Below, piece by piece: positions 1 to 40,659 of a DNA stretch of 40,659 nt. The position numbers and the translations under genes were made by a program. Source of the DNA: Bacteroidales bacterium. Lineage in GTDB: Bacteria > Bacteroidota > Bacteroidia > Bacteroidales > JAIPAP01. The notes beneath the pieces were generated by a model that made no database searches, was not told where the DNA came from, and was given only the letters and a program-made list of their open reading frames with translations. Where the stretch lies: assembly GCA_021740045.1 (NCBI GenBank), contig JAIPAP010000026.1, forward strand, positions 1 through 40,659. Reading direction: 5' to 3'. Every line of letters begins with the position of its first letter. The first letter of the stretch is position 1.

Positions 1-646
1 CAATACTACCTATTTGCTGCGAAAAAGCAGGCTTTTTCTTTTTCTTTTTTTTGCGGGCGGCGGGGGTTACAATGCGCTGGAACCAGGTTCTTCGTTTATG
101 ATGGCGCCGCCTTTTTGAGGCCTTTTCTTCATCTGGTGTTGTGGTTCTTGCAAAAGACTCCTGTGATGATAATTCCGGTGGTTTTACCGGTGCTTTGCTC
201 CCGCTTTCCTCATCATCTTCTCCAATAGAGGGTATGGGTGCATCAGGGCGTTCGTAATCTTCCAATGATTGTTTGGGTTCCTTTTTCTGGGTTGGCGCCG
301 AAAGCCTTTCAAAAGAAGATGTATCAGGCGGTTTGTGCCTGATGTGCTTTTTCGGTTTAGGCCTGGGTTTTTCCTTTGAGGTAAAACTCGTATTAAAGGA
401 TTGGATCAAAGCCTTAAGGCCTTTTTTTCTTCTCGTGCGCTTTGAGTGGTGCCTCGATTTCCTGCTCGGCTCATGCGAGGGACGGGCAGCCTTTGGCCGG
501 GCTTCTTCGCTGCCTCGATGGCTTCTCCCTGACCGGCGGGAGGAACCCGAAAAAGATTCACCGGCTAGTAATTTACCAAAACGGTAAATGCTTTCATTGA
601 TCTTTTGAATAAATGACTTCTTGTTGCGGTTTCGAGATTCAGCCAT
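1..646 (-). CDS. N-terminal part of a highly basic protein, cut by the window edge
   Basis: An open frame without stops runs on the minus strand from an ATG at 646-644 to the first base of the window, so at least 215 residues are present and the C-terminus is missing. The product begins MAESRNRNKKSFIQK and is rich in Lys, Arg, Ser and Pro, with several KKK/RRR clusters, a short acidic patch near residue 150 (GEDDEES) and a lysine run close to the visible end. I see no enzyme motif, signal peptide or membrane segment. Low-complexity basic N-termini of this kind occur in front of larger domains that lie outside the window, so the function cannot be assigned. The ATG is the first in the frame; no clear Shine-Dalgarno is visible, which is normal for Bacteroidota. 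Confidence 0.6.
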   Translation of the reverse strand, partial: MAESRNRNKKSFIQKINESIYRFGKLLAGESFSGSSRRSGRSHRGSEEARPKAARPSHEPSRKSRHHSKRTRRKKGLKALIQSFNTSFTSKEKPRPKPKKHIRHKPPDTSSFERLSAPTQKKEPKQSLEDYERPDAPIPSIGEDDEESGSKAPVKPPELSSQESFARTTTPDEEKASKRRRHHKRRTWFQRIVTPAARKKKKKKKPAFSQQIGSI

Positions 647-757
647 GAATAAATATTAGATTTATTAGTTAATAAGAATAAACCCCCCATTACCCGACAT
701 TCCTGCGCTATTTACGTTTACTAGCAACAGGCATTTGAAATCTTTCTTTAAATACAA

Positions 758-786
758 TCACTGGTGTCCGGTGAAATACATTTTAA
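758..786 (+). repeat. IS-end-like motif TCACTGGTGTCCGG
   Basis: The 14-mer TCACTGGTGTCCGG recurs exactly at 40596-40609. With its following AAAT/CATTTTA tail it resembles one arm of the 44-nt palindrome at 14826-14869. It looks like the terminal inverted repeat of a Bacteroidota insertion sequence, or a remnant of one. No transposase is attached here. Confidence 0.45.
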
Positions 787-896
787 AATTAAATCAATTT
801 ACCGAAACCACCAACATCAAAGTGAAAAAATAACGAAAAGTTACTATTTTTGAACCTAGATGGATGGGTTAAACATGTTAATATTAAATTAATCCA

Positions 897-904
897 TACC
901 TTTG
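897..904 (+). promoter_or_regulatory. Putative -7 box (TACCTTTG)
   Basis: TACCTTTG matches the Bacteroidota sigma-ABfr -7 consensus TAnnTTTG and lies about 54 nt before the ATG of the adhesin-like gene at 958. No convincing -33 TTG was found at the usual distance, so this is a moderate call. Confidence 0.4.
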
Positions 905-957
905 AATGTTTTTTCATCTTTGAAACAAAAATTTGAACTTTTAAAATCATCCGAATT

Positions 958-3900
958 ATGAAAAGTGTTTTACGTAGTTTATTTGTCATTAGCTTGTTGG
1001 CAGTAACAAGCTATTCTCTTGGACAACCAAGGGAAGTAATACATGAAGCGACCTTTGACACCGATTTAGGTGTTTGGACGGGATTTAGTGTAACCGGCGA
1101 TCAGGTTTGGGAGTGGGCCGATTTTGGAGAGCCTGCCGGTTGTGCAGCCATGTCAGGATACGATGGAGAACAGTTTGAAAATGAAGACTGGTTTATATCT
1201 CCTATGTTGGATTTTTCGGGATACTCCAATTTAAGCCTGAATTTCGATGAAGCCATTAATTATGAAGACGGTGCCGTTGAGGATAATGAAGAGATCTATA
1301 TCTCTACCGATTACACCGGCTCAGGTAATCCGCTGGAAAACGGTACTTGGACCGAGCTTACTGTTACCGGCCGTTCCGGTGGTGGTTCCTGGACTTTTGT
1401 CTCCGTCGATGAAGTGGACCTTTCAGCTTACGCCGGAGAACCGACGGTATTCCTTGCTTTTAAATATTCATCTACCGTAGACAATGCTTCAACATGGGAG
1501 GTAGATAATATTTTGGTTGAATCGGGATCCACTGAACCCATGATTGAGGTTACCAGCCCCAATGGAGGTGAAGCATGGGCACAGGGCTCCACCCATGAGA
1601 TCACCTGGAACTCCGAAAACTTCACCGATGATGTGAAGATTGAGCTGACCGGCTCGAATCCTTCGGTAATTGCAGCTTCTACAGGCAATTCGGGTTCCTT
1701 TAACTGGAACATCCCTGCCGATCAGCCAGCTGCAAATGATTACAAAGTAAAGATCTCCGATGCTGCCGATGGTGACCCTATGGATGAGTCGGACGCTGTT
1801 TTCTCCATAATCGCTCCCACGGAAATCATCCACGAGGAAACCTTTGACAATGATCTGGGAACCTGGAGCCAATATAGCGTGACCGGCGACCAGGTATGGG
1901 AATGGGCTAACTTTGGTGACCCGCCCGGTTGTGCTAAAATGTCGGGATATGACGGCGAGCCTTTCGATAATGAAGACTGGCTGATCTCTCCGGCACTCAA
2001 CCTGGATAATTACGAAAATGAGGCCTTGAACTTTATTTCGGCCTGTAATTACGATGGCCCCGACCTTGAGTTATATTATTCTACAGATTATGACGGCTCA
2101 AGTGACCCATCCACGCAGGGAACATGGACCGATATCACCGATCAGGCCGAATGGTCAGGAGGTAGCTGGGAATGGATTGAATCGGGTAATGTCGATCTTT
2201 CTGCTGTTGAAGGTTCATCGGTATACCTGGCTTTTGTTTATCATTCAAGCCCTGCGAATGATGCCAAAACCTGGGAAATCGATAATATTTATGTTGAAGC
2301 AGGTTCCTCCACACCCATGATCGAGGTTACCAGCCCCAATGGTGGCGAAATGTGGGAACAAGGATCAACCCATGACATTACCTGGAACTCCCAAAACTTT
2401 ACCGGTGACGTTAAAATCGAGTTGACCGGTTCCAATCCTTCGGTAATTGTAGCATCAACCGGAAATACCGGCTCCTATACCTGGGAAATACCCGAAGACC
2501 AAACAGTTGCCGATGATTACAAGGTGAAGGTCTCCGATGCGGCCGATGGCGACCCCATGGACCACTCGAATGATGTATTTTCCATTACCGAACCGGCAAA
2601 CTATGTTCTTCAGGCCACTTTTGATGCTGACCTGGGCGCCTGGGCACAATTCAGTGTTACCGGTGATCAGGTTTGGGAATGGGCCGATTTTGGTAATCCT
2701 CCCGGTTGTGCTACAGTGTCGGGTTATGAGGGTGAACAATTTGAAAATGAAGACTGGTTTATTTCACCTGCCATGGATTTATCGGGCTATACCAATCTTA
2801 GCTTGAATTTCGAAGAAGCCATTAATTATGAAGAAGGTGTAATTGAAGATAACGAAGAAGTTTATATATCCACCGATTATACCGGTTCAGGCAATCCAAA
2901 TGAAAACGGAACATGGACAGAGTTAACTGTCACAGGCCGTTCAAGCGGTAGCTCCTGGGACTTTGTTGCGGTTGACGAAATTGATCTTTCGGCTTATGCC
3001 GGGGAATCATCGGTTTATCTTGCTTTTAGGTATTCATCTACCGTTGATAATGCCGGAACCTGGGAAATTGATAATGTCATTATCGAAGAGCCTTCAACCG
3101 AACCCATGATCGAAGTGACCAGCCCCAACGGCGGTGAAACCTGGGCACAAGGTTCTACCCATGACATTACCTGGACTTCCGAGAATTTCCCCGGACAGGT
3201 CAAGATTGAGTTGACCGGCTCCAATGCTGAAGTACTGGTTGAATCTATGGAGAATACCGGCACTTATACCTGGGAAATACCGGGTGATCAAACAATTGCC
3301 GATGATTATAAGGTGAAGGTCTCCGATGCTGCCGATGGCGATCCTATGGATGAATCGGATGCTACCTTCTCGATCACTGCTGAGATCACCTATGTACACC
3401 AGGAAACCTTTGATGAGGACCTTGGAGCCTGGACACAGTATAGCGTTACCGGTGATCAGGTTTGGGAATGGGCCGAGCAATATGGTGACCCGCCAGGCTG
3501 TGCAAAAATGTCAGGATATGATGGTGAGCCGCTCGAAAACGATGACTGGCTCATTTCACCGGCCTTAAATCTCGATGAATACACCAATGAGATACTCACT
3601 TTTGTATCGGCCTGTAATTATGATGGACCCGACCTGGAACTTTATTATTCCACCGATTATGACGGGTCAAGCGATCCTTCTACACAAGGCACCTGGACAG
3701 ATATTACCGGTGAAGCCGAATGGTCCACAGGTGGATTCACCTGGGTGGAATCAGGTAATGTGAGCCTCTCGGAAATCCAAGGTGAATCGGTTTACCTGGC
3801 ATTCGTTTATCATTCGAGCCCCGAGGACGACGCCAAAACCTGGGAAGTGGATAATATCGAGATTACCGGCGTTGGTGATGTAGGCCTTGAAGATGAAATT

Positions 3901-4122
3901 GCCAATGAAGTCAATATCTACTCAACCAATGAACAAATTATTGTGAATGCACCTGTAAACGGCGACATCACAGTGTATAACCTGATGGGCCAAAAGATCA
4001 CTTCAGCGAATAATTTCGCCGAGGAGTTAACCCGTATCAATATGGAAGGATACCGTGGTTATTACATTGTTAAGTGGACCAATGGTAAAAGCCTTGCCAC
4101 TAAGAAAGTAATGGTGTATTAA
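958..4122 (+). CDS. Secreted multidomain adhesin-like protein: four choice-of-anchor J domains, T9SS sorting domain
   Basis: The 1054-residue product starts with a signal peptide (MKSVLRSLFVISLLAVTSYS). Four domains resembling cleaved-adhesin / choice-of-anchor J modules begin near residues 28, 287, 548 and 811, each with the signature TFD.DLG.W and SVTGDQVWEWA. Three Kre9/Knh1-like domains separate them near residues 198, 456 and 719, recognised by EVTSPNGGE.W and GSTH(D/E)ITW. The last 70 residues look like a type IX secretion sorting domain (INVY-like start, YNLMGQKI, GYYIVKW, KKVMVY). Domains 1 and 3 resemble each other most, as do 2 and 4, so a unit of about 520 residues has been duplicated. 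The product is probably exported to the cell surface or medium; the ligand is unknown. It stands alone and is followed by a strong terminator. Confidence 0.85.
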   Translation: MKSVLRSLFVISLLAVTSYSLGQPREVIHEATFDTDLGVWTGFSVTGDQVWEWADFGEPAGCAAMSGYDGEQFENEDWFISPMLDFSGYSNLSLNFDEAINYEDGAVEDNEEIYISTDYTGSGNPLENGTWTELTVTGRSGGGSWTFVSVDEVDLSAYAGEPTVFLAFKYSSTVDNASTWEVDNILVESGSTEPMIEVTSPNGGEAWAQGSTHEITWNSENFTDDVKIELTGSNPSVIAASTGNSGSFNWNIPADQPAANDYKVKISDAADGDPMDESDAVFSIIAPTEIIHEETFDNDLGTWSQYSVTGDQVWEWANFGDPPGCAKMSGYDGEPFDNEDWLISPALNLDNYENEALNFISACNYDGPDLELYYSTDYDGSSDPSTQGTWTDITDQAEWSGGSWEWIESGNVDLSAVEGSSVYLAFVYHSSPANDAKTWEIDNIYVEAGSSTPMIEVTSPNGGEMWEQGSTHDITWNSQNFTGDVKIELTGSNPSVIVASTGNTGSYTWEIPEDQTVADDYKVKVSDAADGDPMDHSNDVFSITEPANYVLQATFDADLGAWAQFSVTGDQVWEWADFGNPPGCATVSGYEGEQFENEDWFISPAMDLSGYTNLSLNFEEAINYEEGVIEDNEEVYISTDYTGSGNPNENGTWTELTVTGRSSGSSWDFVAVDEIDLSAYAGESSVYLAFRYSSTVDNAGTWEIDNVIIEEPSTEPMIEVTSPNGGETWAQGSTHDITWTSENFPGQVKIELTGSNAEVLVESMENTGTYTWEIPGDQTIADDYKVKVSDAADGDPMDESDATFSITAEITYVHQETFDEDLGAWTQYSVTGDQVWEWAEQYGDPPGCAKMSGYDGEPLENDDWLISPALNLDEYTNEILTFVSACNYDGPDLELYYSTDYDGSSDPSTQGTWTDITGEAEWSTGGFTWVESGNVSLSEIQGESVYLAFVYHSSPEDDAKTWEVDNIEITGVGDVGLEDEIANEVNIYSTNEQIIVNAPVNGDITVYNLMGQKITSANNFAEELTRINMEGYRGYYIVKWTNGKSLATKKVMVY

Positions 4123-4148
4123 GCGGATCAGTTTTTATGATTTAATGC

Positions 4149-4187
4149 AAACCGGGAATGCAGGGGACATTCCCGGTTTTTTTTTAT
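4149..4187 (+). terminator. Rho-independent terminator
   Basis: The stem AACCGGGAATG pairs with CATTCCCGGTT across a loop of seven bases and is followed by a run of nine T. It lies 27 nt after the stop of the adhesin-like gene and points the same way. Confidence 0.9.
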
Positions 4188-4362
4188 TCTTTGTGAAACG
4201 TAAATTGAGCTTTTATGGTTGAGTTGCTTTTTTTGAAAATACACAAGATTAATCTGGCAGGGATTTAATAGCTATGGGTCTCAAAGCTCTTTGCTCTAAG
4301 CTCCAGGCCAATTGCCCTATATACTTAATAATGACAAACACTTCGGGAATACTCAGTAGCCC

Positions 4363-5868
4363 CTACCCACAATGAAAATACTTCCTTACCATCTCCAGGG
4401 TCTTTTCCTTGTTGCAGTGAACCTTTTCACGCAGATCGCGGTCATCGTATTCCCTGAGTTTCCTCACAAGGCCTTCAATTTCTTCCGGGGTAAACACACC
4501 GTATTTTTTGTAGATTTCAGCCTGCTCCTCCAGCCTGTCGGCCGATTCCCAACATGAGACCGGTAACTTCTTCAACTGCGCCAGCCTCTCTTTGTGTTCC
4601 TCGTCAAAGATGTTTACATCCACATAGGTCTTTTCGGCATATTCAAGTGGATTCTCCATTTCAAAACCATGACGGGCTGCTACCGTAAGTCCGGCAAACA
4701 ACAGGTAAATATCGGCCGAGCCATCCGGGCAACGGAACTCCACGGTTTGCTTGTTGGGTGTTTTCTTCTCCGAAGGTTTTTCATGAGGGTTGGCATGACT
4801 GATCATATCGTGCTTCACCGTCCAGCCCAGGGGAACCCTTACCAGCACCGAGCGATTGCGGTCGCCCCAGCAAATATTGGTAGGTGCTTCCTGATGCGGA
4901 ACCAACCTGAAATAGGAAGTCGGGTTGGTATTGCCAAATGCCGTAAGCGAGGGTGCCAGGTCAAGATAACCGGAAATGGCTTTTTTGGCCACATCATTCA
5001 GCTTACCTTCGGCATCTACCATCATATTCGCCCCATTCTTCGAAATGCGTGTATGCACATGAAGTCCGCTACCGGCCTTACCTACCGTTATTTTGGGAGC
5101 GAAGGTAACGGTTACACCATACTGATAGGCTAATTTTCGCAAAATCCATTTGGCAACAAGCATCTGATCGGCGGCATCTTCTACCGAACAGGGCAAAAAT
5201 TCGATCTCGTTCTGTTCATACTCAAGGTCATTCACGGTAAAGTTACCCACCTCGGAATGACCGTATTTAATACAACCTCCGGCCTGGGCAACAGCTTCCA
5301 TAGCCTCGGTACGCAAATCCTCCCATTTGGCAAATGGTGTCGATTCGTGATACCCACGCTGATCGTCCGCTACGTATAAATTTTCCTTTTCACTGATGAT
5401 ATAATATTCCAGCTCACCCATCGCCTCAAATTCATAACCGGTCACTTCCTGGAAGGCTTTATGGGCCTTTTTCAAAATATATTCCGGTGAACTCTCCATC
5501 GGGTTCCCATCCTTATCATAATAGGAGCACAAAATATCCAGGGTGGGCACTTCGGCAAAAGGATTTCGGAAAGCCGTTTTATACCTTGGGATCACATACA
5601 GGTCGCTGGAACTTGCCTTTATATGCGGGAAAAGGCTCGATCCGTCGACACGTTCGCCGGTGGTTAAGATGGTATCGAGGTGATCGCGGTTGTTGATCAC
5701 AAAATTGAGCGTTTTTAATCGTCCATCACCACCTACGTGACGGAAATTGATCATTTCAATATTTTGATCTTCAATATATTTGATAAGATCGGCGCGGGTA
5801 AATTCTTCCGCAGGTTTATTCAAGTATTGAACCAGTGGGTTGGGGTTCATTGCTATAGCACTATTCAT
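4363..5868 (-). CDS. glnA: Glutamine synthetase (type I family)
   Basis: The cytosolic enzyme makes glutamine from glutamate, ammonia and ATP. The 501-residue product has the usual order: an N-terminal beta-grasp domain with DGSSLFPHI, the metal/substrate segments EAMGELEYYI and NEIEFLPC, the GSGLHVHTRI loop, the NRSVLVRVP stretch and the C-terminal EFRCPDGSAD. I do not see the adenylylation motif NLYDLP of proteobacterial GSI-beta, so control by AMPylation is unlikely. The frame opens at an ATG at 5868; an internal ATG six codons later (MNPNPL) is an alternative start. It is convergent with the adhesin-like gene and carries its own promoter-like box upstream. Confidence 0.93.
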   Translation of the reverse strand: MNSAIAMNPNPLVQYLNKPAEEFTRADLIKYIEDQNIEMINFRHVGGDGRLKTLNFVINNRDHLDTILTTGERVDGSSLFPHIKASSSDLYVIPRYKTAFRNPFAEVPTLDILCSYYDKDGNPMESSPEYILKKAHKAFQEVTGYEFEAMGELEYYIISEKENLYVADDQRGYHESTPFAKWEDLRTEAMEAVAQAGGCIKYGHSEVGNFTVNDLEYEQNEIEFLPCSVEDAADQMLVAKWILRKLAYQYGVTVTFAPKITVGKAGSGLHVHTRISKNGANMMVDAEGKLNDVAKKAISGYLDLAPSLTAFGNTNPTSYFRLVPHQEAPTNICWGDRNRSVLVRVPLGWTVKHDMISHANPHEKPSEKKTPNKQTVEFRCPDGSADIYLLFAGLTVAARHGFEMENPLEYAEKTYVDVNIFDEEHKERLAQLKKLPVSCWESADRLEEQAEIYKKYGVFTPEEIEGLVRKLREYDDRDLREKVHCNKEKTLEMVRKYFHCG

Positions 5869-5901
5869 ACCTAGTTATTTTTTTGATTTCTCATGGGGCG
5901 C

Positions 5902-5930
5902 CAAAAATACTTAATTTTTGAAATCCCAAA
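5902..5930 (-). promoter_or_regulatory. Putative promoter of the glutamine synthetase gene
   Basis: On the minus strand TTTG (5930-5927) is followed after 17 nt by TATTTTTG (5909-5902), fitting the Bacteroidota pattern TTTG / TAnnTTTG. The -7 box lies about 33 nt before the start codon. Confidence 0.45.
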
Positions 5931-5975
5931 TTTGAATGAACACTATATTTACCGGGTATGAATAAACCCTGCGAT

Positions 5976-7085
5976 TTATTGCTCGTTTTTCAAGCTCTCA
6001 AAATAGGTTTCCAACAATTTTTGCGCAGCTATATAGGAGCTGATCTTAGACGATAGAATATCATCAATGATCCGGGGAAGCACTTCTTTGATTTGTGGAT
6101 TTTGATAAAAATGGGATTCAAGCTTTTCCTCTATGGCCTCGTACATAATCTGTTTGGCCTGTTCCTGACGATTTTTGTGAAAATAGCCATTACCTTTGGT
6201 AAACTGCTCATATTCACGGATGATCTGCCAAACACGATCGATACCCTCTTTTGTTTTGGAGGAGCAGGTATCCACTTTAGGTGTCCAGCCCGATTCGGGA
6301 ACGGGATACAGGTGCAGGGCATTTTTATATTCCCGGGCAGCCATTTGGGCATTATGAAGGTTATTGCCATCGGCTTTGTTCACCACAATGGCATCGGCCA
6401 TTTCCATAATGCCCCGCTTGATCCCTTGCAACTCATCGCCGGCACCGGCCAGCATCAGCAAGAGGAAAAAATCGACCATGGAATGAACAGCCACTTCCGA
6501 TTGCCCGACCCCCACGGTTTCAACAAAAATGACATCAAAACCGAAGGATTCGCATAAAATAATGGTCTCGCGGGTTTTGCGGGCAACACCACCCAATGAA
6601 CCTGCCGAAGGACTGGGGCGAATAAAAGCTTGCGGATTGTTTGATAAGTCCTCCATGCGGGTTTTATCACCCAAAATACTACCCTTGCTCCGGGCGCTGC
6701 TGGGGTCAATAGCCAGTACAGCCAGCTTATGACCTGCGTCGGTCAGGTATTTGCCCATGGCTTCGATAAAAGTGCTTTTGCCCACACCGGGAACACCTGT
6801 AATACCGATGCGAATAGAATTACCCGAATAAGGAAGGCATTTTTCAATGATCTTCTGGGCCAGCTGATGATGAGCAGGTAGATTGCTTTCCACCAGGGTT
6901 ATCGCTTGGCTAAGCATACTGCGGTTGCCATTCAAGATACCCTCCACATATTCATCGGCACTGCGCAAATTGCGCTTCATGCCTTTGAAACGGTTCAGCA
7001 CATTTTGGTTAATTGATGAAGGCTGATCAACACCTTCATTTACCCTCAAAGCCGAATCTTTTTTCTTTTTATCCTTTTCGCTCAT
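5976..7085 (-). CDS. meaB: Methylmalonyl-CoA mutase-associated GTPase MeaB
   Basis: MeaB is a cytosolic G3E-type GTPase that protects and reloads the B12-dependent methylmalonyl-CoA mutase, linking propionyl-CoA and succinyl-CoA metabolism. The 369-residue product shows the Walker A loop GVPGVGKST at residues 97-105, the family segment AIDPSSARSKGSILGDKTRM, the switch-like ETVGVGQSE, and the base-recognition motif VVNKADG. Length is typical of the family, apart from a lysine-rich start (MSEKDKKKKD). The mutase genes themselves are not in the window. It is transcribed in the same direction as glutamine synthetase with a gap of about 100 nt, so co-transcription is possible but not evident. Confidence 0.95.
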   Translation of the reverse strand: MSEKDKKKKDSALRVNEGVDQPSSINQNVLNRFKGMKRNLRSADEYVEGILNGNRSMLSQAITLVESNLPAHHQLAQKIIEKCLPYSGNSIRIGITGVPGVGKSTFIEAMGKYLTDAGHKLAVLAIDPSSARSKGSILGDKTRMEDLSNNPQAFIRPSPSAGSLGGVARKTRETIILCESFGFDVIFVETVGVGQSEVAVHSMVDFFLLLMLAGAGDELQGIKRGIMEMADAIVVNKADGNNLHNAQMAAREYKNALHLYPVPESGWTPKVDTCSSKTKEGIDRVWQIIREYEQFTKGNGYFHKNRQEQAKQIMYEAIEEKLESHFYQNPQIKEVLPRIIDDILSSKISSYIAAQKLLETYFESLKNEQ

Positions 7086-7207
7086 TATTTAACCTTGGTA
7101 CTTACTTCATCAACGGGATTTAAACAAGCTTTGTTTTCAGCTAAATAACTACAAATAGTAGTGAAAATTGTTATTGCACAAGTGTATGCACATCAAATCC
7201 CTTTCCA

Positions 7208-8554
7208 TTATAATTTTGTAACCGCCACCCTCAGCCACGCTTCCAGCAATTGGTAAACCTTTTCCTGCTGTTCATCGGGTAAATTCCTGATGCGTGTACG
7301 GTGGCTGCCTTCAGGCTTTACGATCTTTACTACACCGGGGTTTCCTGCTGCCGTCACACCTGTTGCCGACCATGGGTCATACTGTCCGTATAGAAAAAGC
7401 ATCTGCTCAGCATCGTTTTGCAACCACCGGTTGACCTTCCGCATGTGGGTTTCGTCAAAGGAAACAGGGATGGTATCGGGAGCCAGGAAATTGAAGGTAG
7501 AATCATCAACCGCCTTGATCAATCCCCCGAATTCAGAAGGTTCATAGCCATAATAGCCTATTTCCGTCAAAGCCTGGTAAAAGAAGGGCCACATTCTTTC
7601 CGTACCCTGATCGGCAAAATAATCCATGGGCGAAACGGAAAGCAAGTGCCTGATGCGGGCAGTGTCGCCTGCAGCCCCAACGGGTATTTCAGTACAATCA
7701 GCGCCCCACTGCCAAAAGGCAAACGGATATTCAAGGATCACGTACTCATAAGCTGCCTCGTAACCCATGGAGTACGTATAGCCTTTTTCTTTGGAAGCCT
7801 GTATGAAAAGGGAAAGCATGGTTTCTTTCTCTTTCAGCATACTCTTTTGAAAATTATGGAGCTTTTGCCGGCATGTCGCTGTTCCTACCGAGTCGAGAAA
7901 GTCATAAACCCGTGTATCGGCATCATCGAAATTCAGGGGGCAAACATAACCCACCGTTACATCCACATCTTCCGGGTAATGGTAGCGGTGGTAAAGCGCC
8001 GTTTGTCCGCCTTTGCTAATGCCTGTATTGATCCATTTTCCCCGGTAATATTCGTTGAACAGCTCGACAATACGGTGATGATCCGTAGCAGCCTGCTCAA
8101 CGGTCATATACTGCCAATCGATATCAGAGGGAGCTGATTCCCCGAAAAACCGGTGCTCAACAGTTATCTGGTTGGCATCGAGCATTTTGGTCACTTCATG
8201 CCGGTAGTGGGGGTTTGCTGCATAACCGGCTGTATAACCCTCGGTAACCAGCACAACCGGTTTGGCGGTATCTTTATGCGCCAGAAAAATGCGTTGCTGA
8301 AAGCTTCCCTTGCCGGGATGATCATGATGAAGGGGCTGGGTAAGCATGATCTTGTAGTTGGCGGTGAAACCCCTGCCGGTATCCATTTTGGTAATTTCAG
8401 CACCCGGAAGACGGTTTATGAATTGCTCAAGGGATAACGGCTTTTTGACCTCCTGTTTTTCGGCGGGCTTAAAAACACTGCACGAAAAGAGCATCATTAG
8501 CGATACAAAGCTAATCCCTCTCAATAGTTTTTTTAGAAATGATGTATGATTCAT
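7208..8554 (-). CDS. S37-type (PS-10) peptidase lipoprotein
   Basis: The 448-residue product begins with a lipoprotein signal ending in MLFSC, with the lipid-modified cysteine at residue 25, so it should be membrane-anchored outside the cytoplasm. The body is an alpha/beta hydrolase of the PS-10/S37 tripeptidyl-aminopeptidase type: VTEGYTAGY, the segment VEHRFFGES, the nucleophile elbow GISKGG with Ser180, YGQYDPWSATG probably giving the acid, and EGSHRTRI near the end giving the catalytic His. The likely role is removal of N-terminal peptides in the periplasm or at the surface. Its ATG overlaps the stop of the EamA gene in the sequence ATGA, so the two are probably translationally coupled. 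Confidence 0.85.
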   Translation of the reverse strand: MNHTSFLKKLLRGISFVSLMMLFSCSVFKPAEKQEVKKPLSLEQFINRLPGAEITKMDTGRGFTANYKIMLTQPLHHDHPGKGSFQQRIFLAHKDTAKPVVLVTEGYTAGYAANPHYRHEVTKMLDANQITVEHRFFGESAPSDIDWQYMTVEQAATDHHRIVELFNEYYRGKWINTGISKGGQTALYHRYHYPEDVDVTVGYVCPLNFDDADTRVYDFLDSVGTATCRQKLHNFQKSMLKEKETMLSLFIQASKEKGYTYSMGYEAAYEYVILEYPFAFWQWGADCTEIPVGAAGDTARIRHLLSVSPMDYFADQGTERMWPFFYQALTEIGYYGYEPSEFGGLIKAVDDSTFNFLAPDTIPVSFDETHMRKVNRWLQNDAEQMLFLYGQYDPWSATGVTAAGNPGVVKIVKPEGSHRTRIRNLPDEQQEKVYQLLEAWLRVAVTKL

Positions 8555-9522
8555 GGTTTATGATTTTTGAACATTTTTTTCCTAAGCAACCGGGTTTTAA
8601 AAAAATCCTTTCCCACAAAATGCGTCTGAATTTGTGAAAAGATCATTCCCGTGAGCATCAACCCACATCCCAAAAGGCCTCTTGCCGAAAGTGTTTCGCT
8701 CAGCAGCATCCATCCTCCCAAAACTGCAAACACCGACTCGAGGCTTAGGATAACCGCAGCATGTGAAGAGGGGGCATTTTTTTGAGCCACCACCTGCAGG
8801 GTATAGGCTATGCCTACTGAACACAAGCCACCGTATAGAATAGGAATAGCGGCATCCAGTATATCCTTCCAAATAAACTCCTCCACCCAAAGGGCTGCAA
8901 TAAAGCTTAAAAGTGAACAAACCAGGAACTGTCCTATGGCAAGGGGAATGGAAGGCAGTTTCCGGGTAAGCCAACCCACCACCAGTACATGCACAGCAAA
9001 GAAAAACGCGCAAACCAGCACCAACAAGTCACCCAAGGCGATGCTGAAATTCTCATGGATGCTCAGGAAATACAATCCCACAACGGCTAATAGGGCTCCC
9101 AGCCAAATGCCTGTTCCCGTTTTTTGCTTCCAGAACAAGCCGATAATGGGCACAATGATCACATACAAACCGGTGATAAATCCGGCCTTTCCGGCGGTAG
9201 TGTATACCAGCCCGATTTGCTGGAAGGAAGAACCCAAAAAAATTGCAGCGCCTGCTAACAAGCCGCCTTTGATCAAAAATTTTTTATCAACGGCCTTGAT
9301 CCGGGCATTTTGCCGATCTTTTCGTTTTTGATAATACCAGAGTGGAATAAGCGATGCGCCGCCCAACAGGAAACGTATGGCATTGAAGGTAAACGGCCCG
9401 ACGAACTCCATGCCTTTACGCTGGGCCACAAAAGCAAAGCCCCAGGTCATGGCGGTAACCAGTAAAAGGGCGTCGGCCCTGAACGTTTTTGCCGGTGGTT
9501 GCAGTTTGGTCATTGGAACCAC
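8551..9522 (-). CDS. EamA/DMT-family membrane transporter
   Basis: The 323-residue product has about ten hydrophobic segments arranged as two repeated halves, as in the drug/metabolite transporter superfamily. Typical family stretches are AMTWGFAFVAQRKGM and PFTFNAIRFLLGG in the first half and GGLCSVGIAYTLQVVAQKNA plus SLESVFAVLGGWMLLSE in the second. The C-terminus is short and basic. The substrate cannot be told from the sequence. It is the first gene of a two-gene unit with the S37 peptidase, which could suggest uptake or export of amino acids or peptides, but this is only inferred from position. It diverges from the tRNA genes. Confidence 0.88.
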   Translation of the reverse strand: MVPMTKLQPPAKTFRADALLLVTAMTWGFAFVAQRKGMEFVGPFTFNAIRFLLGGASLIPLWYYQKRKDRQNARIKAVDKKFLIKGGLLAGAAIFLGSSFQQIGLVYTTAGKAGFITGLYVIIVPIIGLFWKQKTGTGIWLGALLAVVGLYFLSIHENFSIALGDLLVLVCAFFFAVHVLVVGWLTRKLPSIPLAIGQFLVCSLLSFIAALWVEEFIWKDILDAAIPILYGGLCSVGIAYTLQVVAQKNAPSSHAAVILSLESVFAVLGGWMLLSETLSARGLLGCGLMLTGMIFSQIQTHFVGKDFFKTRLLRKKMFKNHKP

Positions 9523-9610
9523 AAAAATATCATTGCTTTTGAAACCTACTGCAAATCATGGATAAATCCTTAGTTTTTCAAAAAGTCATGCTTCAATTTC
9601 CAATAATTTG

Positions 9611-9618
9611 TATATTTG
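9611..9618 (+). promoter_or_regulatory. Putative -7 box of the tRNA pair
   Basis: TATATTTG fits TAnnTTTG and lies 47 nt before tRNA-Pro. No clear -33 TTG is seen at the expected spacing. Confidence 0.4.
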
Positions 9619-9665
9619 CAGCCCTCAAAGAAAGCGGAACATAACACAATTATCCGTTTGAGATT

Positions 9666-9739
<74 letters not shown>

Positions 9740-9769
9740 CTTTCTTTTTTCACCCAAGCATCCCAACCA

Positions 9770-9842
9770 GCCTCCTTAGCTCAGTTGGCAGAGCGATTCA
9801 CTCGTAATGAATAGGTCACCGGTTCAAGTCCGGTAGGAGGCT
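9770..9842 (+). tRNA. tRNA-Thr (anticodon CGT)
   Basis: The cloverleaf has acceptor GCCTCCT/AGGAGGC, anticodon stem ATTCA/TGAAT with loop CTCGTAA (anticodon CGT), and T arm ACCGG/CCGGT. CCA is not encoded. It lies 30 nt after tRNA-Pro. Its 3' end borders the decayed restriction-modification region, a typical place for integration. Confidence 0.97.
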
Positions 9843-9929
9843 CTGCGTGTTCTGAGAAGAAGGTAGAAAATATAAACCAGGTTTAAAGAACCGTCCCGCA
9901 TGGGGTGGGATGATTTGAGAGATTCTCCT

Positions 9930-10425
9930 TTCCAGACCCAATAGCTATCGGACTTACTGACGGGGTGACTTACTTGATTGTCACCTATGAATTCTTTAGC
10001 ATTGGTGATCTGTTCCGCGAGCTGATCATCCAGATCGGTGCGGTTGATAATGAGCACGATTGTTGGATTGGAAAGCAGCTTGCTCGGCATTAACAGGCGG
10101 GTCAGAAAAAGCATTGTGTAGCTTTTCCCGCTGCCGGTAGCACCAAAATAAGTGCCTCCGTTTCCGTCCCATCGGGCTTCTGATGTTCGATGATGTTTTA
10201 AAAGAGTTTCTTGGCACCGTAATATTGGGGGTAACGATAAAGTATCTTTTCATTCCTTTTTGAGCTGTCGGGCAGCAGAATAAAATTCCTGATGATATCG
10301 CGCAGACGGTTCTTGTCAAACATGCCCTTCATCATTGAATACAAAAAGTCGATGCCATCCACCTCTTTATCCTTGCCTTCTATTTTTTTGCCAGGCGTAA
10401 TAATACTTGCAAGGCGCAAAGAAAG
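9930..10425 (-). pseudogene. hsdR: Internal fragment of a type I restriction subunit (hsdR remnant)
   Basis: Three minus-strand pieces in changing frames join into a recognisable stretch of HsdR. First comes GIDFLYSMMKGMFDKNRL and YRYPQYYGAKKLF (10419-10198). The frame then meets a TAA where HsdR proteins normally have Glu (KLFENIIEHQ). After a frame change it continues as GGTYFGATGSGKSYTMLFL, which contains the Walker A box, and IVLIINRTDLDDQLAEQI. Homology fades around 9950. The N-terminal nuclease domain and most of the helicase are missing, so this cannot be functional. Confidence 0.8.
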
Positions 10426-10476
10426 AACCTGCCTTGTTGTTTACACCATCACTGATAACACAAAATGCATTTTATT

Positions 10477-11409
10477 TTATTGTCCATTATTGCCTTTTTT
10501 TTTGTCGGGATTAAATTTATCATTATCCCATTTTAGAGGATTGTTGATGATATATTCCGATATAATTTGATATGATTTTTCATTGCGTATAACGTGTTCC
10601 CAATAATTGCGTTGCCACAATTTGCCATCAAATGGTTGCCAATTTTTATTTTTTACCCCACGAATATATTCAACGGTTGTAATGGATTGAAATGCCCCAA
10701 CCATATCACCCAACGTTTTCGTAGGGGCAACCCCTTGTGGTTGCCCTTGATGATTTGTGTCATTGTTTTGGGTGACGTGATTATTTTGGGCAACCCCTTG
10801 TGGTTGCCTTTGATGATTTGTGTCATTGTTTTGGGTGACGTGGTTATTTTGGGCGACCCCTTGTGGTTGCCCTTTATGATTCGTGTCATTATTTTGGGTG
10901 ACGTGGTTATTTTGGGTGACCCCTTGTGGTTGCCCTTTATGATTCGTGTCATTGTTTTGGGTGATGTGATTATTTTGGGCGACCCCTTGTGGTTGCCCTT
11001 TATGATTTGTGTCATTGTTTTGGGTGATGTGGTTATTTTGGGCAACCCCTTGTGGTTGCCCTTGATGATTTGTATCATTGTTTTGGGTGACGTGGTTATT
11101 TTGGGCGACCACAATTTGGGCGACCACAAGGGTCGCCCCTACGATTTCCAATATGGCGTGGAAATGGTTGGGCATGATTATGTATTCATGCAATTGAATA
11201 TTTTTGAATCGTTCCGGCAATTTTAACCATTCGGTTGCTATCATTTGCCCTGCATCATTCAATGTCAATTCACCATTGACAATATTACCAAATAAACATT
11301 CACGGTGTTTAACACATATCGTAATAAAATACAATCCTGCCTGCGAATAATCATATCCTTTTAACCGGATAGATCTGCGATGGTGAATATTTGGATTGTA
11401 TTTGTTCAT
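10477..11409 (-). CDS. REP-associated tyrosine transposase (RAYT) with an in-frame REP-repeat insertion
   Basis: RAYTs are single-copy IS200/IS605-like HUH nucleases tied to REP palindromes. The 310-residue product has the expected N-terminal half (HHRRSIRLKGYDYSQAGLYF) with the HUH motif at His82/His84 (MPNHFHAIL) and a C-terminal half with the probable nucleophile Tyr286 (SEYIINNPLKW). Between them, residues 91-229 are not transposase: GATLVVAQ and then six 21-residue repeats of the type NNHVTQNNDTNHKGQPQGVAQ. That stretch is a translated array of REP palindromes. The start was placed at 11409 (MNKYNPN); the longer frame upstream only translates another REP. The gene sits between hsdS and hsdR fragments. 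Whether the enzyme tolerates the insertion is unknown. Confidence 0.85.
   Translation of the reverse strand: MNKYNPNIHHRRSIRLKGYDYSQAGLYFITICVKHRECLFGNIVNGELTLNDAGQMIATEWLKLPERFKNIQLHEYIIMPNHFHAILEIVGATLVVAQIVVAQNNHVTQNNDTNHQGQPQGVAQNNHITQNNDTNHKGQPQGVAQNNHITQNNDTNHKGQPQGVTQNNHVTQNNDTNHKGQPQGVAQNNHVTQNNDTNHQRQPQGVAQNNHVTQNNDTNHQGQPQGVAPTKTLGDMVGAFQSITTVEYIRGVKNKNWQPFDGKLWQRNYWEHVIRNEKSYQIISEYIINNPLKWDNDKFNPDKKKGNNGQ
10720..11144. repeat. BIME-like REP array inside the RAYT gene (63-bp tandem units)
   Basis: Six 63-bp units each contain a palindrome of the form GGGCAACC-CCTT-GTGGTTGCCC. The array is closed at both ends by REPs in opposite orientation, each carrying the outer tetranucleotide GTAG: one at 10721 on the plus strand, the other at 11119-11143 on the minus strand. 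GTAG plus hairpin is the known RAYT recognition layout. The unit length is a multiple of three and keeps the gene open. Confidence 0.88.
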
Positions 11410-11431
11410 AATTATATATTCCGTTTTAAAC

Positions 11432-11452
11432 GGATAACCACAAGGGTTGCCC
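11432..11452 (-). repeat. Isolated imperfect REP palindrome upstream of the RAYT
   Basis: The minus-strand sequence GGGCAACCCTTGTGGTTATC is a degenerate copy of the same REP, with two mismatches between its arms. It starts directly after the stop codon of the hsdS fragment and ends 22 nt before the RAYT start codon. Confidence 0.65.
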
Positions 11453-11545
11453 TTATAATACCCGCACTTCCCCACTCATCAACTCCGGTAGCAAGGTATC
11501 CCGCAGTTTTCCAAGGGTGCGGATTTGGTGGTCTAGCCCCCTATA
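11453..11545 (-). pseudogene. hsdS: C-terminal fragment of a type I specificity subunit (hsdS remnant)
   Basis: The minus-strand translation ends QIRTLGKLRDTLLPELMSGE followed by VRVL and a stop, which is the standard C-terminus of HsdS (LRDTLLPKLMSGEVRV). Upstream of about 11545 the similarity is lost, so only some 25-30 residues of the gene survive. Order and strand agree with an hsdS-hsdR operon into which the RAYT/REP unit was placed. Confidence 0.72.
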
Positions 11546-11683
11546 AATCGGACAATTTGGTTTGAGTTCGTAAAAATAGTCATTTTCATTTGTAATATTG
11601 CATCAGCAAGGGACGACCGACGGTGACCTTTATACCGAAGGTTGTATAAGTGATATCTTGTGATGCTGCTTCCTTCCACTCAA

Positions 11684-11769
11684 TCATCCCTCACCTACTT
11701 TCTCTTTTTCAAGTATACCCATATTGACCAGTTCATTCAGGTAATCACTGGCTGTATTCCCGCTCTTGT
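11684..11769 (-). pseudogene. Winged-helix tail fragment, Fic-like
   Basis: The minus-strand reading frame ends with GNTASDYLNELVNMGILEKE and a stop. This is the pattern of the winged helix that closes many Fic-family proteins, which in Bacteroidota often sit in type I restriction operons. Only about 28 residues are left. The family name is from memory of the pattern. Confidence 0.4.
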
Positions 11770-11868
11770 ACCCTAATAATTCCTGTATTTATCGTAAATC
11801 AAAACCTGCTTCCAAACAATGTGCGGCATTAGAGCATCTTGGAGATTGAAGTGTAAAGGTATTATTTT
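11770..11868 (-). pseudogene. Tyrosine recombinase C-terminal remnant
   Basis: The minus strand reads TFTLQSPRCSNAAHCLEAGF, then DLR, a TAA stop, then IQELLGYKS. Tyrosine recombinases commonly read TLHxLRHSxATHLLExGxDL followed by RYIQELLGHKSS, so the TAA replaces the expected Tyr and the Arg-His box is already degraded. The frame then runs into the Fic-like tail. Beside a tRNA gene, an integrase relic fits a decayed integrative element, but the stretch is short. Confidence 0.45.
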
Positions 11869-12184
11869 TTACGATTTTGTCAATATACTTTCGGGCAATT
11901 TTTTCCATAAAAGAGATCACTATTGTTCAGTGAAATGCTTTTAGCAAGGATTTCCCCTGGCTGTCCAGCAAGCAGGGAACCTCCTGGATGTTTACCGAAC
12001 ACCGGTGATTTACTTTGAAGATAGCAGAAAATTGAAAGTAGAAGATAGACCCCTGCTGGCGAGCGTTTGTAACGGATGCCTATTTCTACAAATCTCCTGT
12101 GTGCAGCTATGATGTAAAAACAGTTCAAAGCGAAGTAAGGATATCCCCAAGCCAATCTTCCATTCAACCAATCAACCCCTCCCT
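11869..12184. other. Intergenic stretch without recognisable gene
   Basis: No coding signal was found on either strand. Near its right end (12155-12180) there is a short run related to the CAATCATTCAACC-type simple repeats seen at 24.79 and 27.59 kb. Confidence 0.5.
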
Positions 12185-12823
12185 CTACTTCCTTCCAAAA
12201 TCCGCCGGGATCTCCCCCCAAACACCGGTTTCCCATTTCAGGATGGGGTTTTCGTAATCGTTGTTTTTTAACCAGATTATAGCCCGGTCGATCATTTCGA
12301 AAAGCTTTTTGTTTTTGCGGGATGGAACAAGTTTGGTCTTTACCTGCCGGGTTTTCACCCATTTAATAGCCGTTCTCGAATCGGAATAAATGGGAATGTT
12401 GCTTTTTCTCTTTTTCAAATAAGCCAGTCCATGAACAAGGGCAAGAAACTCCCCGATGTTTACCGTACCCTCATCAAATGGGCCCTGGTGAAAAATAATG
12501 GTTCCGGTGGCGGTATATACCCCTTGGTATTCCAACACCCCGGGATTACCGCTACAAGCTGCATCCACGGCCAGGCTGTTAGGCTCAGGCTCACCTATCA
12601 CCTTGCGTTCAGCTTCGGAAACTACCTTTTTTGGTATATCCTTTCCGATGAAGTCCCCGCTATCGCCCTCAAAAGCAGCTTTAGCCTGTTCCAGGCTGGG
12701 AAAGGATTTATATTTGGCGCCGGTGTAACCTTGTATCTGCTTTTTGCATTCATCCCAACTGGAAAAAACACCTCTTTCCCGGCCTTCCCAAACAACGTAA
12801 TATTTTTTTTTGCTCTTGCTCAT
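12185..12823 (-). CDS. rnhA: Ribonuclease HI with N-terminal viroplasmin-like domain
   Basis: RNase HI cuts the RNA strand of RNA-DNA hybrids, for example R-loops and Okazaki primers. The 212-residue product starts with a caulimovirus-viroplasmin/RNHCP-type hybrid-binding domain (KYYVVWEGRERGVFSSWDEC, YKSFPSLEQAKAAF). The catalytic domain follows, with LAVDAACSGNPG (first Asp), NIGEFLALVHGL (Glu), IPIYSDSRTAIKWV (Asp) and the closing GEIPADFGRK (last acidic residue). This architecture is common for the RNase HI of Bacteroidota. It is a single minus-strand gene, separated from the decayed region by about 300 nt. Confidence 0.93.
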   Translation of the reverse strand: MSKSKKKYYVVWEGRERGVFSSWDECKKQIQGYTGAKYKSFPSLEQAKAAFEGDSGDFIGKDIPKKVVSEAERKVIGEPEPNSLAVDAACSGNPGVLEYQGVYTATGTIIFHQGPFDEGTVNIGEFLALVHGLAYLKKRKSNIPIYSDSRTAIKWVKTRQVKTKLVPSRKNKKLFEMIDRAIIWLKNNDYENPILKWETGVWGEIPADFGRK

Positions 12824-12911
12824 TATCCCTGCGTCATGTTTATAGGTTTGCGAAATTAAAGTTATTTAATTTTAAGAAATTGTTAACCCGGTATAATTTA
12901 ACCGATAGTTT

Positions 12912-12919
12912 TATCTTTG
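12912..12919 (+). promoter_or_regulatory. Putative -7 box of the two-component operon
   Basis: TATCTTTG matches TAnnTTTG and lies 50 nt before the response regulator ATG. The -33 element is not obvious. Confidence 0.4.
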
Positions 12920-12969
12920 TACATGTAAAACTATTGTTATTCAGTATTTAAAATAATCAACCGACTGAG

Positions 12970-13659
12970 ATGGAAAACAAGAATTATAAAATTCTCCTTG
13001 TCGATGATGAACCGGATGTATTGGAGTTTGTCGGCTACAATCTGAGCAGGGAAGGTTTCCGGGTGGAAACAGCATCCAATGGTCGCGAGGCCATAGAGAA
13101 AGCCAAGATCACCGAACCCCACCTGATTATCCTTGATGTTATGATGCCCGAAATGGACGGTATTGAAACCTGTAACGAGATCAGGCAAATTCCCAGGCTT
13201 GAAAATTCCATTGTCATCTTTCTTACCGCCCGTGGTGAGGATTATTCGCAAATTGCCGGTTTCGATGCCGGCGCCGACGATTATGTGACCAAGCCGGTAA
13301 AGCCCCGGGTATTGATCAGCCGTATTAAAGCCTTGCTACGCCGTTACCGCGAAGAAGAACGTTCCGATGGCATTATTGAGCTGAATGAATTGACCATCGA
13401 TAAGGAAAAATACGTGGTAACCAAAAACGGGAAGCAGATCGCCTTGCCGAAAAAAGAATTCGAATTGTTGCTTTTGCTGGCATCCAAGCCCGACAAGGTT
13501 TTCTCGCGCGAGGAGATCTTTTCGAAGGTGTGGGGAAGCGATGTTGTGGTGGGCGACCGCACCATTGATGTGCACGTGCGTAAGATCAGGGAAAAGATCG
13601 GCCTGACCAACATCAAGACCATTAAGGGTGTAGGCTATAAATACGAAAGCGAAGGGTAA
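12970..13659 (+). CDS. OmpR/PhoB-family response regulator
   Basis: The 229-residue product is a receiver domain followed by a winged-helix DNA-binding domain. Receiver residues are complete: Asp12/Asp13 (LLVDDEPD), phosphoacceptor Asp56 (LIILDVMMPEMDG), Thr86 (FLTARG) and Lys108 (YVTKPVKPR). The effector half shows the OmpR pattern (LPKKEFELLLLLA, VFSREEIFSKVWG, RTIDVHVRKIREKIG, IKGVGYKY). It should act as a cytosolic transcription factor phosphorylated by the kinase encoded 66 nt downstream. The pair resembles PhoB-PhoR in layout, but no phosphate genes are nearby, so the signal is not known. Confidence 0.93.
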   Translation: MENKNYKILLVDDEPDVLEFVGYNLSREGFRVETASNGREAIEKAKITEPHLIILDVMMPEMDGIETCNEIRQIPRLENSIVIFLTARGEDYSQIAGFDAGADDYVTKPVKPRVLISRIKALLRRYREEERSDGIIELNELTIDKEKYVVTKNGKQIALPKKEFELLLLLASKPDKVFSREEIFSKVWGSDVVVGDRTIDVHVRKIREKIGLTNIKTIKGVGYKYESEG

Positions 13660-13725
13660 CCCTGCCTAAAACACCTGTTTTTATGGGTTAGTTGCTAAGC
13701 CGGGGCTAACAAAATTTTTTATTGA

Positions 13726-14781
13726 ATGAAAAACACCGATCCCAAAAATCTGGCGCTCAATAATGCTCTTTTAGTTATTGGAGTATTTACCATTTTATAC
13801 TTTATTTTCAGCTACATTTTCTTTTCCATCAAGCTCCTACCCCTGCTGCTTATTGATGTGATCTTGTTTGTGTTCTGCTATTTCACTTTCCGTTATACCA
13901 TTGAAACCTTTGTTTACGAAAAGATCAAGATCATTTACAAAACCATTCACAACCTTAAGCTTCCGAAGGATCAAAAAAGACGGAGGCTGGCTATTCGCGG
14001 CGACAGCATCGATAAGGTAAACCAGGAAGTAATGGAATGGGGTGAGAATAAAACCCGCGAAATTGAAGAGCTGAAAAAGCTTGCAACATATCGCCGTGAG
14101 TTTATAGGGAATGTATCGCATGAATTGAAGACCCCGATTTTTAATATACAAGGTTATGTGCTTACTTTGCTGGATGGCGCTTTGGAAGACCCGAAAATTA
14201 ACCGGGAATACCTCCTCAGGACCGAACGCAGCATTAACAGGATGATAGCCATTGTTGAAGACTTAGAGGCTATTGCCCGCCTCGAGTCGGGTGAGCTGAA
14301 GCTTAACATGGAAGATTTCGATTTGCTTACCCTCACCGGGGAGGTGATTGAATTTCTGGAGATCAAGGCTAAAGAAAAGAACAACCGCATTTATTTTGCC
14401 GAGAATTATGAAAAATCCCTGATGGTAAATGCCGATAAGGACAAGATGAGGCAGGTAATGACCAACCTTATTGATAATTCCATTAAATACGGAAAAAAAG
14501 AAAATGGTAAAACCAAGATTAGTTTTTTCGATATGGATGAAAACTACCTGGTTGAGGTTACAGACAACGGTGTAGGCATGGCCAAGCAGGATATTCCGCG
14601 GGTATTTGAGCGTTTTTACCGCACCGATAAAGGGCGCTCGCGTGAGCAGGGCGGAACCGGCCTGGGGCTTTCCATCGTAAAACATATTATCGAAGCCCAT
14701 GATCAAACCATAAATGTGCGCAGTACTCTTGGCGTGGGTACTACCTTTGCCTTTACCCTCAGCAAAGCTAAAAAAGGGTAA
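13726..14781 (+). CDS. Membrane sensor histidine kinase (PhoR-like)
   Basis: The 351-residue product has two closely spaced hydrophobic segments (about residues 13-35 and 37-56) and almost no periplasmic loop, so it probably senses inside the membrane or cytoplasm. Then comes a HAMP-like/helical linker, the dimerisation box with His132 (GNVSHELKTPIFN), and an ATPase domain with the N box (Asn247/Asn251), G1 (DNGVG at 280-284), F box (FERFYRTD) and G2 (GGTGLGLS at 309-316). All catalytic motifs are intact. It is the partner of the upstream response regulator and probably co-transcribed. Confidence 0.92.
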   Translation: MKNTDPKNLALNNALLVIGVFTILYFIFSYIFFSIKLLPLLLIDVILFVFCYFTFRYTIETFVYEKIKIIYKTIHNLKLPKDQKRRRLAIRGDSIDKVNQEVMEWGENKTREIEELKKLATYRREFIGNVSHELKTPIFNIQGYVLTLLDGALEDPKINREYLLRTERSINRMIAIVEDLEAIARLESGELKLNMEDFDLLTLTGEVIEFLEIKAKEKNNRIYFAENYEKSLMVNADKDKMRQVMTNLIDNSIKYGKKENGKTKISFFDMDENYLVEVTDNGVGMAKQDIPRVFERFYRTDKGRSREQGGTGLGLSIVKHIIEAHDQTINVRSTLGVGTTFAFTLSKAKKG

Positions 14782-14825
14782 TGTGCGTTTGCATATGATT
14801 TTTTATGAGCATAATGTATTCAATT

Positions 14826-14869
14826 TCACTGTTGTCCGGGTAAAATGCATTTTATTCGGACAACAGTGA
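14826..14869. repeat. 44-nt near-perfect palindrome with IS-end-like arms
   Basis: TCACTGTTGTCCG at the left is an exact reverse complement of CGGACAACAGTGA at the right, and the centre TAAAATGCATTTTA is itself palindromic. Only GG opposite TT interrupts it, and these would pair as G-U in RNA. The arms resemble TCACTGGTGTCCGG at 758 and 40596. It lies 45 nt after the kinase stop, so it may also stop transcription, though no T run follows. Confidence 0.75.
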
Positions 14870-14892
14870 TTTAATTAATATTACACTTAGCT

Positions 14893-14965
14893 GATAGCAT
14901 GGAGCACAGAGCATGGAGTTTGTGCCTGCTAACTCCATACTCCAGGCACCAAGCACCAGGCTATC
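14893..14965. repeat. Imperfect long palindrome of GGAGCA/CCAGGC type
   Basis: GATAGC (14893-14898) pairs with GCTATC (14960-14965), and GGAGTT (14915-14920) pairs with AACTCC (14931-14936) inside it. The words CATGGAGCACAGAGCATGGAG and CTCCAGGCACC are typical of simple intergenic repeats; a related stretch (AAGCTCTTTGCTCTAAGCTC) lies at about 4280-4305. Confidence 0.5.
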
Positions 14966-15070
14966 TGTAAAACATAGCTAACAAAATAACTTTAAAACTT
15001 TTATCAAAAAAGCCTTTATCAGTCTTTATTTAGAAATAATAATTGCCCCCATCGGCCGCTTTGTTTTTAC

Positions 15071-15078
15071 TAACTTTG
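15071..15078 (+). promoter_or_regulatory. Putative -7 box of the hemerythrin operon
   Basis: TAACTTTG matches TAnnTTTG and lies 22 nt before the ATG at 15101, which would give a short leader. Confidence 0.45.
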
Positions 15079-15100
15079 TGTGCGATAAATCATAACAACC

Positions 15101-15835
15101 ATGCTACACCATAATCTTATTACACCCGACACCAAAATGGCTGACGCCATCCACATGAATTACCTGTTGTTACCCGTGATCAACCGTTTTGAGATCAAAC
15201 TGGGTTTCGGGGATAAGACCGTTGAAGAGGTTTGCACTGAAAATAAGGTCAACCTGTCATTTTTCCTTGATATTACTAATACCTATCATGATAAGTCCTA
15301 TTTTCCCAAGGAGAAGATGAGAACCTACCCGGTGGAGCTGATCATTGATTATTTGCTGAAAACACACCGGTATTACTTTGATCAATTATTACCGGAGGTG
15401 GAAGCCATGGTGGAAGAACTGTTGGCGTCGTGTCCGGCTGATTGTGACAATCTTGGTTTAATTAAAGATTTCTATAAAAAATACAAGCAAGAGTTGGAAT
15501 ACCATCTCAAGAATGAAGAGCAAAAATTCTTTCCTTATGTGAAAGCGCTAACCCAGCTCGAAGGGACAGGCCAAAGCCTCCATAGCATACGCCGGCAATA
15601 CAATTTTTCTTATAGCACCCATTCGGAGGAACATGATAATGTGATCTCCAAAATGCTCGATTTGAAGAACATCATCATAAAATACCTGCCTCCCAATTAT
15701 GACACGGCCAAAGGCAACAATCTTTTATATTGGCTTTTTGTTTTTGAAGAAGATTTAAAAGATCACGAGCGCCTCGAGGATATCATACTGGTACCGGCAT
15801 TGAAACGAATTGAGGAAAAATTCACCAAAAACTGA
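15101..15835 (+). CDS. Hemerythrin (HHE)-domain protein, RIC-like
   Basis: The 244-residue product resembles iron-sulfur repair (RIC/ScdA) proteins in layout: an N-terminal helical domain with a DUF542-like stretch (KTVEEVCTENKV) and a C-terminal four-helix hemerythrin domain. Candidate di-iron ligands are His89 (THRYYF), His135 and Glu139 (YHLKNEE), His174/His178 (STHSEEHD) and His222 (KDHERLED). The paired cysteines of true ScdA N-termini are absent; only Cys45 is found at that place. It is probably a cytosolic non-heme di-iron protein involved in oxygen/NO sensing or repair. A LuxR-type regulator starts 8 nt after its stop, so the pair is surely one operon. Confidence 0.8.
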   Translation: MLHHNLITPDTKMADAIHMNYLLLPVINRFEIKLGFGDKTVEEVCTENKVNLSFFLDITNTYHDKSYFPKEKMRTYPVELIIDYLLKTHRYYFDQLLPEVEAMVEELLASCPADCDNLGLIKDFYKKYKQELEYHLKNEEQKFFPYVKALTQLEGTGQSLHSIRRQYNFSYSTHSEEHDNVISKMLDLKNIIIKYLPPNYDTAKGNNLLYWLFVFEEDLKDHERLEDIILVPALKRIEEKFTKN

Positions 15836-15843
15836 TCAACATA

Positions 15844-16422
15844 ATGGCTCAGCGCATCGTCATAGCCGAATCATCCTACCTTATGAAGCGAGGCATTTCT
15901 GCCGTGATCAGTGATATTGTTCAGGCCGAAATTGTTTTCGTCAACGGAATGGATGAGCTCAACCATTACCTCGAGACCAATTTGGTGGATTATGTTTTTG
16001 TTGATGAAGAGCTGTTAAATAACCGGGAGGAAAGGGAATTCTTCTTCCAATTGCAGGAAAAAACCATATACATTGCCTTATCGGAAAACCCGAAGAATTT
16101 CCCGGGCAGTAATAATTTTTTTGCCCTTATCGATAAAAAATCGCCTAAAGAAAACTTAATACCCCTCCTGGAAGAAACACTGGAAAACAAACCCTATGCT
16201 AAAAATAATAAAGACTCCATACTTAGTGAACGCGAAACGGAAGTTTTGAAACAAGTAGCTTTGGGCTACACCAACCAGCAAATAGCCGAGCGGCTCTTTA
16301 TCAGCAAGCATACCGTAATTTCCCACCGCAAGAACATCACTTCCAAGCTGGGGATAAAAAGCGTAAGCGGTCTTACGGTTTATGCCGTACTGAACAACCT
16401 GATCCCCAAAGACCAGATTTAA
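15844..16422 (+). CDS. LuxR/NarL-type response regulator with an altered receiver
   Basis: The 192-residue product ends with a clear LuxR-type helix-turn-helix (LSERETEVLKQVALGYTNQQ, IAERLFISKHTVISHRKN). The first 120 residues have receiver-like spacing: an early strand (RIVIAESSYLMKRG) in place of the usual Asp-Asp pair, and Asp54 (YVFVDEELLN) at the phosphoacceptor position. The missing acidic pocket suggests weak or no phosphorylation. Since it follows the di-iron hemerythrin protein by 8 nt, it may be controlled by that partner rather than by a kinase; this is inference from position. Confidence 0.82.
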   Translation: MAQRIVIAESSYLMKRGISAVISDIVQAEIVFVNGMDELNHYLETNLVDYVFVDEELLNNREEREFFFQLQEKTIYIALSENPKNFPGSNNFFALIDKKSPKENLIPLLEETLENKPYAKNNKDSILSERETEVLKQVALGYTNQQIAERLFISKHTVISHRKNITSKLGIKSVSGLTVYAVLNNLIPKDQI

Positions 16423-16527
16423 ACAATCGCATCTTTTAAAAACCTTGATTGTCATTGGTAATCATATGTTCATTATGCAATTACGGAATTCATCAGTTAC
16501 CAATTCAGGATGCTTCGACTATAATGC

Positions 16528-17859
16528 CTACCGGTACTCCTGAATAATCCCGCCAGTGATCTTATACAGCTGCGTTTGCGCATCGAGCAGGTCGTAAGTC
16601 GCCTGGAGTTGTTCGAAGGCTGTGTTTAAATATCGAAGCTGGATGTCGCGATAATTGAAGGAATTGATGGCGCCGGCACGAAACTTTTCCTCGGCGATCT
16701 CCAGGTTTAGTGCTGCGGCCTCCAGGTTTTCATTGGCAACCATCAGGCTTTGCTTGCGTGCATTATAAATCTCGAACAGGTTTTGCAATTGGCTTTCCAG
16801 TTGCAACTCCAGTTGTTCGGTTTCCAGGTCGGTGATCTCCCGGTTGATCTTGGCATTTTCAATCTTCCGCTGCTGGTTAAAGCCATCAAACAAGGTAAAG
16901 CTCAGGCTGAGGTTGGCGTAATAACCATAAGACCAACTGGTGGACTCCTCAAAATCCTGCGGGATCACTTTATTTGTGTTATAATCATACCCGGCATTAA
17001 GGCCAAGACGAGGATAGGAGCCGCTTTTGGTAAGCTTCAGCTGATTGTCCTCCAGTTCTTGGGCAATGTATTGATTCAACAGGGTGCGGTTGCGCTCCAT
17101 CATCTTGCGGTTAAGTTCGCTGTATTGGGGATCGAAAAAATCAACCGTAAAATCCCCGGTTAACCTGAATTCCCGGTCAGGGTCTTCACCAAGAAAGAGG
17201 TTCAGGTTGCGCAGGGAGTTATCATAATTCACCTCCTGTAAAAGGTAATTGGAGCTGTCGCTCAGGAAAGCATTCTTTTCCTGCAACACCTCGAAGGTAA
17301 CAGCATTTCCCAATTCCTTTCGTTGCAGAATACGTTGATAGCGATCTTTTGAAAGCGATTTTACCTCTTCGAGTACCGCCAGCTTTTCTTTTTCCAGCAA
17401 TACTTTATAATAGGCCAGGATAATGCCTTCAAGGGTGTTTTCAATGGAGAGGGTAGCACTACCTTCGGCCAATTTCTGCAAATCTTGCAAGTTCTCCTTT
17501 CCGGCCTGTATAGCCCAGCCATTAAAGATGGTCCATTGCAGGGTGGCTCCGGGCGACACACCATGAGTAGTAGCTTTATAGCGGCCATTTCCCCCTTGCC
17601 CCCCGGTGGCGCTGCCAGGCTGGTTGTCGAAGCGGTTTGATTGATTCACACTGAGCGACAGGCTGGGATAGGCCCCTGCATTTCCCCAGTCGTTGTTGTT
17701 TTCGGCTATCTCCAGGTCACGTTCCGAAATACGGATGTCGAAATTGTTTTCCAATCCAATGGATATGGCCTTCATCAATGACAAGTCCTCCTGTGCATAT
17801 GCGTTGGAAAACAACGTCAACATCGCTATCAGTCCGGTAAATAATACTTTCCTTATCAT
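16528..17859 (-). CDS. TolC-family outer membrane efflux protein
   Basis: The 443-residue product has a signal peptide (MIRKVLFTGLIAMLTLFSNAYAQ) and the duplicated long-helix pattern of outer membrane efflux proteins (SLMKAISIGLENNFDIRISE, then LNAGYDYNTN and YYANLSLSFTLFDGFNQQRK in the second half). It forms the outer membrane channel of a tripartite pump. It is last in a three-gene minus-strand operon, starting 10 nt after the stop of the RND pump. Confidence 0.93.
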   Translation of the reverse strand: MIRKVLFTGLIAMLTLFSNAYAQEDLSLMKAISIGLENNFDIRISERDLEIAENNNDWGNAGAYPSLSLSVNQSNRFDNQPGSATGGQGGNGRYKATTHGVSPGATLQWTIFNGWAIQAGKENLQDLQKLAEGSATLSIENTLEGIILAYYKVLLEKEKLAVLEEVKSLSKDRYQRILQRKELGNAVTFEVLQEKNAFLSDSSNYLLQEVNYDNSLRNLNLFLGEDPDREFRLTGDFTVDFFDPQYSELNRKMMERNRTLLNQYIAQELEDNQLKLTKSGSYPRLGLNAGYDYNTNKVIPQDFEESTSWSYGYYANLSLSFTLFDGFNQQRKIENAKINREITDLETEQLELQLESQLQNLFEIYNARKQSLMVANENLEAAALNLEIAEEKFRAGAINSFNYRDIQLRYLNTAFEQLQATYDLLDAQTQLYKITGGIIQEYR

Positions 17860-17869
17860 ATCTAGTTGG

Positions 17870-20800
17870 TTATTCTATTCTACGTTTGCTATCCCTTATG
17901 GCTGTTTCCACCTCTTCGCGTGTAGGCTTCACACCAGTCCATAACCATTTGGTATAAAACCGGATATCGTTCAATACAAGTATTAGCACCGGGAAAAACA
18001 GCAGCATAAAGCCCGTTCCTATCAATACCCCATAAGCTAATGAAATCGCCATAGGTATGAGGAATTGGGCTTGCACGCTTTCTTCCAGTATGATCGGGTA
18101 AAGACCAATGGTGGTGGTTATGGTGGTTAACAGTATGGGCCGAAAACGTGCGATCCCGGCTTTGTATACCGCATCCCATACTGAGTTTCCTTCGGCCAGC
18201 AAAGTGTTGTATTTGGAAAGAAAGACCACCGCATCGTTGATGATCACACCCGTTAGGGCCACCATCCCCCAGGCACTTAGCATGGAAATGGGCGAACCGT
18301 GAACGCTGTGCCCCCAGGCAGCACCCAACAAGGCCAGTGGTATCATCAGCAATACAATTAATGCCTGGGTTACCGAACGAAAGTGCATGATAAGGATAAG
18401 AATGATGATCCCGAAGGCCACACTGAAATATTTAGCCATATCCTGCCCGGCGCGGGCGCTTTCCTTTTGCTGACCCTGGTATTTGATACCAACACCCGGG
18501 TACTTAACTTTTAATTCAGTGATGATGTTTTTCTGTATTCTTTCCAGGATGGGGGGCACGGGTGCATAAGGGTCAACCATATCGGCATCCACCCTTACTT
18601 CACGTTCCCCGTTAAAGTGTTCGATATTAACCGGGCCCCGTTCAATGTGATAATCAGCAATTTCATTCAACGGGTAATCACCATTTGGCGTTTTGATACG
18701 GGTTTCTTCAAGTTGCCCCAGGTATTGCCGGCCTTCCTCGGGATAGCGAACCCACACCCGAACCTCATCTACGCCCCGCTGCAGGCGCTGTGCCTGGCCG
18801 CCATAAAATCCTTGCCGCACCTGCCTGGCCACGGAGGCATGATCCATTCCCAGGAAATAGGCCTTTGGTTTTAAATCGAGCCGGATCTCCCGCTTACCAA
18901 TGGCATTATTATCGGTGATATTCTTTAATTCAGGGTATTCTTCCAGGCGGGTTATCAGGAATTCCTTAGCCAGTTTTAACTCATCGAGGTTTCTTCCTAA
19001 CAGGCTTACGGCCACCGGACTCCCCCAACGGTTAAATCCACCTACCGTGAATTTCTCAGCTTCTTTTACCGTACCGATCTTTTCCTTAACTGCAGTGGAT
19101 ATCTGGAAGCTGTTCACCGGTTCATCTTCCATATCATCAAGAATTACATTGATGTTACCGGCATGCGCCCCGATTTCGGTTCCGTTAAAGGAATTACCGA
19201 GGCTAAGGAAAGTGTAGGTTACATAATCGGACGTATCATTGTATTGTTCCTTGATGGAATCGTTCACTTGCCAGACCGCCTGCTCGAACTCTTTAAGGTA
19301 CTCCAGGGTTTTTTTCTCGCCACTTCCGGGTGTAAAAGCCACGTCAACACGGAAAGTATCAAAGCTAACTGCCGGGAAAAATGTGGTTTGGATAATGCCG
19401 CCCCGGAACAAGCCTATTGTGATAATGAACAAGCCTATCGGGAGGGCTAAAAAGATGTACTTCCAGCGAATAATGTAACGCAGAAATGCTCCGTAATAGA
19501 TATTTCGAAAATTCAGGATACTATTTTCAAGACGATGATGTATACCTTTTTTGCCGTTTCGCCTTTTCAGTAATTTTTCCCGCGACAATACCCGTGGATT
19601 TCCTACGTGGGCAGGGAGAACAAAAAAGGCTTCAACCAGTGAAAACAGCAAACTGAAGATCACCACAAAGGCCATTTCGTACATGAATTCCATACGCCCT
19701 TCCAGGAAAAGCAGTGGCGAAAATGCGATCATGGTAGTGGTTACCGAAGTGGCCACTGCCGGCATCACCTCCATTGTACCATCGATAGCAGCACGGCCCG
19801 GACTTTTACCTTCTTCAAAATGACTGTAAATATTTTCGGCGATAACAATACCATCATCCACCAAAATACCGATAACCAGTATCATTCCGAAAAGGGAAAT
19901 CATATTGATGGTGATCCCCGATAAATTGGCCACGATGAACATGGCCAGGAAACTGGCTGGTATGCCCCACGCTACCCAGCCCGATAGACGAAGGCTCAGG
20001 AAGATGCCCAGGGCGATAAGCACCAACAGTAATCCTATTCCGCCGTTTTTAAGCAAGAGGTTCAGGCGGCTCCATAAAATGTCGAGATAATCAAAAGTTA
20101 CCTCCAGGGTGATGCCGGAATGACTCTTAGTAAACTCTTCGGCATAACCGATTACATAATCGGAAATTTCCGATAAATCTTCTTCCGGTAACTTATTTAC
20201 ATTAATGGAAATGGCCCGGTCACCGTTGATAAGGGTGCGGTTGGGATCTTCGGAAAACTGCAGTTTCACCGTGGCGATATCGCGTATTCGCAGGTAGCTG
20301 CCATCATTCCTTGCCCGAATAATGATGTTACCGATCTCGTCGGGATCAACGCTGCGTTCGCGGGCACGGATCAATATCTCCTGCTCGTCGGAACGTAAGA
20401 GACCGGCAGAAAAGTCACGGTTGTTTTGTGATATGGCCTGGGCTATCTGATCGAAAGTAAGGTTGTAGCGCAGTAAATCTTCTTCGGAGGTTTCAACGGA
20501 TATTTCCAGGGGAGGATAACCGCTAATTTGCACCTGGGAGACAATTCCCGAATTCAAAAAATCCTGTTCAATATCGTCGGCATGTTTCTTCAACGTAAGC
20601 AGGTCGACATTACCGTAAAGGCCCAACCTTAAGGCGCTGGTGATGGATCGTTGTTTGGAGATAATGGGGCGTTCGGCATCCACAGGAAAACCGCTGATCC
20701 CGTCCACTGCATTTTTTACCTCCATCAGGGTTTCATCAATGTCATATTCACCGGTGGTTTCGATATTCACCCTGGCGCTGTTTTCGGAAGAAGTAGAGGT

Positions 20801-21043
20801 GATCTCCCTTATTCCTACAATTCCACGTATAGCTTGCTCGATACGCATGGTGATACCTTCCTCCATTTGCTCGGGTGAGGCGCCGGGATAAAATACACTA
20901 ATGGTGATGTTTCTCGAGGAGCGCTCGGGAAAGAAGGATTTGTTCATGCTGATGACACTCAATCCCCCGGCCAGCAAAAGAATACCAATGATGATATTAG
21001 CATAGAATGGGTATTTAACAAAGAGCGCAACTAATTTCTTCAT
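17870..21043 (-). CDS. RND efflux pump inner-membrane subunit (AcrB/HAE1-like)
   Basis: The 1057-residue product has the RND layout: TM1 (IIIGILLLAGGLSVISMNKS), a large periplasmic loop, TM2-6 with the proton-relay segment GILVDDGIVIAENIY, a second large loop, and TM8-12 (MHFRSVTQALIVLLMIPLAL, LTGVIINDAVVFLSKYN, TTTIGLYPIILE). It drives substrate export with the proton gradient. The lack of the CusA metal motifs and the general sequence favour small hydrophobic or drug-like substrates, but this cannot be settled. It sits between the adaptor gene (upstream) and the TolC gene (downstream). Confidence 0.94.
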   Translation of the reverse strand: MKKLVALFVKYPFYANIIIGILLLAGGLSVISMNKSFFPERSSRNITISVFYPGASPEQMEEGITMRIEQAIRGIVGIREITSTSSENSARVNIETTGEYDIDETLMEVKNAVDGISGFPVDAERPIISKQRSITSALRLGLYGNVDLLTLKKHADDIEQDFLNSGIVSQVQISGYPPLEISVETSEEDLLRYNLTFDQIAQAISQNNRDFSAGLLRSDEQEILIRARERSVDPDEIGNIIIRARNDGSYLRIRDIATVKLQFSEDPNRTLINGDRAISINVNKLPEEDLSEISDYVIGYAEEFTKSHSGITLEVTFDYLDILWSRLNLLLKNGGIGLLLVLIALGIFLSLRLSGWVAWGIPASFLAMFIVANLSGITINMISLFGMILVIGILVDDGIVIAENIYSHFEEGKSPGRAAIDGTMEVMPAVATSVTTTMIAFSPLLFLEGRMEFMYEMAFVVIFSLLFSLVEAFFVLPAHVGNPRVLSREKLLKRRNGKKGIHHRLENSILNFRNIYYGAFLRYIIRWKYIFLALPIGLFIITIGLFRGGIIQTTFFPAVSFDTFRVDVAFTPGSGEKKTLEYLKEFEQAVWQVNDSIKEQYNDTSDYVTYTFLSLGNSFNGTEIGAHAGNINVILDDMEDEPVNSFQISTAVKEKIGTVKEAEKFTVGGFNRWGSPVAVSLLGRNLDELKLAKEFLITRLEEYPELKNITDNNAIGKREIRLDLKPKAYFLGMDHASVARQVRQGFYGGQAQRLQRGVDEVRVWVRYPEEGRQYLGQLEETRIKTPNGDYPLNEIADYHIERGPVNIEHFNGEREVRVDADMVDPYAPVPPILERIQKNIITELKVKYPGVGIKYQGQQKESARAGQDMAKYFSVAFGIIILILIMHFRSVTQALIVLLMIPLALLGAAWGHSVHGSPISMLSAWGMVALTGVIINDAVVFLSKYNTLLAEGNSVWDAVYKAGIARFRPILLTTITTTIGLYPIILEESVQAQFLIPMAISLAYGVLIGTGFMLLFFPVLILVLNDIRFYTKWLWTGVKPTREEVETAIRDSKRRIE

Positions 21044-21100
21044 TCTTTCAGCATTTGAGTATTCAACGTTTGGTCATTTAGCTGGTTATTTACCCGGATG

Positions 21101-22225
21101 TTACCTGATAATTGAAACTTTCATGTTTTCACTGGCATTCACCAAAGGTTCCACCACCAGTTCGGTGCCTTCATCCAATCCATTAAAAATCACATTATTC
21201 TTACCGGATTTTATAATAGTGATCACTTTCTTTTTCAGTAGACTGTCTTGCACGGTATACACCTGGTTGCTGTTAAACACGGCCTTGCGGGGGATCTCCA
21301 TTACATTGTCGATAATGCCGGTTTTAAACCTGGCTTTCATATAAGCTCCCGAAAAAAGGCTTCCATTCTTATCCTGATCGAGTCCAGCATAAATGTTGAT
21401 CATTTGAGTGCCGGGGTCGACAAATTCGGATTTCCGGATGATCTTGCCTTCCCAGCTTTTGGTAAGGGTTTCATTCATAATGGTAATGCGTTTGCCGGGT
21501 TTGGCCCAGCGGGCATTGGTGGGTTCAAGCGGGATCTCCACTTCCAAACGGTCGGTGCGGATCATTTTAGCGATGCGTGTTCCGGGATTAGCCACGGCGC
21601 CCACCTCCAGCATCACTTCCGAATAGCTTCCCTTAAAGGGCGCATATAGCTTATATTTCGAAACCCTGATCTGTTCACTTTTAATGGTGTAGTAATCGTT
21701 GAGGATATTACGCGTGGCCAAAAAGACCTTTTCCTGGTTCGATTTGATATCCGGCAGCTCAGGCATAGGTTCGCTGATATCGATGCGGTTGAAGAAATCC
21801 TGCCAGGCTGGGTAACGAGCTGAAAAATCGATCTTCATATCGGGAAGCATATTGGCCACGCTGGTCATAAACCGGCTCTTCATCGATTTTAGCCCAAGCC
21901 GGGCCTGATCATCAAAGATCCTCACCAGTAAATCACCTTTTTTAAAGCCCTGTCCTTTTTTCAACTCCACTTCACCCGAAAGGATCTTTCCCTGCACTTC
22001 GGAGATCAGGTCAACTTGTGAGCGGGTATTAATGCGACCACTGGCAATTACTTCGGGATTCAGGCTGGTATACTTTACCGTTTTGGCTTTCACATAGCGT
22101 TTAGCTGCCTTTTGTGGCGGGGGTTTCTCCTCTTCCTTCATGCCCGAAAAGAAATACATGCCGCCTACGGCCAATCCCAAAATTCCTATTACCGAAGCCA
22201 GGATAATAATCTGTCGTTTTTTCAT
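21101..22225 (-). CDS. RND periplasmic adaptor (membrane fusion protein)
   Basis: The 374-residue product has an N-terminal membrane anchor (about residues 5-27), a lipoyl/barrel-sandwich half (VIASGRINTRSQVDLISEVQ, GQGFKKGDLLVRIFDDQ), a helical hairpin, a second half-motif (YKLYAPFKGSYSEVMLEVGA) and a beta-barrel region with LEVEIPLEPTNARW. It bridges the RND pump and TolC. It is the first gene of the operon; the spacing to the pump gene is 57 nt. No TetR or MarR regulator is adjacent. Confidence 0.93.
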   Translation of the reverse strand: MKKRQIIILASVIGILGLAVGGMYFFSGMKEEEKPPPQKAAKRYVKAKTVKYTSLNPEVIASGRINTRSQVDLISEVQGKILSGEVELKKGQGFKKGDLLVRIFDDQARLGLKSMKSRFMTSVANMLPDMKIDFSARYPAWQDFFNRIDISEPMPELPDIKSNQEKVFLATRNILNDYYTIKSEQIRVSKYKLYAPFKGSYSEVMLEVGAVANPGTRIAKMIRTDRLEVEIPLEPTNARWAKPGKRITIMNETLTKSWEGKIIRKSEFVDPGTQMINIYAGLDQDKNGSLFSGAYMKARFKTGIIDNVMEIPRKAVFNSNQVYTVQDSLLKKKVITIIKSGKNNVIFNGLDEGTELVVEPLVNASENMKVSIIR

Positions 22226-22467
22226 GATTTGTCAGTTACTCGCTTTTTTCCGTTTAGCTTGAATTCTATTAAGTTCATCCACCACTTAGCCAATGAACCA
22301 TCGAAACCATTTCGGTTGCTTATGTTTAAAAATTTTGTTTGATCCTTATACAAAAACCGTAGCATTAACAACTGATGGTTTATGGTTGTTCATGAATAAA
22401 CACCAACGATGTAAAATGATAAAACTTATTTCCGAAATTTGCGTTATGAAGCCTTGTTAATTGAATC

Positions 22468-24705
22468 ATGAAAAATACCATCATGTCACAAAGCACCACA
22501 CAGAAATTCGGCACGGCACCGGTTTTCTTCACCGCTATTTCCACCATACTGGGCGCCATCTTATTCCTGCGATTTGGATTTGCAGTAGGCACCCTGGGAT
22601 TTTTCGGGGTTTTACTTATCATCCTGCTGGGTCACCTGGTAACCATCCCCACAGCCTTTGCCATTTCCGAAATTGCTACCAATCAGCGGGTGAAAGGCGG
22701 TGGTGAATATTTTATCATCTCCCGCTCGTTTGGGCTGAATATCGGGGCCACCATCGGCCTAGCGCTTTATTTATCGCAGGCTATCAGTGTGGCTTTTTAT
22801 GTTATTGCTTTTACCGAGGCCTTTTCACCATTTTTTAACTGGATGCAATCTGAACACGGTGTTCATCTACCCCGGCAAGTGATAAGCCTGCCGGCCATGG
22901 CTGTTTTATCCGTTTTAATATTGAAAAAAGGAGCTAACCTGGGTGTTAAGGTGCTTTATTTGATCGTAGCCATCCTGGTAGCTTCGCTGGTGTTGTTTTT
23001 TATGGGATCGACCGCTTTTTCCGAAACGGCCCGGGCCGGATTGCAGGAAAACCCGGTAAGGAACTTCGATCAATTCTATTTGGTACTTGCTATTATCTTC
23101 CCGGCTTTTACCGGAATGACGGCAGGAGTAGGCTTGTCGGGTGATCTGAAGAACCCCGGTAAATCCATTCCAATGGGAACGGTAACGGCAACCTTAGCCG
23201 GATTTGTAATCTATATCTTTATTGCCTGGAAGCTGATCAATTCGGCCGGCCCCGAAGATTTGGTTTCCGATCAACTCATCATGTCGAAGATCGCGGTAGG
23301 TGGACAATGGATCATTCCACTGGGGCTTGCTGCTTCCACTATTTCTTCGGCCATTGGATCGGTGATGGTGGCCCCGCGAACGCTACAGGCGCTCGGCCTC
23401 GACCGTGTGTTTCCTGCTGTTAGGATAAACCGTGCTTTAGCTAAAGGGCAAGCCAAAACAAACGAACCTTTTAACGCTACACTGGTTACCATCATCATTG
23501 CTTTTGTTTTTGTCGCCCTGGGGGATGTGGATGCCGTGGCCCGGATCATTTCCATGTTTTTTATGGTGACTTACGGCTCGCTCTGCCTGATCTCATTTTT
23601 GAACCACTTCGGGGCATCACCGGCTTACAGGCCCACCTTCCGTTCGCGCTGGTATGTTAGCCTTGTCGGCTTTGTTATGGCTATTTTCCTGATGTTCCGT
23701 ATCGACAGCCTGTATGCTGTGATCGCCATTGTTGCCATGACATTGATCTACCTGTTGAATTCCCATTACCATAAAAACCGGCGGGGATTGGAGTCCATCT
23801 TCAGCAGCGCCTTGTTCCAGCTTAACCGGAACCTGCAGGTATATCTTCAAAAGGCCCGCCGGCGCAGGCGCAAGGAAACCTGGCATCCTTCAGCCGTTTT
23901 GATCACCGATAGTTCCTGGGAACGGCAAAATGCATTCAACCTGTTGAGCTGGCTATCGTACCGCTATGGATTTGGAACCTATATTCATCTGATCAAAGGA
24001 TATCTTTCCAAATCAACCCATGAGGAATCGAAAAAGGTTTTACAGGAATTGATCGAAAAATCGGAAGAACTGGATAGCCAGGTGTATGTTGATACCCTTA
24101 TTTCTCCCTCTTATACTTCGGCCATTGCACAGATTATACAACTACCCGGAATTTCGGGTATGGAAAACAATCTGTTGCTGTTTGAATACGACAAACGCGA
24201 ACCTACCAACCTGTCGCAGATCGCCGAAAACTTCAGCCTGGCCCATGCAGCCAATTACGATGTATGTATATTGGGCAGTTCTGATAAGTACACCAATTTT
24301 AAGGAAGGTATCCATGTGTGGATCCAAAAGATCGATTTTAAAAACATCAACCTGATGATATTGCTCAGCTACATAATCCTTGGCCACCCCGACTGGCACA
24401 AGGGCAGCATTAAAATATTCTATGTGGCCGAAAAGGAAAAAATGGAGGAAGCGCACAACAAGCTTTCTGAGTTGATCGAAAGCGGGCGGCTCCCGATATC
24501 GAAGCGCAACATTGAAATGATCGAAATGGAAGCAGAACGCAGCATCCAATCAATGATCAATGAAAAATCGAGCCGGGCCGGCCTTACCATGATCGGTTTT
24601 CTGAGCGAGCAGATCAAACACGAAGGCCCCAAAATGTTCCAAGGCTACGATAAAATAGGTGATGTGCTGTTTGTGAATGCGGTGGTGGAGAAGGAGATAA
24701 AGTAG
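22468..24705 (+). CDS. SLC12-like APC-superfamily permease with C-terminal cytosolic domain
   Basis: The 745-residue product has about twelve hydrophobic segments in residues 12-430, beginning with the APC-type unwound helix stretch (ISTILGAILFLRFGFAVGTL) and including FPAFTGMTAGVGLSGDLKNP, the counterpart of helix TM6. After a basic linker (QKARRRRRKE) a soluble domain of about 270 residues follows, as in Na-K-Cl/K-Cl cotransporters. It probably carries cations with chloride, or amino acids; the sequence does not decide. The gene is divergent from the efflux operon and stands alone. An ATG nine codons downstream (MSQSTTQ) is a possible alternative start. Confidence 0.87.
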   Translation: MKNTIMSQSTTQKFGTAPVFFTAISTILGAILFLRFGFAVGTLGFFGVLLIILLGHLVTIPTAFAISEIATNQRVKGGGEYFIISRSFGLNIGATIGLALYLSQAISVAFYVIAFTEAFSPFFNWMQSEHGVHLPRQVISLPAMAVLSVLILKKGANLGVKVLYLIVAILVASLVLFFMGSTAFSETARAGLQENPVRNFDQFYLVLAIIFPAFTGMTAGVGLSGDLKNPGKSIPMGTVTATLAGFVIYIFIAWKLINSAGPEDLVSDQLIMSKIAVGGQWIIPLGLAASTISSAIGSVMVAPRTLQALGLDRVFPAVRINRALAKGQAKTNEPFNATLVTIIIAFVFVALGDVDAVARIISMFFMVTYGSLCLISFLNHFGASPAYRPTFRSRWYVSLVGFVMAIFLMFRIDSLYAVIAIVAMTLIYLLNSHYHKNRRGLESIFSSALFQLNRNLQVYLQKARRRRRKETWHPSAVLITDSSWERQNAFNLLSWLSYRYGFGTYIHLIKGYLSKSTHEESKKVLQELIEKSEELDSQVYVDTLISPSYTSAIAQIIQLPGISGMENNLLLFEYDKREPTNLSQIAENFSLAHAANYDVCILGSSDKYTNFKEGIHVWIQKIDFKNINLMILLSYIILGHPDWHKGSIKIFYVAEKEKMEEAHNKLSELIESGRLPISKRNIEMIEMEAERSIQSMINEKSSRAGLTMIGFLSEQIKHEGPKMFQGYDKIGDVLFVNAVVEKEIK

Positions 24706-24708
24706 TTG

Positions 24709-24838
24709 GTAGCTCGTAGTTGGTAGGGGGTAGGAGGTAGTTGGTAGTTCGTAGCGGGGCTGCCTGCTTTCATGGGGCGGGTAAATAGTTGGTTGAATGA
24801 TTGAATGAATGATTGATTGAATGGTTGATTGATGGCCT
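24709..24838. repeat. Simple repeats (GTAGTTGGTAG and ATTGAATG types)
   Basis: Two low-complexity tracts follow the permease: about 24709-24756 built from GGTAGTTCGTAG/GGTAGTTGGTAG words, and 24788-24838 built from GATTGAATG/GGTTGATTG words. The second type recurs as its complement at about 12155-12180 and 27585-27622. Confidence 0.7.
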
Positions 24839-24914
24839 GGATCCTCCTATATGGGATAGTTCGGGATAATTGTGATTGCTTTTATGAAATGCAATATTTT
24901 GCCTTTTTATAACC

Positions 24915-25112
24915 TCATCCACCCCAACCCCTCCTTATAAATATGGAGAGGCTTTCATAACATGCATCCCCAATTCCCTCCCTTTTATCAGGGAGGGTTA
25001 GGGTGGGTAAAATAATATAGGTGAAAATTAGCTGCCGGCTTGCGCCTTGATAATCAGCAGCAATGAGCTTTTATCCGCCCCAACCCCTCCTTAAAAATAA
25101 GGAGGGGCTTTT
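24915..25112. repeat. Three CCCCTCC/GGAGGGG palindromes
   Basis: Hairpins are seen at about 24929-24953 (CCCTCC...GGAGAGG), 24976-24997 (CCCTCCC-8 nt-GGGAGGG) and 25084-25108 (CCCCTCCTT...AAGGAGGGG, followed by CTTTT). They share the surrounding words CCCCAACCC and GGGTTAGGGTGGG and look like one extragenic palindrome family. Confidence 0.65.
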
Positions 25113-26010
25113 GTTGCACATATCAACTATCCGATCCCCGTAGCTAACGGTAAATTTATGAGGGGTAAACCTATATACTGAAATATCAACTAAAGCATTG
25201 ATTTTTAATTTCGATATTTTGTATCCTTTGCAACATTAAAATTCAAATGAATTCTATCTACCCTGCTAGTTGCTGATTAAAGCTCATTGTCATTTAATGA
25301 ATGTGGACTTTAATAAGTCTGGGGATTCGGAATGACGGGCATGGGAGGGAGGCAAAAAGCCCCACAAAAAACGCTGCCCACTCCGGCGTTTTTTTGCGTG
25401 GCTTTTTCACATTCACCAGGAGCAGCAAGTCTTTTCGAATGAAATAAGTCCCGCCCGAATACTGAACCTTCGGGATTCGGGCAGGAACCTCCTCATTTAG
25501 ACCAATGCCGTTAAGTGTGGCACCCTCACCCCACACGCTCCCTCCACCATCTTGATCTCGCCCCCGGTAAGGCTGTAGGGTAAACCATGCGACCGATTTC
25601 GCGGCCGGTATGGATGATTTATGTTTGAAACTCCCGGGCAGTGGAAGGCGTAGAAAAAAATGACACAGGTTTTTGAACAATCCCCCAGGTTTTGCTTGTG
25701 AGGCTTCTGTTTTTCTATAAGAACTTGTTACCTGCCGGTGAATTAACCCTCAATTTAGTCCCTTCCAAAAGGGTAGGAGGATGTCCAAAAGACCTGTTTA
25801 GTATATAACGCTGGCATTACGATGCAGTGGGACAGGTGGTTGTGCAGCGAGCCAAATTCGACCTGACGGCGTTGTTCGCTCCGTCAGCGTTAATTTTATG
25901 CAGCTCCAGGTTGACCCGTCTACCAAGGACCGGTATCTTGTTTATGGTTTGTTAACTTAGTTTATTCAATGTGTTGTGCCTTAACACGCTATACTAACTT
26001 CTTGGTACAC
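25113..26010. other. Long stretch without convincing gene
   Basis: An open minus-strand frame at 25294-25680 gives a proline- and arginine-rich 128-residue product without recognisable features and is not believed. A small hairpin (TCCCTTCC-AAA-AGGGTAGGA) lies near 25769. A GC-richer block at 25815-25930 may be a gene scrap but could not be identified. Confidence 0.4.
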
Positions 26011-27246
26011 TTAGTCTTTTAGGCAACGCACGGAGAAACCGTAATCCTTATTGTAATTGTAGCGGCCCACCGACGGATAAAAGTAATCGAGGAATCGGTA
26101 CCAGGCTTTCAAACTACTACTCTCTGATGAGGACCACCAATAACCGCCGCCGCTATAACCGCTGAAGGAGCCGTAGATATTCCGGTGGCCCGCCGGCAAG
26201 GCCGTAAAGCCAAATTCATCGGAACCGTTGCCGTTATTATACCATCCGCTGGTACTTTTCAGCTTTTGACCGGCATTGTAACCTCGGTAACCGGTTTGTT
26301 CCCATTCGGGATCAGGGTATCCATACTGACTATCTACAGAGCCTTCCAGTATCATCCATTCTTCATCGGTGGGGGTGTGCCAGCCGGGCGGACAAATGCC
26401 TTGTACTCCCTGGTTGGTGATGTATTGCATCATTTCATCCCACTGGTAAAGGCCTCCGTATTCGTCGCAATTGGAGAGGTTATCATCATAACAATATTTC
26501 TCTATGATGCTGTTATCCTGCATTTGATCATTGCCGGGAATTAACGCTCCAACATTCAAATTTTCAGCCATCCAACATTGGTTGCCTATCATAACGGCTG
26601 CATACTCCTGCCCATCGCGCGAATCGATAAAGGCGGAGGGGCATTCGGGTTGGCTTTGGCCGGGGTAAATCAATTCACCATCGCCCAGCATTTTCACCAG
26701 GTAAAACTCCCCTGGTTGGGCTTCGCCTATGCCATTTATCCAGTTAGGACCTATTTTATTTATTGCATCCCCATACATATTGCGAATAAATTCTAGGTTT
26801 ACACCTATAATGCTTTCAAAAGCTTCCATTGCATCTTTAGGCTCGGTGGGCAAATAACTTACAAACTGGTATCCGGTCTGCACGGGTATAGGTGTGGCAG
26901 GGGCAATAACCTCACCATTCAGGAGAAGGGTTTCCGCTCCGATCATCCTGAATAAATACCCTTCGGTGGTGTTCCAATCGCCAATGCCATTAATCCAATT
27001 CGGTCCAATTTTCTGGATAATATCCCCCTGGGCATTGCGAATAAATTCCACGTTTTCTCCTAAAACATTTTCCAGCACCACCAACATATCGGGGTCATCC
27101 GGAATGATGTAGGTGGATACAAAGCGATAGCCGTTTTCCAAGTCAATAGTTTGACCGGTAAGGTTGTTTTCTTTGGGATTGCTGTTCTGCCCGTATATCA
27201 TTTGAAAGGCAAGACAGATTGCGAATATGCCGATGCTTTGTTTCAT
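26011..27246 (-). CDS. Secreted FISUMP-domain protein with two N-terminal repeats
   Basis: The frame is open to 27453, but the ATG at 27246 was chosen because it starts a good signal peptide (MKQSIGIFAICLAFQMIYGQ), giving 411 residues. Two tandem repeats of about 75 residues follow (GYRFVSTYI... and GYQFVSYLP..., each with EFIRN and KIGPNWINGIG). The C-terminal 200 residues form a FISUMP domain (Fibrobacter succinogenes major paralogous domain): GNQCWMAENLNVG, YGGLYQWDEMMQY, GICPPGWHTPTDEEW and the closing YGFSVRCLKD. It is exported and probably surface-associated; binding partner unknown. It faces away from a second FISUMP protein at 33077-35182, with the accessory genes between them. Confidence 0.85.
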   Translation of the reverse strand: MKQSIGIFAICLAFQMIYGQNSNPKENNLTGQTIDLENGYRFVSTYIIPDDPDMLVVLENVLGENVEFIRNAQGDIIQKIGPNWINGIGDWNTTEGYLFRMIGAETLLLNGEVIAPATPIPVQTGYQFVSYLPTEPKDAMEAFESIIGVNLEFIRNMYGDAINKIGPNWINGIGEAQPGEFYLVKMLGDGELIYPGQSQPECPSAFIDSRDGQEYAAVMIGNQCWMAENLNVGALIPGNDQMQDNSIIEKYCYDDNLSNCDEYGGLYQWDEMMQYITNQGVQGICPPGWHTPTDEEWMILEGSVDSQYGYPDPEWEQTGYRGYNAGQKLKSTSGWYNNGNGSDEFGFTALPAGHRNIYGSFSGYSGGGYWWSSSESSSLKAWYRFLDYFYPSVGRYNYNKDYGFSVRCLKD

Positions 27247-27519
27247 GATAAATTGATTTTGAGGATTAGTCCACATAAAAGTAGAAACAAAAAGGATAGA
27301 AAACAAAAATATTTTTTTATGAGCGGATGGTTTCGTTATATAAATGGAAAATTCTGGTTGAAAATGGAGGCAGGCGGGTAAATTAGAGTGGGTTGGAAAA
27401 AGTGAACAAAGGAGTTTTAGTTTATATTTTGTATCCCGATCAGCCGCATCCACCGGAGAAATACGTCTATCAATCCATTGTAGATGAATTTAAAAACAAA
27501 ACGCTACCATGATAATTTC

Positions 27520-27622
27520 ACGCCAAAGCGCCAAGGAACAAACCTTTGCGCCTTAGCGTCTTAGCGAGAAACAAACCTGCGCATCACCAAACAATCATCC
27601 AATCAATCATTCAACCAATCCC
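27520..27622. repeat. Imperfect palindrome CGCCAAAGCGCCAAGG and simple repeat
   Basis: CGCCAAAGCGCCAAGG (from about 27522) faces CCTTTGCGCCTTAGCG (about 27543-27558), with 13 of 16 positions pairing by eye. It is followed at 27585-27622 by words of the type AATCATCCAATCAATCATTC, the complement of the tract near 24800. Confidence 0.55.
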
Positions 27623-27698
27623 ATTTTTTACACCTCTTGTTTTTTTATTTGAATTTTTTGTATATTGCACTGTTATTCGCACTGAAACTGTTTGGTTT

Positions 27699-28094
27699 AT
27701 GTTAGCGCCCATGTTACGCATACTTGCTTTATATAAGGTTCTCCCCCGGAAGAAATCACAGGAATTTAATGGGAATTTAATTGATGGCCCGGAGGTTTAT
27801 TCAGTAGGGTATGGTGCAAAATTTCAGATTAAGCCGGGCGTGGTGACCAGGGAGCTCGAGGCGCTGTTCAAGCAGGCCGGCGAGCTACTCAACAACCGCC
27901 TCGATCAGCTGATGAACATCTTAGTAAACCGCGACCAAAACTTCTACCACGACTACCTGAAAGCAAGGGTGATTGTGGATTACCAGGAGGAGGTTGTAGC
28001 CTTTGCTGGGTGTGTGGTTCGGATGTGTGGTTTTGAACTGGAAAATGTAAATAAACGCTATTGGTTTTATATAGATACTAGTCGTAATACATAA
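27699..28094 (+). CDS. Hypothetical protein, possibly with a foreign 3' end
   Basis: The 131-residue frame from the ATG at 27699 (MLAPMLRILALYK) is preferred over the longer one from 27546, whose start lies inside repeats. I do not recognise the family. The first 95 residues (GPEVYSVGYGAKFQIKPGVV, LFKQAGELLNNRLDQLMNIL) are coded by sequence of moderate GC like the core chromosome, while the last 35 (VRMCGFELENVNKRYWFYID) lie in AT-rich sequence that continues into the accessory block. The C-terminus may thus result from a junction. The next gene starts 10 nt after its stop. Confidence 0.5.
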   Translation: MLAPMLRILALYKVLPRKKSQEFNGNLIDGPEVYSVGYGAKFQIKPGVVTRELEALFKQAGELLNNRLDQLMNILVNRDQNFYHDYLKARVIVDYQEEVVAFAGCVVRMCGFELENVNKRYWFYIDTSRNT

Positions 28095-28104
28095 TAAAAA
28101 CAAC

Positions 28105-29184
28105 ATGTTCAATTATTTTAAAGATTTTAAAAACGAAAAGTTCCATGATAACAACTTGATTAATCTCATCGGATTGCTTTCACAGAATGAGAGATTGGAT
28201 TTATTTGAAAATCTAATTGGAATAAATAATGGAACGCTAGGTAATTTTATTAGAGGAAAAAGTAAGAGAGATTTTGATGTACACCTAAACTTTGAAAACT
28301 ATCATGTTATAATTGAGACAAAAGTTGATTCAGCTGAGGGTGAGAGAAATAACATGTGGCAAACAGATAGGATTTTTCAAGATTATAGCAAAAACTGGAA
28401 TAACAAAAGCCTAATATTAATTTACTTAACATACGGTCTTTCAGAATATTACATTAAAATAAGACAAGATGGTTCTTATTCAAATGGTCCATTTTCTACT
28501 TCCTTCCAACATATCGGCCTGAAAGAGATAACAAATTTCATCGAACGTTCAATAGAAGAATGTGTGATTGACGATTACGGTATTTTAACTTGGTTAGATT
28601 GGTTAAAATTTGAATTAACTAAAAGAGATGATAATCAGTATTTCCTTGAAAATATTAATAATTTACTGATTCGATATAAAGCCACACTAAATCTAACCGA
28701 TTACCCAGTAAACAGACTTAATATTTTCGTCCCGGAATTCACAATTCCTTTTTATTTCAACTTATGTAAAAGTTGGAATAATTTGAACAACAACAAGATT
28801 GGTAAAGCCTGCTTATACCCGATGGGAAGGCGCTCATCTCAAGTAAATGATTCAATTTTGAATTTTTGGGAATTATGGAATTGTAAACAGCCATTAACCG
28901 CAAAAGGGCTTTTACATGACAATTCACTTTACTTTGAGTTTAATGAGGATTTTAATTTGCACTTAAAAGCGAAAGCTGATGTGCCTAATTTAAACCAATT
29001 AAAAGAACTTATTAGCTCAAATAGAGAAAATCTTTCTATGGGCTTTACTGCCACACAAGAGAACTATAGACAAGGCACTTACGTATTATTTGAATGGGAC
29101 TTAAAAGTACTATCAAATTCTATAGAGACAAATGTTGAAAATATTAGAAAAGTAATTGAAAACGCCATTGAAGTATTGGAATAA
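28105..29184 (+). CDS. PD-(D/E)XK nuclease-superfamily protein
   Basis: The 359-residue product has a PD-(D/E)XK signature near its start: Asp56/Asp58 (KRDFDVHLNF) and, 12 residues on, Glu71-Thr-Lys73 (VIIETKVDSAEG), followed by a helix with NNMWQTDRIFQDY. This is the layout of the PDDEXK_4 group, often found in defence islands. The C-terminal 200 residues (FNLCKSWNNLNNNKIGKACL, LYFEFNEDFNLHLKAKADV) were not recognised and may sense a partner or DNA. The gene is AT-rich and first of the accessory block; an 80-bp repeat begins 14 nt after its stop. Confidence 0.72.
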   Translation: MFNYFKDFKNEKFHDNNLINLIGLLSQNERLDLFENLIGINNGTLGNFIRGKSKRDFDVHLNFENYHVIIETKVDSAEGERNNMWQTDRIFQDYSKNWNNKSLILIYLTYGLSEYYIKIRQDGSYSNGPFSTSFQHIGLKEITNFIERSIEECVIDDYGILTWLDWLKFELTKRDDNQYFLENINNLLIRYKATLNLTDYPVNRLNIFVPEFTIPFYFNLCKSWNNLNNNKIGKACLYPMGRRSSQVNDSILNFWELWNCKQPLTAKGLLHDNSLYFEFNEDFNLHLKAKADVPNLNQLKELISSNRENLSMGFTATQENYRQGTYVLFEWDLKVLSNSIETNVENIRKVIENAIEVLE

Positions 29185-29197
29185 AATGTACTATGCC

Positions 29198-29305
29198 CAA
29201 TCGAGCGGGCAGCCCCGCCATTAATCCCAATGCAAATAAGGGCTGACGAGGAGAACCTCCGACTAAAAATATTCATCCTAGCAATTCTAACATTACCCTG
29301 CCTCA
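29198..29305 (+). repeat. Accessory-block repeat, copy R1
   Basis: It starts with CAATCGAG. The first 80 bases align without gaps to R2 at 32480, about 65 of 80 identical by eye, including GGAGAACCTCCG and CTAAAAATATTCATC. A weaker match continues to ACCCTGCCT. Inside, CAGCCC can pair with GGGCTG, and GGAG with CTCC. The rest of the gap up to 29525 holds only a GTGCCG/CGGCAC hairpin near 29335. Confidence 0.8.
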
Positions 29306-29525
29306 GACGAAACGGTTCATTAAGTTGTGTCTATGTGCCGGAATACCGCGGCACACAGATATGGGGAATTTGTTTGTAGATAACCCGTATAGGGATGTAA
29401 CCGCATTTCTCTATCCTAAGAGTATATGAACCAGTTGCATATAGGCTACCACCTTATTAATTAAATATTATTTAATTGGAGTTAAAAATTAATATCGTTT
29501 AGCTAACAGTTTAGATTTTATTTAA

Positions 29526-29533
29526 TACCTTTG
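29526..29533 (+). promoter_or_regulatory. Putative -7 box of the sce7726-sce7725-RES operon
   Basis: TACCTTTG matches TAnnTTTG and lies 103 nt before the first ATG of the operon, giving a leader of about 97 nt. No clear -33 TTG is seen at the usual spacing. Confidence 0.45.
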
Positions 29534-29636
29534 AAAGAAAGATTGATAAAACACTATATGGTTATGCGCCAAAAAACATTTTAATTCATGGGAATCACAA
29601 TAAGACTAGTTAAAATATATTTATTAATTTCGTCTT

Positions 29637-30506
29637 ATGAAAGCTAGCATAAAATATAGCATAAATCAATTGAGAGACTATTCTGATCTATTTTCTAGAA
29701 GCTTCGCTCTTGAATGGCTGAAAGGGGATTTCACCTCATTAGATTTCAAAATAGCTAGGTACGACTCTAACTGGGTCAGACGCAAAGACAATTCTTACTG
29801 CAACTATTTAAAATACGTCTATAAAATCTTAGAAAAGCACTATAAAAATGAATATATTCTAAAAAACTCTTTTCTTAACGAATGGCTAATTAAAGAACTT
29901 GGAAAAACAAATTCTCAAGTTTTCAATGAATTCAAGATTGGAAATGCCATTGCTGATCTGGTAATGTTTAATGGTACTTCAAAAGTTTTCGAAATTAAAA
30001 CTGAACTGGATTCTGGCAAACGATTAACCTCCCAGATAAAATACTATAAGAAGGTTTTTAACCAAATTTATTTAATTGTTCCATCATCAAAAATTCACCA
30101 ATATCAAGACCACGATAGTAATGTTGGAATAATTACATTTGACGAGAATTCTATAAGTTCATTTCGTGTCATCCGAGAGTCTGAAACCAACTTAAATATT
30201 GATTTTGAAACTATTATGGGAATACTCCATACGACAGAATACAAAAGGATTGTAGAAGAGCACTTTGGCAAGCTACCAAAAATGACAAGCTTTAGCCAAT
30301 ATAGCATTTGCAAAGAATTAATATCGAAGATATCCCCTGTTGAATTAAGCCTTTATTTCAATGAATTAATGAAAAAAAGAAATTCATGTACTGCCTTGTC
30401 AACAAGAAATCACAAAGAGTTTAACCAATTAAGTCTAGCGTTAAAAATGACTCAACAAAAACGCAAGGACATGATTAACTCTTTAAAAGAACCAATAAAT
30501 ATTTAA
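29637..30506 (+). CDS. sce7726-family protein (PD-(D/E)XK-like)
   Basis: The 289-residue product resembles the sce7726 family, a protein of unknown function usually encoded next to sce7725. Its middle contains a PD-(D/E)XK-like core: Glu98 (FNEFKIGN), Asp107 (AIADLVMFN) and, after 11 residues, Glu119-Ile-Lys121 (KVFEIKTELDSGKRL), followed by a helix with Gln (TSQIKYYKKVF). All candidate catalytic residues are present, so nuclease activity is possible but not shown for the family as far as I know. It is first in a three-gene operon; the next ATG is 2 nt after its stop. The AT-rich base composition points to horizontal origin. Confidence 0.8.
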   Translation: MKASIKYSINQLRDYSDLFSRSFALEWLKGDFTSLDFKIARYDSNWVRRKDNSYCNYLKYVYKILEKHYKNEYILKNSFLNEWLIKELGKTNSQVFNEFKIGNAIADLVMFNGTSKVFEIKTELDSGKRLTSQIKYYKKVFNQIYLIVPSSKIHQYQDHDSNVGIITFDENSISSFRVIRESETNLNIDFETIMGILHTTEYKRIVEEHFGKLPKMTSFSQYSICKELISKISPVELSLYFNELMKKRNSCTALSTRNHKEFNQLSLALKMTQQKRKDMINSLKEPINI

Positions 30507-30508
30507 GT

Positions 30509-31444
30509 ATGTATTACCCTCTATTACGATCTAGACAATTTGAATTAATAACTCTACGAGAACTTGCAAATGAAAATGCAACTCAGGGATTTGTAATGCC
30601 TATTATTGAACCAGTCAAAGAGACCCATAATAACCTCAATTTGGCTTTTGATGTATTCGAAAAAATGGGCCAAAAGGCATATTTAATTGTAAATCCTGAA
30701 AATGGGGAAATGTCTGGAGATGGAACGCATTATCTTGATTACCTGGAAAAAAAACCTACTGGTGTATTCCTTCCTGCTTTTAGATATCGTTTAAATGGTA
30801 AGTACATATTAGATGCAATCCAAGACTATAACCTTAACGAAGTAATGATTATTTGTTCGAATGAGGTGGGTTCAGATAATTCTGATTTTACATCGGTTGC
30901 AACTAGTGCCTCAGTAACAGCTTTTAATGTAGGAGACCCTGACAGAAACAGATCTTTAAAAAGATACTTATTTAAGTTAGGAAAGATATTCATAAGACTT
31001 GATGACCCTTTTGAACGCCAAACGAGAAATAGTGACTTCTTATCTATAGGAGCCCATCCTTTTACAGAAGAACACTTGTACTATAAGGAGGAAGGTTTTT
31101 ATGGTTTTTCTGACTACACTGTTCTTCCAAGCGAATATATAGAGGGGGGAAGCACCCCAAGAGCTGTAGTAATTCACCTCACATATTTATTTAAAGACAA
31201 ACAAATTTGGATAAGGCATTTTACATCTACAACAAATGATTCAATTGCCAATGTTCAAGGTAAGTTTGCCGAAGCGGCTGAAAAAGCCGTCAAATACTGT
31301 CATAAAAATAATTTAAGCAATACAGCTATTAAAGAACTAATTAGTCATTATGATGAACAGCATTATCCTGGACTTGGTACCATAAAAAAGATTTCAATGA
31401 AAAACCACATTTTAGTAGTTGTAGATTATTTGAGAAACAAATAA
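30509..31444 (+). CDS. sce7725-family protein (phage beta-protein-like)
   Basis: The 311-residue product matches the sce7725 family by its start (YYPLLRSRQFELITLREL) and its pairing with sce7726. The pattern Y.P.L..R..E...L..L followed by VMPIIEPV recalls phage beta proteins (PF14350), so a related barrel-like fold is plausible. Other marked stretches are FIRLDDPFERQTRN, HPFTEEHLYYKEEGFYGFSD and EGGSTPRAVVIHLTY. No catalytic motif can be named. Spacing of 2 nt upstream and 4 nt downstream indicates tight co-translation with the sce7726-like and RES genes, and hence probably a common complex or pathway. Confidence 0.8.
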   Translation: MYYPLLRSRQFELITLRELANENATQGFVMPIIEPVKETHNNLNLAFDVFEKMGQKAYLIVNPENGEMSGDGTHYLDYLEKKPTGVFLPAFRYRLNGKYILDAIQDYNLNEVMIICSNEVGSDNSDFTSVATSASVTAFNVGDPDRNRSLKRYLFKLGKIFIRLDDPFERQTRNSDFLSIGAHPFTEEHLYYKEEGFYGFSDYTVLPSEYIEGGSTPRAVVIHLTYLFKDKQIWIRHFTSTTNDSIANVQGKFAEAAEKAVKYCHKNNLSNTAIKELISHYDEQHYPGLGTIKKISMKNHILVVVDYLRNK

Positions 31445-31448
31445 TAAA

Positions 31449-32477
31449 ATGTATACGTGTGACAACTGTTTTTCAGACAAAGAATTAAAAGCCTATATCC
31501 AATCTTCTGGAGTAAGAGGAGACTGTGATATTTGTAATTCATCAAACGTCTATAGAATAGATTTAATAGAATTACTTGATTTCTTCCAAGAATTAATCGA
31601 CAACTTTAGGAGAACTGAAAATGGTCAATTATTAAAATCAAAAATACAAGAAAGCTGGAGTTTCTTTTCTTCTCATGATAATGCTTCTAAAATATTGAAC
31701 TTTGTTATAAAAAAAGTAAATACAGAGATCGAGAGTGCAACTGATTTAGTTGATTACACAGAGGACATTATCGCCAACTATTCTTATTGGGATACACTCA
31801 AAGATAAAGTAAAATGGAAAAGACGGTTCCTATCTGACCTGGAAATCATTCAAGAATTGGGATGGGACGGTTTTTTCAATACTCAATTTGAATTATCTCC
31901 AGAAGACAAGCTTTATAGAGCGCGTGTTCATCATCAAAGTGGGATGAGCGCTTATGCTCCTGAAAATATGCTATGCCCTGAACCCAGTAAAGCAAGTGGA
32001 GGAAGAGCAAATCCATCAGGAATTCCATTTTTATATTTAAGCGATAAGGAAGATACTGTACTCTATGAAGTTAGAGCCTCGTATTTAGATGAAATAAGCA
32101 TTGGAGAATTTCATTTAAAAGAAGAATTAGATAAAGTTAAAATCGTTGATTTTACTGAGGATACTGTGCTTTTTCAACCAGGAAGAATAACAAATACTAT
32201 TAAATCAAGATTACTCAGGGAAAAAATCAGCAGAGATCTTTCTAAGCCTATGAGAAGGTATGATTCGGAAATAGAATATATTCCTACTCAATTCATTTGT
32301 GAATACATAAAGGTTTATACAGGTGCAAATGGAATAAGATTTAGTAGTTCTCTGGATCCTGAAGGTAACAACCTCGTAATTTTTGACCAATCGATAATGC
32401 AATGCTCTAATGTTATAGTAAAAAAAGTTAATTACTTAGATCTAAGTGCAATTGAGATAAAGATAGCAAGCCGATAG
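31449..32477 (+). CDS. RES-domain protein with N-terminal zinc-finger-like HEPN/RES domain
   Basis: The 342-residue product begins with two CxxC pairs (Cys4/Cys7 and Cys26/Cys29), probably binding zinc, followed by a helical region as in the HEPN/RES N-terminal domain. The C-terminal half is a RES domain: LYRAR (Arg157/Arg159), SGGRANPSG, FLYLSDKEDTVLYEVR (Tyr196, Glu207) and RFSSSLDPEGNNLVIF. Known RES toxins destroy NAD+ by glycohydrolysis or phosphorolysis, and the Arg/Tyr/Glu set expected for this is visible. It is last in the operon. In RES-Xre pairs the antitoxin is a small Xre protein; none is found here, so the sce genes or the N-terminal domain may restrain it. An 80-bp repeat starts 3 nt after the stop. 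Confidence 0.83.
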   Translation: MYTCDNCFSDKELKAYIQSSGVRGDCDICNSSNVYRIDLIELLDFFQELIDNFRRTENGQLLKSKIQESWSFFSSHDNASKILNFVIKKVNTEIESATDLVDYTEDIIANYSYWDTLKDKVKWKRRFLSDLEIIQELGWDGFFNTQFELSPEDKLYRARVHHQSGMSAYAPENMLCPEPSKASGGRANPSGIPFLYLSDKEDTVLYEVRASYLDEISIGEFHLKEELDKVKIVDFTEDTVLFQPGRITNTIKSRLLREKISRDLSKPMRRYDSEIEYIPTQFICEYIKVYTGANGIRFSSSLDPEGNNLVIFDQSIMQCSNVIVKKVNYLDLSAIEIKIASR

Positions 32478-32479
32478 TA

Positions 32480-32588
32480 CAATCGAGTGAACAGCCCCGC
32501 TAGTAGTCCCGATGTGAACCGGGGCTGCCGGGGAGAACCTCCGTCTAAAAATATTCATCGGGACAAATCTCACACCATCCTGCCTAAG
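32480..32588 (+). repeat. Accessory-block repeat, copy R2
   Basis: Gapless relative of R1 over 80 bases (CAATCGAG to TTCATC), in the same orientation, with weaker similarity up to CATCCTGCCTAAG. It folds well: CAGCCCCG pairs with CGGGGCTG across 22 nt, and GGAG with CTCC just after. Together R1 and R2 enclose exactly the sce7726-sce7725-RES operon and its promoter. Confidence 0.8.
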
Positions 32589-32666
32589 GAGGTATCGGTC
32601 TCGCTGGCTTTACCGGAGGGGTCAATTTCCCCCGGAATAGGCGGTCGGCAGGATCGGAATATTTTT
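32547..32666. repeat. 120-nt interrupted palindrome downstream of R2
   Basis: AAAAATATTC (32547-32556) is the exact reverse complement of GAATATTTTT (32657-32666), and ATCCTGCC (32577-32584) that of GGCAGGAT (32647-32654), in nested order. A further hairpin (CCGGAGGGG/CCCCCGG) lies at 32613-32635. The remaining gap up to 33076 is AT-rich and shows no gene. Confidence 0.65.
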
Positions 32667-33076
32667 CTGTTTTAAGCAGCAACTTGCAATCCTTAATTTT
32701 TCGCAAGGTCAAATCACCAGCTTTATAAGCAGTTTAAGAGTGCACAGATTATTAATGGCTTGGGGTAAAGGGTTTTCATGTTAATCAAGTTTTCGGTCCT
32801 GTTCTTGGCTTTAGTGCTAAGCGCAAGGGTTTTAAACCTGTCTATTGCTTTTAGAGCTTATAATATGTTTTAAACTACTAATTATATAAATCATTTCTAA
32901 ATTTCGCAACTAAATTCAAACCGTGTACACGCATTTATAATTGAATATTTCTGTCATTCAGTAAAAATACAATTTATCTGGTTAATTGAGAACGATAAAA
33001 AAAACTCATTATCTTTTTGAATGATGGTAATATTATTTATACTTTTAAAATCCCTTAGTCCTTAAAATTGGTTCAT

Positions 33077-35182
33077 ATGAAAAAATTCCGAATAATTCCC
33101 GCTATGGCTGTTTTGCTTGCAACAGCTTTTGTGTTAAGTACACAGTCATGTAAAAAAGATGATGATACACAAGTGCCCGATAATATTGTGGCAGAATCAA
33201 CCAAAGTAATCGAAAAGGATAATTGGCAGAATAAGTTGGAAGAGGTAGATACTAAAGATTATACTTTTCGATTTAGCGATAATCCGGGTTTACGTGAAGG
33301 TGATATTTTAGTAACGGAAGCTGATGGTGGGTATCTGAGAAAAGTTACTAATATTACTGTAAAAGATGGAAAAACGGTTATTGAAACTGAGTTTGCTTCT
33401 ATTAGTGAGGCAGTTGAAAGAGCGCATGGAAAAGCTGAGAATTTTCAATTGATACCCGAATTTGAAAATGATAGTCTTTGGCTTGGCGAGGGTGTTAACT
33501 TTGCTAACAACAAAAACAATGAGTTAATTTCAACAGAACTGGAGATTGATTTGGTGTTGTATGATAAAGATGGAAATTATCAAACAACTAATGATCAAGT
33601 TAAATTGGCAGGTGGCTTTGAATTGCAATCAGATTTTAGCGTTGAAATAGATATTAAATGGTTTGAATTACAATACCTATATGTGGGCTATGATTTCATT
33701 GAATCCACCAATTTATCTTCCAGCATTGGTGAAGGGATTAATTATACCACTCAAAACAAAATAGCTGTAATTCCCTGTGGAACAATTATAATTTACGCAG
33801 GTATTCCTATCGTAATCGAGCCTTATATCGATTTTTATGCGGGCTGTCAGGTTGGAACATCCGTAGAATTAGAAGCGAGTGTAGAACAATTGTATGAATA
33901 TACAGCATCATTAACCTATGATGAAGGTAATTGGAACAGCGAAAAGGATATTAATAAGCAAATTGATGCTCAAGAACCAGACCTTGAAGGTGAAGTTGAA
34001 GCCAAGGTTTACATTAAGCCCCAACTAAGATTTAAGGTTTACCAATTCGTTTCCCCGTATGCTAATGGGGAAATTTTTGCGAAAGCAGAGACTGAAATGA
34101 TGCCCGATATAATCCAATGGGATATTGCTGCTGGTATAGGAGCTCATGCAGGTGTAAAAATGCAAATCTTTGAAAAGACATTGGTTGATTTTGAAGCTAC
34201 TCTTTTTGAGCTAGAATGGGTGATTTTGAGCGGAGAGACCGGTGGAAGTAATACACCTCCAACTGCCTCATTTACTATTAGTCCAGGTTCGGGTAATACA
34301 TCAACAATGTTTAATCTCGATGCTTCGGCATGTAGTGATAACCAGGATATGACAAGTCAGATGGAAGTACGATGGGATTTTGATGGAGATGGCACCTGGG
34401 ACACCGAATTTACCACTGATAAAACAGAAGATTATCAGTATTCAACAGAAGGGACCTATACCGTTAGACTAGAAGTAAAAGATACGGGAGGACTGACTGA
34501 TATAGCAACACAAAATATAACTGTTAGTGATGGTGGTGGAGGTAATGGCTGCGATGGTATCACCCAAGTGGATTATGGAGGCCAAGTATATAACACTGTT
34601 GAAATAGGTGACCAATGTTGGTTAAAAGAAAATTTGAACATAGGAACCATGATCTCCGGCGATAAAGAAATGAAGTATAATGGAACCATTGAAAAATACT
34701 GCTATGATAATGATCCAGAAAAATGTAACGAATACGGGGGTCTTTATCAGTGGGATGAAATGATGCAATATACCACTCAACCTGGCGTGCAAGGAATTTG
34801 TCCGAATGGGTGGCACATTCCTACGGACAATGAGGGGATGTTACTAGAAGGTACTGTGGATAGTGAATATGGTTATCCTGACCCCGAATGGGAAAAACAA
34901 GGATGGCGAGGTTCTGATGCTGGTTACAATTTAAAAAGCACAACTGGTTGGTATGACGATGGCAATGGATCAGATGCATTTGGCTTTAAAGCCTTGCCAG
35001 GTGGTTATAGATTGAATGATGGATATTTCTATTATATAGAGGAATATACACGGTTTTGGATGTCAACTGAGAAGGATAACAATCAAGGGTGGAGACGTAC
35101 AATTAGGTCTGATTTTGAAGGAGTAACTCGCTTATATAACGAAAAAACCAATGGATTTGCTATTCGCTGCCTTAAGGATTGA
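33077..35182 (+). CDS. FISUMP-domain lipoprotein with PKD domain
   Basis: The start at 33077 (MKKFRIIP) gives a lipoprotein signal ending LSTQSC, followed by an acidic KKDDD stretch that is common in surface lipoproteins. The 701-residue product then has about 350 residues of unrecognised, beta-rich sequence (LREGDILVTEADGGYLRKVT, EPYIDFYAGCQVGTSVELEA), a PKD domain at about residues 395-485 (VRWDFDGDGTWDTEF, GTYTVRLEVKD) and a C-terminal FISUMP domain from about 495 (GDQCWLKENLNIG, YGGLYQWDEMMQY, GFAIRCLKD). That domain closely resembles the one at 26011-27246. The gene is transcribed away from that paralog. Confidence 0.85.
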   Translation: MKKFRIIPAMAVLLATAFVLSTQSCKKDDDTQVPDNIVAESTKVIEKDNWQNKLEEVDTKDYTFRFSDNPGLREGDILVTEADGGYLRKVTNITVKDGKTVIETEFASISEAVERAHGKAENFQLIPEFENDSLWLGEGVNFANNKNNELISTELEIDLVLYDKDGNYQTTNDQVKLAGGFELQSDFSVEIDIKWFELQYLYVGYDFIESTNLSSSIGEGINYTTQNKIAVIPCGTIIIYAGIPIVIEPYIDFYAGCQVGTSVELEASVEQLYEYTASLTYDEGNWNSEKDINKQIDAQEPDLEGEVEAKVYIKPQLRFKVYQFVSPYANGEIFAKAETEMMPDIIQWDIAAGIGAHAGVKMQIFEKTLVDFEATLFELEWVILSGETGGSNTPPTASFTISPGSGNTSTMFNLDASACSDNQDMTSQMEVRWDFDGDGTWDTEFTTDKTEDYQYSTEGTYTVRLEVKDTGGLTDIATQNITVSDGGGGNGCDGITQVDYGGQVYNTVEIGDQCWLKENLNIGTMISGDKEMKYNGTIEKYCYDNDPEKCNEYGGLYQWDEMMQYTTQPGVQGICPNGWHIPTDNEGMLLEGTVDSEYGYPDPEWEKQGWRGSDAGYNLKSTTGWYDDGNGSDAFGFKALPGGYRLNDGYFYYIEEYTRFWMSTEKDNNQGWRRTIRSDFEGVTRLYNEKTNGFAIRCLKD

Positions 35183-35273
35183 TGGTTTGCAACAAGCAGA
35201 TAAATATTTTTTAGTGTAGAATATTAGGGTTTGGAGTTAAATACAAACTTATTTGCATAAATACCAAAATCCA

Positions 35274-35692
35274 ATGAATGAAATAATAAACACTACACAA
35301 GTTGAATGCGATAAGAGTACTTTTCTTGTAGACCTGGTAAAGCATGAAAGCGGCAGGTTATACATCGAGATCATGCAAATAATTGATATGGATAAGGGTG
35401 ACAAGCAAATTATTAAGATCAATCCGACTATTCTGAATGACATAATTCGTACACTTAAAGAATATAAGGAAAGGATAGATAAAGCTAAAAAAGGTTCAAC
35501 TACTGAGCTCGCAGATGAAGAACTGCAAAAAATCCAAACTTGGTATTTAAAGGGAGTTTCAATTAAGGACATAGCGGCATATTATGAAAACCAGACATGT
35601 TGTTTGAAAGGATTTTGAGAAATAAAGGAATTCAAATCGTCCCATTTGAAGTGCCTTTTCAGAAAAAGAAAAGAAGGTGGAAAAGGAAATAG
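35274..35692 (+). pseudogene. PC4-like protein gene with a one-base frameshift
   Basis: From the ATG at 35274 (MNEIINTTQVECDKSTFLVD) the frame runs to a stop at 35618. The segment KHESGRLYIEIMQ...IIKINPTILNDIIRTLKEY recalls PC4/YdbC-type single-strand nucleic acid binding domains, and WYLKGVSIKDIAAYYE looks like a small helix-turn-helix start. After TATGAAAACC the sense changes: one more A in the A run would continue as YYEKPDMLFERILRNKG and end KKKRRWKRK at 35692, a sensible basic tail. So the gene is either damaged or carries a sequencing error in a homopolymer. The family assignment is tentative. Confidence 0.55.
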
Positions 35693-36050
35693 AATTAGGT
35701 TGAAATTGCCACCTTAATTGGCCTTTGGAAAATTTGCTATTATAAAAGCTCATTACCAGGGGGGACTTGATGTGGTTGGTCGCATTACTGTAATTGCAGT
35801 CTTTTATTAGTATCCCTCCGGCCATGATCATCTTACAAGCCTGAAAAGCGAACAGGATTTTTACGGTCAAAATGCATGATGAACCGGAAAAAAATCCGCA
35901 ACCAATAGATGGTCCTGGTGGAGCAGTGGCAGCAAAGTGGATTGACCCGGCGGGAATTTGCCCAATATAAAAAGCTGTAGTATCATATTCTATGGGCAAA
36001 TATAAATTTTGGGCATATGCATCAGCACGACAAATCTGCGATGACATCAA
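35693..36050. other. Intergenic stretch without recognisable gene
   Basis: Only short frames occur on the plus strand. A minus-strand frame across 35559-36104 gives an unlikely, Ser/Phe-rich product and is antisense to the PC4-like gene; it is not accepted. Confidence 0.5.
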
Positions 36051-36082
36051 TTGAAAAATTCGAAATAAAAAGAGTAACTTTG
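36051..36082 (+). promoter_or_regulatory. Promoter of the PIN-gene pair, implying a leaderless mRNA
   Basis: TTG (36051-36053) and TAACTTTG (36075-36082) are separated by 21 nt and fit the Bacteroidota -33/-7 pattern. The ATG begins only 4 nt after the -7 box, so transcription would start at or just beside the start codon. Confidence 0.55.
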
Positions 36083-36086
36083 TTGT

Positions 36087-36866
36087 ATGGACAAATTTGG
36101 ACACATAGAAGTTAGAGTCCTTGGGAGCAAAGGAAATTTGAAGCTTTCACAAGACAGTTATGACGTGAAAGAGATAATTTCTATGCTTCAAAACATTGAA
36201 GATTTATTATATCCAACCAATAAAAAGGACAGGCCATTAATTACTTATGATTTGAAAGAAGGCTCCGTTAAACATATTTTTAAAACAAGTATTCAAGCAA
36301 TAATAGGTTTTAGTGCTATTCTGGCCCAAATCCAAAAATCGAATTCAATTGATTTCTTGGAATTAAGGACAGCCCAAGCGATCGAGAATATTCAACATTT
36401 CTCGTATCAGAAGAACTACGATTTTGAGATTAAAACCTCAATTGACCCTGATACAGTTTTAATTATTAATCCGAGCTCCAGGTTTTTCCGAACCGAAAAT
36501 ATTTGGGTTGAAGCCGAATTGTATTTTTATGGCACCTTGACAAATGCTGGAGGGAAAAGCAATATCAATATACATTTAGACACAGCCGAATTTGGGTCAC
36601 TAACAATTGATACCGACAAGGAATTTCTGAAAGAGCAAGAAGAAAACATGTTGTATAAAAAATTTGGTATCAGAGCCCTAGGCGAACAAAATATTGAGAC
36701 TGGAGAAATTGATAAAAAATCATTGAGACTTGTTGAGTTAATTGATTTTGCCCCAGAATATGATGATGCATACCTTAATTCATTAATTAGAAAGGCGAAA
36801 GGCAATTGGAAGGGCATTAATCCTGACGAATGGTTAAATGAAATTAGAGGGGATTATAATGCATAG
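36087..36866 (+). CDS. Unrecognised partner protein of a PIN nuclease
   Basis: I do not recognise this 259-residue protein. It has no signal peptide; it begins MDKFGHIEVRVLGSKGN, contains one moderately hydrophobic helix (TSIQAIIGFSAILAQIQ, about residues 72-88) and a beta-rich second half (ENIWVEAELYFYGTLTNAGG, INIHLDTAEFGSLTI). Its last codons overlap the start of the PIN-domain gene (ATGCATAG), so both are translated together. By analogy with VapBC-type units the upstream gene could be the antitoxin, but it is three times as long as VapB proteins and shows no DNA-binding motif, so it may be a targeting or sensing partner instead. Confidence 0.65.
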   Translation: MDKFGHIEVRVLGSKGNLKLSQDSYDVKEIISMLQNIEDLLYPTNKKDRPLITYDLKEGSVKHIFKTSIQAIIGFSAILAQIQKSNSIDFLELRTAQAIENIQHFSYQKNYDFEIKTSIDPDTVLIINPSSRFFRTENIWVEAELYFYGTLTNAGGKSNINIHLDTAEFGSLTIDTDKEFLKEQEENMLYKKFGIRALGEQNIETGEIDKKSLRLVELIDFAPEYDDAYLNSLIRKAKGNWKGINPDEWLNEIRGDYNA

Positions 36867-37341
36867 TGTTTTGTTAGATACTAGCTTTTTCATTAGGCTT
36901 TTAAATGACGAGGATAATTTGCATCAAAATGCCCGAGGGTATTTTAAGTTTTTTCTGGATCAAGAAACAATCATGAAGGTTTCGACCATTTCAATAGCTG
37001 AGTATTGTGTAAAAGGTTCAATCGAAGACCTACCATTAATGAATGTTCAAATAGTTCCTTTTAATCTTGATCATGCGAAGAAAGCTGGAGAGTTTGCAAA
37101 TATAATCTTTGAAGAAAAGCAATTATCGGCAGAAGACCTGAAACCGCGAGCTATTATACCTAATGACTCTAAATTATTTGCCCAAGCAGATACTGATAGG
37201 TCAATCACCCATTTTGTAACTTCTGATAGCAGATCAGAAGGAACTTTGAAACTTCTGAAAAAGAAAATAAAACCAAGATTTGAAATTATAGATATAAATA
37301 ATCCCTATAATCAAGTTTTCGGTGTACTTGATATTAAATAG
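36859..37341 (+). CDS. PIN-domain nuclease (VapC-like)
   Basis: The start at 36859 (MHSVLLDTSFFIRLL) was chosen because AGAGGGG lies just upstream and the PIN fold begins here; an ATG seven codons earlier is possible. The 160-residue product has the PIN acidic residues in order: Asp in LLDTSFF, Glu in ISIAEYCVKG, Asp in DSKLFAQADTD and Asp in FVTSDSRSEG. PIN toxins cut tRNA or rRNA. The family tail after about residue 130 (IKPRFEIIDINNPYNQVFGV) is typical of stand-alone PIN proteins. It ends 19 nt before the third repeat copy (R3). Confidence 0.8.
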   Translation: MHSVLLDTSFFIRLLNDEDNLHQNARGYFKFFLDQETIMKVSTISIAEYCVKGSIEDLPLMNVQIVPFNLDHAKKAGEFANIIFEEKQLSAEDLKPRAIIPNDSKLFAQADTDRSITHFVTSDSRSEGTLKLLKKKIKPRFEIIDINNPYNQVFGVLDIK

Positions 37342-37359
37342 CTCCACTCCTCAATCTAT

Positions 37360-37429
37360 CAATCGACCAGAAATCCCGGTAGCCATCATAAGAAAAATTC
37401 ATCCGAATAAATCCCAAAACATCCCGCCC
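37360..37429 (+). repeat. Accessory-block repeat, short copy R3
   Basis: It begins with CAATCGA like R1 and R2. Its last 39 bases (AAAAATTCATCC to CATCCCGCC) match the end of R2 at about 29 of 39 positions by eye. The middle, hairpin-bearing part is shortened. Orientation is the same, again just behind a stop codon. Confidence 0.5.
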
Positions 37430-37515
37430 AAATCCGGATCAAAGGGTCAATATAATAGATAAAAGCAGCTTCTTAAAGACTGAGTTCCACAATTGATTCT
37501 TATGATTCCTACCCT

Positions 37516-40509
37516 CTATTCCACCACCAGCTTCTTCTCCAGGCTTCGGCTTTCGCTTTCAATCCGCAGCAAATAATGCCCGGCTTCCAAATCCTGAATA
37601 TTGACGGTGGAATTGGGTGAAGTGATGGTTTGTTGGAGCACCTGCCGGCCTTGTTGGTCGAAGATGCGGAGTTGCACGTCTCCTTCCAATTGGTTTAGAT
37701 CAATGCTTACCTGATCCTTCGCCGGATTGGGATAAACGTTGAAGCGCTGCTCACCGGCTTCCGTTAGGCCTACGTCTTCATCCACGAAAATATAATCAGT
37801 ACGGGTGATCTTGCTGTATTGATTGCCATCATATACTTCCAGGGTAACATCGTATTCGCCCTGCTCAGGATAGCTTACCACGGGGTTTTGTTCGGCGGAG
37901 GTTTCCGGCTCGCCACCTTCAAAGGTCCAGTTCCAGGAAACAATATCACCGGTGGAGTTATCGGTAAACTGTATGCTTTCTCCTTCGACAATTTCCGTGC
38001 TACCGGCTTCGAAACCGGCATTCAGGGTATAGGTGGGTGACCAGGGGGCCGTAAAAAAGCCGCGCCCGTGGGTAGCTGCCATTACCGTATTGTCGGCATA
38101 GCGCATTTGAATCATATCAACACGCACATTGGCCAGTCCTTCAACAGCAGGGGTCCATTCCACGGTTTCGGCGGCAAGGCCGGTGGATTTCCATACCCCG
38201 ATTTCCGTTGCCAGCAGGGCTTCATAGGAATTTTCGGGGTGGTACAACGCCCACCGTATGGGCATATCGGGCAGGTTGCCATCGATATTGGTCCAGTTTT
38301 CACCGCCGTCATAGGTTTGCCATACCGAAGCGATGCCGTAGTTGGAATAGGTCACCAGCAAGGTGTCGTTGGAACCGCCAACGGCAATGCAGGAAACATT
38401 GGCGGTGGGCAGTTGGTCATTGCCTATCTCTATAGCTTCGGGAGTGCTTTCTGCATTAGTTACCTTAAAAATACGCCCTGATTGTGTTCCCAGGAATAGG
38501 ATAACACCATCTCCGTAATGCGGTGACGCCTTTACATGCGTAAAGGGTACACCGCCTGTGCCGGTGTTCAGATCGATAAAATCAGCATCTTGGTTATAGG
38601 GCAATCCCGATATCCGCAGGATTTGCTCAGGCCGGTTGCCAAAAAAGCTAACAGCATTGGCATATAATGTGTTTAGCGGGCTATGCAGGTCGGCGGGATT
38701 GATAAACAGGCCGCTGTAATAATCGAGGTAATCGGCATAGCTTCCGTTATTGAAAACCGTATAACGGTTGTAATAGGTTGAAGTGATCATCATGGGATCA
38801 TCCAGATCGAAGAAGCAATAAGCGCCATCGCCGCCGCTCACCATGTCGTTTATATCCAGGGGGTTTCCGGAATAGTAAAGGGAGCCGTTGTCTTGCAGGC
38901 CGCCTACCATGACCGTTTCATCGGTTTCGGGACTGATATCACCGGTGTAGAACTGCAGGGTGTTATATCCGTTGTTTTTCTCCTCAAAGGTGGGATCGGC
39001 CATATCGCCTTCGGAGGTATAAAACACGCCACCATCGCATGTAAACAGCATTTCTTCGGATGAACCGGGCTTATAGACGATCTCATGCTGATCGGCATGC
39101 ACGTAATCGGGCCCGCCGCCATAATACATCAACGACCAGTCGGAAAGATGCGACCAACCGTTTCCGGAATTATTGGTCATCCACACATCAAGCCCGCCCA
39201 CATACAGGCGATCGGGATTATTTGGGTCGACGGCAGCTGCCAGGGCATGCCAGGCTAAATTAGCCCAGTCACCGGCATCGGGTTTGTTGATCTCAGCCCA
39301 GTTTTCCCCGCCATCTTCACTTTTCAAAATATATCTTCCCTTGTAATAAGGATGACCACTATAGTAGCCGGCAGCTATCGCAGCATATACAATATTTCCA
39401 TCCGAAGGAGCCGCTGCCATTTTCACCCTTCCGGGAAGATAATAATTGGTATTTCCTTCTATAATGATGCGGTAATCCTCAAACACATTCCAGGTATTGC
39501 TTGTGCCTTCATCGGAGTAGAGGATGGTAGCCCCGCCTTCGCCGTCGATATTGGGCCGGGAGCCCACGAAGATACGGCCATTTGGAGTGGTATCCAGATC
39601 GGAAACGGCATAGGGAACATCCAGGTCGGTGATATCGGGTAATACCTGCTCCCAGCTTTGCCCGCCATCGGTTGAGCGGTAAAGGCCGTCGCTTGGCTCA
39701 CTCTGATGATTGGCGCCCTTGTATTCGCCCGAGGCTACTCCGGCATAGATCACACTGCTGCCGTTTTCATCTCTTACAATAATGTCAGTTACATAAGCAA
39801 AATCTTCTGTTGATCCGAGCAGTTCCCAGCTTTCACCCTGATCGGTGGATTTCCAGATGCCAACACCCCTTCCTGAAGACTCACGATAGGTGATCAGCGC
39901 AGTTTCGACCTCACCGGTTCCGACAAAATACGTTGAGTTATTGTTGGGATCATAAGCAATGGAGCTGATGGAGAGGTTATCCCAGAAATCGTTCACCGGC
40001 ATCCATTCGGAGTTGTCGTCGGTGATATCATTGTTGTACCACAGTCCACCGGTCACACCGCCGGCCCATACCTTGTTGCCCGCAGGATCATTGGGATCCC
40101 ACATGGCACAACGGGTACGGCCGCCCATTTCGGCACCGGTGCCTTCCCATTGTAAGGTCTGCTTATTACCCCTTTTAAGCTCCTTGTGACGAATAGCTTC
40201 AGTTTGCTGATAAGCTGACTTGAGTCTTTCGGCAGGAACACGGCCCAGTTCAGGGTCGAGGGTCATGAAGTATTCCTGCACGGCTGCACGGCCGGGCTGA
40301 TCGGGGGCAGGTTCAGCTTCCTCATCCTGTTTAAGCTTACCGGGAATTTTCTCGTATTCCTCTTCCAGGTAGTTTTCGTACTGTTCGCGTTCAGTTTGCG
40401 ATGGTTTGTCTAAAAAGGTTGAAATGATCAATCCGATCAAAAGGATAATAATGCCTACGGGAAGTATCACATGCAAGGATACACGCCGCTCAGACTCTGA
40501 TGAACTCAT
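37516..40509 (-). CDS. Exported beta-propeller (VPS10/BNR-like) protein with PKD domain and T9SS sorting domain
   Basis: The 997-residue product has an N-terminal hydrophobic signal or anchor (about residues 13-33), then a long propeller region with repeated BNR/sortilin-like motifs (GIWKSTDQGESW, GLYRSTDGGQSWEQV, ILKSEDGGENWAEI, VWQTYDGGENWTNI). A PKD domain follows from about residue 826 (SIQFTDNSTGDIVSWNWTFE), and a type IX sorting domain from about 922 (VYPNPAKDQVSID, LRIFDQQGRQV, GHYLLRIES, KKLVVE). It resembles glycosyl hydrolase- or sortilin-annotated T9SS proteins; whether it is an enzyme or a binding scaffold is open. It is convergent with the PIN gene. Confidence 0.86.
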   Translation of the reverse strand: MSSSESERRVSLHVILPVGIIILLIGLIISTFLDKPSQTEREQYENYLEEEYEKIPGKLKQDEEAEPAPDQPGRAAVQEYFMTLDPELGRVPAERLKSAYQQTEAIRHKELKRGNKQTLQWEGTGAEMGGRTRCAMWDPNDPAGNKVWAGGVTGGLWYNNDITDDNSEWMPVNDFWDNLSISSIAYDPNNNSTYFVGTGEVETALITYRESSGRGVGIWKSTDQGESWELLGSTEDFAYVTDIIVRDENGSSVIYAGVASGEYKGANHQSEPSDGLYRSTDGGQSWEQVLPDITDLDVPYAVSDLDTTPNGRIFVGSRPNIDGEGGATILYSDEGTSNTWNVFEDYRIIIEGNTNYYLPGRVKMAAAPSDGNIVYAAIAAGYYSGHPYYKGRYILKSEDGGENWAEINKPDAGDWANLAWHALAAAVDPNNPDRLYVGGLDVWMTNNSGNGWSHLSDWSLMYYGGGPDYVHADQHEIVYKPGSSEEMLFTCDGGVFYTSEGDMADPTFEEKNNGYNTLQFYTGDISPETDETVMVGGLQDNGSLYYSGNPLDINDMVSGGDGAYCFFDLDDPMMITSTYYNRYTVFNNGSYADYLDYYSGLFINPADLHSPLNTLYANAVSFFGNRPEQILRISGLPYNQDADFIDLNTGTGGVPFTHVKASPHYGDGVILFLGTQSGRIFKVTNAESTPEAIEIGNDQLPTANVSCIAVGGSNDTLLVTYSNYGIASVWQTYDGGENWTNIDGNLPDMPIRWALYHPENSYEALLATEIGVWKSTGLAAETVEWTPAVEGLANVRVDMIQMRYADNTVMAATHGRGFFTAPWSPTYTLNAGFEAGSTEIVEGESIQFTDNSTGDIVSWNWTFEGGEPETSAEQNPVVSYPEQGEYDVTLEVYDGNQYSKITRTDYIFVDEDVGLTEAGEQRFNVYPNPAKDQVSIDLNQLEGDVQLRIFDQQGRQVLQQTITSPNSTVNIQDLEAGHYLLRIESESRSLEKKLVVE

Positions 40510-40595
40510 GTTTTGTTTAAATTTTGGTTTAACACCTCAAAAGTAAAAAGAAAATGGAAAAATAGTAACACATGATTTTTATTGCTGTAAAAATA

Positions 40596-40653
40596 TCACT
40601 GGTGTCCGGAAAAAGCTGGAATAGTTCAACTCCTTGGGAGTTGCTTTTCCAGC
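40596..40653. repeat. IS-end-like motif followed by a nested hairpin
   Basis: TCACTGGTGTCCGG (40596-40609) repeats position 758 exactly. Directly after it GCTGGAA (40615-40621) pairs with TTCCAGC (40647-40653), and inside CAACTCC (40627-40633) pairs with GGAGTTG (40637-40643). The window ends six bases later, so what follows cannot be seen. Confidence 0.6.
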
Positions 40654-40659
40654 CACTTG

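What the first reader, a model, noticed from the sequence alone, without database searches (positions are those of the whole stretch)
10720..11144. RAYT gene carries its own REP/BIME array in frame
Six 63-bp units, each with a REP palindrome, are bounded by two GTAG-bearing REPs in inverted orientation, and the whole array is translated as 21-residue repeats between the HUH and Tyr halves of the transposase. REPs are normally extragenic and are the presumed substrate of RAYTs. A transposase gene that holds a BIME of its own target inside its reading frame suggests self-insertion with frame maintenance, or autoregulation through the mRNA/DNA hairpins.
Basis: partly seen in the sequence, partly recalled or inferred. 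Interest (0 to 1): 0.75.

Follow-up and report, generated by a model that had tools for sequence, protein, structure and literature searches.

The report
Transposase gene carrying its own REP array
A bacterial REP-associated transposase gene carries an inverted pair of its presumed DNA target hairpins, blown up into a 63-base tandem array, inside its own reading frame; this habit is already described for its subfamily, but in this genome the matching hairpins of four types were found only inside such genes, which is unusual.

Summary
A minus-strand RAYT gene (10477-11409) holds, in frame, a GTAG-hairpin at each end (11118-11142 minus, 10721-10746 plus) of a 6.1 x 63-bp array (10725-11110). The inner palindromes lack the GTAG foot, and the right-hand bounding REP is itself part of the last unit.

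The insert is not a private accident. Of 76 further RAYTs from many phyla, 60 carry a GTAG-hairpin at this same site; synonymous-codon shuffles predict about 5 per side. The REPs lie in different reading frames and stem arms covary, so the DNA hairpin is the constant, not the peptide. This is the published hallmark of TnpA-REP subclass 2.4 (RAYT group 4; PMC6006769), whose motifs the window gene meets.

Not found in the papers I could read: in the window's 3.9-Mb genome, palindromes of four types sit in five RAYT genes, and whole-genome scans found no copy elsewhere. In 13 of 28 host genomes the in-gene copies were likewise the only ones. AlphaFold leaves the insert as a disordered loop on an intact HUH fold. 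The array is best read as tandem duplication seeded by REP arms, not six insertions. A cis role is inference.

The parts
10477..11409 (-). RAYT (TnpA_REP) gene, 310 aa from ATG MNKYNPN (ORF can be read 332 aa from GTG at 11475)
   Evidence: start shared with homologs
11158..11175 (-). HUH motif MPNHFH, residues 79-84
   Evidence: M79 P80 N81 H82 H84 invariant in 51-row alignment
11118..11142 (-). left REP GTAGGGGCGACCCTTGTGGTCGCCC, GTAG foot, in frame (VGATLVVA)
11100..11129 (-). 15-bp direct duplication (x2) of the left REP arm
10725..11110 (-). 63-bp x 6.1 tandem array, 21 aa per unit; each unit = spacer + right-type palindrome, without foot except the last
10721..10746 (+). right REP GTAGGGGCAACCCCTTGTGGTTGCCC, inverted relative to the left one, GTAG foot (read as GQPQGVAPT on the gene strand)
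10585..10617 (-). WQRNYWEHVIR: GTAG-reading residues W, Q, E, H, R (W94, Q95, E100, H101, R104 of E. coli TnpA_REP per PMC6006769)
   Evidence: (invariant or nearly so)
10537..10554 (-). catalytic Tyr motif YIINNP (Y286)
   Evidence: Y286 invariant; subclass motif YIxNNP
11432..11456 (-). decayed REP-like palindrome about 22 nt upstream of the start codon, foot lost (ATAA)
   Evidence: weak fold, z -1.1

Best explanation
The gene is a TnpA_REP of subclass 2.4 (RAYT group 4) that keeps an inverted pair of GTAG-REPs (a REPIN) in a permissive loop between the HUH strand and the Tyr side of the fold (the beta3-alphaC loop of PMC6006769). The pair was acquired long ago in the lineage, probably by RAYT-mediated insertion, and later re-set in other frames and stem types in some clades. 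Here the stretch between the feet was then amplified by tandem duplication using the shared REP arm GGTYGCCC, giving six 63-bp units. The DNA hairpins, not the peptide, are what is kept. The likeliest reason is a cis role: the enzyme keeps its GTAG-reading residues and would bind hairpins in its own gene. That would damp its own expression or activity, and/or let the gene travel with a ready substrate that can seed a new genome. Shown: anatomy, site conservation, frame differences, stem covariation, disordered loop in the model, no matching copy elsewhere in this genome. Inferred: origin by insertion, duplication mechanism, cis role.
For: 61 of 77 genes (window included) have a GTAG hairpin in this loop, 33 have both; synonymous shuffles expect 4.6 left and 3.2 right against 52 and 42 seen. 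Left REPs occur in 3 frames and right REPs in 3 frames, with at least 2 and 5 changes on the tree. Stem arms pair far better than shuffled arms: 10 distinct left arm pairs, 2.60 of 3 against 1.29, 0 of 2000 shuffles; right 5 of 2000. 33 of 77 genes have tandem arrays in the loop, all periods multiples of 3 (arrays with indels were left out of that list). The unit boundary in the window lies in the REP arm, and L032 has the same design at 30 bp. GTAG-reading residues are kept. The insert (about residues 90-232) is all coil at pLDDT about 41-53 while the core is 91-98; the fold matches IS200/IS605 transposases and 4ER8. The in-gene right REP of L056 is identical to the main REP repeated through that genome.
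Against: No binding, cleavage or expression data. About a fifth of homologs have no detectable REP in the loop, so it is not essential. Inner palindromes of the window array decay without compensation. Shared ancestry inflates the covariation test, although distinct arm pairs were also tested. The homologs are the 80 best hits to one query, not a random sample.
Confidence: 0.6

Rival explanations
1. Neutral hitchhiker: the loop tolerates anything in frame, REPs land there from a genomic REP population and stay because in-frame loss is rare; arrays are plain minisatellite slippage. No cis function.
For: Loop is disordered and outside the fold; length varies freely (150-348 nt in 76 homologs, 558 here); inner palindromes decay; REPs are known in frame in unrelated genes (PMC3733652).
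Against: GTAG hairpins are concentrated at one site of this gene, arms covary, and 13 of 28 genomes with an in-gene match to the strict pattern have no copy elsewhere to supply new ones.
Confidence: 0.3
2. Recent self-insertion of a genomic BIME array as a block.
For: GTAG feet face outward at both ends as in a REPIN; reading frame kept.
Against: No other copy of this REP in the genome; same site occupied across phyla; inner units lack feet.
Confidence: 0.06
3. An old protein domain whose codons happen to look like REPs.
For: Left peptide VGATLVVA recurs in many homologs.
Against: The same hairpin is read in different frames giving unrelated peptides (VGADLRVCP, RGEPCVRP; SPLH, APT, RPYG); synonymous shuffles destroy it; no ordered structure.
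Confidence: 0.04

Closest known systems
TnpA_REP subclass 2.4 (Quentin et al. 2018, PMC6006769) = RAYT group 4 of Bertels et al. 2017 (as mapped there)
   Same: HUH form NHFH, WQ, YIxNNP, REPs inserted in frame between HUH and Tyr motifs, variable-length loop with short repeats, double-foot REPs in paralogs
   Different: 63-bp x 6 array with footless inner palindromes, the longest insert of the 77 genes compared here; no extragenic copies of its REP found in the genome
E. coli TnpA_REP (RAYT, PDB 4ER8) and its BIMEs
   Same: HUH/Y1 fold, GTAG-reading residues W, Q, E, H, R
   Different: E. coli belongs to subclass 2.2 and its REPs flank the gene; the REP-in-gene trait is reported as unique to subclass 2.4
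Intragenic REPs of Rickettsia conorii and O. terrae (PMC3733652)
   Same: palindromic repeats read in frame inside genes
   Different: there the decorated genes are of many other kinds (repair, replication and others), not RAYTs
IS200/IS605 TnpA
   Same: fold and HUH/Tyr catalytic motifs
   Different: Y motif is Y---Q rather than YIxNNP; a mobile element with its own ends

Membership tests
TnpA_REP subclass 2.4 / RAYT group 4 | HUH as NH[IFV]H | tested here: met
   MPNHFH, residues 79-84
TnpA_REP subclass 2.4 / RAYT group 4 | WQ and Y motif YIxNNP | tested here: met
   LWQRNYW, YIINNP (motif table)
TnpA_REP subclass 2.4 / RAYT group 4 | variable insertion between HUH strand and the following helix (beta3-alphaC) | tested here: met
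   AlphaFold: strand 82-89, coil 90-232, helix 233-255
TnpA_REP subclass 2.4 / RAYT group 4 | REPs with GT[AG]G foot inserted in frame in the gene | tested here: met
TnpA_REP subclass 2.4 / RAYT group 4 | about 8-residue insertion at the end of alphaB | not tested
   no reference alignment of the subclass at hand
TnpA_REP subclass 2.4 / RAYT group 4 | REPs flanking the gene within 1 kb | tested here: inconclusive
   only a decayed, footless palindrome upstream at 11432-11456
REP as usually defined (repetitive, extragenic) | many extragenic copies in the genome | tested here: not met
   only the in-gene copies in 3.9 Mb
Active RAYT | binds and cuts GTAG-hairpin single-stranded DNA | not testable with these tools
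   GTAG-reading residues are conserved

The most novel reading that the evidence does not exclude
Gene-private REPs: in this genome and others, a RAYT is kept with its cognate hairpins only inside its own reading frame, so the pair works in cis as a self-contained enzyme-plus-substrate unit (autoregulator or portable seed of REP populations) rather than as the servant of a dispersed repeat family.
Probability: 0.35. Interest if true: 0.65.

Novelty: new member of a known kind. Interest (0 to 1): 0.42.

Why it matters
How RAYTs and REPs stay together, and what RAYTs do for their host, are open questions. Genes that carry their target hairpin in their own coding sequence, in genomes where no other copy was found, offer a system in which enzyme, substrate and any cis effect can be tested on one gene. 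The DNA-level conservation across reading frames argues that the hairpin itself, not the peptide, is what persists.

Tried and rejected
No relatives of the window's family are held, so sister strains could not be compared. Protein-domain reading of the insert: rejected. Plasmid search: only distant homologs below 60% identity. RNA fold of the whole insert gives z -10.8, but an inverted pair plus tandem repeats gives this by construction, so it is not used as evidence of function. The first protein alignment call failed because the L029 stretch holds a stop. Literature searches for RAYT autoregulation gave nothing.

Full report
What is there. On the minus strand, 10477-11409 encodes a 310-residue RAYT (ORF of 332 from an upstream GTG). 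NCBIfam REP_Tyr_transpos matches it in two stretches split by the insert; with the insert left out the match is one stretch, still under the curated cut-off (68 against 80 bits). Between the HUH motif and the Tyr motif lies a 422-nt insert from GTAG (11142) to CTAC (10721). It begins with a perfect GTAG hairpin, repeats a 15-bp arm once, then runs through six 63-bp units and ends in a second GTAG hairpin in inverted orientation. The inner palindromes lack the foot.

Beyond chance. The palindrome pattern occurs 12 times in the window against 0.03 in shuffles. Both footed hairpins fold as single-stranded DNA far better than shuffles.

Homologs. A scan of genome contigs with a query from which the array was left out (about ten REP-coded residues remained in the query, none in the scan patterns) gave 352 relatives, of which the best 80 were kept. 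In 77 readable genes including the window, 61 have a GTAG hairpin in this same loop and 33 have both (stricter count). Permuting synonymous codons leaves 4.6 left and 3.2 right hairpins where 52 and 42 are observed. The peptides differ (VGATLVVA..GQPQGIAPT, VGADLRVCP..GEHTGSPLH, RGEPCVRP..KGDHKDRPYG) in part because the hairpin is read in different frames, with at least 2 (left) and 5 (right) frame changes on a core-domain tree. In a test that fixed the foot and spacing but not the inner arms, the inner arms pair far above shuffled arms.

Array. 33 of 77 genes have tandem arrays in the loop; every period is a multiple of three (only arrays without indels were listed). The window's is the longest: 558 nt from HUH to Tyr side against a median of 246 and a maximum of 348. 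The unit runs from the arm GGTCGCCC to the next GGTYGCCC, so a duplication between the like arms of the left and right REP would produce it. L032 shows the same design with 30-bp units. Among unit variants, five codon positions differ silently and four change the residue (the array end aside), none with a stop or frame break. The duplication mechanism is inference.

Genome context. In the window's genome (3.9 Mb, 161 contigs, 97% complete) the palindrome occurs only in this gene, by four patterns with or without the foot and with up to three mismatches. The paralogous RAYTs on contigs 10, 104, 75 and 99 carry other palindromes in the same loop: GTAGAGACGCGATTAATCGCGTCTCTAC, GTAGAGGCAAGGCATGCCTTGCCTCTAC, and GGGACACGCCATGGCGTGTCCC in two of them. 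Each of these too is found nowhere else in the assembly. Over 40 host genomes, 28 have a match to the strict pattern inside the RAYT; 13 have none elsewhere, among them the named strains A. yeomjeoni, A. antarcticus, M. marinus and Sphingobacterium sp. T2, while 8 have ten or more. With a foot-free pattern all A. yeomjeoni matches still lie in the RAYT gene, one of them in its first codons; G010 and G013 show one or two further footless palindromes. In Rufibacter (L056) the in-gene right REP is the main genomic REP. The pattern could miss diverged REP types, so these numbers are for this pattern.

Structure. AlphaFold on 51 sequences gives a core at pLDDT 91-98 and the insert as coil at about 41-53; Foldseek finds IS200/IS605 transposases and RAYT 4ER8. 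The residues that read GTAG in E. coli (W, Q, E, H, R) are kept.

Known or new. Quentin et al. 2018 (PMC6006769) state that in subclass 2.4 REPs are inserted inside the tnpA_REP gene, in frame, between HuH and Y motifs, and model the loop as peripheral; all 100 RAYT group 4 sequences fall in that subclass. The window gene meets the tested motifs. So the core of the finding is known; the gene is a new, extreme member. The in-gene-only state of its REPs, and the frame and covariation evidence, go beyond what I found in that text; its supplements were not readable here.

Mechanism. Most likely an ancient REPIN in a permissive loop, kept for its DNA hairpins, here amplified by tandem duplication. 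Whether it serves autoregulation or carriage of substrate is open.

Noticed in passing
window 9824-10419 (-): Fragments of a helicase-like ORF (SWI2/SNF2 domain, 4e-05) in shifted frames next to the RAYT: probably a decayed type I restriction HsdR gene.
   Followed up: partly
own genome C10 (L008), C104 (L009), C75 (L007), C99 (L012): Four further RAYTs whose loops carry other palindromes (two double-foot GTAG...CTAC types, one 22-bp type shared by two genes), none found elsewhere in the assembly; L009 has three tandem partial copies.
   Followed up: partly
L023 3024-3045: In Algoriphagus yeomjeoni a third REP-like palindrome lies in frame in the first codons of the RAYT gene, close to the start codon.
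   Followed up: no
L094 about 2500-2950: A REP array with 52-bp spacing lies just upstream of this RAYT.
   Followed up: no
L021-L100, insert ends: Left and right in-gene REPs of one gene differ in stem sequence in a consistent way (for example GAC/GTC left, AAT/GTT right), reminiscent of the Y and Z REPs of E. coli BIMEs.
   Followed up: partly
window 24702-24833: Short tandem runs of GTAGTTG and TTGATTGAATGA.
   Followed up: no

Follow-up and report, generated by a model that had tools for sequence, protein, structure and literature searches.

The question raised by this locus is what three closely packed genes, the first two from families that lack an assigned function and the third encoding a RES-domain protein, do together. 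They lie in the window, the 40,659-nucleotide stretch of DNA analysed here, and the original prediction read them as a candidate defence operon in which a nuclease-fold or sensor pair controls an NAD+-depleting effector. The first gene (29637–30506, plus strand) encodes a 289-residue sce7726 family protein with a predicted PD-(D/E)XK nuclease fold, an assignment based on the open reading frame, NCBIfam, a fold model, conservation, and a match to the PADLOC model "cll". The second gene (30509–31444, plus strand) encodes a 311-residue sce7725 family protein with a TIM-barrel-like fold, as judged from the open reading frame, NCBIfam, a fold model, and conservation. The third gene (31449–32477, plus strand) encodes a 342-residue RES protein for which Pfam, relatives, and conservation indicate a zinc ribbon, a HEPN/RES-NTD1-like segment, and a RES domain. 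The gaps of 2 nt (sce7726/sce7725) and 4 nt (sce7725/RES) agree with the original prediction. The start of the first gene does not: it had been placed at 29526, which is 111 nt too early, since an in-frame TGA occurs at 29532 and translation can begin no earlier than the ATG at 29637. The three genes are indeed AT-rich: their GC content is 32.5%, that of the window as a whole 43%, and among 379 stretches of the same size they rank 12th.

The first protein belongs clearly to NCBIfam family NF033832 (171.3 bits, E = 1.9e-50; curated cut-off 70 bits). Its predicted nuclease core (29928–30047, plus strand), assigned from conservation and predicted secondary structure, comprises Glu98, Asp107, Glu119-x-Lys121, Asp125, and Gln133-xxx-Tyr137. 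Glu98, Asp107, Glu119, and Lys121 stand exactly where they had been noted, and they are nearly invariant in 58 relatives: Asp107, Glu119, and Lys121 are kept in all 58, and Glu98 in 55 (Gln in the other three). Gln133 is also found in 58 of 58 and Tyr137 in 57. The AlphaFold2 model (pLDDT 93.6) places strands at residues 94–101, 104–111, and 115–120, followed by a helix at 130–138. Its top structural neighbours in the PDB include 3dnx (best E = 1.6e-4), SfsA, NucS/EndoMS, EcoT38I, and the Shedu protein SduA, all with modest TM-scores. SfsA, NucS/EndoMS, EcoT38I, SduA, and similar neighbours are members of the PD-(D/E)XK superfamily, and the QxxxY motif is linked to RecB-type nucleases. By fold and by its E...D...ExK(...QxxxY) motif, sce7726 is thus a predicted member of this superfamily with putative nuclease activity. 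The protein also matches the PADLOC model "cll" (PDLC02989, E = 5.7e-16), as do all 58 relatives (best E = 3.3e-26); we searched for the system behind this obscure model and could not trace it.

The second protein is a full-length member of NCBIfam family NF033831 (302.8 bits, E = 3.8e-90; curated cut-off 60 bits). As the original prediction stated, neither NF033831 nor NF033832 carries a function. The model (pLDDT 93.9) resembles a TIM barrel, and Foldseek relates it weakly to numerous barrels (PDB TM-scores near 0.4); the best viral structural match is an uncharacterised Gordonia phage protein (TM 0.69). Eight polar residues (R7, E34, N62, D202, H237, S240, K293, and H300) are invariant in an alignment of relatives and look like a putative catalytic or binding site. 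The description of this gene as similar to a phage beta protein holds in part: the window protein scores 20.8 bits against Pfam Beta_protein (PF14350), below the gathering cut-off of 27 bits, whereas 15 of 61 relatives match at an E-value of 0.01. No PADLOC 2.0 model matched sce7725.

The third protein passes the Pfam threshold for RES (58.9 bits against 23.2, E = 8e-16), and the domain was matched in 58 of 58 relatives. The noted CxxC pairs and Arg, Tyr, and Glu residues are all at their places. The former make up a CxxC...CxxC zinc ribbon (Cys4, 7, 26, and 29; 31458–31535, plus strand) that is conserved in 54–57 of 58 relatives. The RES domain (31911–32405, plus strand), delimited by Pfam, conservation, and hhalign, carries the putative active-site residues R157, R186, Y196, S300, and N308, in addition to R159 and E207. 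The first five are each present in 58 of 58 relatives and are equivalent to R23, R82, Y93, S184, and N193, the active site of NatT (PMC11535050); hhalign against a classical RES domain, which is related to solved RES toxins, places R186, Y196, S300, and N308, and R157, outside the alignment, was assigned by motif position. In the intervening segment, the window protein scores 15.2 bits against HEPN_RES_NTD1 (PF18870), below the cut-off of 27.4 bits; with an E-value limit of 0.01, this model is matched by 27 of the 58 relatives (best 1.1e-9). RES domains are known to convert NAD+ into ADP-ribose-1''-phosphate and to arrest growth (PMC9503650, PMC11535050), so an effector is the natural reading of gene 3, and by analogy with the RES family this protein probably degrades NAD+. 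Against PADLOC 2.0 the RES proteins gave one weak match among 58 and none otherwise, and sequence-profile searches of the PDB with all three proteins returned nothing significant. Thus, both a nuclease core and a RES pocket, whose joint absence from structural models was to count against the original prediction, can be recognised: the first by fold neighbours and motif, the second, judged by sequence, by its invariant active-site residues. Other Bacteroidota loci (L161 and L165–L169) encode zinc ribbon, NTD1-like, and RES proteins that lack sce7725 and sce7726 and have different neighbours, which suggests that this type of effector serves several systems.

We then asked how regularly these three genes occur together. 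A profile search of GTDB genomes with sce7725 returned at least 543 encoding loci. Among the best 80, RES or RES fragments follow directly downstream in 77, and sce7726 lies directly upstream wherever the contig extends. Since these best 80 loci are biased towards the window, genomes were also drawn regardless of the locus. Full-length sce7725 occurred in 14 of 395 Bacteroidota genomes, 13 of which contain the triad (12 of 13 without the window). The Pseudomonadota draw contained three such genomes in 319, all with triads, including the draw centre with a split RES frame. Six of 289 Bacillota genomes encode full-length sce7725, again all in triads; one is the draw centre, another has a split RES frame, and a further genome contains a decayed copy. 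Omitting the window and the two draw centres of Pseudomonadota and Bacillota, RES adjoins full-length sce7725 in the same gene order in 19 of 20 unselected genomes (12/13 Bacteroidota, 2/2 Pseudomonadota, 5/5 Bacillota). A search from the RES side of the same 395 Bacteroidota genomes gave a matching picture: the 13 triads, and no other loci, take the first 13 places with at least 299 bits each, after which the score falls to 218 bits. Across 100 triads, the second gene mostly follows the first at a spacing of −19 to +11 nt, and the third follows the second at −4 to +15 nt. On the tree the triad spans about ten phyla, as named in record titles and with several members from metagenome bins; isolates alone place it in Bacteroidota, Pseudomonadota, Bacillota, and Actinomycetota. 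This recurrence in GTDB loci and unselected draws, in fixed order and with near-zero spacing, eliminates the possibility that RES adjacency is due to chance or unique to this genome, the latter of which would have refuted the original prediction.

No fourth component emerged: no further gene family occurs in more than 3 of 59 loci within 4 kb. The predicted absence of the usual Xre antitoxin agrees with this survey, as no Xre-type gene recurs over this distance. Distances between homologues correlate among the three triad genes (Mantel r 0.87–0.89, 0 of 999 permutations), which indicates that they moved together. A Psychrobacter copy is among the nearest relatives of the window triad, which points to movement across phylum borders. 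Records of Chryseobacterium, Kaistella, and Gelidibacter (L091, L094, and L095) share an identical sce7725 protein, through either recent transfer or contamination.

Plasmids, integrative elements, and prophages all carry the triad. Among annotated records, plasmids included, it is present in Rhizobium, Pseudorhizobium, Shinella, and Moraxella, and in a Salmonella integrative element; copies on viral contigs adjoin genes that we identified by eye as terminase or repressor genes. In E. coli, 18 of 5426 genomes carry a triad that is 97–98% identical to the Salmonella query copy. In four E. coli representatives the triad is cargo of an integrative element with similar mobilisation genes and varying adjoining cargo. 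One representative type combines it with a cyclase, a TIR protein, and a caspase (CBASS-like), another with a Kiwa-like KwaB, a type I restriction–modification system, McrBC, and a phosphorothioate-dependent nuclease, a third with BREX and AbiE, and a fourth with SIR2 and restriction–modification genes. Bacteroidota were surveyed in 11 unselected neighbourhoods, in which 116 neighbours match 333 PADLOC models at 1e-10, compared to 40 models for 112 control proteins from regions picked regardless of the triad, mostly in the same genomes; this is a tally of models from 11 regions, and many of these models hit the same protein. Among the PADLOC models listed, type I specificity subunits number five near triads and none in controls, and type I methylase models up to seven near triads and one in controls. 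Taken together, the E. coli islands and the excess in unselected Bacteroidota neighbourhoods put the triad in the company of known defence genes, as predicted, and this context supports a defence role well.

The relation between RES and the other two genes is one-sided. After removal of duplicates and of loci near contig ends, an intact RES gene accompanies an intact pair 80 times and a broken pair never, and 17 intact pairs stand without an intact RES gene (Fisher p = 0.0003, a value that overstates independence because the loci are related; loci with a broken pair are few, namely 5). The tree requires at least seven label changes for RES-less copies and at least three for RES-broken copies. 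E. coli UTME-9 and one genome of the Bacillota likewise combine a frameshifted RES gene with an intact pair. Repeated loss of RES next to an intact pair is what would be left by a harmful effector that is held by its partners. RES-less pairs persist in prophage and other lineages with the nuclease motif E98/D107/E119/K121/Q133 intact, so the pair must have a function of its own, and control of RES cannot be its sole role. Two variants deserve mention. In a Lachnospiraceae bin (L069, 10941–12909), the place of RES after the pair is occupied by a macrodomain-like protein that has an additional C-terminal portion, and an ADP-ribosylglycohydrolase-like gene comes next; both, as assigned by eye, are linked to ADP-ribose. 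An Enterococcus plasmid (L012) and a "Listeria phage" contig (L015) share a two-gene form in which the first gene is strongly divergent and part of the nuclease motif is missing.

How may these three proteins work together? The sequences present a unit of fixed gene order with conserved active sites, a mobile life, defence neighbours, and an intact RES gene only where the pair is intact. From these features we infer that the triad is probably a mobile three-gene abortive-infection system against phages. The RES protein, with its zinc ribbon and HEPN/RES-NTD1-like segment, would be the effector that phosphorolyses NAD+, and perhaps NADP+, and thereby halts growth. The PD-(D/E)XK-fold sce7726 and the TIM-barrel-like sce7725, with its enzyme-like or ligand-binding site, would form a sensing and control core that keeps RES silent and frees it upon meeting phage DNA or a product of infection. 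In addition, sce7726 probably cuts nucleic acid. Our proposal is hence a nuclease core that senses infection and has a suicide effector attached to it, and either the nuclease or RES may be the main protecting activity. The abortive-infection-type reading of the original prediction is supported in that defence genes are near, the triad recurs, and no Xre-type gene belongs to it.

Three other explanations must be weighed against this proposal. The pair could be a self-sufficient, restriction-like defence that cleaves DNA or RNA, with RES as an optional back-up suicide gene for cases in which the nuclease fails and under no direct restraint. The persistence of two-gene lineages that keep E98, D107, E119, K121, and Q133 speaks for such an arrangement, as do several RES-less pairs at typical cargo positions in prophages, beside terminase or repressor genes, and an invariance of the sce7726 motif that equals that of the RES pocket. 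Against this, 19 of 20 unselected cases have RES, at near-zero or overlapping spacing, and no intact RES gene stands beside a broken pair; together these observations suggest dependence on the pair. We consider this explanation unlikely.

Still less likely, in our judgement, is a three-part addiction module in which the pair is the antitoxin and which keeps plasmids and integrative elements stable without sensing infection. In its favour, RES acts as the toxin in RES-Xre modules (PMC11535050), the triad travels on plasmids and integrative conjugative elements, and the intact toxin occurs only with the intact pair. On the other hand, the operon and its surroundings lack a recurrent gene for a DNA-binding antitoxin, neither the conserved nuclease site nor the invariant polar site of the barrel resembles an antitoxin, and the defence neighbourhood is strong. 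A housekeeping or stress function in NAD+ or nucleic-acid repair metabolism, unrelated to phages, could account for the enzyme-like conservation of all three proteins; it seems very improbable in view of the patchy distribution (14/395 Bacteroidota, 18/5426 E. coli), the mobility, and the defence company. Returning to the abortive-infection system, we can also imagine a more specific form, in which nuclease and barrel jointly sense infection and make or bind a signal that licenses the RES NAD+ phosphorylase, so that RES would be controlled without an Xre antitoxin. The barrel would then represent a novel type of enzyme for sensing or signalling and the triad a widespread, undescribed immune class, a tentative idea that we hold to be possible and rather doubtful.

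Comparison with known systems helps to delimit the triad. It shares with the RES-Xre type II modules NatR-NatT, ParST, and MbcTA a RES domain with the equivalents of NatT R23, R82, Y93, S184, and N193. In contrast to these modules, it contains no Xre/DUF2384 antitoxin gene and is therefore not a RES-Xre module; RES comes third after nuclease-fold and barrel-fold genes, and the RES protein has an extra N-terminal zinc ribbon and NTD1-like segment. A three-part architecture of zinc ribbon, HEPN/RES-NTD1, and RES, like that of the third protein with its NTD1-like segment, was described as a toxin fusion, at that time a predicted RNase, by Anantharaman et al. (2013, PMC3710099), where the description of this fusion does not include an sce7726-sce7725 operon. 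Genes 1 and 2 are clear members of the NCBIfam families, to which the RES partner is an addition. The predicted outcome, NAD+ loss and growth arrest, is shared with TIR- or SIR2-based systems such as Thoeris and DSR2, whereas the NAD+-cleaving fold differs (RES/ART) and no recognised sensor protein is held in common. Likeness to PADLOC "cll" is limited to sce7726. The open-access literature yielded only genome lists, RES-Xre studies, or domain surveys and no description of the triad, which may have been described earlier in subscription papers or preprints. The triad hence appears as a candidate NAD+-targeting abortive-infection system with an unfamiliar control pair. It joins two function-less NCBI families and a RES subfamily into a single mobile unit of three genes, which ranges over about ten phyla and in E. 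coli lies beside known defence systems. Should it act in defence, the system has no name yet, and both its NAD+-destroying effector, unlike TIR and SIR2, and its control, unlike Xre antitoxins, would set it apart. Its presence in E. coli makes it directly open to phage challenge.

The window copy itself sits among mostly ordinary genes, outside any clear defence island, which speaks against the proposed defence role; it has a nuclease-like gene upstream and a PIN-domain pair downstream. The former (28105–29184) is AT-rich, and its 359-residue product, which weakly resembles PDDEXK_4, the UpaP162 restriction enzyme family, and PADLOC PDC-M15A, is perhaps a second defence nuclease. The downstream genes (36087–37341) overlap; one product, of 259 residues, matches nothing in Pfam, and the other scores slightly below the PIN-domain cut-off. 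They are possibly toxin–antitoxin-like. Two copies of a 109-nt direct repeat, found by sequence comparison and 77% identical, flank the triad at 29198–29306 and 32480–32588 (both plus strand). Each begins a few nucleotides after a stop codon, the downstream copy 3 nt past that of RES. The repeat has no further copy in this genome, and none turned up in 294 other Bacteroidia genomes or on viral contigs. It has no match in Rfam, and z-scores of −0.11 and −1.52 do not indicate a structured RNA; an insertion trace, a cassette-like site, or a terminator are candidate explanations. A 395-nt inverted repeat (73% identity; 26195–26589 and 34604–34998) corresponds to a pair of related, oppositely oriented genes that bracket the low-GC block containing the triad; one of them encodes a Fib_succ_major domain. 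Finally, another contig of the same genome (L001) encodes a second, classical RES protein, whose gene overlaps by 4 nt with an upstream 143-residue gene that, by eye, resembles an Xre-type antitoxin.
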